Below are positions 1-27,390 of a stretch of DNA of 27,390 nucleotides, piece after piece. The stretch is from a virus. Under the pieces are notes generated by a model, which did no database searches, had not been told where the DNA came from, and saw nothing but the letters and a program-made list of their open reading frames with translations. Location of the stretch: positions 1-27,390 of IMG/VR virus record IMGVR_UViG_3300027969_003770; one strand, given 5' to 3'. The translations under genes were made by a program, and so were the position numbers. Position 1 is the first letter of the stretch; each line of letters starts with the position of its first letter.

Positions 1-323
1 TTCTTTTAATGCTGGTTATAGACTGCTTGCTCTTTGGACCGTGGGGACTTGTAGTGTGGGGTATTCAAATGATATGGATCCCGTTCTGGGCAGCAGGTGT
101 AGTTAATGGACTAAGCCATTGGTGGGGATATCGCAACACAGATACCAAAGATACCAGCCGTAATATCATTCCGTGGGCAGTATGGATTGGTGGGGAAGAA
201 TTACACAACAATCATCACGCAGATGGTGCTAATGCCAAGTTCAGTCAGAAGTGGTATGAGTTTGATCTAGGTTGGATGTACATCTGCATCTTACGTTTCT
301 TTAAGTTAGCCACAGTTAGATAA
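1..323 (+). CDS. Fatty acid desaturase, C-terminal part (5' end outside window)
   Basis: The visible C-terminal ~105 residues carry a histidine cluster HNNHH preceded by GGEELHNN, plus an upstream LSHWWGYRN segment. This is the layout of the last histidine boxes of membrane di-iron acyl-CoA/acyl-lipid desaturases (stearoyl-CoA desaturase type). A hydrophobic tract precedes the boxes, as expected for a membrane enzyme. Desaturases introduce a double bond into acyl chains; phage copies are known in T4-like marine phages and presumably adjust membrane lipids. The reading frame is open to the window edge, so the start and the first histidine boxes are not visible. A strong hairpin terminator follows directly. 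The family call is fairly secure; the exact substrate is unknown. Confidence 0.8.
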   Translation, partial: LLMLVIDCLLFGPWGLVVWGIQMIWIPFWAAGVVNGLSHWWGYRNTDTKDTSRNIIPWAVWIGGEELHNNHHADGANAKFSQKWYEFDLGWMYICILRFFKLATVR

Positions 324-326
324 AGA

Positions 327-354
327 AAAAGCACCCGAAGGTGCTTTTCTTTTA
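327..354. terminator. Intrinsic terminator, bidirectional
   Basis: Perfect 9-bp stem AAAAGCACC / GGTGCTTTT around a CGAA loop. It has U-rich tails in both directions, so it can end the desaturase transcript (+) and the converging minus-strand transcript. Confidence 0.9.
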
Positions 355-380
355 CCACTATATTGCTCTATGAGCGTATA

Positions 381-653
381 TTATTTCTTTACGCCGCTGT
401 TAACAAATGAGTACATCTTTTCAGCTGTCTCTAGAACTTTGTCAAGTCCTGGAAACTGTGGCATTTCAACTTTACTAACGATCTGACCAGTCTTCTCGTC
501 ACGAGTAGCAGTCATTTCCCAGCCTTGGAATTTGGCGTGGAAGTCGTCTTGTACTAGGCTCTTGGCCATGCCCAAGATGTCTGTACGGATTTCGTAACCG
601 TTCTTGTTGAATTTAACTTCTGGTAGCTTTGGTGCTTCGAATGTGTTTGACAT
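381..653 (-). CDS. Conserved phage hypothetical protein, 90 aa
   Basis: I do not recognise a named domain. The 90-aa protein is soluble, with no signal peptide or membrane segment. It starts MSNTFEAPKLPEVKF and carries a GYEIRTDILGMAK segment and a C-terminal helix (KVLETAEKMYSFVN). The style matches short conserved proteins of T4-like marine phages, but that is recall and not a search. The start is well supported: an AGGAG Shine-Dalgarno lies 7 bases before the ATG, and a promoter (TTGCTT-17-TATAAT) lies upstream at 715-743. The gene is transcribed towards the desaturase and shares its bidirectional terminator. Confidence 0.8.
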   Translation of the reverse strand: MSNTFEAPKLPEVKFNKNGYEIRTDILGMAKSLVQDDFHAKFQGWEMTATRDEKTGQIVSKVEMPQFPGLDKVLETAEKMYSFVNSGVKK

Positions 654-714
654 AATAATCTCCTGTGTGTTAATGTCTGTAAATTAACAACTACTTCTTT
701 TTCGCTGTTAACTT

Positions 715-743
715 ATTATATATGCTCTGCGACTGAAAAGCAA
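715..743 (-). promoter_or_regulatory. Sigma70-type promoter for the 90-aa gene
   Basis: On the minus strand, TTGCTT (743-738), a 17-base spacer and TATAAT (720-715). It lies about 60 bases before the ATG at 653, in the gap after the hydrolase stop codon. Confidence 0.65.
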
Positions 744-744
744 C

Positions 745-1320
745 TTATTTCTTGAACTTTTTTACTCGTTCTTTAATAAGGCTTACCACTTCGTCACTGA
801 GCACTACTTCATAGTGGTTGTATTCAACTTCCACTAATTCCATATCCTCATGATGCCGTTGGCTAGCAATGGTCACTACACCATCGTTAGGCTCGTGCAT
901 AAAAGGGCTTTGTCCTTTGATTGTGACTATATTAGTCCAAGGATGCTGTATCTTAATGCGTTTGGCCTGTTTCATAACCCACGAACTAGGCCCTATATCA
1001 CGCATCAGTCTGCTGAACGGCAAGAAGTATTGAGCATAGTCTGCCACTTCAGCACCACCATATGGTGTGCTTAGAGTCACCGCGCCTCTAACAGCACTAG
1101 GCATTGAATTGGCCAAATGCAAACCATATATGCCGCCTAGGCTATGTGCAACAAAAACTAGATCAGTTTGTCCGTCTAGCGCAGTCTGCATGTCTTTTAG
1201 GTTATTTTCAAACCCATTACGGCTGTCATAATTAAGGTCCACCCCGTCGCCTAGTTTGCTCTTGATGTAATTGAAGCTTTCACTGGTGGCATTGGCACCG
1301 TGTATATAAACCAGTTTCAT
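745..1320 (-). CDS. Alpha/beta hydrolase (lipase/esterase-like), 191 aa
   Basis: The N-terminus MKLVYIHGANAT gives the first beta strand and the oxyanion-hole HG. VAHSLGGIYG is the nucleophile elbow (G/H-x-S-x-G, serine in HSLGG). PNDGVV supplies the likely acid and YNHYEVV the histidine, so all three catalytic residues are present. At 191 aa it is a compact single-domain hydrolase, cytoplasmic by sequence (no signal peptide). The frame stays open upstream to 1509, but the upstream residues are low-complexity and overlap two better-supported small genes, so I start at 1320, where the family fold begins. There is no Shine-Dalgarno. Instead an AATAAATA late-promoter-like octamer ends 5 bases before the ATG, hinting at leaderless expression, or the gene is coupled to the small gene 11 bases upstream. 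The substrate is unknown. Confidence 0.82.
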   Translation of the reverse strand: MKLVYIHGANATSESFNYIKSKLGDGVDLNYDSRNGFENNLKDMQTALDGQTDLVFVAHSLGGIYGLHLANSMPSAVRGAVTLSTPYGGAEVADYAQYFLPFSRLMRDIGPSSWVMKQAKRIKIQHPWTNIVTIKGQSPFMHEPNDGVVTIASQRHHEDMELVEVEYNHYEVVLSDEVVSLIKERVKKFKK

Positions 1321-1325
1321 GCCAA

Positions 1326-1333
1326 TATTTATT
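1326..1333 (-). promoter_or_regulatory. T4-late-like promoter octamer AATAAATA
   Basis: AATAAATA on the minus strand. With T4-like spacing (start about 6 bases past the octamer) transcription would begin at about the hydrolase ATG (1320). Motif only; no experiment. Confidence 0.35.
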
Positions 1334-1451
1334 AAGAGCCGTATATAGCTTTGGCTTCTTCTACGCGGCCTTGACGGGCAAGACTGGCTGCATAACGTGC
1401 TTGACCAAATGCTTCTAGTACTGACCAAATTGAGTTTAAGATTGTTTTCAT
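1332..1451 (-). CDS. Small protein, 39 aa
   Basis: A 39-codon gene beginning MKTILNSIWSVLEAFGQARY and ending AKAIYGS. It is predicted to be a single amphipathic helix with an 'AASLARQGRVEEAK' segment like those of short proteobacterial proteins of unknown function. A Shine-Dalgarno-like AAAGGAAA lies 6 bases before the ATG, inside the end of the previous small gene; its ATG overlaps that gene's TGA by four bases (ATGA), which implies translational coupling. Function unknown. The paired arrangement and ribosome site argue that it is real despite its size. Confidence 0.6.
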   Translation of the reverse strand: MKTILNSIWSVLEAFGQARYAASLARQGRVEEAKAIYGS

Positions 1452-1624
1452 AGATAAGTTTCCTTTTGGGAGTTGTATTGTTGGATGTAATTTTCCAACT
1501 GGGCGGCATCGGTAATGCCTTTGGTGCTTAGATAAGCATCTAAGCTGCTTTGATAGCTAGATCCTGGGAACATTTCGGATAGACGTTCTAGGATGGCTAG
1601 CATACGATCTGATATAAATTTCAT
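1448..1624 (-). CDS. Small protein, 58 aa, DUF3563-like
   Basis: The 58-aa product starts MKFISDRMLAILERLSEMF and ends with YIQQYNSQKETYL. The spacing of an N-terminal hydrophobic helix, then 'SSYQSSLDAYLS', then a short 'AAQLENYI' helix resembles the DUF3563-type mini-proteins of proteobacteria, which have a similar start and a DLEx-R tail; I put this at moderate confidence. AGGAAAA sits 6 bases before the ATG. The stop overlaps the next start (ATGA). It heads a minus-strand group with the 39-aa protein and the hydrolase. Role unknown. A host-derived regulatory peptide is possible. Confidence 0.6.
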   Translation of the reverse strand: MKFISDRMLAILERLSEMFPGSSYQSSLDAYLSTKGITDAAQLENYIQQYNSQKETYL

Positions 1625-1670
1625 TGCGTTTTCCTGTGTGTTTGTGTAGACTTATGGTTTCTACTGATAG

Positions 1671-1678
1671 TATTTAGC
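1671..1678 (-). promoter_or_regulatory. Late-promoter-like motif GCTAAATA
   Basis: GCTAAATA followed by CTATC on the minus strand, about 47 bases before the ATG at 1624. It is one base off the ATAAATA core seen elsewhere in the window. Confidence 0.35.
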
Positions 1679-1685
1679 TTGGGAT

Positions 1686-1704
1686 TGTGCGACCGCACAT
1701 TTTT
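1686..1704. other. Small hairpin with T-tail between divergent genes
   Basis: TGTGC / GCACA stem around GACC, followed by five Ts. It lies between divergent transcripts and could be a short terminator for upstream read-through or an operator-like palindrome. Nothing else recognisable was seen in 1625-1733. Confidence 0.35.
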
Positions 1705-1733
1705 CAGTACAATGTTATTATTGTTTAAAATGA

Positions 1734-1741
1734 GTTAAATA
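1734..1741 (+). promoter_or_regulatory. Late-promoter-like motif GTTAAATA
   Basis: GTTAAATA ends 18 bases before the ATG at 1760, with AGGAAA between them. It is a one-base variant of the ATAAATA core. Confidence 0.35.
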
Positions 1742-1759
1742 CACAATAGGAAATAATTT

Positions 1760-2047
1760 ATGAAACTTCGTACCAGATCAATTCTGCAGGAACTTAATGA
1801 AATTGCCGAAGTACGCAATACGGATTCGTTAATCGAAAGCCGTGCTACCAACATCATTAATTCTGCTATTAATCTGTTGGAAAGCATACACAAGCACTAT
1901 GACGCTGAATCAGCGGATGAGCTTGAGCGCAGACTTATTAATGCTATCAAAGGGCAGGATCCCAGTAAATTTACCCGTGGTGTACGAAGAATCGCAGAAT
2001 CACGTAAAGCCAAAAGAAAACTAGAAGAATCCAATGACAATGAGTAA
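1760..2047 (+). CDS. Conserved phage hypothetical protein, 95 aa
   Basis: No domain recognised. The protein is a highly charged, all-helical 95-mer: an N-terminal LRTRSILQELNEIAEVRNTD, a middle helix rich in I/L/E, and a basic tail (RRIAESRKAKRKLEESNDNE). There is no signal or membrane segment. AGGAAATAA precedes the ATG. Its 3' end overlaps the next gene by 14 bases, so it leads an operon with the nucleotidyltransferase and ligase-like genes and may act with them. It could be a small nucleic-acid-binding or adaptor protein, but that is a guess from charge only. Confidence 0.75.
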   Translation: MKLRTRSILQELNEIAEVRNTDSLIESRATNIINSAINLLESIHKHYDAESADELERRLINAIKGQDPSKFTRGVRRIAESRKAKRKLEESNDNE

Positions 2048-2849
2048 TTTATTCGAAGGCGGCAACGTATTCAAGGACGCCGATAAACAAGCACTGACAC
2101 AGCGTATTGCTACGGGAGATGTAGAGGAAACTATTCTGTACATCGAAAAGATCACGGGCCTAGACTTTACCAAAGAAAAACACGCAGATGACAAGAAGCC
2201 TGTAAAGTGGTTAGGCACCACTGGACGCAAAGAAGATCCAGACGGCACATTTGAAAAGAACAGTTCAGGCGATTTAGATCTTTCAGTAGACGCCAACGAA
2301 GTAGACAAAAAAGAATTTGCAGCCAAACTAATTTCACAGTTTGGCAAAGAGAACATCAAACTAAGCGGAGACAATGTACACTGGAAGGTGCCTATCAAGG
2401 GCAGTCCGGAGAATGGCTTTGTGCAGGCTGACTTTATGTTTTCAGCCAATCCCCTGTTTCAACAGGGATCAATGATTGGTGGCCAAGGTGAGTATCGTGG
2501 TGAGCACCGCCATATTGTGTTAAGCTCAATTGCTCGTGCTAGAGGCATGAAGTACAGTCCTAAGCATGGCTTACTTAATGCAACTACTGATGAACTACTG
2601 CCCGACGGCAACGATTGGAACAATATTGCTAAACAGCTACTGGGTCAAACAGCCACAGTCAAAGACATTCGTTCAGTTGACACCATTCTAAACTACATTA
2701 AAAAATTACCCAACTACGAAGAGCTGGTTGCAGGTGCAAGAGAAACACTGGCCAAACAGGGCGTTGAATTGCCAAAGAACGAAGCCTTTGAAAGCTACCA
2801 ACCAGGAACAATAGGTTGGATGCGCAGAATGATCAATATCACAAAATGA
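2034..2849 (+). CDS. Pol-beta-type nucleotidyltransferase
   Basis: The segment NSSGDLDLSVD (Gly79-Asp86) matches the pol-beta superfamily signature (G[S/D]-x-D-x-D), with two metal-binding aspartates (Asp82 within GDLDLSVD). VQADFMF about 50 residues on supplies the third carboxylate on a beta strand. This family transfers NMP to RNA, protein or small molecules, and cognates occur in T4-like marine phages with unknown targets. Length is 271 aa; the N-terminal ~60 residues are charged and the C-terminal 60 helical. Two starts are possible, 2034 and 2040 (MTMSN...); AGAAG lies 6 bases before the first, so I kept it. It overlaps the preceding gene, and its stop overlaps the next start (ATGA), so it is coupled to the ligase-like gene. 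Fold call confident; substrate unknown. Confidence 0.78.
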   Translation: MTMSNLFEGGNVFKDADKQALTQRIATGDVEETILYIEKITGLDFTKEKHADDKKPVKWLGTTGRKEDPDGTFEKNSSGDLDLSVDANEVDKKEFAAKLISQFGKENIKLSGDNVHWKVPIKGSPENGFVQADFMFSANPLFQQGSMIGGQGEYRGEHRHIVLSSIARARGMKYSPKHGLLNATTDELLPDGNDWNNIAKQLLGQTATVKDIRSVDTILNYIKKLPNYEELVAGARETLAKQGVELPKNEAFESYQPGTIGWMRRMINITK

Positions 2850-4048
2850 GAGCATTTGAATTCCTGACAGAAAAGTGGAGCAAGAAATACAAAAGCTCTA
2901 TCAACTGCTCTAATCCCAAAGGGTTTAGTCAGAAGGCGCACTGTGCTGGCCGCAATAAAAATGAAAGCATCTATGAAGCTGACGCACCTGCTCCTAAGAA
3001 AGTGGGCCGTGAGTTCAATCACCTAGAAGATCTAGTGTTTACAGAAGCCAACGGCGCTGTCAAAGCCATACAGATACTCAAAGACCTTGCCAGTCCAGAA
3101 ACCAGCATCACTATCAAATGGGACGGCAATCCCACAGTGTACTGGGGGCGTGAAGAAGATGGCACGTTCCGCATGGTGGGCAAGAACAACTGGGGACGTG
3201 AAGAAGGCAAGAGCTCAAGCCCCGAAGAACTAAAACAATTTATCATGAGCCGTGGCAAAGGCGAAGAATGGCGAGCTAAGTTTGCCGGAGATATGGCTGC
3301 ACTATGGCCTGTATTTGAAAAGGCAACTCCTACAGAATTCCGTGGTTATGTTTACGGAGATATTCTATTCCATCCAGGTAAGCCTTATAAAGGCGGTGAT
3401 GGTCGTATATCGTTCACACCTAACCAAACAACCTATTCAGTTGCAGGTGGTAGTGAAGTTGGCCGAGAGTTGGCCAAGGCCAAGATAGCGGTGGCGGCAC
3501 ATAAGGTATTTGGCTACTTTGGAGACAAGAGTGGTGAAGACTTTACGGATCCTGAGCAGTTTGGCGGCAACCCAGAACTTAAGGTATTTGGCTTGACCAG
3601 TGTCAGTCATCGTCCTGCTGTTGGTGCAGAAAATCTTGCTAAAATCGAAGCTCTAGCTAAAAATCAATCAGCAATTAATAATTTGCTAGCACCTGTTGCG
3701 GGCATGGGCTATTTGCAAACTGAGATTTATACCTTTGTGAATACCAAATCAAAAGACAAACAACTAGACGATATCAACACAGAAGCCTTTATGGCCTTTG
3801 TGCAAAAGGCTCCTGCAAAAGCAGCCAAGATTACAGCTCATAGTGAACAGCATCCTGGAGTTATGGACAAGCTGTTTGAACTTGTTCGTGAAATCATGGC
3901 GGCCAAAGACGAAGTTATCCGTGAGCTTGATTCAGCCAAAGGTGATATCACAGCTACTACAGGTGGCAAGCCAGGTGGTGAAGGATATGTTGCAGGCGGC
4001 AGCAAACTGGTACCTAGAGACCGCTGGACTCCTTTCAGAGCCGACTAA
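2846..4048 (+). CDS. Ligase-like (covalent nucleotidyltransferase fold) phage protein, DUF6267-like
   Basis: Starts MRAFEFLTEKWSKKYKSSIN, the short N-terminal tag common in T4-like marine phages. Lys91 sits in ITIKWDGNPTVYWG, resembling the KxDG nucleotide-binding motif of ATP-dependent DNA/RNA ligases and capping enzymes. FRGYVYGDILF (165-175) resembles motif III (Asp172 in place of the usual Glu). The C-terminus has EGYV (379-382, motif IV) and SKLVPR (386-391, motif V-like Lys). No OB-fold domain is visible after motif V. The 400-aa length matches the DUF6267 group I recall from cyanophages. I start at 2846 because the ATG overlaps the upstream TGA; an in-frame upstream Met lies within that gene. 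Partnered with a pol-beta-type enzyme, it may modify or repair nucleic acid; this is inference. Confidence 0.7.
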   Translation: MRAFEFLTEKWSKKYKSSINCSNPKGFSQKAHCAGRNKNESIYEADAPAPKKVGREFNHLEDLVFTEANGAVKAIQILKDLASPETSITIKWDGNPTVYWGREEDGTFRMVGKNNWGREEGKSSSPEELKQFIMSRGKGEEWRAKFAGDMAALWPVFEKATPTEFRGYVYGDILFHPGKPYKGGDGRISFTPNQTTYSVAGGSEVGRELAKAKIAVAAHKVFGYFGDKSGEDFTDPEQFGGNPELKVFGLTSVSHRPAVGAENLAKIEALAKNQSAINNLLAPVAGMGYLQTEIYTFVNTKSKDKQLDDINTEAFMAFVQKAPAKAAKITAHSEQHPGVMDKLFELVREIMAAKDEVIRELDSAKGDITATTGGKPGGEGYVAGGSKLVPRDRWTPFRAD

Positions 4049-4082
4049 AATCAGCCGTATCGGCGTGATTTTTCCTATCCAA

Positions 4083-4090
4083 TATAAATA
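4083..4090 (+). promoter_or_regulatory. T4-type late promoter TATAAATA
   Basis: Perfect match to the T4 late consensus TATAAATA, in the gap before the 4162 gene, giving a leader of about 65 bases. Confidence 0.7.
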
Positions 4091-4126
4091 CTGTATAAGA
4101 ATCAGGACGATTCTTAACATTGCCGG

Positions 4127-4139
4127 TCCCGGAGCGGGA
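4127..4139 (+). other. Leader hairpin
   Basis: TCCCG / CGGGA stem with a GAG loop in the leader of the 4162 gene, just before its strong AAGGAGA ribosome site. Confidence 0.5.
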
Positions 4140-4161
4140 TCATTGATAAGGAGAACACATC

Positions 4162-4527
4162 ATGGCATCAGTAACAAGAACAAACCCAACAGCGGTTGCA
4201 TTAGGTACAATCCAAAGTACACTACAACTAAAAATATTTGAAGGAGTCCTGTCAGGTTCAGGCACAGCTTCTGCTATCAACGCAGCAACAGCATCTTTCT
4301 TATCAGACGAAATTGGCACTACAGCAGCCTTGCAACAGTGGAAGAGCAACGGTCTTAAGTTAACATTTGTTGGCGACGGACACGCTTTAGACGTTGATGC
4401 AGTTGCAATTCGTTTAGGTCGTCAGATTGGTACAGGTTCAAGAACAGCTTCAGGCGTTTGGACATTCACTGACACTACAACATTTACTGTAACTGAGAAG
4501 ACATCTTTCGCTAGCTTACAGACCTAA
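4162..4527 (+). CDS. Small phage protein, probably virion-associated, 121 aa
   Basis: A Ser/Thr/Ala/Gly-rich 121-mer (TRTNPTAVALGTIQSTLQLK..., ending VTEKTSFASLQT) with alternating short hydrophobic stretches that suggest an all-beta fold. It has no signal peptide or membrane segment, and no named family is recognised. It has the strongest expression signals in the region: a perfect TATAAATA late promoter, a hairpin leader, an AAGGAGA Shine-Dalgarno 8 bases from the ATG and its own intrinsic terminator. That makes it a single-gene, abundantly made late product, consistent with a small capsid-decorating or tail protein. The structural role is inference from expression signals and composition. 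Confidence 0.75.
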   Translation: MASVTRTNPTAVALGTIQSTLQLKIFEGVLSGSGTASAINAATASFLSDEIGTTAALQQWKSNGLKLTFVGDGHALDVDAVAIRLGRQIGTGSRTASGVWTFTDTTTFTVTEKTSFASLQT

Positions 4528-4555
4528 TAGTTTTTTCTCAGGGATGGGAAGCACT

Positions 4556-4578
4556 AAAGCACCTTCGGGTGCTTTTTT
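4556..4578 (+). terminator. Intrinsic terminator
   Basis: AAAGCACC / GGTGCTTT stem with a TTCG tetraloop and a run of six Ts. It uses nearly the same stem sequence as the terminator at 327-354. Confidence 0.9.
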
Positions 4579-4616
4579 GTTGGCTGGCGAATCACGAGTG
4601 TAAATAGTAGCACATT

Positions 4617-5021
4617 ATGGCACGCTATCAAGTTATCACTCTCGTAGACATCACTAGAACTCATGCTAGTAGATATGAAACTGACAAAATAAAATTAGGC
4701 CAACAGGCCAACTTCAATGCTCTTCAACAGGCCATTGGCTTGCGTTCTAACTTTTCTTTTGTGGCTGATCCCAACCAGCAGTCTGGTGCATTACCAAGAG
4801 ATCTAGAAGGCCGGGCCACTTACTGGACATGGAACTTTGATACAGAGCGTGATAGTGTTTTTCTCAAAGGTCAAGACCCAGTTGGCCTGTTAATTGACGA
4901 TATCAATGGGGTTCCTATAACCAATCAACTAAATAATTCAGTTGATATAGATCCAGCGGCATTTATTAGTAAAGGTGATCGTGCAAACATTTGGATATAC
5001 GAAATCACACAAGCGGGATAA
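4617..5021 (+). CDS. Hypothetical phage protein, 134 aa
   Basis: No family recognised. The 134-aa protein begins MARYQVITLVDITRTHASR, has a mid-section with GRATYWTWNFDTERDSVF and ends RANIWIYEITQAG; it is mixed alpha/beta and soluble. No Shine-Dalgarno is visible. A GTAAATA late-promoter-like motif ends 10 bases before the ATG, which would leave a leader of only a few bases. It lies among late, probably structural genes. Function unknown. Confidence 0.72.
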   Translation: MARYQVITLVDITRTHASRYETDKIKLGQQANFNALQQAIGLRSNFSFVADPNQQSGALPRDLEGRATYWTWNFDTERDSVFLKGQDPVGLLIDDINGVPITNQLNNSVDIDPAAFISKGDRANIWIYEITQAG

Positions 5022-5024
5022 ATA
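5017..5024 (+). promoter_or_regulatory. Late-promoter-like octamer GATAAATA
   Basis: GATAAATA overlaps the stop of the 4617 gene. The leader of the next gene (5025-5117) follows and contains a GCTCG / CGAGC hairpin with a GAG loop at 5074-5086. Confidence 0.6.
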
Positions 5025-5117
5025 CAATTTAACAGGCAAAACCATTAGGCATTTCGGAACACTTAGGCACATGGCTCGGAGCGAGCACCTGACTTAACAT
5101 AAAAGGAAACAGCCACA

Positions 5118-5465
5118 ATGGCCACGAAAGAAGCAGTAGCACAACTAGCTGCACTACCTGAGCGGGTAGCTGTAGTTGAAACTAAAGTAGACCAAATAGA
5201 AGAAAAACTTGACGAACTCAAAGTGGGCGTCAGAGAGATGCACGACTGTCTAGATAATACTCGCGATTTACTCGCTGAAAAACTATCAGAAATGTCAGTG
5301 GCGTCTGATGCACAGCACAGTGATTTGTATAAAAAGATCAATGAGTTGGAAAAAATCAAAAGTAAATTCACAATGTATGCCATGGTTGGCCTGGCATTTG
5401 CCGCAGGCGCTGGTTGGATTAATGCTATTAATTTTCCACACATACTCAAGTTCTTGGGACTCTAA
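5118..5465 (+). CDS. Coiled-coil protein with C-terminal membrane anchor (holin/XhlA-like)
   Basis: Residues 14-80 form a charged heptad-rich coiled coil (VETKVDQIEEKLDELK...). A hydrophobic segment at about 84-104 (MYAMVGLAFAAGAGWI) is followed by a short tail, FPHILKFLGL. This coil-then-single-anchor layout at 115 aa resembles hemolysin XhlA/holin-associated phage proteins, so it may sit in the inner membrane and take part in lysis, though an unrelated membrane tether is also possible. The start is firm: AAAAGGAAA lies 9 bases upstream. It is expressed from the late-type motif at 5017 with a hairpin leader, and a terminator hairpin follows directly. Confidence 0.7.
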   Translation: MATKEAVAQLAALPERVAVVETKVDQIEEKLDELKVGVREMHDCLDNTRDLLAEKLSEMSVASDAQHSDLYKKINELEKIKSKFTMYAMVGLAFAAGAGWINAINFPHILKFLGL

Positions 5466-5482
5466 AACAAGAACACTTAAAT

Positions 5483-5504
5483 AAGGGCCATAGGTCCTTT
5501 TTTT
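5483..5504 (+). terminator. Intrinsic terminator ending at the next start codon
   Basis: AAGGGCC / GGTCCTT stem (one G-T pair) with an ATA loop and a 7-T tract (5498-5504) that runs straight into the ATG at 5505. It follows the 5118 gene by 17 bases. Confidence 0.75.
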
Positions 5505-5945
5505 ATGACTAACATTTCTAAACGCTTAGAGCAAGTAGTTAGTTCTGCACAGCAAAGATTAATTGAAAAACATCAAATTCTCCCAGTCAAAGTCGCAGAA
5601 GGAATCCTTGTGGGTGATGTGGTCATAGTCAGCGAAGGCACAGTCAAGCATCTTCGATATAATAACACTTACCTTTACAAAGACATTTACCTAAATGCAG
5701 CGGCCATAAGATTGGCCAATATGTTGGCCGTGAACAAACTGTCAATTCATGCTGATAAACTACATAGGGCAGATCAGGAGTATGGACGCTGGTATCACGA
5801 CAGTCAACTGCTAAGGGCACAATATCAAAAGGCCACAAATAACCAGGATTACGACCGTGCAGACACACTATGGGCTAGATACTGTGAGAGTAGAGATCGT
5901 GCGGTAAATGCCAAAAACATTGTGCAGAGATTGGCCTCCTTCTGA
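5505..5945 (+). CDS. Conserved phage hypothetical protein, 146 aa
   Basis: Unrecognised domain. The protein is 146 aa and soluble: an N-terminal helix (ISKRLEQVVSSAQQRLIEKH), a short beta region (VGDVVIVSEGTVKHLRY) and a long C-terminal helical section with many Arg, Tyr and Asp residues. The ATG has no separate Shine-Dalgarno; it follows a terminator-like hairpin with zero spacing, and AGGT inside the hairpin's 3' arm is the only ribosome-site candidate. No in-frame Met occurs for about 75 codons, so the start cannot move far. A CTTAAATA motif at 5476-5483 could give a late transcript starting inside the hairpin. Function unknown; its position suggests a late gene. Confidence 0.72.
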   Translation: MTNISKRLEQVVSSAQQRLIEKHQILPVKVAEGILVGDVVIVSEGTVKHLRYNNTYLYKDIYLNAAAIRLANMLAVNKLSIHADKLHRADQEYGRWYHDSQLLRAQYQKATNNQDYDRADTLWARYCESRDRAVNAKNIVQRLASF

Positions 5946-5952
5946 ATAAATA
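5945..5952 (+). promoter_or_regulatory. Late-promoter-like octamer AATAAATA
   Basis: AATAAATA overlapping the 5505 gene's end, 26 bases before the 5979 ATG. The 14-base string ATAAATATAGTATC here recurs exactly at 8880-8893, ahead of another late gene. Confidence 0.65.
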
Positions 5953-5978
5953 TAGTATCACTCTGGACCTTTACAAAT

Positions 5979-7487
5979 ATGAGAACAACAGACCTTTTTA
6001 CAAATAATAGATCAGCCAAAAGACTCAACGAATCGTTGGCTAAAACCTTTGGGCGCAAACTAAACCTAGAAACATTCAGCGTTGAACAGCTGGAAGATGC
6101 ACGTAATAAATTACGTACACAGATCTATACAGCTCGCAGCAGTTCTAACTTCAATGAAACTGTGGAAAACGACACTCTATCAAAAGCACAGTTCATGCAC
6201 GATGCCATAGTAGCTGAATTATCAGAGCGTGATGAACCTATTGTTGATAACTCTGTACAAGAAGGTATAGATTTTGACGAACAAGAAGTAGTTGAACTTC
6301 TCAAGAAGTTTGACGAGGATATGAACGAGATTTACGGCTACGGCGATCCTGATTATGAGAAAATTATGGCAGCTTTACGTAACGGTGATGTTGAATCTGC
6401 GGTTGATGAAGTATGGAATTCCTATAGTGATCAAGAAGGTGGCGAACTTCGTAATATGGATTCATACATTGAAGACCTAGAAGCCAATCTTAATCATATT
6501 GTACAAGGATCAGATGACGAAGGCGGTGATACTGATGATGCATACGCCCTAGCATCAGCAGGACACGGTAGTGATGAAGACTACGGCACTTTTGATCAAG
6601 GCGAAGGCTATGACATGGACCAAGTTCGAGCAGATGCAGCAACCGGCATTAAGAAGTCCATTGACAAACAATCAGACGACCGTATGGCCAAATTAAAATC
6701 CGATAAGAATAAAGGATTTATGGCAAAGGTTGGAGACAAAATCATTGGCGGGGTAAAAGGCGCCGCTCGCGGCTTCGCAGGAAAGGAAGATATAAACACA
6801 AACGAAGCATATATTAACAATGCCGAAGATGCTATTAATTTACTAGCGGCAATTAGGGCACAATCTAAAATGGCAGAACGAGGAGGCGGTGAGCCTGTTA
6901 GACCAAACCAATTGGTCAACGACCTATGGGACGTTATGCAATGGATTGAAGCCAATATGAAAGAATCAATTGAAACAGAATCAAAAAATACAGGAGATGA
7001 TATGCGTAATCTAAAAGAAGGTGAAATCCAGCAAGCGTCTGCGATTGTCACAGCAAAGACAATGGTTGACAGAGTGGGCCGTTGGATCGAAGAACTTTCT
7101 GGTATGGAGAACGACACTCTATTACAGTTAGGTGATTCTATCCGCGACGAAATGGGACAGGAGCAGGCTAAACAATTTATAAGCACAGTTGCTCCAGCAA
7201 TTCAAGGTGCATTAGAAAATCTAAAAGCAGCTCGCGAAACTCTAGCCAGTGGCGTTCGTACACTAACTGGTGAAGAACAAGGCGCTGAAATGTTAGGTGC
7301 CGAGCCAGCTGCTGATATGTCTGCTCCGGCAGAGCCAGATGCTATGAATGCAGAGCCAGCTGCTGATATGGGTGGTGATGACTTTGCAGCAGCCGAACCA
7401 GCAGCAGGTGGCATAGGCGATGCAGGACGTGAACAGCGTGAAAGCATTGATCGCCAAAGCCGTTTGTTAAAAGTTCTAGCAGGATGA
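5979..7487 (+). CDS. Large acidic phage protein, probable virion or prohead-core component, 502 aa
   Basis: A 502-aa, strongly acidic, mostly helical protein. Residues ~15-80 contain ESLAKTFGRKLNLETFSVEQ and then LEDARNKLRTQ, a motif I recall at the start of conserved T4-like cyanophage proteins. The centre is Asp/Glu-rich (DDEGGDTDDAYALASAG). Residues ~345-440 form a long helical domain (QASAIVTAKTMVDRVGRWIE...). The tail is low-complexity, with repeated EPAADM units. Acidic helical low-complexity proteins in this position are often prohead core or scaffold proteins, but no protease site was identified. Driven by a late-type promoter; no clear Shine-Dalgarno. It ends in an ATGA overlap with the next gene, starting a three-gene coupled group. 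Confidence 0.78.
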   Translation: MRTTDLFTNNRSAKRLNESLAKTFGRKLNLETFSVEQLEDARNKLRTQIYTARSSSNFNETVENDTLSKAQFMHDAIVAELSERDEPIVDNSVQEGIDFDEQEVVELLKKFDEDMNEIYGYGDPDYEKIMAALRNGDVESAVDEVWNSYSDQEGGELRNMDSYIEDLEANLNHIVQGSDDEGGDTDDAYALASAGHGSDEDYGTFDQGEGYDMDQVRADAATGIKKSIDKQSDDRMAKLKSDKNKGFMAKVGDKIIGGVKGAARGFAGKEDINTNEAYINNAEDAINLLAAIRAQSKMAERGGGEPVRPNQLVNDLWDVMQWIEANMKESIETESKNTGDDMRNLKEGEIQQASAIVTAKTMVDRVGRWIEELSGMENDTLLQLGDSIRDEMGQEQAKQFISTVAPAIQGALENLKAARETLASGVRTLTGEEQGAEMLGAEPAADMSAPAEPDAMNAEPAADMGGDDFAAAEPAAGGIGDAGREQRESIDRQSRLLKVLAG

Positions 7488-7771
7488 AATTTTTTGATAT
7501 TACCAACGAGAGCGATTTCTTAAAAATTAGAGAACTTGCTCCGGCGGTTGCACCAGGCACTCCGGGCGCACCTTTGGGTGCTCCTCCTGCTGCAGGACCA
7601 GCTCCTACAGCGCCAGCGGCTGCACCTGCACAGAATCCTGCAGACCAACAGAAGGTGATGGCTCAACAGGCGCTTGATCGGGTAAATCAAAAAAAACAAA
7701 TTCAAGATCAAATAAAATCAAAGCAAGAAGAACTTGCTGAATTACAAAAACAATTGGCAACTATAAAATGA
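7484..7771 (+). CDS. Ala/Pro-rich linker plus coiled-coil protein, 95 aa
   Basis: Three parts are visible: an N-terminal MKFFDITNESDFLKIRELA, resembling the short tags of neighbouring phage proteins; an Ala/Pro-rich stretch (about residues 20-53, e.g. APAAAPAQNPADQQ); and a C-terminal coiled coil (KKQIQDQIKSKQEELAELQ). It is coupled on both sides by ATGA overlaps (7484-7487 and 7768-7771), so it is made together with the 502-aa and 128-aa proteins. This could be a small scaffold or tether in the same particle; no named family. Function inferred only from context. Confidence 0.72.
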   Translation: MKFFDITNESDFLKIRELAPAVAPGTPGAPLGAPPAAGPAPTAPAAAPAQNPADQQKVMAQQALDRVNQKKQIQDQIKSKQEELAELQKQLATIK

Positions 7772-8154
7772 GATTTTTTGAATTTAGCGGCGATGATGAA
7801 GGTGATAGATTTGTTATGGTTCTTAGAAACTATATTGGTCGCGCCGCAAGTAAAAAAGCGCCTGCTAAACTAAATTGGAACGGTCTGAATAAAGTGTTGG
7901 CCACAAATGGTTTTGAATTAGCAGCTGACTATGAAATATTTAAAGCCATGTACGATTCAATGCCAACCATTCAGCAAATGGTTAAGAATTTTAATGCCGA
8001 CGGTATCGAACTTAACGTACCAGGTGCGCCGGATGAAGAACCAAAAGGTGACGGTACCCAAACTCCTGCAGACAGTCAAGCAGCAGTAGACCAAACAGCA
8101 GCATCGGCAGCAGCCGGGCAATTGGCCCAAAGTCAAGCAACTCCTCAGGCTTGA
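7768..8154 (+). CDS. Phage hypothetical protein, 128 aa
   Basis: Begins MRFFEFSGDDEGDRFVMVLR, again the MR-F-EF style. Residues ~20-85 form a compact helical domain (LNWNGLNKVLATNGFELAAD, then IFKAMYDSMPTIQQMV). The C-terminal ~40 residues are a Gln/Ala/Pro-rich low-complexity tail (AASAAAGQLAQSQATPQA). It shares the tail style of the two genes before it and is coupled to them by ATGA. Its stop overlaps the -35 box of the next promoter. Unknown function; possibly a virion or core protein. Confidence 0.72.
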   Translation: MRFFEFSGDDEGDRFVMVLRNYIGRAASKKAPAKLNWNGLNKVLATNGFELAADYEIFKAMYDSMPTIQQMVKNFNADGIELNVPGAPDEEPKGDGTQTPADSQAAVDQTAASAAAGQLAQSQATPQA

Positions 8155-8179
8155 CAAGCCGAATCTTTTAGTGTATAAT
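8151..8179 (+). promoter_or_regulatory. Consensus sigma70 promoter, immediately before an ATG
   Basis: TTGACA (8151-8156), exactly 17 bases, TATAAT (8174-8179): a perfect match at both boxes and the spacer. Only five bases separate TATAAT from the ATG at 8185, so transcription should start at about the start codon. Confidence 0.85.
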
Positions 8180-8184
8180 ACACT

Positions 8185-8883
8185 ATGACTACTATTTCCC
8201 CACCCCCATTCGTTGAACGATATCAATATAAAAATTGCGTTCAAATCAACGATCCAATTACACGCAAACGTGTCTACCAAACTCCGGACGGTGAAAGCCT
8301 TCCGTCAGTAACCACTATCCTTTCAGCAACCAAGGATATGACTCATTTAAATGAATGGAAGAATCGTATCGGTCATGCAAAAGCACAGCAGATTACTACA
8401 GAAGCGGCAGGTGTAGGCACAGCCATGCATGCCAACCTAGAGCGTTTCTTGGTTGGCGAACAACGACAGCCCGGTAATAATCCTGTTCACGTTCAGGCCA
8501 ACAAAATGGCTGATGTTATTATTGAAAACGGTCTAAGCAAAATGGATGAAGTTTGGGCCATGGAGCAGAGTTTGTACTTTCCCGGATTATACAGCGGAAC
8601 AACAGACTTGGTAGGAGTCTATCAAGGCCAACCTGCTATCTGCGATCACAAGCAGACCAACAAGCCCAAGAAAGCAGAATGGGTAGAAGACTACTATATT
8701 CAATTAGTTGCCTATATACTAGCACATAATGAAGTTTACAAAACAAACATGAAGCGTGGGGTTATCTTTATGTGTAGCCGTGCTTTTGAGTATCAACAAT
8801 TTGATCTAACCCCCGACAACTTTAACAAATACCAAGACATGTGGTTAACTAAGGTGGAAGAATATTACTCCCTAAGTAGATAA
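8185..8883 (+). CDS. PD-(D/E)XK nuclease (RecB/Cas4-like exonuclease family)
   Basis: A 232-aa nuclease of the PD-(D/E)XK superfamily. SLPSVTTILSATK near the N-terminus is the conserved helix of this phage exonuclease group; GVGTAMHANLERFL carries the GtxxHxxxE-like helix; EQSLYFPGLYSGTTDLVG gives the catalytic Asp (TTDLVG); AICDHKQTNKPKK gives the D-x-K pair; EDYYIQLVAYILAHNE is the QxxxY helix. It probably degrades or processes DNA for replication or recombination; similar genes are annotated as exonuclease in T4-like marine phages. No Shine-Dalgarno exists. A perfect host-type promoter places the transcript start at the ATG, so translation is probably leaderless. The next in-frame Met lies beyond the conserved PSVTTIL segment, so a later start would truncate the domain. 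Confidence 0.85.
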   Translation: MTTISPPPFVERYQYKNCVQINDPITRKRVYQTPDGESLPSVTTILSATKDMTHLNEWKNRIGHAKAQQITTEAAGVGTAMHANLERFLVGEQRQPGNNPVHVQANKMADVIIENGLSKMDEVWAMEQSLYFPGLYSGTTDLVGVYQGQPAICDHKQTNKPKKAEWVEDYYIQLVAYILAHNEVYKTNMKRGVIFMCSRAFEYQQFDLTPDNFNKYQDMWLTKVEEYYSLSR

Positions 8884-8886
8884 ATA
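8879..8886 (+). promoter_or_regulatory. Late-promoter-like octamer GATAAATA
   Basis: Overlaps the nuclease stop and continues TAGTATC, the same 14-base context as at 5946-5959. It lies 23 bases before the tail-protein ATG. Confidence 0.65.
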
Positions 8887-8909
8887 TAGTATCGTAGAGG
8901 ATTAATATT

Positions 8910-10502
8910 ATGGCTGTGGTGCAGATTTCCAAGATACAAGTTAGACGTGGACTTAAAAACTCAGGAATTGGTGTTCCGCAACTGAGTTCGGCTGAGTTTG
9001 CATGGGCAGTTGACAGTCAAGAATTATTCATAGGCAACGGTAGTGTTGCAGAAGGCGCACCTTATGTTGGGAATACCAAGGTATTAACAGAACACGACAA
9101 CATACTAGAGCTAGCGGCCAGCTATCGATTTGCAGAACAAGAACCGTCTATTACACAAAGCATTGCTCGATCTTTACAAACCAAGTTAGATGAGTATGTA
9201 AGTGTATTAGACTTTGGTGCAGTCCCTGATGGGTCAACTGACTGCGTTGCAGCATTTCAAAATGCACTGAATGAACTATTTAGAAATACAAATCCCGAAT
9301 TTAAAAAAACATTGATGATTCCCAATGGGACTTACCTGTTTACTAGCAACTTAAAAGTACCTAGTTCTGCTAGAATACGAGGTGAAACTAGAGATCAGGT
9401 TCTGTTAGAAATCGGCAATAACAACATATTGTTTATTACAGAAGACGGGAAAGAAGTTGCAGAATTTACCAGCACCAATCGTCCAACGAACATTAACATT
9501 TCTAATTTAACAATTAATCATGCAGAAGGACAAACAGTTCTAACAGGCGTTGCAGACAGCGTGTTAGAAAATGTAAAGTGGATGAGTGACTATGTACTAG
9601 GTGACGGTATTTCTGGAAATATAGAAGACAGCAATGCATCAATCTATTGGGAAAACAGTCTAGCAGGCACAAAGGTCACAAATATCAAAATTAAAGACTG
9701 TGTGTTTGAATCAACACCGCTGGCCATTAGATCAGATCAGATTACTATTGATCCAAGTTCACCACCTAGATTCGACACCAGCATTACCTTTGACGGCACT
9801 AGATTTTTTATTTGCAATACTGGCATCGTGATCAACGGAGTACTGGGGCAAGGAAACCTATGGCGCATAAATGACTGCGAATTTGAAGAAATTGCGGCCC
9901 AGGCATTTATATCAGACTTTGGTAGGGGCACAATTTTTCAAAGATCTAGATTTATCAATTGCGGCAACAACACAAATACCGCAGCCACTCCCGTATCCAG
10001 CATTGTTAAGTTCGGTGAAAAAAGTGGAAACGCAGTTGTTGATTGTACCAGCAACAGACACCAGGCTGCAGGGTTTACCGCAACCACTACAAAGTATGCA
10101 ATAACAGAAGTTGAAAACGCCAATAGAGCCAGCCTAGTCGACATGAATTATGATGACATTTATTTGTCTGACGGTTTTAAGGCTTTGTCAGTTTTTAGTG
10201 CGTTCAATAGATACACATACATAGACTATGTTTTACAATTGGGTGACCATGCCAGAGCAGGTCAATTAGTAATTACAGTAAACGAGTCGCTCGGAGAGTT
10301 TTCTTTTACAGACAACTATTCATACTCAACTCTTTACGCAACAACACCAGAGGGAATCCTTATGACAAATTTTGTTTTTAATGTAGAATTAAAAGACAAC
10401 GACGGCGACAGCGGTATAGATACGCTGTTATTATCATACCGAAATCCGCAAGCCTCTGGGCAAATTGGAACGGTATCATATTCGATATCGTACGGTGTTT
10501 GA
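8910..10502 (+). CDS. Tail fibre/spike protein with beta-helix (pectate-lyase-like) domain
   Basis: Residues 1-50 (VQISKIQVRRGLKNSGIGVP...FAWAVDSQELFIGNGS) match the short N-terminal domain that many marine phage tail/receptor proteins share, resembling the tropism-determinant N domain. From about residue 95, SVLDFGAVPDGSTDCVAAFQ is the classical opening of a pectate-lyase-3 parallel beta-helix. The following ~350 residues are rich in N/T/I/S, with regularly spaced strands, and a small beta domain ends the protein. Length (530 aa) fits a trimeric receptor-binding spike; enzyme activity on host polysaccharide is possible but no catalytic site could be assigned. AGAGGA precedes the ATG and a late-type promoter lies upstream. 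Confidence 0.85.
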   Translation: MAVVQISKIQVRRGLKNSGIGVPQLSSAEFAWAVDSQELFIGNGSVAEGAPYVGNTKVLTEHDNILELAASYRFAEQEPSITQSIARSLQTKLDEYVSVLDFGAVPDGSTDCVAAFQNALNELFRNTNPEFKKTLMIPNGTYLFTSNLKVPSSARIRGETRDQVLLEIGNNNILFITEDGKEVAEFTSTNRPTNINISNLTINHAEGQTVLTGVADSVLENVKWMSDYVLGDGISGNIEDSNASIYWENSLAGTKVTNIKIKDCVFESTPLAIRSDQITIDPSSPPRFDTSITFDGTRFFICNTGIVINGVLGQGNLWRINDCEFEEIAAQAFISDFGRGTIFQRSRFINCGNNTNTAATPVSSIVKFGEKSGNAVVDCTSNRHQAAGFTATTTKYAITEVENANRASLVDMNYDDIYLSDGFKALSVFSAFNRYTYIDYVLQLGDHARAGQLVITVNESLGEFSFTDNYSYSTLYATTPEGILMTNFVFNVELKDNDGDSGIDTLLLSYRNPQASGQIGTVSYSISYGV

Positions 10503-10929
10503 TCTTTACGGAAACGAAAGATTATTTAAATGGAAGCAGTTCAGAGATAGTTTAGAAATTAGTAACGATCCTATGGATGATGTTGCTAAACTCTGGAGCC
10601 ACGCTCCATTTGTTAATCCTTTCTTAGACCCACAACAACCAACGTCTTGGCCTGATCCCTGGCATTTGGTTATTGACGGCAAGCTAGATGATCTTGCTAT
10701 CTGTCTCGGCATGCTGTATACTATTAAATTAACACAGCGGTTTATGAATACCATTTGCGAGATACATAAGTCTATGCTTTCTGAAAATCTTGATTCGAAA
10801 TTCTTTCTAGTAGCAGATAATTCTCTATTGAATTACGAACCTAGAATAGCACATAATAAAACAGTATTAGATCAATTTCAAACCGACATCATATGGTCCG
10901 GAACGGCATTACCTATAAATATCAAATAA
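10495..10929 (+). CDS. Conserved T4-like phage protein of unknown function, 144 aa (GTG start)
   Basis: Begins (GTG)FDLYGNERLFKWKQFRDSLE, with SHAPFVNPFLDPQQPTSWPD and WHLVIDGKLDDLAICLGMLY in the middle. I recall this pattern as a conserved single-domain protein of T4-like cyanophages with no assigned function. The GTG at 10495 overlaps the spike-protein stop by 8 bases and puts Phe-Asp-x-Tyr-Gly at the N-terminus as in homologues; a TTG 30 bases further upstream is less likely. It is Trp/Pro-rich and soluble. Its end contains TATAAATA, a possible late promoter for nrdA. Confidence 0.75.
   Translation: MFDLYGNERLFKWKQFRDSLEISNDPMDDVAKLWSHAPFVNPFLDPQQPTSWPDPWHLVIDGKLDDLAICLGMLYTIKLTQRFMNTICEIHKSMLSENLDSKFFLVADNSLLNYEPRIAHNKTVLDQFQTDIIWSGTALPINIK
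10914..10921 (+). promoter_or_regulatory. TATAAATA inside gene end, upstream of nrdA
   Basis: A perfect T4 late octamer in the last codons of the 144-aa gene, 17 bases before the nrdA ATG. nrd genes are usually early or middle, so this may be a chance match. Confidence 0.35.
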
Positions 10930-10938
10930 CTTAGAGAC

Positions 10939-13278
10939 ATGATGGAAATAACAGTAATTAAAAGAAACGGCGATAAAGAGCCGTTAACAATCGAGAAATG
11001 GCAGGCACAGGTAGCAAAAGTCTGTCAAGGTATAGCTGACGTCAGCCAGTCAATGATTGAGATTAAGGCGCAGCCACATTTTTATGACGGTATAACAACA
11101 CGTGAAGTAGATGAAATAACTCTAAGAGCCATTGTTGATCTCATCGACGTAGAAAATAATCCAGATGTAGGTCATACCAACTATCAATATGTAGCAGGTA
11201 AACAACGAGTGAGCATGTTGCGTAAAGATGTTTACGGCAGCTATACTCCTCCTAGCCTATATGAAATAGTCAAGACCAATGTGGCCACAGGCCTTTACAC
11301 TGCTGACCTACTTGACTGGTATACAGAAGATGATTGGAACAAGATGAATGACATGTTGGATCATGAAAAGGACGAAACATATTCATATGCCGCTATTGAA
11401 CAGTTGATTGAAAAGTACTTGGTCAAGAACCGTAGTACAAAACAAACATACGAAACTCCGCAAATTAGATACATGGTTGCTGCCGCTACTATATTTCACA
11501 AAGAAGAACCTAATGCGGCTCGTATGCGTTATATAAAGGAATACTACAATGCAGCTTCAGATGGTCTATTTACTCTCGCTACTCCTGTTCTTGCTGGCCT
11601 TGGCACTCCCACTAAGCAGTTCTCTAGTTGTGTGCTCATTCGCAGTGATGATGATCTTGACTCCATTTTTGCTAGTGGCGAAATGATGGCCAAGTATGCT
11701 AGCAAACGTGCTGGCATTGGCTTGGAGATAGGTCGTCTACGCTCGTTAGGCAGTCCCATCAGAGGTGGTGAGATCATGCACACAGGTATGATACCATTCC
11801 TGAAAAAATGGTTTGGAGATTTGCGTTCATGTTCACAAGGGGGTATCCGCAATGCAAGTGCTACTGTATTCTATCCTATTTGGCATCTTCAGTTTGATGA
11901 TCTTATTGTACTTAAGAACAACCAAGGCACCGAAGAAACCCGAGTCCGTCATATGGATTATGGGGTTGTGCTTAGTGCTTTCTTCTGGAGACGATTTAAA
12001 AACAAAGAAGACATAACATTCTTTGATCCCAACGACGTACCTGACCTATACGAAGCGTTTTACAAAGACACTGAGTTGTTTGAAGAACTGTACGTAAAAT
12101 ATGAAAAACAAAAAGGCCTCCGTAAGAAAACGATGAGCGCCGAGGAAGTGTTCAAGAGTGGTATACTAAAAGAACGTACAGATACGGGTCGAATATATCT
12201 CGTATTCATTGATAATGTCATGAACCAAGGGCCTTTTGATCCCGAGTACCATACGATTTATCAAAGTAACTTGTGCTGTGAGATTCTATTACCCACACGT
12301 TCATTTAAGCGATTAGACGACGATAGTGGACGCATAGCGTTGTGTACACTGGGATCTATCAACTGGGGATCGTTCCGTAATCCAGAGGATATGCGTAGAG
12401 CCTGTAGGATTCTACAGCGTAGCCTGTGTAACATTCTTGACTATCAAGATTTCTTATCGATACAAAGTAAACTTTCTAACGATGAGATACAACCATTAGG
12501 CATTGGTGTTACTAACTTGGCCTACTGGCATGCCAAGCGTGGCCTTAAGTATGGCGAGAAAGATGCACTGCAAGATGTTAAAACATGGATGGAGCATCAG
12601 GCGTTCTACTTAACAGAAGCCACGGTAGAGTTGGCCAAAGAACGTGGTGCATGTACAGAAAGTCACAAAACTAGATACGGCCAAGGCATCTTTCCTTGGG
12701 AACTACGTGCCAAAGGTGTTAATGAACTAGCAGACTTTGCTCCAGAACTTGACTGGGAAACACTACGTGGTAATATGAAGCAGTACGGTGTGCGTAATGC
12801 TACACTAATGGCCATTGCCCCTGTTGAAAGTTCAAGCGTTGTTATTAACTCAACCAATGGCATTGAAATGCCTATGAGTTTGATTTCAGTTAAAGAATCA
12901 AAGGCAGGATCATTTGTACAGGTTGTACCTGAATACCACAAGTTAAAAAACAAATATCAAATGATGTGGGAACAGAAAGACTGTGATGGCTATTTGAAAA
13001 CAGCCGCAGTTCTTGCTGCCTATGTTGATCAATCAATTTCAACTAACACATTTTATAATCCAGCACATTGGACAGATCGCAAAGTGCCAACCACACTGAT
13101 TGCTAGGAATCTGATGCAGGCGCATGTATGGGGATTGAAAACATTCTACTATAGTCTAATCAACAAAGCAGGCAGCAAGGCAATAGCTGAAGCAACCCCT
13201 GAAGTACACTATAATGGATTTCACAACGAAAGAGAATTAATTGAAGACGAAGAAGACTGCGAAGGATGTAAATTATGA
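10939..13278 (+). CDS. nrdA: Ribonucleoside-diphosphate reductase class Ia, alpha subunit
   Basis: Makes dNDPs from rNDPs for phage DNA synthesis together with NrdB. An N-terminal ATP-cone-like region (TVIKRNGDKEPLTIEKWQAQ) suggests allosteric activity control. FSSCVL (Cys231) and ALCTLGSINWG provide the active-site redox Cys pair; QSNLCCEILLPT holds the N-x-C-x-E active site; SSVVINSTNGIEMP follows. TFYYSLINKAGSK near the C-terminus is the Tyr-Tyr pair of the radical path. The tail ends DCEGCKL, with the mobile CxxC (774/777) that glutaredoxin re-reduces. 779 aa is normal (E. coli 761). Two adjacent ATGs (10939, 10942) cannot be separated. The stop overlaps the nrdB start (ATGA). Confidence 0.97.
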   Translation: MMEITVIKRNGDKEPLTIEKWQAQVAKVCQGIADVSQSMIEIKAQPHFYDGITTREVDEITLRAIVDLIDVENNPDVGHTNYQYVAGKQRVSMLRKDVYGSYTPPSLYEIVKTNVATGLYTADLLDWYTEDDWNKMNDMLDHEKDETYSYAAIEQLIEKYLVKNRSTKQTYETPQIRYMVAAATIFHKEEPNAARMRYIKEYYNAASDGLFTLATPVLAGLGTPTKQFSSCVLIRSDDDLDSIFASGEMMAKYASKRAGIGLEIGRLRSLGSPIRGGEIMHTGMIPFLKKWFGDLRSCSQGGIRNASATVFYPIWHLQFDDLIVLKNNQGTEETRVRHMDYGVVLSAFFWRRFKNKEDITFFDPNDVPDLYEAFYKDTELFEELYVKYEKQKGLRKKTMSAEEVFKSGILKERTDTGRIYLVFIDNVMNQGPFDPEYHTIYQSNLCCEILLPTRSFKRLDDDSGRIALCTLGSINWGSFRNPEDMRRACRILQRSLCNILDYQDFLSIQSKLSNDEIQPLGIGVTNLAYWHAKRGLKYGEKDALQDVKTWMEHQAFYLTEATVELAKERGACTESHKTRYGQGIFPWELRAKGVNELADFAPELDWETLRGNMKQYGVRNATLMAIAPVESSSVVINSTNGIEMPMSLISVKESKAGSFVQVVPEYHKLKNKYQMMWEQKDCDGYLKTAAVLAAYVDQSISTNTFYNPAHWTDRKVPTTLIARNLMQAHVWGLKTFYYSLINKAGSKAIAEATPEVHYNGFHNERELIEDEEDCEGCKL

Positions 13279-14375
13279 GTAAACAACAATATAACCTAAA
13301 CACAAAGACAGACTACTTAAACCGCAAGATGTTTCTAGACCCAGCTGGTCCTGTGACCATCCAGCGATTTGAAGAAGTCAAGTATAAAAAGATTGCAGAC
13401 TTTGAAGCAACAGCACGAGGGTTCTTTTGGCAACCAGAAGAGATTAGTCTAACCAAAGATTCCAATGATTTCAAAGATGCATCGGATGCTATCAAACATA
13501 TCTTTACCAGCAACTTGTTAAGACAAACTGCCTTAGACAGTTTGCAAGGACGTGGCCCCAGTCAGATCTTTATGCCAGTAATCAGCTTGCCTGAATTAGA
13601 AGCACTGGTCTACAATTGGACATTCTTTGAAACTAATATTCATAGCAAATCTTATAGCCATATCATTCGCAACATTTACAACGTGCCCAAAGATGTGTTC
13701 AACACCATCCATGACACAAAAGAAATAGTTGACATGGCGTCAAGTGTGGGCAACTACTACGAAGCACTGCACGTTATCAACTGCCGTAAACAACTAGGCG
13801 AAGCAGTCACAGAAAAAGAACATGTCAAAGCAATCTACATGGCCTTACATGCAAGTTATGCACTAGAAGCGTTTCGCTTTATGGTATCATTTGCCACAAG
13901 TTTGGCTATGGTTGAGAACAAGATCTTTATTGGCAACGGCAACATTATCAGTTTGATTCTACAAGACGAACTACTACACAAAGGTTGGACAGCTTACTTG
14001 ATCAATCAAGTGGTCAAAGAAGATTCTAGATTTGCAGAAGCTCGAGACGAATGCCAAGCAGAAGTGTATGCCTTGTACATGGATGTTATTCGTGAAGAGA
14101 AGGACTGGGCAACTTATTTGTTTAAAATGGGTCCAGTCATTGGACTCAACGCAAACATCCTACGTGACTTTGTGGACTACACCGCAGTTGATGCACTCAA
14201 ACAAATTGGCATCAAGTACAATAGCTCTGCACCAAAAACCACTCCTATTCCTTGGTTCAACAAACATACAGATACCAGCAAGAAACAGACTGCGCTACAG
14301 GAATCGGAATCGACTAATTACGTCATTGGCGTTATGGGAGAAAATATTGACTATGCTGAATTGCCGGCTATATAA
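13275..14375 (+). CDS. nrdB: Ribonucleotide reductase class Ia, beta (radical) subunit
   Basis: Supplies the tyrosyl radical for NrdA. Metal ligands are visible: Asp in TALDSLQGRG, Glu/His in FFETNIHSKSYSHI, Glu in LAMVENKIFIGN and E..H in QDELLHKGW; the radical Tyr is in HSKSYSHI. The tail ENIDYAELPAI ends in the region that docks into NrdA. 366 aa is normal. Compared with the E. coli ETIHSRSY, this protein has one extra residue between the ligand Glu and His (ETNIH); I recall similar spellings in T4-like marine phages, so it may be a clade trait. Coupled to nrdA by ATGA and followed at 20 bases by glutaredoxin. Confidence 0.97.
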   Translation: MSKQQYNLNTKTDYLNRKMFLDPAGPVTIQRFEEVKYKKIADFEATARGFFWQPEEISLTKDSNDFKDASDAIKHIFTSNLLRQTALDSLQGRGPSQIFMPVISLPELEALVYNWTFFETNIHSKSYSHIIRNIYNVPKDVFNTIHDTKEIVDMASSVGNYYEALHVINCRKQLGEAVTEKEHVKAIYMALHASYALEAFRFMVSFATSLAMVENKIFIGNGNIISLILQDELLHKGWTAYLINQVVKEDSRFAEARDECQAEVYALYMDVIREEKDWATYLFKMGPVIGLNANILRDFVDYTAVDALKQIGIKYNSSAPKTTPIPWFNKHTDTSKKQTALQESESTNYVIGVMGENIDYAELPAI

Positions 14376-14395
14376 TACAGTTGAAAGGAAACACA

Positions 14396-14647
14396 ATGAG
14401 CAATGTTATTATTTGGAGCAAATATAATTGCCCCTATTGCGATCAAGCAAAAGCACTATTGACGCAACGCGATGTCCAATTTGAAGAACGTAAAATTGGA
14501 GATGGATACACCAAAGAAGAATTGTTAGAAGCTGTTCCGAATGCTAGAACAGTACCGCAGATTATCATTAACGGTAATTTGATCGGTGGCTTTACAGAAT
14601 TAAGAAAATATATCGATGAAACTGGTTTCAACGGTAGTGGATACTAA
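14396..14647 (+). CDS. Glutaredoxin
   Basis: An 83-aa thioredoxin-fold reductase. IWSKYNCPYCDQAK has the dithiol CPYC site (Cys12/Cys15), ARTVPQIIING the cis-Pro loop, and GNLIGGFTELRKYI the GG-x-[D/E] glutathione-binding segment. It sits 20 bases after nrdB, and its job is very probably to re-reduce the NrdA C-terminal cysteines. The start at 14396 has AAAGGAAA 5 bases before it; an in-frame TTG 15 bases upstream has no ribosome site and adds nothing conserved. Size and motifs match T4 NrdC-type proteins. Confidence 0.93.
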   Translation: MSNVIIWSKYNCPYCDQAKALLTQRDVQFEERKIGDGYTKEELLEAVPNARTVPQIIINGNLIGGFTELRKYIDETGFNGSGY

Positions 14648-14661
14648 TTAGGAAAATATAA

Positions 14662-14979
14662 ATGTTATTTAATAAACAGAAATTTGCAATAGGTGATGTT
14701 GTCTCAGTTAAATTGATTACTGGAGATGAAGTCATGGGCAAGTTTGCGGAAGACACAATGGGAGCTATCACTTTAGATCGTCCTTTAATGTTGGCCATGA
14801 CACAGAAAGGACCAGCGATGTCCCCAGTACTAATGACTGTTCATCCAGATGCCAAGTTGACATTCAACTCAAGTGCCATTATCACTATGGCAGAAACAGA
14901 TCCAGAAATTGGCAAGCAATATGTGTTCCAAACCACAGGCATTCAGCCAGTAAGTGCTGGAAGCATTATCAAAGGGTAA
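14662..14979 (+). CDS. Sm-like fold phage protein, 105 aa
   Basis: The first 45 residues, KFAIGDVVSVKLITGDEVMG followed by KFAEDTMGAITLDRPL, have the alternating beta pattern and 'G-D-V-V-x-L-I-T-G-D-E' signature of small beta-barrel Sm/LSm domains, as in short conserved T4-like marine phage proteins. The rest is beta/helical (TTGIQPVSAGSIIKG at the end). Sm-like rings usually bind U-rich RNA, but RNA binding has not been shown for this group as far as I know. ATG 14662 follows AGGAAAATATAA. It lies between glutaredoxin and the PAAR gene, four bases from the latter. Confidence 0.65.
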   Translation: MLFNKQKFAIGDVVSVKLITGDEVMGKFAEDTMGAITLDRPLMLAMTQKGPAMSPVLMTVHPDAKLTFNSSAIITMAETDPEIGKQYVFQTTGIQPVSAGSIIKG

Positions 14980-14982
14980 TAT

Positions 14983-15288
14983 ATGCCAGCTGTAGCTAGA
15001 CAAGGCGATCCAACAACAACCGGACATGGGTGTGATTCCACTTCGACTATAACAGGACCAACCGGCACCAGTGCAAAGGTATATGTCAACGGTATAGCAG
15101 TTGAATGCCAGGGTGATCCAGTGGCCCCTCATACTATTCCGTCCGGACGAAGTTGTGTTTCTCATTCAGCAGTTATTAATGTTGGGTCAGGCACAGTCAA
15201 GGTTGGCGGGAAGTCACTGGCCAGAGTTGGAGACTCAACTGACGGTGGTGCTATCACTGCTGGTAGTCCTAACGTTTTTGCAGGATAA
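14983..15288 (+). CDS. PAAR-domain protein, tail-tip spike cap
   Basis: The entire 101 aa forms one PAAR repeat domain: VARQGDPTTTGHGC at the start, then GPTGTSAKVYVNGIAVECQG, PVAPHTIPSG, CVSHSAVINVGSGTVKVGGK, and a C-terminal GSPNVFAG. Conserved His and Cys residues at the expected zinc-site places (HGC, APH, CVSH) support a metal-bound cone. In T4 the equivalent gp5.4 sharpens the membrane-piercing spike on the baseplate hub, so this is most likely a virion tip protein. AAAGGG lies 6 bases before the ATG. Confidence 0.9.
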   Translation: MPAVARQGDPTTTGHGCDSTSTITGPTGTSAKVYVNGIAVECQGDPVAPHTIPSGRSCVSHSAVINVGSGTVKVGGKSLARVGDSTDGGAITAGSPNVFAG

Positions 15289-15289
15289 T

Positions 15290-15709
15290 ATGAAAAAACT
15301 ATTTTGGAAATGTTTAGGCTTTCTAAGCCTTGGGATGGCGTATGTTGGGTTAATCACACCCGGCATACCCTATAGCTGTTTTGTAGTATTTGCGGCCTAT
15401 TGTTTTGCCAAAGGTTCGCCCGTGATGCATGCCTGGCTATACAACCACAAACTGTTTGGGCCATTCCTAACTAATTGGGGTGAGAAACGTGTGTTCCCTA
15501 TCAAGATGAAATACTTCATGCTGGCCATGATGTCTAGCAGTTTAATCATTATGTACTTCACAGGAGTTAAACCAATTGGTATTATCAGTACTGCTTGCTT
15601 TATGGCACTTGTTGCAATATGGGCCTGGCGTTTTCCAGGCAGCATAGAAGCATACGATCAACGCATAGCTGATGGTAAGAAAGTAGGTTGGTTTAATAAC
15701 AGTTTTTAA
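15290..15709 (+). CDS. DUF454 (YbaN-like) inner-membrane protein
   Basis: 139 aa with an N-terminal WKCLGFLSLGMAYVGLITPG and IPYSCFVVFAAYCFAKGSP, the DUF454/YbaN signature (an early Gly-rich membrane helix, P-G-[IL]-P, F-x-x-x-A-x-x-F-x-[KR]-x-S/P), followed by a W-x-x-N/H-x-x-[FL]-G-P motif (LYNHKLFGPFLTNW) and two further membrane helices. The function of DUF454 is unknown; most members are bacterial membrane proteins. I start at 15290 because earlier in-frame codons fall inside the PAAR gene. It begins one base after the PAAR stop. Possibly acquired from a host. Confidence 0.85.
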   Translation: MKKLFWKCLGFLSLGMAYVGLITPGIPYSCFVVFAAYCFAKGSPVMHAWLYNHKLFGPFLTNWGEKRVFPIKMKYFMLAMMSSSLIIMYFTGVKPIGIISTACFMALVAIWAWRFPGSIEAYDQRIADGKKVGWFNNSF

Positions 15710-15712
15710 TAT

Positions 15713-15961
15713 ATGAAAAAAATAACTCTAGATCAATTGGTAGAAATTGCAGCAGAAGTAGAAGCAGGTGATCCTACAGATTGGGGCAAACTTGCAGTTG
15801 GACAAGAACAGGCATTCAAAATGATTGGCACAAGTATACTTGACATGTTCGACAAAGAAGTGTATACTGATGATGATAAGCTGATAATGTTGGCAACTAT
15901 TACTAAACTAACAGTTGAAAACATGTTGCTTAATTTAAAAACTATGAACAAAGATTCATAA
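15713..15961 (+). CDS. Hypothetical protein, 82 aa
   Basis: No domain recognised. It is an acidic, all-helical 82-mer starting [20 protein letters not shown], with [20 protein letters not shown] and a C-terminal helix. It begins three bases after the DUF454 stop with no Shine-Dalgarno of its own, so it is probably translated by coupling. Similar short helical proteins are frequent in T4-like marine phages. Its stop overlaps the CATAAATA motif that would drive the cold-shock gene. Confidence 0.7.
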
Positions 15962-15964
15962 ATA
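15957..15964 (+). promoter_or_regulatory. Late-promoter-like octamer CATAAATA
   Basis: Core ATAAATA matched exactly, 47 bases before the cold-shock ATG. Confidence 0.55.
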
Positions 15965-16011
15965 TACATTCACACACACATGATAAATTTACAAACAAGG
16001 AAAATAGTAAA

Positions 16012-16215
16012 ATGGTAACAGGAAAAGTAAAATGGTTTAACGACGCCAAGGGTTTTGGTTTTATTACACCGGACAATGGCGGCAATGATCTATTTGCACA
16101 TTTTTCACAGATTAATTCTAGTGGCTTCAAAAGTCTACAAGAAGGACAGAGTGTAAGATTTGAAGTGACGATGGGTCAAAAAGGTGAGCAGGCTAGCAAC
16201 ATTCAGCCTGCTTAA
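16012..16215 (+). CDS. Cold-shock domain protein (CspA-like)
   Basis: A complete 67-aa cold-shock domain: [19 protein letters not shown] contains RNP1 (KGFGFI), and DLFAHFSQI is RNP2. The C-terminal strand [10 protein letters not shown] matches the family end. Such proteins bind single-stranded RNA/DNA and melt RNA structure, aiding translation and transcription anti-termination. AAGGAAAATAGTAAA precedes the ATG. It lies just upstream of the tmRNA gene, beside other genes that act on translation. Whether it is active in infection or mimics a host Csp is not visible here. Confidence 0.95.
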
Positions 16216-16219
16216 TAAT

Positions 16220-16288
16220 ATGAAAACGTATCAATTCGTTGTAGCAGTATTACTGATTACATTTGTTTTGGTACATGTTTTTATGTAA
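16220..16288 (+). CDS. Possible tiny membrane peptide, 22 aa
   Basis: Reads MKTYQFVVAVLLITFVLVHV and two more residues: a lone hydrophobic helix after a short polar start. It begins four bases after the cold-shock stop with no Shine-Dalgarno, so expression would rely on coupling. It ends just before the tmRNA acceptor piece. Single-helix phage peptides are common, but a chance frame cannot be excluded. Confidence 0.35.
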   Translation: MKTYQFVVAVLLITFVLVHVFM

Positions 16289-16634
16289 AGAATTGTTGTA
16301 GTCCTTGAATGGACAAAGTTGTAAAGTAAGGCATGTTGGACGGCGGTTCGATTCCGCCCAGGTCCACCAAAAGGGCACTACACCCCTCTTAATAATGGGC
16401 AACCTTGTAGTGCGTTTTTGATGGGCCTGACCAGGTTTCGACAGCGTGAGATAGGATAACGACTCAACACGTGGGGTCACGTAAAATACAAAAAACGTAA
16501 ATGCAAACGCAGATACATTCGACTTCAGCGCAATGAGCTTTACTGGAAACACCGTTTCCGGCAAAAGCAAAGTTGCCCTAGCTGCCTAAAAAACAGCGGT
16601 CCGGGGTAGGACTTACCTTGTAAAATAAACAACC
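16289..16634 (+). ncRNA. ssrA: Transfer-messenger RNA, circularly permuted (two-piece type)
   Basis: tmRNA rescues stalled ribosomes and tags the unfinished protein for proteolysis. Here the order is permuted. The tRNA-like 3' half comes first: T arm GGCGG-TTCGATT-CCGCC (16342-16358), acceptor strand CAGGTCC and ACCA (16359-16369). A 53-base spacer with an 8-bp hairpin (GCACTACA/TGTAGTGC) follows, then the 5' half starting GGGCCTG (16423-16429) and GGTTTCGACA. P1 pairs GGGCCTG with CAGGTCC (7 bp, one G-U); P2a pairs CAGCGTG (16442-16448) with CATGTTG (16332-16338); P2b pairs GGATAACGAC (16454-16463) with GTTGTAGTCC (16295-16304), one mismatch. An ACGTG/CACGT hairpin precedes the tag. The tag frame starts at GCA AAC (16503) and ends GCC CTA GCT GCC TAA (16589), i.e. 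ANADTFDF...KVALAA, 28 residues. An H-type pseudoknot follows (GTCC 16599 / GGAC 16609; GGTA 16605 / TACC 16614). The spacer would be cut out. The outer ends are estimates. Confidence 0.92.
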
Positions 16635-16663
16635 AAAAAAGACTACTTCGGTAGTCTTTTTTT
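16635..16663 (+). terminator. Intrinsic terminator of the tmRNA gene
   Basis: AAAAAAGACTAC / GTAGTCTTTTTT stem with a TTCG loop and a 7-T tail, directly after the pseudoknot region. Confidence 0.95.
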
Positions 16664-16710
16664 ATGGTTCAATAAAATTTTCAGCAAATATCTAAAAATT
16701 TTTAAGAAAT

Positions 16711-16718
16711 GATAAATA
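16711..16718 (+). promoter_or_regulatory. Late-promoter-like octamer GATAAATA
   Basis: ATAAATA core 72 bases before the outer-membrane protein ATG. The leader holds an imperfect hairpin, AGGGTTGG ... TTAGCCCT (16745-16770). Confidence 0.6.
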
Positions 16719-16790
16719 ATTTCTGAAAATGCTAAAATTTTCACGAGGGTTGGCAGAGAGTTAGCCCTTCAATAAACTAAAGGAAAACAC

Positions 16791-17393
16791 ATGAAAAAAC
16801 TATTAGCAATTCTAGTACTGTCTGGTATAACTAGTACAGCAATGGCACAGACATCAGCAACTGTCGCTTATCAACAACGTAGTACTGACAATGGCAGCTC
16901 ACCAGATCAATATCAAACTCAATTGCAAGTTAAACACGGACTCGGCAACGGGTTTGCAATTGATTTTGGTATTAGAGCGGCTCAAAATGACTACAGTGCA
17001 AAGGCTTCTCAATCATTCAAAGACTCAACTAGAGTCGAAGGTGGAGTTTCCTATCAACAGGCAGTTTACGGTCCAGTTGACGGGTATGCTCGTTTGGGCC
17101 TAGGACAAAAAGCTCCAAGTGGTACAGAAGCTTTTTGGTATAGTAGCGAAGAGATTGGGGTAATTGGTAAATTGCCCTACGGGTTTAAGGCCAAAGTAGG
17201 TTATCGTTGGAGACAAGAACTGTTCTCTGGTAATGCTAGTCAAGTCGATACAAACGAAACATTGCGTTTGGGCCTGTCCTATGACATTGATAATAAAAAT
17301 ACTATTGGTATAAACCGCGACAAGATTAGTCAAGATGCTGCCAACGGTGGCAATCAAACTGCACACTTTGTCACATATACTCGTAGGTTTTAA
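16791..17393 (+). CDS. Outer-membrane beta-barrel-like protein with signal peptide
   Basis: MKKLLAILVLSGITSTAMA followed by Q is a clean Sec signal peptide (cleavage after AMA, residue 19). The mature ~181 residues are built of alternating, aromatic-bounded strands (SATVAYQQRST, TQLQVKHGLGNGFAIDFGIR, VDGYARLGLGQ, FKAKVGYRWRQEL, LRLGLSYDIDN) and end in a terminal Phe (HFVTYTRRF), the usual BamA-recognised end of outer-membrane barrels. Eight or so strands would fit. It has AAAGGAAAA 6 bases from the ATG, a late-type promoter and its own terminator: a single-gene transcript. A role in receptor masking, superinfection exclusion or envelope remodelling is plausible but unproven. Confidence 0.82.
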   Translation: MKKLLAILVLSGITSTAMAQTSATVAYQQRSTDNGSSPDQYQTQLQVKHGLGNGFAIDFGIRAAQNDYSAKASQSFKDSTRVEGGVSYQQAVYGPVDGYARLGLGQKAPSGTEAFWYSSEEIGVIGKLPYGFKAKVGYRWRQELFSGNASQVDTNETLRLGLSYDIDNKNTIGINRDKISQDAANGGNQTAHFVTYTRRF

Positions 17394-17413
17394 TTTACAC
17401 TAGCTAGAAAAAC

Positions 17414-17439
17414 AAAAACCCACTTTGCGTGGGTTTTTT
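17414..17439 (+). terminator. Intrinsic terminator
   Basis: AAAAACCCAC / GTGGGTTTTTT hairpin with a 5-base loop and six Ts, 20 bases after the barrel gene. Confidence 0.92.
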
Positions 17440-17481
17440 GTTGATCTACGATAATTATATTATACTTTTAAAGGAAATATT

Positions 17482-18342
17482 ATGCCATCTAGAATTTTGA
17501 TAATGGGGTTGCCCGGTAGCGGAAAAACCACTTTGGCCACAGCATTGAAATCGTATATTGAACAAAACGGAGATATGGAAAAGATAAATCCGGGCAGAAT
17601 TTTAGGTTATGAAGGCATCCCTGGGCCTGATTTTTTTAAAGTTCATGTTGACTGGTTCAATGCCGATGATGTTCGTAGAAAATTCAATGATTGGGATTTT
17701 TCAAAAGAAGGTAGAATTCGTCAGAGTCTGCGCATGTTGCAGTTTTCTCTAGAATGTTCGGGTGAATATGTCATTTGCGACTTTGTGGCTCCGCTGGTTG
17801 AGATGAGAAATAATTTTAAAGCAGACTGGACTATTTGGGTAGACACTATTCGTGAAGGCAGATACGCTGACACCAATGCAGCCTTTGTTGAACCAGAACA
17901 ATATGATTTCCGCGTCACTGAACAGAATGCAGAAAAATGGGCAGAGTTCATCGGTGAACACATTATTAACAATCGACGTCGCCCTACCTTTGACTGGAAG
18001 AAAGAAACAGTACAGATGTTGGGACGCTGGCAACCTTGGCACGAAGGCCATCGTGCGCTATTTGACCGTTTGATTGCACGTACAGGACAAGTGGTTATTC
18101 AAATACGTGATGTGCAAGGATGGCAAGGATCAAATCCTTTTGAAGTGGAAAAAGTCAAAGCATTTATCAAGCGTGACCTAGATCCTATCTATCAAGGACA
18201 GTACGAAATACAGGTAGTACCTAATATTGTACACATTGGTTGGGGACGTGGTGTAGGATATACACATGCTGAGGAAACATTTGACGAAGCAATCACAGAC
18301 ATTTCAGCCACGAAGATTCGTAAAGAGTTAGGATTAAAATGA
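17482..18342 (+). CDS. Bifunctional P-loop kinase (APS-kinase-like) / HxGH nucleotidyltransferase
   Basis: N-terminal half (~1-165): RILIMGLPGSGKTTLA is Walker A (Lys15), then DWFNADDVRRKFNDWDFSKE, which is the APS-kinase-like NADDVR substrate segment, and CDFVAPLVEMR. C-terminal half (~180-286): MLGRWQPWHEGHRALFDRL has the HxGH motif, QIRDVQGWQGSNPF follows, and ISATKIR (274-280) is the ISSTxxR motif of cytidylyl/adenylyl transferases (NMNAT-like). Such fusions occur in T4-like marine phages and some marine bacteria; true substrates are not known to me. AAAGGAAATATT precedes the ATG. It overlaps the DUF2061 gene by ATGA; DUF2061 often accompanies APS-kinase-like genes as I recall. Sulfate activation, nucleotide-cofactor or polynucleotide chemistry are all possible. 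Confidence 0.82.
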   Translation: MPSRILIMGLPGSGKTTLATALKSYIEQNGDMEKINPGRILGYEGIPGPDFFKVHVDWFNADDVRRKFNDWDFSKEGRIRQSLRMLQFSLECSGEYVICDFVAPLVEMRNNFKADWTIWVDTIREGRYADTNAAFVEPEQYDFRVTEQNAEKWAEFIGEHIINNRRRPTFDWKKETVQMLGRWQPWHEGHRALFDRLIARTGQVVIQIRDVQGWQGSNPFEVEKVKAFIKRDLDPIYQGQYEIQVVPNIVHIGWGRGVGYTHAEETFDEAITDISATKIRKELGLK

Positions 18343-18551
18343 TTGACAGTAATGGGCGCAGTCTAGCAAAAACTCTTACCTGGCGTATTACTGGCAGCGC
18401 CAGCACATTTACTATTGTTTATTTGATAACTGACAGTGTTGGCGTTAGTTCAAGTATTGCAGTGATACAGATGTGTGTTAATACCGTTCTTTATTGGTTG
18501 CACGAAAGAGTTTGGACTCGGGTCAATTGGGGAAGACTACCAAACTCTTAA
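18339..18551 (+). CDS. DUF2061 membrane protein, 70 aa
   Basis: RSLAKTLTWRITGSASTFTI (the K-[ST]-[LI]-[ST]-W-R-[IL] start) and VLYWLHERVWTRVNWG at the C-terminus (the LYYxHERxW signature) identify DUF2061. Two hydrophobic helices (~17-35 and ~40-52) span the membrane. Function of the family is unknown. Coupled by an ATGA overlap to the kinase/nucleotidyltransferase, so the two probably form one functional unit. This pairing with APS-kinase-like proteins recalls bacterial sulfur-assimilation neighbourhoods (inference). Confidence 0.88.
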   Translation: MIDSNGRSLAKTLTWRITGSASTFTIVYLITDSVGVSSSIAVIQMCVNTVLYWLHERVWTRVNWGRLPNS

Positions 18552-18553
18552 TT

Positions 18554-18595
18554 GATTTTTCCAATAAGCGTCATAGAAATAATTATTGAAAAATC
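18554..18595. other. Inverted repeat between DUF2061 and ahpC
   Basis: GATTTTTCCAATAA ... TTATTGAAAAATC: 13 bp with a single bulged C and a 15-base loop. There is no clean T-run after it, so it may be a weak terminator or a regulator site upstream of the ahpC promoter. Confidence 0.55.
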
Positions 18596-18622
18596 TATTA
18601 AAATCTCTTGATTAATAGGCTA

Positions 18623-18658
18623 TATAATAGTACAATAATATATCAGTGGAAACACTGA
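18623..18658 (+). promoter_or_regulatory. ahpC promoter -10 and leader hairpin
   Basis: TATAAT at 18623-18628 with no good -35 box at 17 bases, so an activator may be needed. The transcript would begin near 18635 and carry a TCAGTG-GAAA-CACTGA hairpin (18643-18658, GNRA tetraloop) close to its 5' end. Confidence 0.6.
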
Positions 18659-18691
18659 GTAGTTAGTTTTCAACACACACAAGGAGAAGAT

Positions 18692-19249
18692 ATGAAAACA
18701 GTTGGCGATAAGTTAGAAAAATTTGCAGTCACGGGTGTTAAGCCAGGACAACCAGAAGATGCATTCTTTGACATCACAGATGAGTCATTCCCAGGCAAGT
18801 GGAAAGTGATTGTTTATTATCCAAAAGATTTTACATTTGTATGCCCTACAGAGATTGTGGCCTATGACAAGTTGACAGGCGACTTTGCGGACCGTGATGC
18901 AGTATTACTCACAGGAAGCACAGACAATGAGTTCTGTAAAGTGGCATGGCAAAAGAGCCACAGTGATTTAATCAAGATCACACACAATCAATTTGCTGAC
19001 ACACAGCGTTATGATCCAAAAACATGTGATGACTTGAGCTTGATTGAACAACTAGGTGTGTTCTATGCTCCAGCAGGTGCCGCACTTCGCGCCACATTCA
19101 TTGTGGATCCAGCGAACGTTATCCAACATGTCACTGTGAACAATCTGAACGTTGGCCGTAGCCCAGAAGAAACTCTACGTGTATTAGATGCGCTACAAAC
19201 TGGCGAGCTGTGTGCATGTAATCGTACAGTTGGCGGCGAGACACTATAA
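18692..19249 (+). CDS. ahpC: Peroxiredoxin AhpC (AhpE/AhpD-partnered type)
   Basis: Reduces H2O2 and organic peroxides. Residues 47-55, FTFVCPTEI, contain the peroxidatic Cys51 in the PxxxTxxC region; STDNEFCKVAWQ and the C-terminal TGELCACNRTVGG (Cys174/176) give the resolving cysteines. The CxC-type C-terminus and the adjoining ahpD match the AhpC-AhpD systems best known from actinobacteria and many proteobacteria, where AhpD re-reduces AhpC. 185 aa is typical. AAGGAGAAGAT precedes the ATG. The stop overlaps the ahpD start (TAATG). A phage-borne copy is unusual; it may protect infected cells or feed another redox step. Confidence 0.95.
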   Translation: MKTVGDKLEKFAVTGVKPGQPEDAFFDITDESFPGKWKVIVYYPKDFTFVCPTEIVAYDKLTGDFADRDAVLLTGSTDNEFCKVAWQKSHSDLIKITHNQFADTQRYDPKTCDDLSLIEQLGVFYAPAGAALRATFIVDPANVIQHVTVNNLNVGRSPEETLRVLDALQTGELCACNRTVGGETL

Positions 19250-19758
19250 TGGCATTCATCGACGCTATCAAAGAAGCGTTGCCAGACTACGCCAAGGACA
19301 CCAAGTTAAACCTTGATGCTGTTCTTGTGCGTAGTACATTAGATGCTGATGTGGCCATGGGATGTGCTGTGGCTGCATTGGCTGCAACAGGCAACGGTAA
19401 GGTACTGGCTGTATTACTAGCTGATGCTCCTGTTTACGCAGACAGCGCAATGACAGCCGCAAGTATCATGGCACAAAACAACGTTTGGTATCCCTACGTT
19501 GAGATGGCCGAAGATCCTGCCCTAAAAGGATTGCCGGCACAACTACGTATGAATGCCATTGCGTCACACGGTGGAACTACCAAAGCAAACTTTGAAGCAT
19601 TTAGTTTGGCAGCAAGTATTGTGGGCAAGTGTCATTTCTGTGTTAAGGCACACTATGACACACTAAAGAACTCAGAAGGCTACACTGTGGAACAACTTCG
19701 TGACATTGGCCGTATTGCATCAGTTATGAACTCAGTTGCTAAGGTTTTGAATAGCTAA
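19249..19758 (+). CDS. ahpD: Alkyl hydroperoxide reductase AhpD (CxxC reductase)
   Basis: 169 aa, all-helical carboxymuconolactone-decarboxylase-like fold. SIVGKCHFCVKAHYDTLK holds the catalytic CxxC (Cys128/Cys131) and His135 of the E-x(n)-C-x-x-C-x-x-x-H proton-relay motif. AhpD uses lipoylated proteins (e.g. SucB) as electron source and recycles AhpC, so together they form a complete peroxide-reducing pair. It starts in the last base of the ahpC stop, hence tightly coupled. About 105 bases downstream comes the pqqA promoter region. Confidence 0.94.
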   Translation: MAFIDAIKEALPDYAKDTKLNLDAVLVRSTLDADVAMGCAVAALAATGNGKVLAVLLADAPVYADSAMTAASIMAQNNVWYPYVEMAEDPALKGLPAQLRMNAIASHGGTTKANFEAFSLAASIVGKCHFCVKAHYDTLKNSEGYTVEQLRDIGRIASVMNSVAKVLNS

Positions 19759-19782
19759 TTTCACGATAGTAGATTAATGATA

Positions 19783-19843
19783 TTCACTATGTGAAATAGA
19801 CAGTTTCTCCAGTATAATAGTGATACATACTAATGCAGTATGT
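19783..19843 (+). promoter_or_regulatory. pqqA promoter region with operator-like palindrome and leader hairpin
   Basis: TTCAC-TAT-GTGAA (19783-19795) is a perfect 5-bp palindrome covering the -35 position (TGTGAA) of a TATAAT at 19813-19818. Just past the expected transcript start lies ACATACT-AATGC-AGTATGT (19825-19843), a perfect 7-bp hairpin. The palindrome looks like a repressor or activator site; the hairpin may stabilise or regulate the short mRNA. Confidence 0.6.
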
Positions 19844-19863
19844 TTATTAAAAGGAGAACTACT

Positions 19864-19935
19864 ATGTGGACAACACCATCAGCAACAGAGATGCGTTATG
19901 GTTTCGAAATCACAATGTATGTGATGAACCGATAA
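19864..19935 (+). CDS. pqqA: PqqA, PQQ cofactor precursor peptide (23 aa)
   Basis: The 23-residue frame begins MWTTPSATEMRYGFE and ends ITMYVMNR. It matches PqqA, the ribosomal peptide from which pyrroloquinoline quinone is built: Trp near the N-terminus, Pro5, Arg11, Gly13-Phe14, the crosslinked pair Glu15 and Tyr19 in E-x-x-x-Y spacing (FEITMY), and a terminal N-R. Known PqqA peptides (e.g. Klebsiella, Acinetobacter) are 23-24 aa with the same GLEVTLY/GFEVTMY core. AAAAGGAGAACTACT gives a strong ribosome site 7 bases before the ATG. It has its own promoter and terminator. No pqqB, C, D or E lies in the window, so host enzymes would have to mature it. Chance similarity is unlikely given the number of matched positions. 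Confidence 0.88.
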   Translation: MWTTPSATEMRYGFEITMYVMNR

Positions 19936-19982
19936 GTGAAATGAAACGTCTTTTGGAAACAGGAGACTGTTATTGAGACTTG

Positions 19983-20003
19983 GCCCACTTCGGTGGGCTT
20001 TCT
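19983..20003 (+). terminator. Intrinsic terminator after pqqA
   Basis: GCCCAC-TTCG-GTGGGC hairpin followed by TTTCTC; the T tract is short and abuts the next -35 box. It ends the short pqqA transcript. Confidence 0.75.
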
Positions 20004-20004
20004 C

Positions 20005-20033
20005 TTGACATTGTTTCCTCTTAATGCTATAAT
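20005..20033 (+). promoter_or_regulatory. Consensus sigma70 promoter
   Basis: TTGACA (20005-20010), 17 bases, TATAAT (20028-20033). It drives the SGNH hydrolase with a leader of about 20-25 bases that includes TTTGGAGA. Confidence 0.85.
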
Positions 20034-20062
20034 ATGCTATGATTAGAATGTTTGGAGAAATT

Positions 20063-20473
20063 ATGTTAGAGTGTTTGATATTAGGCGACAGCCTTGCAGT
20101 AGGCGTGGGACAGATTCGTACCGAGTGTGTGACTCGTGCCAAGAGCGGCATCAACAGCTATGATTACGTGAACAGACACTTGTTGCATACCAAAGGCGAT
20201 ACTCAGGCCAAAAATGTCATCATCAGTCTGGGATCGAACGATACTGAAAAGATAAACACCTTTGAAGAATTGAATACATTACGTCAACTGGTTCAAGCAG
20301 ATCGAGTCTATTGGATCTTGCCTAATATTAAAGAAACCAAACGTACGGCAGTTTTGGCTGTGGCTCGCAAGTACAATGATCACGTTATTGATGCTAGGAG
20401 TGTCGACCGCAGTCCGGACGCAGTACATCCAACACATAATGGCTACAAAGAACTTGCAAAACAAATCAAGTGA
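20063..20473 (+). CDS. SGNH/GDSL-type hydrolase, 136 aa
   Basis: MLECLILGDSLAVGVGQI opens with the block-I GDS nucleophile (Ser10). IISLGSNDTEK is block III (G-x-N/D), and SPDAVHPTHNGYKELA is block V with the Asp-x-x-His catalytic pair. At 136 aa it is a minimal SGNH esterase/lipase/acyl-hydrolase without signal peptide. I start at 20063, where TTTGGAGAAATT gives correct spacing and the beta strand begins; the in-frame ATG at 20039 sits five bases after the TATAAT and lacks a ribosome site. Similar small SGNH proteins are common in phages and could trim host surface esters or act in tail assembly; target unknown. Confidence 0.82.
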   Translation: MLECLILGDSLAVGVGQIRTECVTRAKSGINSYDYVNRHLLHTKGDTQAKNVIISLGSNDTEKINTFEELNTLRQLVQADRVYWILPNIKETKRTAVLAVARKYNDHVIDARSVDRSPDAVHPTHNGYKELAKQIK

Positions 20474-20482
20474 GTGTATACT
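20454..20482 (+). promoter_or_regulatory. Sigma70-type promoter
   Basis: TTGCAA (20454-20459), 17 bases, TATACT (20477-20482), inside the end of the hydrolase gene. It drives the 20521 gene. Confidence 0.6.
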
Positions 20483-20520
20483 AGTAGTATAGTTTAACAA
20501 GTTTGGAGGTTTCTTTGACA

Positions 20521-20910
20521 ATGCACCTAGAAGGTCCGTGGCTTAGTACCACAGGCAAACGCAAAGGCAAACAAAAGTTTGCATCAGCTGAACATGCAAG
20601 AAAGGCTAGAGTTTTGGACGAATCTTGGAAAGAACTACAGAAAAAATGGGGCATTGAAGCCGAAGAAAAGAAACGCACCCGTGGATTGAGTGCTCCTAGT
20701 TTGAGCAGTTCATACAGTTTGAAAATTCCAGAAGGCCGCAATACCACTGCACATATCAAGAGCGTGGATACTGGCGGAAATGCTGTTCTCAAACCTGCTA
20801 AAGTTTACACAGGAACCAAAGTTAAAGGTATTGCTACAATGCATAAAAGCAATGCCGTACCTGTCTTTTCGGACGAAGAGGCAATTGATATTTCAAAGAT
20901 GAGGAGATAA
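20521..20910 (+). CDS. Conserved T4-like phage protein, 129 aa, unknown function
   Basis: MHLEGPWLSTTGKRKGKQKF and the ending SNAVPVFSDEEAIDISKMRR form a pattern I recall as a widely conserved, uncharacterised protein of marine T4-like phages; GRNTTAHIKSV and KGIATMHKSN are its other fixed segments. It is basic, helical in the first 60 residues and extended afterwards, so it may bind nucleic acid. GGAGG lies 11 bases before the ATG at 20521, which fits the family start better than the earlier in-frame TTG. It has its own host-type promoter, so probably an early or middle gene. Confidence 0.78.
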   Translation: MHLEGPWLSTTGKRKGKQKFASAEHARKARVLDESWKELQKKWGIEAEEKKRTRGLSAPSLSSSYSLKIPEGRNTTAHIKSVDTGGNAVLKPAKVYTGTKVKGIATMHKSNAVPVFSDEEAIDISKMRR

Positions 20911-20912
20911 AC

Positions 20913-21359
20913 ATGGCACTAACTCAAGAACGTTTAGAGTATCAACGCAAATGGCGAGCAGAAAATAAAGATCTGTACAAAGACCAACAGCGTAGAACTC
21001 GCGAAAGCCAAAAGAAAAAAATAAATTCTGATCCTGACTATTTTATCAGTTATACATTTAATAGTCTTAAGAATGGTGCAGACGCTCGAGGATACGCATT
21101 TAACCTCAACAGATCTCAGCTTGCTAAACTTATCACTTCTAATACTAAATGTGCCTTATCTGGTAGAACATTAGTTATGAAGCAACACGATCCTAACAAG
21201 GTATCCATTGATCGGATTGATAACAAGTACGGATATTCGTTGAAAAATTGCCAGGCGGTAAGTCAACAGGTCAATAAACATCGCCTTGATTTAAGTGTTT
21301 CCGAGTTTGTAGAGATGTGTTGTGATATTGCTAAAAATCATGGATATGTGTTAAAATGA
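20913..21359 (+). CDS. HNH-type endonuclease, 148 aa
   Basis: The N-terminal ~45 residues are basic and helical (ERLEYQRKWRAENKDLYKDQ). NTKCALSGRTLVM is followed by DPNKVSIDRIDNKYGYSLKN, with the S-I-D-R-I-D-x-x-x-G-Y motif, and CQAVSQQVNKHR, the third (N..H) element of an HNH/beta-beta-alpha-metal fold. Only one Cys of a CxxC zinc knuckle is visible. Such free-standing HNH proteins in T4-like phages are often mobile homing endonucleases, but a housekeeping nuclease is possible. It begins three bases after the previous stop, so it is translated from the same mRNA. Confidence 0.78.
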   Translation: MALTQERLEYQRKWRAENKDLYKDQQRRTRESQKKKINSDPDYFISYTFNSLKNGADARGYAFNLNRSQLAKLITSNTKCALSGRTLVMKQHDPNKVSIDRIDNKYGYSLKNCQAVSQQVNKHRLDLSVSEFVEMCCDIAKNHGYVLK

Positions 21360-21383
21360 ATCGTTAATACCATATTCTAACTA

Positions 21384-21662
21384 GTGAATTTGCAAATTGG
21401 GGTATATACTACTACGTTTCGCAAAGAAACTAAGATAGTTGACATGACAGAGATACCATCAAAATCATGTCCGCGGGTCTTGGCCAATGAGAAACCCGTA
21501 TTTTCGGGATGCCAAGGGTCGCCAAAGGTACTGAGAGTTATGAACTCAGTGACTAATGGAGACAACTACACGAAAGTAGGGTTCTTTCAGGGCCTCGTGA
21601 AGTTAACTCCCTTTATGTAATGTGATATGAAACTTGTATCACACCAAGTCAAAGGAGGACTT
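21384..21662 (+). other. Structured leader region, possible regulatory RNA
   Basis: About 300 bases (21360-21662) without a convincing gene. TATACT at 21405-21410 could be a -10 box. Downstream helices: CTTGG/CCAAG (21479/21512) enclosing CCCG/CGGG (21495/21505); an alternative CGGGT/ACCCG (21474/21494) that excludes the inner helix; ACTGAG/CTCAGT (21530/21545); CACGA/TCGTG (21569/21595) or, instead, GAAAG/CTTTC (21572/21584). A 58-codon frame (21444-21620, MTEIPSKSCPRVLANEKPVF...) is open but has no ribosome site. No terminator precedes the endolysin, so this could be its long 5' leader. Confidence 0.4.
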
Positions 21663-22208
21663 ATGGAAAAGTTATTTAAATTTACAGCCTATGTTATGGG
21701 CTTAGTTGTAGTATTCATGTTGGTTCAAAGTATTACCCAAACCAAAATGGCAAAGCTACGTGAGGGGCAGATGTTATCTTCTCCCGATATTGTTTCAATC
21801 AAGACCCGTGAACGACAGCTCGAGTGTCTGGCAATGAACATCTATCGCGAAGCAGGACATGAAAATTTCGAAGGTAAGGTAGCAGTAGCGCAGGTCACTA
21901 TGAACAGGGCGTCTCATCCCTCGTTTCCAAAAGATGTCTGCGCAGTTGTTTACCAAAAATCAGTGTTTATAGACAGGGTTGTTTGCCAATTCTCATGGTA
22001 TTGCGACACTGCCCATAAAGCTAGACCAGTCAATCCTGCCGCTTACAATGAAAGTATGGCAGTGGCCAAAAAAGTATTATTGGAAGGCTTCAGGCTTGAC
22101 GTAATGAAAGAAGCATTGTATTATCATGCTAACTATGTTAACCCTAGCTGGCCACTAGAAAAAATTGGCTCTATTGGTAATCACATCTTCTACAAAGGAA
22201 AAAAATAA
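21663..22208 (+). CDS. Membrane-anchored SleB-type cell-wall hydrolase (endolysin)
   Basis: An N-terminal hydrophobic helix (about 8-25, AYVMGLVVVFMLVQS) acts as an uncleaved or signal-arrest-release anchor, so the enzyme faces the periplasm. The catalytic Hydrolase_2/SleB domain (about 55-180) shows LECLAMNIYREAGHENFEGK (the catalytic Glu in YREA), VAQVTMNRASHPSFP, CAVVYQKS, CQFSWYCD and ALYYHANYVNPSW. It cleaves peptidoglycan for host lysis. I start at 21663 because AAAGGAGGA lies 5 bases upstream; the in-frame ATG at 21627 would place charged residues before the anchor. The probable holin follows one base after its stop. Confidence 0.88.
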   Translation: MEKLFKFTAYVMGLVVVFMLVQSITQTKMAKLREGQMLSSPDIVSIKTRERQLECLAMNIYREAGHENFEGKVAVAQVTMNRASHPSFPKDVCAVVYQKSVFIDRVVCQFSWYCDTAHKARPVNPAAYNESMAVAKKVLLEGFRLDVMKEALYYHANYVNPSWPLEKIGSIGNHIFYKGKK

Positions 22209-22209
22209 C

Positions 22210-22554
22210 ATGATAGACTTTAACAAATTTGGCAAATTCAATCCATTGCCCCATTTTGAAAATCTTCAAGAATTCAAAACATGGGCCTCTGCCAAAGTCA
22301 GTCATATTTCTTCAGAAACATTTGGTTGGCTAGCAGTACTAGTTCTTCATGCTGCCACTATTCCTAGTCTGCTTGCAGTGATGAGCGGACTCACGGACAA
22401 GATGCCCTCCGTAGATATAGTATTGTTGGTTTGGTCAGGTCTTACTTTATTGTTTGTTAAGGCCGCAGTCCAAAAAGACATGCTGAATGTGGTCACTATT
22501 GGAGTGGGATTTATTGTTCAAGCAGTAATGATGGCTCTAATCTTCTTCAAATAA
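22210..22554 (+). CDS. Three-helix membrane protein, possible holin, 114 aa
   Basis: A soluble first third (MIDFNKFGKFNPLPHFENLQ, FKTWASAKVSHISSETFG) is followed by three hydrophobic helices (about 39-58, 68-85, 92-113) and a short FFK tail. Conserved in T4-like marine phages in my recollection, without function. It starts one base after the endolysin stop, and a three-helix topology with a short tail fits a class I holin. Its longer soluble N-terminus is less typical. The start at 22210 overlaps the region right after the upstream stop. A holin role is inferred from position and topology. Confidence 0.75.
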   Translation: MIDFNKFGKFNPLPHFENLQEFKTWASAKVSHISSETFGWLAVLVLHAATIPSLLAVMSGLTDKMPSVDIVLLVWSGLTLLFVKAAVQKDMLNVVTIGVGFIVQAVMMALIFFK

Positions 22555-22572
22555 AATTGGTAAAGCACACGG

Positions 22573-22601
22573 TTGACTTTGAGCAGCCGTGGTGCTATAC
22601 T
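22573..22601 (+). promoter_or_regulatory. Sigma70-type promoter
   Basis: TTGACT (22573-22578), 17 bases, TATACT (22596-22601). It drives the lipoprotein group; AGAAAGGT precedes the ATG at 22636. Confidence 0.75.
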
Positions 22602-22635
22602 AGTATTATCGTTAACACACACAGAAAGGTATACG

Positions 22636-23115
22636 ATGAAAAAGGCAATTATAGTAGGTTTAATGGCAGCGGCTATTACTGGCTGTTCAGGAATGAAGTC
22701 GGTGCAAGAACGTGATACATACGCTCAACCGGGCTGGTATCAAGAATGTGCGCAAGCAGGTTCCGAAGGTTGGTTTTGGTGGGCTAAAGACTACGTCTAT
22801 GCTTGCGGAGCAGGTGAGTCAATTCACGCACAGGCCGCAGAAGAACAGATGTATGCAATTGCTCTAAATAATCTTGCTAAACGACTTAACAGTGAAGTGA
22901 ACTCAGAAACTAAAATTGAGTTTGTTAACGATAAGAAATCTACTCGTACCGTTATTCAACATTCAGTCAAGCAGGTCACACTTCGTGAACACCTTATGCG
23001 AGAAGCTGGTGCATTTACAATGGGCGGGAAACACTATACGTTTGTTCGTTTAAAAATGCCCAAGGCTACCTTTGACACATTGATTAACGAAGCCAAAGCA
23101 AGTAAGGCACAATAA
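22636..23115 (+). CDS. Exported lipoprotein, 159 aa (LPP20-like)
   Basis: MKKAIIVGLMAAAITGC is a type II signal peptide with lipobox ITGC (lipidated Cys17). The mature protein holds WYQECAQAGSEGWFWWAKDY, then a long helix (AAEEQMYAIALNNLAKRLNS) and a strand/helix end, resembling LPP20/FlgP-type envelope lipoproteins, which contain a similar 'A-x-x-x-A-x-x-x-L-A' domain. Its role in a phage is unknown; superinfection exclusion or interference with envelope proteins is possible. First gene of a three-gene exported-protein group; its stop overlaps the next start (TAATG). A host-type promoter suggests early or middle expression. Confidence 0.78.
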   Translation: MKKAIIVGLMAAAITGCSGMKSVQERDTYAQPGWYQECAQAGSEGWFWWAKDYVYACGAGESIHAQAAEEQMYAIALNNLAKRLNSEVNSETKIEFVNDKKSTRTVIQHSVKQVTLREHLMREAGAFTMGGKHYTFVRLKMPKATFDTLINEAKASKAQ

Positions 23116-23471
23116 TGGATGGCTACAAAGTCAAGAACTACCTTTGGGCAGTAATACTATTATGTTTTCTATTATTAGCATTACTGTCCGGATGTAGCTC
23201 TTCACCAAAAATTGCTGCCAACAAACCTCAGTATTGCTATACCAGTCAAACTATCACCACTCAGAACAAAGAGACCGTGGATAGTAAGACTGTTCTAGAT
23301 TGTACTGACGATGATGTCAAACGAATCACCACAGCAAGATTGGGTATGTCTACCAACTGCGGTGAATTTACTTATTGGATGCAGATTGGAGGCCGAGATG
23401 TTCAACGCAAAGGTGTCAGCTGTCAAAAGCTGGATGGTGGTTGGGAAATTGTTAATACTGGTCGCAATTAG
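23115..23471 (+). CDS. Exported lipoprotein, 118 aa
   Basis: A signal peptide of about 27 residues with a strong hydrophobic core (LWAVILLCFLLLALLSGC) and lipobox LSGC (Cys27). The mature part has four further Cys (QYCYTSQT, LDCTDD, STNCGEF, VSCQKL), likely forming disulfides in the periplasm. The end RKGVSCQKLDGGWEIV resembles the last strand of 17-kDa surface-antigen domains. Coupled to the previous lipoprotein by TAATG, and overlapped at its 3' end by the next exported protein. Probably acts with its neighbours at the outer membrane; function unknown. Confidence 0.75.
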   Translation: MDGYKVKNYLWAVILLCFLLLALLSGCSSSPKIAANKPQYCYTSQTITTQNKETVDSKTVLDCTDDDVKRITTARLGMSTNCGEFTYWMQIGGRDVQRKGVSCQKLDGGWEIVNTGRN

Positions 23472-23829
23472 TCCAGCAATGGCAAGCGATATTACCAATC
23501 CTAAGTTTTTCGAATATCGTAGCGGCACGTTCTTAAACGAACTAGCACAGGTATCCTTTGGTTGGTTTAAGACTTTCGACGATGATCAGAAAGATTCCTA
23601 CACTCAGGCCTTACAACATGCAGTGATGTATGCTGAAAATGGTCAAGGTGTGGAATGGTACAAACGAGATGCCAGCGGTGTTGCCATACCTGTTATGACA
23701 TGGCCCACTGGTTCTGGCTATTGTAGACGTATGCACGTTCAGGCGATAGCGTATGGCGTACAAAAGACGCTAAGTACAACAGCCTGTTATTCAAATGCTA
23801 GCAGAGATTGGCGATGGGTAAGGGAATAA
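23434..23829 (+). CDS. Exported protein with 17-kDa surface-antigen-like domain, 131 aa
   Basis: MVVGKLLILVAISPAMA is a Sec signal peptide (cleavage near AMA-S). The mature protein contains DDDQKDSYTQALQHAVMYAE, VEWYKRDASG and the Cys pair in SGYCRRMHVQ and STTACYSNASRDWRW, which follows the layout of the rickettsial-type 17-kDa/RT821 antigen domain (helix with D-x-x-x-x-x-x-A-L, W-x-N/K-x-x-S/T-G, Y-C-R, A-C-x-x-x-x-x-W). The ATG at 23434 overlaps the preceding gene by 38 bases and lacks an obvious ribosome site. A longer frame upstream exists but has no signal peptide. Periplasmic or surface-linked; role unknown. Confidence 0.68.
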   Translation: MVVGKLLILVAISPAMASDITNPKFFEYRSGTFLNELAQVSFGWFKTFDDDQKDSYTQALQHAVMYAENGQGVEWYKRDASGVAIPVMTWPTGSGYCRRMHVQAIAYGVQKTLSTTACYSNASRDWRWVRE

Positions 23830-23832
23830 ATA
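23825..23832 (+). promoter_or_regulatory. Late-promoter-like octamer AATAAATA
   Basis: Overlaps the previous stop and ends 7 bases before the ATG at 23840; a T4-like start would leave a leader of only one or two bases. Confidence 0.5.
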
Positions 23833-23839
23833 CTAGTTC

Positions 23840-25249
23840 ATGAGAATACATACAAGCGACAAATTCATTGCCTGGTCAACTCTACTCAGCGGATTAACAG
23901 TATCTGCGGTGGCCATCTATTACAGTGTGGCCGGACTAGTGGCCATATTCTCTGCGGCAGTTATTCCTATCATTGTGATGGGTGTGGCCTTAGAGATCAG
24001 CAAACTAGCCGGCACGGTATGGCTCAAACAAAATTGGACTCGAGCACCGTATTTTATTCGCGCCTATCTGTTAGCGGCCATTGCCATATTGATGCTAATC
24101 ACTTCGATGGGCATCTTTGGCTTCTTGTCAAAAGCACACAGTGACCAAAGTCTTGTGTCGGGCGATGTACTGAGCAAGATTGCAGTCTACGACGACAAGA
24201 TTCGAACAGCTAAGGACAACATTGATGCCAACCGCAAGGCGCTTAAACAAATGGACGATGCGGTGGACCAAGTTATGGGTCGCAGTTCAGATGAAAAGGG
24301 TGCTGATAAAGCTGTTCAAATTCGACGCAGTCAACAAAAAGAACGTGCTCGACTACAATCCGAGATTGTAGCTGAACAGAAAATTGTTGCCGCTGTTAGC
24401 CAAGAACGTGCGCCAATTGCCGCAGAGGTACGCAAGGTTGAAGCCGAAGTTGGTCCAATAAAATATATTGCGGCATTTATCTACGGTGACAATCCAGATG
24501 CTAATATATTAGAAAAAGCAGTCACCTGGGTGATTATTATCATCGTTGTAGTATTTGATCCACTGGCAGTCATCTTGTTGTTGGCCAGTCAGTATAGTTT
24601 CCAATGGTTCCGTAAGCAGGAAGAAGAAACTCCAGAAGCTATTGCCATAGAACCCATTCCCGAAGAAACAGAAATAGAGCCCGAAGAAGAAACTGCAAAA
24701 GCAGAACCATTCTTACCAGCCGCCAGCTCTTTATGGCCATTTCCAGCAGCCAACTATATACAAGAACCAGTAAATAAAGAAGAACCGACACACACAGAAG
24801 AAGCCTCATCAGCAACGCCGGCGACTGCACTAGGAGGTGATATAACAGCGCCAGAAGAACTTCACGATGAAGATGACGACATTATCGATGACGAAAATGA
24901 TTCGAATGAAGTCAGAGAGGCTAAGAAAAATTGGAAGCACGATCATCCAACTGATTCTTTGAAAAGACACAAGAAGCTTTTTGAGAAAGGTTTGATTGAT
25001 CGCCTCCCTTGGGATGCGTATCTAATGGCCGAACCAGATTTCACTGATAACGAAGCTGCTGAAGAAGCTGCCAAGTGGGCTATGGAACAGGTTGAAGAAT
25101 CTAAAAAAAAAGATAACGACATGGATGGAACGGGAACAGGGTCAACAGATTCGAAAGTCTCGGGAAGAATAGAAGGTTATATTCAAAATGCCGAGCAAAC
25201 AGAATCAACAATATGGCAAAAAGTTAAACAGGCGAAAGGCCAGGAATGA
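23840..25249 (+). CDS. Membrane protein with coiled coil and acidic C-terminal domain, 469 aa
   Basis: Three N-terminal membrane helices (about 10-30, 31-52, 72-96), a periplasm- or cytoplasm-facing coiled coil (about 108-205, e.g. DKIRTAKDNIDANRKALKQM), a fourth membrane helix (228-250, VTWVIIIIVVVFDPLAVILL), then a 210-residue acidic, Pro/Glu-rich tail ending in helices. I recall proteins with this N-terminal half (LEISKLAGTVWLKQNW) in T4-like marine phages, without function. Translation starts without a Shine-Dalgarno right after a late-type octamer. Its stop overlaps the next start (ATGA). Possible roles include an injection or membrane-channel protein or a lysis regulator; uncertain. Confidence 0.75.
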   Translation: MRIHTSDKFIAWSTLLSGLTVSAVAIYYSVAGLVAIFSAAVIPIIVMGVALEISKLAGTVWLKQNWTRAPYFIRAYLLAAIAILMLITSMGIFGFLSKAHSDQSLVSGDVLSKIAVYDDKIRTAKDNIDANRKALKQMDDAVDQVMGRSSDEKGADKAVQIRRSQQKERARLQSEIVAEQKIVAAVSQERAPIAAEVRKVEAEVGPIKYIAAFIYGDNPDANILEKAVTWVIIIIVVVFDPLAVILLLASQYSFQWFRKQEEETPEAIAIEPIPEETEIEPEEETAKAEPFLPAASSLWPFPAANYIQEPVNKEEPTHTEEASSATPATALGGDITAPEELHDEDDDIIDDENDSNEVREAKKNWKHDHPTDSLKRHKKLFEKGLIDRLPWDAYLMAEPDFTDNEAAEEAAKWAMEQVEESKKKDNDMDGTGTGSTDSKVSGRIEGYIQNAEQTESTIWQKVKQAKGQE

Positions 25250-25629
25250 CTGAAAAAGTATTAATAATTACTCAGCCCGACGATGTTGTACTTGATGGAT
25301 TCCGTCTACTATTGGTAGATCTAGATTCTGAACAAACTAAGATAATTTCCGATGTTTTATTAGAAATAAAATCTCCTGCCACAATCATTGCATACATGTG
25401 GGGTTCCAACGACGACAGCTATTGGCTATTAGACAAAAAAGCAAAAAGTAATTTAATTATTTTTAATGCTAACAGTCAAAATGAACTAGTAGTTGGGTAT
25501 ATGGCTGCTCAAAAAAATTCTCACTATTTTGGAATATTAAAAATTTTAGCACAGGCCAATGCAAAGGCTATATATGCTAGTGAGGATTGTAAATCACTAA
25601 TTACATTTAATTTAAATAATCATGAATAA
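25246..25629 (+). CDS. Conserved phage hypothetical protein, 127 aa
   Basis: Rossmann-like alternation of strands and helices: KVLIITQPDDVVLDGFRLLL, then PATIIAYMWGSNDDSYWLLD, SNLIIFNANSQNELVVGYMA, and AAQKNSHYFGILKILAQANA. The pattern 'IIFNA...GYMAAQ..SHYFG' is one I recall from T4-like marine phages; function unknown. No P-loop or other catalytic motif is evident. Coupled to the upstream membrane-protein gene by ATGA, and overlapping the bS21 gene by 8 bases. Confidence 0.75.
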   Translation: MTEKVLIITQPDDVVLDGFRLLLVDLDSEQTKIISDVLLEIKSPATIIAYMWGSNDDSYWLLDKKAKSNLIIFNANSQNELVVGYMAAQKNSHYFGILKILAQANAKAIYASEDCKSLITFNLNNHE

Positions 25630-25858
25630 ATCAAGAGTTTTAACAGGAAATACAGTAGTCGTAAAAGAAAACGAAAACATCAATCAGGCTCTTCGCCGTT
25701 TCAAGAAAAAGGTCGAAGACAGTGGCATGTTAGATGAACTTAGACGAAAAGAGTTTTATGAAAAACCAACTACCAAACGCAAACGCCTAAAAGGTGCTGC
25801 GGTTGCCCGTTGGAAAAAGAAACTTCGCGAACAGCAATTACCTAAAAAAATGTTTTAA
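25622..25858 (+). CDS. rpsU: Ribosomal protein bS21
   Basis: VVVKENENINQALRRFKKKV, followed by EDSGMLDELRRKEFYEKP, TTKRKRLKGAAVARWKKKLR and a basic tail, is bS21: the N-E-x-x-x-x-A-L-R-R-F-K-R/K core, the E-x-R-R-R-x-x-[FY]-x-x-P segment and the K-R-x-R-K-x-x-A tail. 78 aa versus 71 in E. coli. bS21 binds near the 3' end of 16S rRNA on the small subunit and aids initiation. Phage-encoded bS21 is known from pelagiphages and other viruses, where it may exchange into host ribosomes. It overlaps the upstream gene. The ATG at 25622 has no clear ribosome site; coupling or an internal TTTAAATA motif may serve. Confidence 0.93.
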   Translation: MNKSRVLTGNTVVVKENENINQALRRFKKKVEDSGMLDELRRKEFYEKPTTKRKRLKGAAVARWKKKLREQQLPKKMF

Positions 25859-25862
25859 TCTA

Positions 25863-25891
25863 TTGACTATTGGTCAGAAAGGTAGTATAAT
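25863..25891 (+). promoter_or_regulatory. Sigma70-type promoter immediately before an ATG
   Basis: TTGACT (25863-25868), 17 bases, TATAAT (25886-25891); the ATG at 25898 lies 6 bases after TATAAT, where transcription should start. Confidence 0.82.
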
Positions 25892-25897
25892 AACTGT

Positions 25898-26479
25898 ATG
25901 AACACAGATATTATGATTGACTTGGAGACGCTTGACGTACTCCCCTCCGCAACAATCTTAACCATCGGCGCAGTTAAATTTGATCCATTTGGTGAAGAAG
26001 CCAATGATCCTAAGATGGAAAAATTCTACCTTAAGGTAGATATCGATAGTTGCGATCGAATTGGTGCTACTGTTTCTACTGCTACCCTAGATTGGTGGGC
26101 CAATCAAAGTGCAGCCGCTCAAGCAGATGCATTTGATCCCACTAACCGTATTTCAATCGATGAAGCCATGGCAAAACTCTACAAGTTCTGTTGGGGTGGC
26201 AAGCGAGTATGGAGTCATGGTGCAGGATTTGACGTTATCATATTGGAATGGTATTTTCGAAAGATTGGTAAAGCTATCCCTTGGAGTTTCTGGGAGGTTC
26301 GCGATACCCGCACGTTATTCGATCTAGGTATCAATCCTAATCGTGTTTCCGTCACAGCTCACAACGCCTTGGCTGATGCTGTTGATCAAGCACAGGGAGT
26401 TCAAAAGATCTTTAGAACTCTACGTAGCTCAACAATGAGTGACGGCGCATACATTAACCCATTAGCAAAGACCAATTAA
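25898..26479 (+). CDS. DnaQ-fold 3'-5' exonuclease (DexA/ExoVIII-like)
   Basis: DEDD-type nuclease of 193 aa. MIDLETLDVLPSATILTIGA is ExoI (Asp8, Glu10); RVWSHGAGFDVIILEWYF is ExoII (the Asp in GFDV); RDTRTLFDLG and VTAHNALADAVDQAQ form ExoIII (the H-N-A-L-x-D-[AC] motif with the H....D pair). Closest style: T4 DexA and the RecE C-terminal family, which degrade DNA/ssDNA. No Shine-Dalgarno. The promoter's TATAAT is 6 bases from the ATG, so the message is probably leaderless. A second Met at codon 6 also lacks a ribosome site. The MazG-like gene follows one base after the stop. Confidence 0.88.
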   Translation: MNTDIMIDLETLDVLPSATILTIGAVKFDPFGEEANDPKMEKFYLKVDIDSCDRIGATVSTATLDWWANQSAAAQADAFDPTNRISIDEAMAKLYKFCWGGKRVWSHGAGFDVIILEWYFRKIGKAIPWSFWEVRDTRTLFDLGINPNRVSVTAHNALADAVDQAQGVQKIFRTLRSSTMSDGAYINPLAKTN

Positions 26480-26480
26480 C

Positions 26481-26765
26481 ATGGACTCACAAACCAAAGA
26501 AGTAATGGACATTCTTCAAGAAGAGTGTGCAGAAGTAATTCAAGCAGTAAGCAAAATCAGCCGCTTCGGGCTTGATAATTATAAACCGGGTAAACCTAAA
26601 ACCAATAGGGAACACCTGGAAGAAGAGCTCGGCGATATGCTGGCCATGATTGATATCTTGCACAGCATGGATATTGTGTCATATGCTAATATTGAACGGG
26701 CACAGGCTGCTAAAATAGAAAAACTAAAAAAGTGGTCAAATATTCAGAATTTAGAGAATATTTGA
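26481..26765 (+). CDS. MazG-like NTP pyrophosphatase, 94 aa
   Basis: LQEECAEVIQAVSKISRFG gives the first metal-binding E-E-x-x-E helix (Glu14/15/18), and HLEEELGDMLAMIDIL the second E-x-x-D helix, as in all-alpha NTP-PPase (MazG-like) proteins. Single-domain size (94 aa) fits phage MazG-type proteins, which hydrolyse (d)NTPs or alarmone-related nucleotides; cyanophage MazG is known. Written one base after the exonuclease stop, so it shares its leaderless transcript. Likely helps manage nucleotide pools alongside NrdAB. Confidence 0.88.
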   Translation: MDSQTKEVMDILQEECAEVIQAVSKISRFGLDNYKPGKPKTNREHLEEELGDMLAMIDILHSMDIVSYANIERAQAAKIEKLKKWSNIQNLENI

Positions 26766-26773
26766 TATAAATA
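26766..26773 (+). promoter_or_regulatory. T4-type late promoter TATAAATA, before dnaK
   Basis: A perfect octamer right after the MazG-like stop, 80 bases before the dnaK ATG. The leader holds GAGCA-TAG-TGCTC (26808-26820) and AAAAGGAGATAATT as ribosome site. Confidence 0.7.
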
Positions 26774-26841
26774 AAATCGTAAGCTGCACCAAAGCGGGCG
26801 GTTTATAGAGCATAGTGCTCACAATCTAGATCTTACTTTAA

Positions 26842-27390
<549 letters not shown>

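Follow-up and report, generated by a model that had tools for sequence, protein, structure and literature searches.

The cI gene, i.e. the repressor gene of the temperate phage lambda, has an mRNA that begins at the AUG. This mRNA is described as leaderless (PMC3160421, PMC9031893), and related arrangements are reported from cellular genomes: in the TA-led genes of Zheng et al. (2011), a −10-like TANNNT located about 10–12 bp before the start codon replaces the Shine-Dalgarno (SD) sequence, in clear excess over the control (PMC3160421), and in Burkholderia cenocepacia, 72 genes have a mapped transcription start that coincides exactly with the start codon and is immediately preceded by a TA-rich motif (PMC4603805). 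For the jumbo phage AR9, transcription starts were mapped and leaders of 26–491 nt were reported, together with the remark that phage transcripts are often leaderless (PMC5312081). We found no earlier report of lineage-wide leaderless genes in phages such as those considered here in the open-licence literature, which is weak evidence of absence.

Here we analyze a virus record of 27,390 bases (hereafter the window, i.e. the whole stretch of DNA under analysis), in which a nuclease gene and a DexA-like exonuclease gene each begin a few bases downstream of a σ70-type promoter, and compare it with related phage records.

Promoter and start codon of the nuclease gene

8151–8156, + strand: −35 element TTGACA (from the sequence), overlapping the TGA stop (8152–8154) of the preceding gene (7768–8154)
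8169–8185, + strand: perfect palindrome TAGTGTAT-A-ATACACTA, with arms at 8169–8176 and 8178–8185, its last base being the A of the start codon
8174–8179, + strand: −10 element TATAAT (TAATAT instead in 29 of the 53 distinct upstream sequences of the nuclease set, see below)
8176–8178, + strand: in-frame stop TAA inside the −10 element, 9 nt upstream of the nuclease ATG
8185–8883, + strand: PD-(D/E)XK exonuclease gene (PF12705, E = 1.5 × 10−4; phrog_298 exonuclease, E = 3 × 10−51)

The nuclease promoter consists of TTGACA, a 17-nt spacer and TATAAT, followed by the five bases ACACT and the ATG at 8185–8187, which agrees exactly with the preliminary description of this DNA; among the relatives, TTGAC is retained in most and replaced by TTGC- in a few. 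Because the in-frame TAA lies inside the −10 element, the coding frame cannot begin further upstream, and there is no alternative start codon between this stop and ATG 8185. Also as described previously, no SD sequence was found ahead of this ATG (an SD 4–12 nt before the start was taken as the mark of an SD-led gene). The next methionine is residue 52, and initiation there would delete conserved N-terminal residues, which bears out the earlier argument against a later start. The start is placed 30 nt past the stop of the preceding gene.

The window contains 2 perfect TTGACA-15..19-TATAAT sites compared to a mean of 0.04 in shuffled windows (0 of 100 shuffles reached 2); a chance match as the origin of the layout is ruled out by these shuffles together with the reversed-sequence control given below. 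Transcription is predicted to start at the A of the ATG or within 1–2 nt of it. With a discriminator of 5 nt, the optimal start would lie 1–2 nt inside the AUG, so that some transcripts might lose the AUG.

The DexA-like gene and a third promoter

20005–20033, + strand: second perfect promoter, with ATG 20039 of a GDSL-like gene 5 nt downstream
25863–25868, + strand: −35 element TTGACT of the dexA-like gene (from the sequence and relatives)
25886–25891, + strand: −10 element TATAAT of the dexA-like gene, 6 nt ahead of ATG 25898
25898–26479, + strand: DexA-like exonuclease gene (Rv2179c-like; profile matches), predicted to be leaderless from its upstream geometry

The same arrangement as at the nuclease gene had been claimed for positions 25863–25898. 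The layout is indeed present (TTGACT, 17 nt, TATAAT, 6 nt, ATG 25898), but the −35 element is imperfect and AGAAAGG is found 15 nt ahead of the ATG, i.e. beyond the usual SD range. An in-frame stop (25883–25885) lies 15 nt upstream of the same ATG. The first base of TATAAT is located 11 nt upstream of ATG 8185 and 12 nt upstream of ATG 25898, in the range of the TANNNT of TA-led genes.

The perfect promoter at 20005–20033, absent from the preliminary description, is followed not only by ATG 20039 but also by a further in-frame ATG at 20063, behind GGAG and 24 nt past the first. Given this SD-led start, the site is no clean leaderless case and was not counted as leaderless.

Conservation of the promoter-to-start distance

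For each of the two genes, 80 relatives were collected, and identical upstream sequences were counted once. The nuclease set (79 relatives and the window; L021 was excluded for too little upstream sequence) yielded 53 distinct 50-nt upstream sequences, in which the best promoter was chosen with the end of the −10 element permitted anywhere 0–25 nt ahead of the ATG. In all 53 (80 loci including the window), the −10 element ends 5–10 nt ahead of the ATG, with offsets of 5 nt (2 sequences), 6 nt (2), 7 nt (38), 8 nt (1), 9 nt (9) and 10 nt (1). The promoter-to-ATG distance is retained while the intervening sequence diverges.

The dexA set (79 relatives and the window; L129 was excluded for too little upstream sequence) yielded 50 distinct upstream sequences, 40 of which have the −10 element at 6 nt. 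In another 9, the promoter lies at 22–29 nt, and all 9 carry an SD-like leader with (A)GAAAG, the apparent SD sequence of these leadered relatives. The last one, scored at 3 nt, is taken to be L103, in which the gene starts with GTG and AGAAAG is present but a promoter is not evident. The two offsets indicate that the same gene exists in leaderless and SD-led forms. An offset of 5–6 nt is also kept by orthologues of QueE, the primase-like protein and the HAD-like protein (3 of 3 records with a match in each case), a 112-aa protein (4 of 4), DnaJ (3 of 4) and DexA (4 of 5).

Genome-wide survey of promoter-to-ATG distances

The exact leaderless pattern (TTGAC, 17–19 nt, TATAAT, 5–8 nt, ATG) was found in 15 of 16 related records, with 68 matches compared to 1 for the reversed pattern; some of these records partly overlap (e.g. 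G003 with G010, G011 with G012), so that the matches are not 68 independent genes. In further records, the pattern was present in 15 of 20 (37 matches vs. 0 reversed).

We then scanned 1.14 Mb from five related jumbo-phage records (G004 without its last 3,263 bases and G002 without its last 19) for promoters with at least 11 of the 12 consensus bases, counting an ATG as ORF-opening if it is followed by at least 50 codons. Among the 235 distinct strong σ70-like promoters, 45 have an ORF-opening ATG at 5–8 nt, only 2 at 9–12 nt and 1 at 13–17 nt (3 across 9–17 nt), and 111 at 18–36 nt, the last being a second, SD-led population. The reversed-sequence control gave 41 sites, none with an ORF-opening ATG at 5–7 nt. 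In the cultured jumbo phages 121Q, RaK2 and CBB, an ORF-opening ATG at 5–8 nt was found at 2 of 287 promoters, compared to 45 of 235 here, a genome-wide excess over the control of the kind reported for TA-led genes. For the exact pattern, the numbers are 40 of 151 promoters in the five records vs. 4 of 126 in RaK2, CBB, 121Q and GAP32 (Fisher's exact test, p = 3 × 10−8); XaC1, Atu_ph07, T4 and phiKZ have 0, 4, 0 and 1 exact-pattern promoters, respectively, and no match to the leaderless pattern. A layout common to all jumbo phages is ruled out by the counts in the cultured phages. The suggestion in the preliminary description that the arrangement is systematic is supported, as far as comparative sequence analysis goes, well beyond the window.

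One-strand arrays with near-perfect TTGACA/TATAAT promoters every few hundred bases were observed in G002 (69–84 kb), G001 (310–328 kb) and G003 (198–207 kb), and are probably the early region of these phages.

Properties of the predicted leaderless genes

All 44 leaderless starts at 5–7 nt are ATG, with 0 GTG or TTG, compared to 10 of 81 SD-led starts that are GTG or TTG (p = 0.014). Such a strong preference for AUG over GUG and UUG agrees with that reported for leaderless mRNA in E. coli (PMC9031893). Over the first 40 nt, leaderless genes show weaker structure than SD-led genes (mean −2.5 vs. −3.6 kcal/mol, p = 0.002; 39 and 94 genes, respectively). The leaderless set includes exonucleases, a primase-like protein, a UvdE endonuclease, DnaJ, QueE, a phosphoesterase, a glycosyltransferase and a D-Ala-D-Ala carboxypeptidase; thus, the earlier characterization of these genes as DNA-metabolism genes holds for many of them but not for DnaJ, QueE, the glycosyltransferase or the carboxypeptidase.

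A few short listed ORFs (e.g. G001 49686 and 194062) may be chance products. A pair consisting of the ATG at the promoter and an in-frame SD-led start 18–27 nt further was observed in the window (20039/20063), in G002 (70542, 71521 and 73588) and in G006 (96102 and 98980); two protein forms are possible for such genes. For a leaderless ORF of 172 aa in G003 (L182:5941-6456), the match to the DNA polymerase III alpha NTPase domain is confined to the first part of the domain (positions 16–94 of 260 in the Pfam profile); this may be a polymerase gene that is split or truncated.

The palindrome over the nuclease −10 element

In read-through RNA, the palindrome is predicted to fold as a hairpin that abuts the AUG, whereas RNA started at the nuclease promoter itself would not carry it. 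The subclass of relatives with TAATAT (29 distinct upstream sequences) shows matched changes in the arms: the pair 20–36 is C-G in 13 sequences and A-T in 12, and the pair 21–35 is C-G in 16 and G-C in 8. Slid pairings fit far worse, a few arms keep G-U pairs only, and a TGTA/TACA core recurs. The TATAATTAAG subclass of nuclease upstream sequences lacks the palindrome. The palindrome is unconvincing as a mark of leaderless promoters in general, 39 leaderless promoters being only slightly richer than 104 leadered ones (p = 0.048), and given this weak enrichment, we treat it as a feature of the nuclease gene only.

In the T4-type arrangement, a promoter sits inside an RNA hairpin and long transcripts are silenced, the hairpin covering the start in read-through RNA and being missing from RNA made at the promoter itself. 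Here, the hairpin is a prediction, with compensating pairs in the TAATAT subclass and no hairpin in the TATAATTAAG subclass; we suggest that it may silence read-through nuclease RNA.

Ribosomal protein bS21, tmRNA and the likely host

16269–16680: tmRNA gene of the permuted, two-piece type (Rfam RF04321, 102.7 bits; beta_tmRNA, 95.2 bits)
25622–25858, + strand: phage bS21 gene (phrog_21469, E = 5.4 × 10−22), directly upstream of the dexA-like gene

The bS21 gene is present in 7 of 7 related records, as is the permuted tmRNA gene, which was found in 0 of 3 among RaK2, CBB and 121Q; phage IF3, another conceivable modifier of initiation, was found in 0 of the 7 related records. Translational coupling of the bS21 gene of the window is suggested by the lack of an SD and by the overlap of its ATG with the end of the gene before it. 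For the tmRNA of the window, ARAGORN reads an unusually long tag of 28 residues.

The preliminary description speculated that phage bS21 and cold-shock protein may affect leaderless initiation. Ribosomes that translate leaderless mRNA in E. coli are reported to be selectively devoid of bS21, which is needed for SD-led but not for leaderless translation (PMC4929434), so it is not obvious that leaderless starts would benefit from additional bS21. Late expression of bS21 is reported for other phages (PMC9723584). These two reports, together with bS21 in all 7 records, are the grounds for a broader but improbable scenario, namely a translation programme with two modes in which bS21 acts as the early-to-late switch and the hairpin silences nuclease read-through RNA. 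Were it true, leaderless genes could be translated by 70S or protein-depleted ribosomes irrespective of bS1 and bS21, SD-led genes would gain once phage bS21 is made, and only RNA started at the AUG would make the nuclease.

The best matches of AhpC are in Herbaspirillum and Collimonas (66–67%), which, together with the beta/permuted tmRNA, points to a member of Burkholderiales as the host; for the source waters, we assume mostly freshwater habitats. The bS21 phages described in PMC9723584 have Bacteroidetes as their predicted hosts. We did not equate the present lineage with those phages: σ70-type promoters, AGGAG-type SD sequences, the Burkholderiales-like AhpC and the beta/permuted tmRNA point elsewhere.

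Probable leaderless expression and its alternatives

We consider lineage-wide leaderless expression to be the most likely explanation of the nuclease layout, with a probability of roughly 0.85. Under this explanation, the nuclease gene would have its own σ70-type promoter, at which host RNA polymerase would start on the A of the AUG or no more than a few bases away from it, yielding an essentially leader-free message whose 5′-terminal AUG would be bound by ribosomes. This would be a habit of a lineage of large environmental phages, in which about one-fifth to one-fourth of the strong promoters would serve leaderless genes, and many others ordinary SD-led genes. Geometry, conservation, enrichment, the lack of an SD and the strict use of ATG all favour the leaderless nuclease mRNA proposed in the preliminary description; we infer both the actual 5′ end and leaderless translation from these sequence features. 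To judge from the host-type σ70 promoter alone, expression of the leaderless genes would be early.

An ATG at the point of initiation might, instead, be a by-product of a favoured initial transcribed sequence (A-T-A/G at +1 to +3), the true start lying downstream with an SD. Such a bias is real: promoters without a leaderless ORF also prefer A-T-A at offsets 6–8 (57, 59 and 51%). As the whole explanation, however, it is ruled out, because 44 of 53 ATGs at 5–7 nt are followed by a frame of 50 or more codons, compared to 14 of 91 for ATA, ATC or ATT (p = 6 × 10−16), whereas in the control phages, the same comparison gives 2 of 14 vs. 19 of 122. A downstream SD-led start, 14–70 nt away, does accompany 11 of the 54 promoters with an ATG at 5–8 nt, as it does the 20005 site of the window, and 8 of these 11 are in frame (chance expectation 1 in 3, p = 0.009), so that these genes may have two starts or be wrongly classed as leaderless; in 14 of the 48 listed ORFs, another in-frame start codon lies upstream, which likewise speaks against the leaderless reading. 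On the other side, no SD-led start is located near 39 of the 47 leaderless ORFs with 40 codons or more, and a later start would remove conserved N-terminal residues in DnaJ, QueE, the phosphoesterase and the nuclease. For two of these proteins, later starts are excluded by the domains themselves, the J domain of DnaJ starting at residue 2, with the profile covered from position 1, and the phosphoesterase domain starting at residue 1. Taken together, we see only a very slim chance that the true starts generally lie downstream.

Alternatively, the genes could be expressed mainly from long read-through transcripts, by translational coupling or from a weak, distant SD, the adjacent promoter being minor. 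The short distance between the nuclease start and the preceding stop is compatible with this, and at dexA, the AGAAAGG upstream of the ATG resembles the apparent SD of the leadered relatives. Nevertheless, we regard it as quite improbable: the nuclease has no SD, its read-through RNA is predicted to form a hairpin against the AUG, and the promoter-to-ATG distance stays constant amid diverging sequence. As a point against the leaderless reading, read-through transcripts from preceding genes could also carry these cistrons. A further alternative bears only on a sub-feature and is compatible with leaderless expression, namely that the palindrome acts at the DNA level, as the operator of a phage or host repressor, and not as an RNA hairpin. 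Its position over the −10 element and the recurring TGTA/TACA core would suit an operator; the outer arm bases, however, change in matched pairs, unlike those of one fixed operator, with only G-U pairs kept in a few arms, and an entire subclass lacks the palindrome, so that we consider the operator unlikely, though less so than the preceding alternatives.

Implications and comparison with known systems

Gene finders and expression models for phages usually expect an SD. In this lineage, an identifiable class of genes, among them those for exonucleases, the primase-like protein, DnaJ and QueE, would be called wrongly or taken to be untranslated. The two distance classes, together with natural switches at the same gene (dexA, DnaJ and the phosphoesterase), allow leader gain and loss to be studied, and the co-occurrence of bS21 and the permuted tmRNA makes these phages well suited to studies of whether ribosomes are tuned by a phage to favour particular messages.

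The nuclease has homologues with 44–48% identity in 121Q, RaK2, CBB and XaC1 (L251, L249, L248 and L247), where TATAAT or TATACT is also located close upstream; in 121Q, the gene is preceded by a structural-protein gene. In these phages, the −10 element lies 13–17 nt before the ATG with GGAG in between, and transcription starting 6–7 nt from the −10 element would begin inside the SD, which suggests a layout intermediate between the leaderless and SD-led modes. AR9 is likewise a jumbo phage, with mapped starts, but these are followed by leaders of the length given above. The cI gene of lambda is likewise a phage gene with an mRNA that begins at the AUG, but it is a single gene, compared to dozens here, in very large phage records. 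As in B. cenocepacia, which belongs to the order of the likely host, a TA-rich motif adjoins the start; however, the leaderless transcripts of that bacterium are cellular, with regulators over-represented, whereas here they would come from DNA-metabolism and other phage genes. The present genes fit the definition of TA-led genes, with a −10 element in place of the SD and an excess over the control, but differ from those of cellular genomes in belonging to a phage lineage, in having full TTGACA/TATAAT promoters and in the two discrete classes of promoter-to-start distance. TA-led leaderless genes and single leaderless phage genes are known; the present case is unusual in its scale, in the clean separation of two distance classes and in being confined to a single phage lineage, in which bS21 and a permuted tmRNA are also present.

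Follow-up and report, generated by a model that had tools for sequence, protein, structure and literature searches.

Phage-encoded PqqA in viruses of methylotrophic Methylophilaceae: a probable supply of the PQQ precursor peptide to the host

In the viral DNA analysed here, a stretch of 27,390 nucleotides that is called the window below, a reading frame of only 23 codons resembles pqqA, the gene of the peptide from which PQQ is made. Such a locus raises two questions: whether so short a frame is a genuine PqqA gene of a phage, and what use a phage could make of the substrate peptide of a pathway that belongs to its host.

The first question can be answered rather directly. The translation of positions 19864-19932 is MWTTPSATEMRYGFEITMYVMNR, followed by the stop codon TAA at 19933-19935, and directly 5' of the frame stands AAAGGAGA. 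The peptide matches Pfam PF08042 (PqqA) with 35 bits (curated cut-off 21.1, E 1.4e-8) and the NCBIfam equivalog TIGR02107 with 34.3 bits (curated cut-off 20, E 1.5e-8), and since both scores exceed the cut-offs, the PqqA identity put forward in an earlier sequence-only reading of this DNA holds. A six-frame search of the whole record gave this single PqqA match (E 3.9e-9) and none in the 14 control genomes; the match is far above chance level. The residues named in that reading (Pro5, Arg11, Gly13-Phe14, Glu15-x3-Tyr19 and Asn-Arg at the end) are all present in the translation, and the ribosome site is likewise found ahead of the gene (Table 1). The gene is free-standing, with its own start, ribosome site and stop, and its 23 codons lie within the PqqA range of about 22-29 residues. 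Glu15 and Tyr19 correspond to Glu16 and Tyr20 in Methylorubrum numbering, the residues cross-linked by PqqE (PMC10906245). Judged by its sequence, the frame is a genuine phage-encoded PqqA.

The location is genuinely that of a phage as well: phage-type NrdA, endolysin, exonuclease and tail-spike families are found in the window, the PqqA peptide also occurs in sequenced phage isolates, and a terminase was found in the pqqA-bearing records G109, G143, G149 and G150. For the AhpD-like protein encoded next to pqqA, IMG/VR contains at least 598 relatives, and because some of these sit on contigs of 330-358 kb, the window probably represents one piece of a very large phage genome. No counterpart of this protein was found in the Methylophilaceae-like genomes searched, and it offers no clue to the host.

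Some other features were recorded in their own right. The window has a permuted tmRNA of betaproteobacterial type (16277-16680, + strand; Rfam tmRNA_permuted and beta_tmRNA; ARAGORN tag ANADTFDFSAMSFTGNTVSGKSKVALAA), a PAAR-motif spike-tip-like protein (14983-15288, +) and a DnaK/Hsp70 gene, unusual for a phage, that runs past the window end (26854-27390, +). At 17482-18342 (+) a P-loop kinase-like N-terminus is fused to a region weakly matching a cytidylyltransferase profile, possibly a protein of nucleotide-cofactor metabolism. In the 356-kb pqqA-bearing record G143, the record behind locus L035, a terminase match (G143:C1:27217-28527) has four internal stops and may contain an intron, an inserted element or some other interruption.

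Table 1. Features of the pqqA locus and its upstream neighbours, in window positions.
Feature	Position	Strand	Basis or remark
AhpC/TSA-family peroxiredoxin, upstream neighbour outside the pqqA unit	18692..19249	+	PF00578, 66 bits
AhpD-like carboxymuconolactone decarboxylase family protein, direct upstream neighbour	19249..19758	+	PF02627, 33.8 bits
Upstream element AATGATATTCACTATG	19776..19791	+	Kept in pqqA-bearing relatives; single occurrence in window
Promoter-like site GTGAAA-16-TATAAT	19791..19818	+	Sequence; TATAAT enrichment in viral pqqA leaders
5'-UTR hairpin ACATACT-AATGC-AGTATGT	19825..19843	+	7-bp stem; at or beside predicted transcript start
Shine-Dalgarno AGGAG	19852..19856	+	Read from sequence
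pqqA, 23-codon PQQ precursor peptide MWTTPSATEMRYGFEITMYVMNR and stop	19864..19935	+	PF08042, 35 bits; TIGR02107, 34.3 bits
Intrinsic terminator GGCCCACTTCGGTGGGCT, then T-rich tail	19982..19999	+	Sequence; hairpin recurs in relatives

Among cultured phages the gene follows the host. In a tblastn search of 50,697 phage records, every Methylophilaceae phage isolate record recovered, nine in number, had PqqA (P19250A, Venkman, MEP301, MEP401, MEP402 and four Melnitz phages); the other matches were an uncultured podovirus and two wrongly labelled bacterial contigs. Genuine isolates with any other named host gave no PqqA match among these records, and an Acinetobacter PqqA used as second query revealed no further phage in them. 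The record 'Acinetobacter phage MD-2021a' (L006) was rejected as phage evidence, being a bacterial contig with the whole pqqABCDE, molybdate transport and fimbrial genes. Isolate records mostly leave pqqA unannotated, and in the Melnitz phages (L005:14961-15056) the true pqqA, immediately ahead of tRNA-Leu, is covered by a hypothetical protein annotated on the opposite strand, which agrees with the earlier suspicion that the gene is overlooked in related phages as too short. Searching the publications that describe MEP301, MEP401/402, Venkman and Melnitz revealed no mention of viral PqqA, and PQQ figures in the Melnitz paper as a medium supplement only.

Environmental viruses extend this picture considerably. 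Two degenerate peptide patterns each found at least 120 stretches in IMG/VR, at least 240 together, and nearly all of the matches listed prove to be PqqA genes that have both start codon and ribosome site. These patterns already require Glu and Tyr, and a further set of relatives was therefore collected by way of the adjacent ahpD-like gene. Intact pqqA was present in 16 of the best 80 of the at least 598 ahpD-relative loci, in some about 110 nt behind ahpD and in the others 0.6-3.3 kb from it, and all 16 copies, the most divergent peptide included, retain Glu15 and Tyr19, so that the spacing proposed earlier as a test of the PqqA assignment is conserved. The sole disrupted copy of the ahpD-anchored set lies in L194 (3120-3480, after ahpD), where the peptide MWTTPSATDMRFGHK ends after 15 residues, short of the Glu/Tyr pair, and the start, ribosome site and hairpin are still present; one further pqqA is cut by the contig end. 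Among 42 whole records of related phages, 17 have PqqA, in one case about 200 kb from ahpD, and 25, several of 330-357 kb among them, are without it. The gene is therefore either dispensable in this lineage or tied to the host, and its variable presence is as would be expected if it tracked the host.

When viral loci were clustered by single linkage on one common protein, nearly everything merged, and for that reason no firm count of lineages is given; two common proteins at ≥40% identity yielded 22 groups. Seven loci (L273, L274, L284, L294, L316, L350 and L366) represent a separate viral PqqA subtype. A third IMG/VR pattern led to two contigs with a Methylobacterium-type PqqA (MKWSAPIVQEVCVGMEVTSY...), L389 (a 266-kb record) and L391, each with a hairpin directly 5' of the pqqA ribosome site. 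Terminase tests were negative in both contigs, and the case for their viral nature is hence made by IMG/VR together with a few phage-family matches.

The leaders of the viral genes suggest that pqqA tends toward a self-contained unit, in which a TATAAT and a hairpin lie ahead of the ribosome site; the window adds a terminator. Nearly every viral copy has an AAGGAG-type site in front of it. An exact TATAAT at -70 to -25 was found in 64 of 207 viral pqqA leaders compared with 16 of 260 leaders of other genes on the same contigs; within 110 nt it occurs in 46 of 114 viral pqqA leaders, mostly 30-60 nt upstream, and in 1 of 36 host leaders. In the window the promoter-like site ends about 7 bases 5' of the hairpin. 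Hairpins of viral pqqA end mostly 15-25 nt 5' of the start codon and are more stable than their own shuffles by -2.5 kcal/mol, compared with -1.0 kcal/mol for other leaders; the sequences compared are not independent of each other, and the raw signal is partly common to other leaders of the same contigs, clear separation appearing only as excess over own shuffles. On its own the window hairpin is not significant (z only -1.2). Both of its arms are altered in relatives, for example to AAGTACT/AGTACTT, and the layout is kept (the covariation alignment leaves out the L013 row); between viral lineages the hairpin sequence varies. A GCCCACTTCGGTGGGC hairpin is also found 3' of pqqA in the relatives L174, L188 and L192.

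For 114 distinct viral sequences we obtained a pN of 0.09 and a pS of 0.56, giving a pN/pS of 0.16; viral pqqA is under purifying selection, and its synonymous sites are highly diverged. Two common viral peptides are letter-identical to host ones, one in 22 viral and 5 host records and the other in 19 viral and 9 host records. These data bear on the idea that pqqA is a passive passenger, picked up by chance from scattered host genes and kept without benefit. With up to 12 dispersed copies in hosts such pick-up is easily pictured, and the shifting position of pqqA among relatives, its lack in many of them and the decayed copy of L194 would fit. The passenger reading is nevertheless very unlikely in view of such a pN/pS at so diverged synonymous sites, of the enrichment in promoters and hairpins and of the occurrence in all isolate phages across unrelated groups.

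The hosts of the isolate phages are Methylophilaceae, methylotrophs with PQQ genes in their core genome. Members of this family have been reported to carry 3-12 copies of pqqA as against usually single copies of the remaining pqq genes (PMC4109929), and our counts reproduce this repetition of pqqA without the other pqq genes: ten pqqA genes were found in one Methylophilaceae MAG and 1-12 (median 5) in the 61 closest genomes around it, the streamlined 1.3-Mb genomes of that set having two or three. PqqE at curated level was detected in 65 of 100 genomes around a Methylophilaceae genome, mostly one PqqE each. The sequence-only reading had envisaged a host possessing PqqB-E, perhaps a methylotroph; this agrees with the hosts of the isolates and with these PqqE counts, and for the phage of the window itself we infer such a host. 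On the viral side, PqqB-E were not found in the flanks of viral pqqA, and PqqE was above the cut-off in none of the 21 whole phage records tested. The viral pattern, PqqA without PqqB-E, is thus the same as the host habit of repeated pqqA. PqqA may be what limits PQQ in Methylophilaceae hosts; against this, one study is reported to have obtained just a limited rise in PQQ on overexpression of pqqABCDE.

A viral peptide that occupies PqqD/PqqE could also act as a decoy or brake, cutting host PQQ synthesis so that carbon is diverted or methanol oxidation stops. Binding alone would suffice for this, and PqqA binds PqqD tightly, with a Kd of 0.39 uM in Methylorubrum (PMC10906245). A decoy would, however, be expected to have lost or blocked the Glu/Tyr pair, whereas the cross-link residues are intact, many viral peptides equal host substrates and the hosts themselves have several pqqA copies, all of which makes this reading very improbable.

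It is likely, in our judgement, that the phage contributes no more than the PQQ substrate peptide and leaves the chemistry to host PqqB-E, pqqA being an auxiliary metabolic gene. In the infected cell host PqqD/PqqE would join Glu15 to Tyr19 in the viral peptide, and a host protease, PqqB and PqqC would complete PQQ. Because each PQQ uses up one PqqA while the enzymes turn over, the peptide would be the one component needing resupply after takeover of host transcription. The cofactor would feed the XoxF/Mxa methanol dehydrogenases, so that electron flow and formaldehyde supply are sustained until lysis, and the 5' hairpin may make so short a transcript more stable or shield it. That viral pqqA is expressed, that host enzymes process its product and that a physiological benefit follows, we infer from sequence. 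Since pqqA is present in all cultured Methylophilaceae phages found and in more than 200 environmental virus fragments, these phages probably keep host methanol oxidation running in infection.

A different role for a peptide modified by an rSAM enzyme, for example as a signal or superinfection factor, has some precedent in a PqqA-annotated peptide family that was co-expressed with defence systems in a metagenome study (PMC11118758), and pqqA repetition in Methylophilaceae may have a cause other than PQQ supply; this role is nonetheless highly unlikely for a viral sequence indistinguishable from host PqqA that occurs, among named phages, only in those of PQQ-dependent methylotrophs. That the transcript, a short independent unit bearing a 5' hairpin, acts as a small regulatory RNA is scarcely credible when codons vary under conserved amino acids and hairpins are unlike between lineages.

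Precursor supply by phages can be framed more broadly, as a near-universal trait, convergent in unrelated methylotroph phages, that relies on a dedicated cassette (promoter, 5' hairpin, ribosome site, pqqA, terminator) and extends beyond Methylophilaceae (L389, L391). This wider statement could equally well be right or wrong. OM43 and freshwater Methylophilaceae oxidise methanol, a notable step of the carbon cycle, and if nearly all of their phages supply the PQQ precursor, infection would keep this oxidation going in natural waters by means of a gene that escapes annotation pipelines. The finding also bears on pqqA repetition in Methylophilaceae, where peptide supply may limit PQQ, and the cultured phage-host pairs (Venkman, Melnitz, MEP301, MEP401/402) allow direct testing of the role.

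Viral PqqA is not entirely new. The sequence-only reading knew of no described phage pqqA, a claim that fails because viral PqqA and the idea of its function were already published: a Lake Baikal study describes PqqA in one predicted Methylophilaceae virus, population VP_266, and proposes enhancement of methanol oxidation as its role (Coutinho et al. 2020, PMC7678222). Also pqqA is listed among reservoir-sediment virus genes in another report (PMC13188868). The VP_266 case is like ours in having a viral PqqA, a predicted Methylophilaceae phage and the same proposal; it differs in being one metagenomic contig, reported alongside a viral methanol dehydrogenase, and the available text is without breadth, isolates, the precursor-only pattern, host copy number or leader architecture (PMC7678222). 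In the open-licence literature, the breadth, the presence in all isolates, the cassette and the match between precursor-only pattern and host copy number appear to be undescribed so far.

Chromosomal pqqA of Methylophilaceae encodes the same peptide, letter-identical in the two common variants, and hosts too have stand-alone copies apart from pqqBCDE; unlike the viral leaders, those of the host rarely have the exact TATAAT (1/36 as against 46/114). A functional parallel is cyanophage psbA, by which a phage encodes a short-lived component of the energy system of its host. As with psbA and similar auxiliary metabolic genes, viral pqqA would resupply a rapidly consumed part of host energy metabolism; there, however, the product is an enzyme or reaction-centre protein, whereas here it is a 23-residue peptide that would itself become the cofactor.
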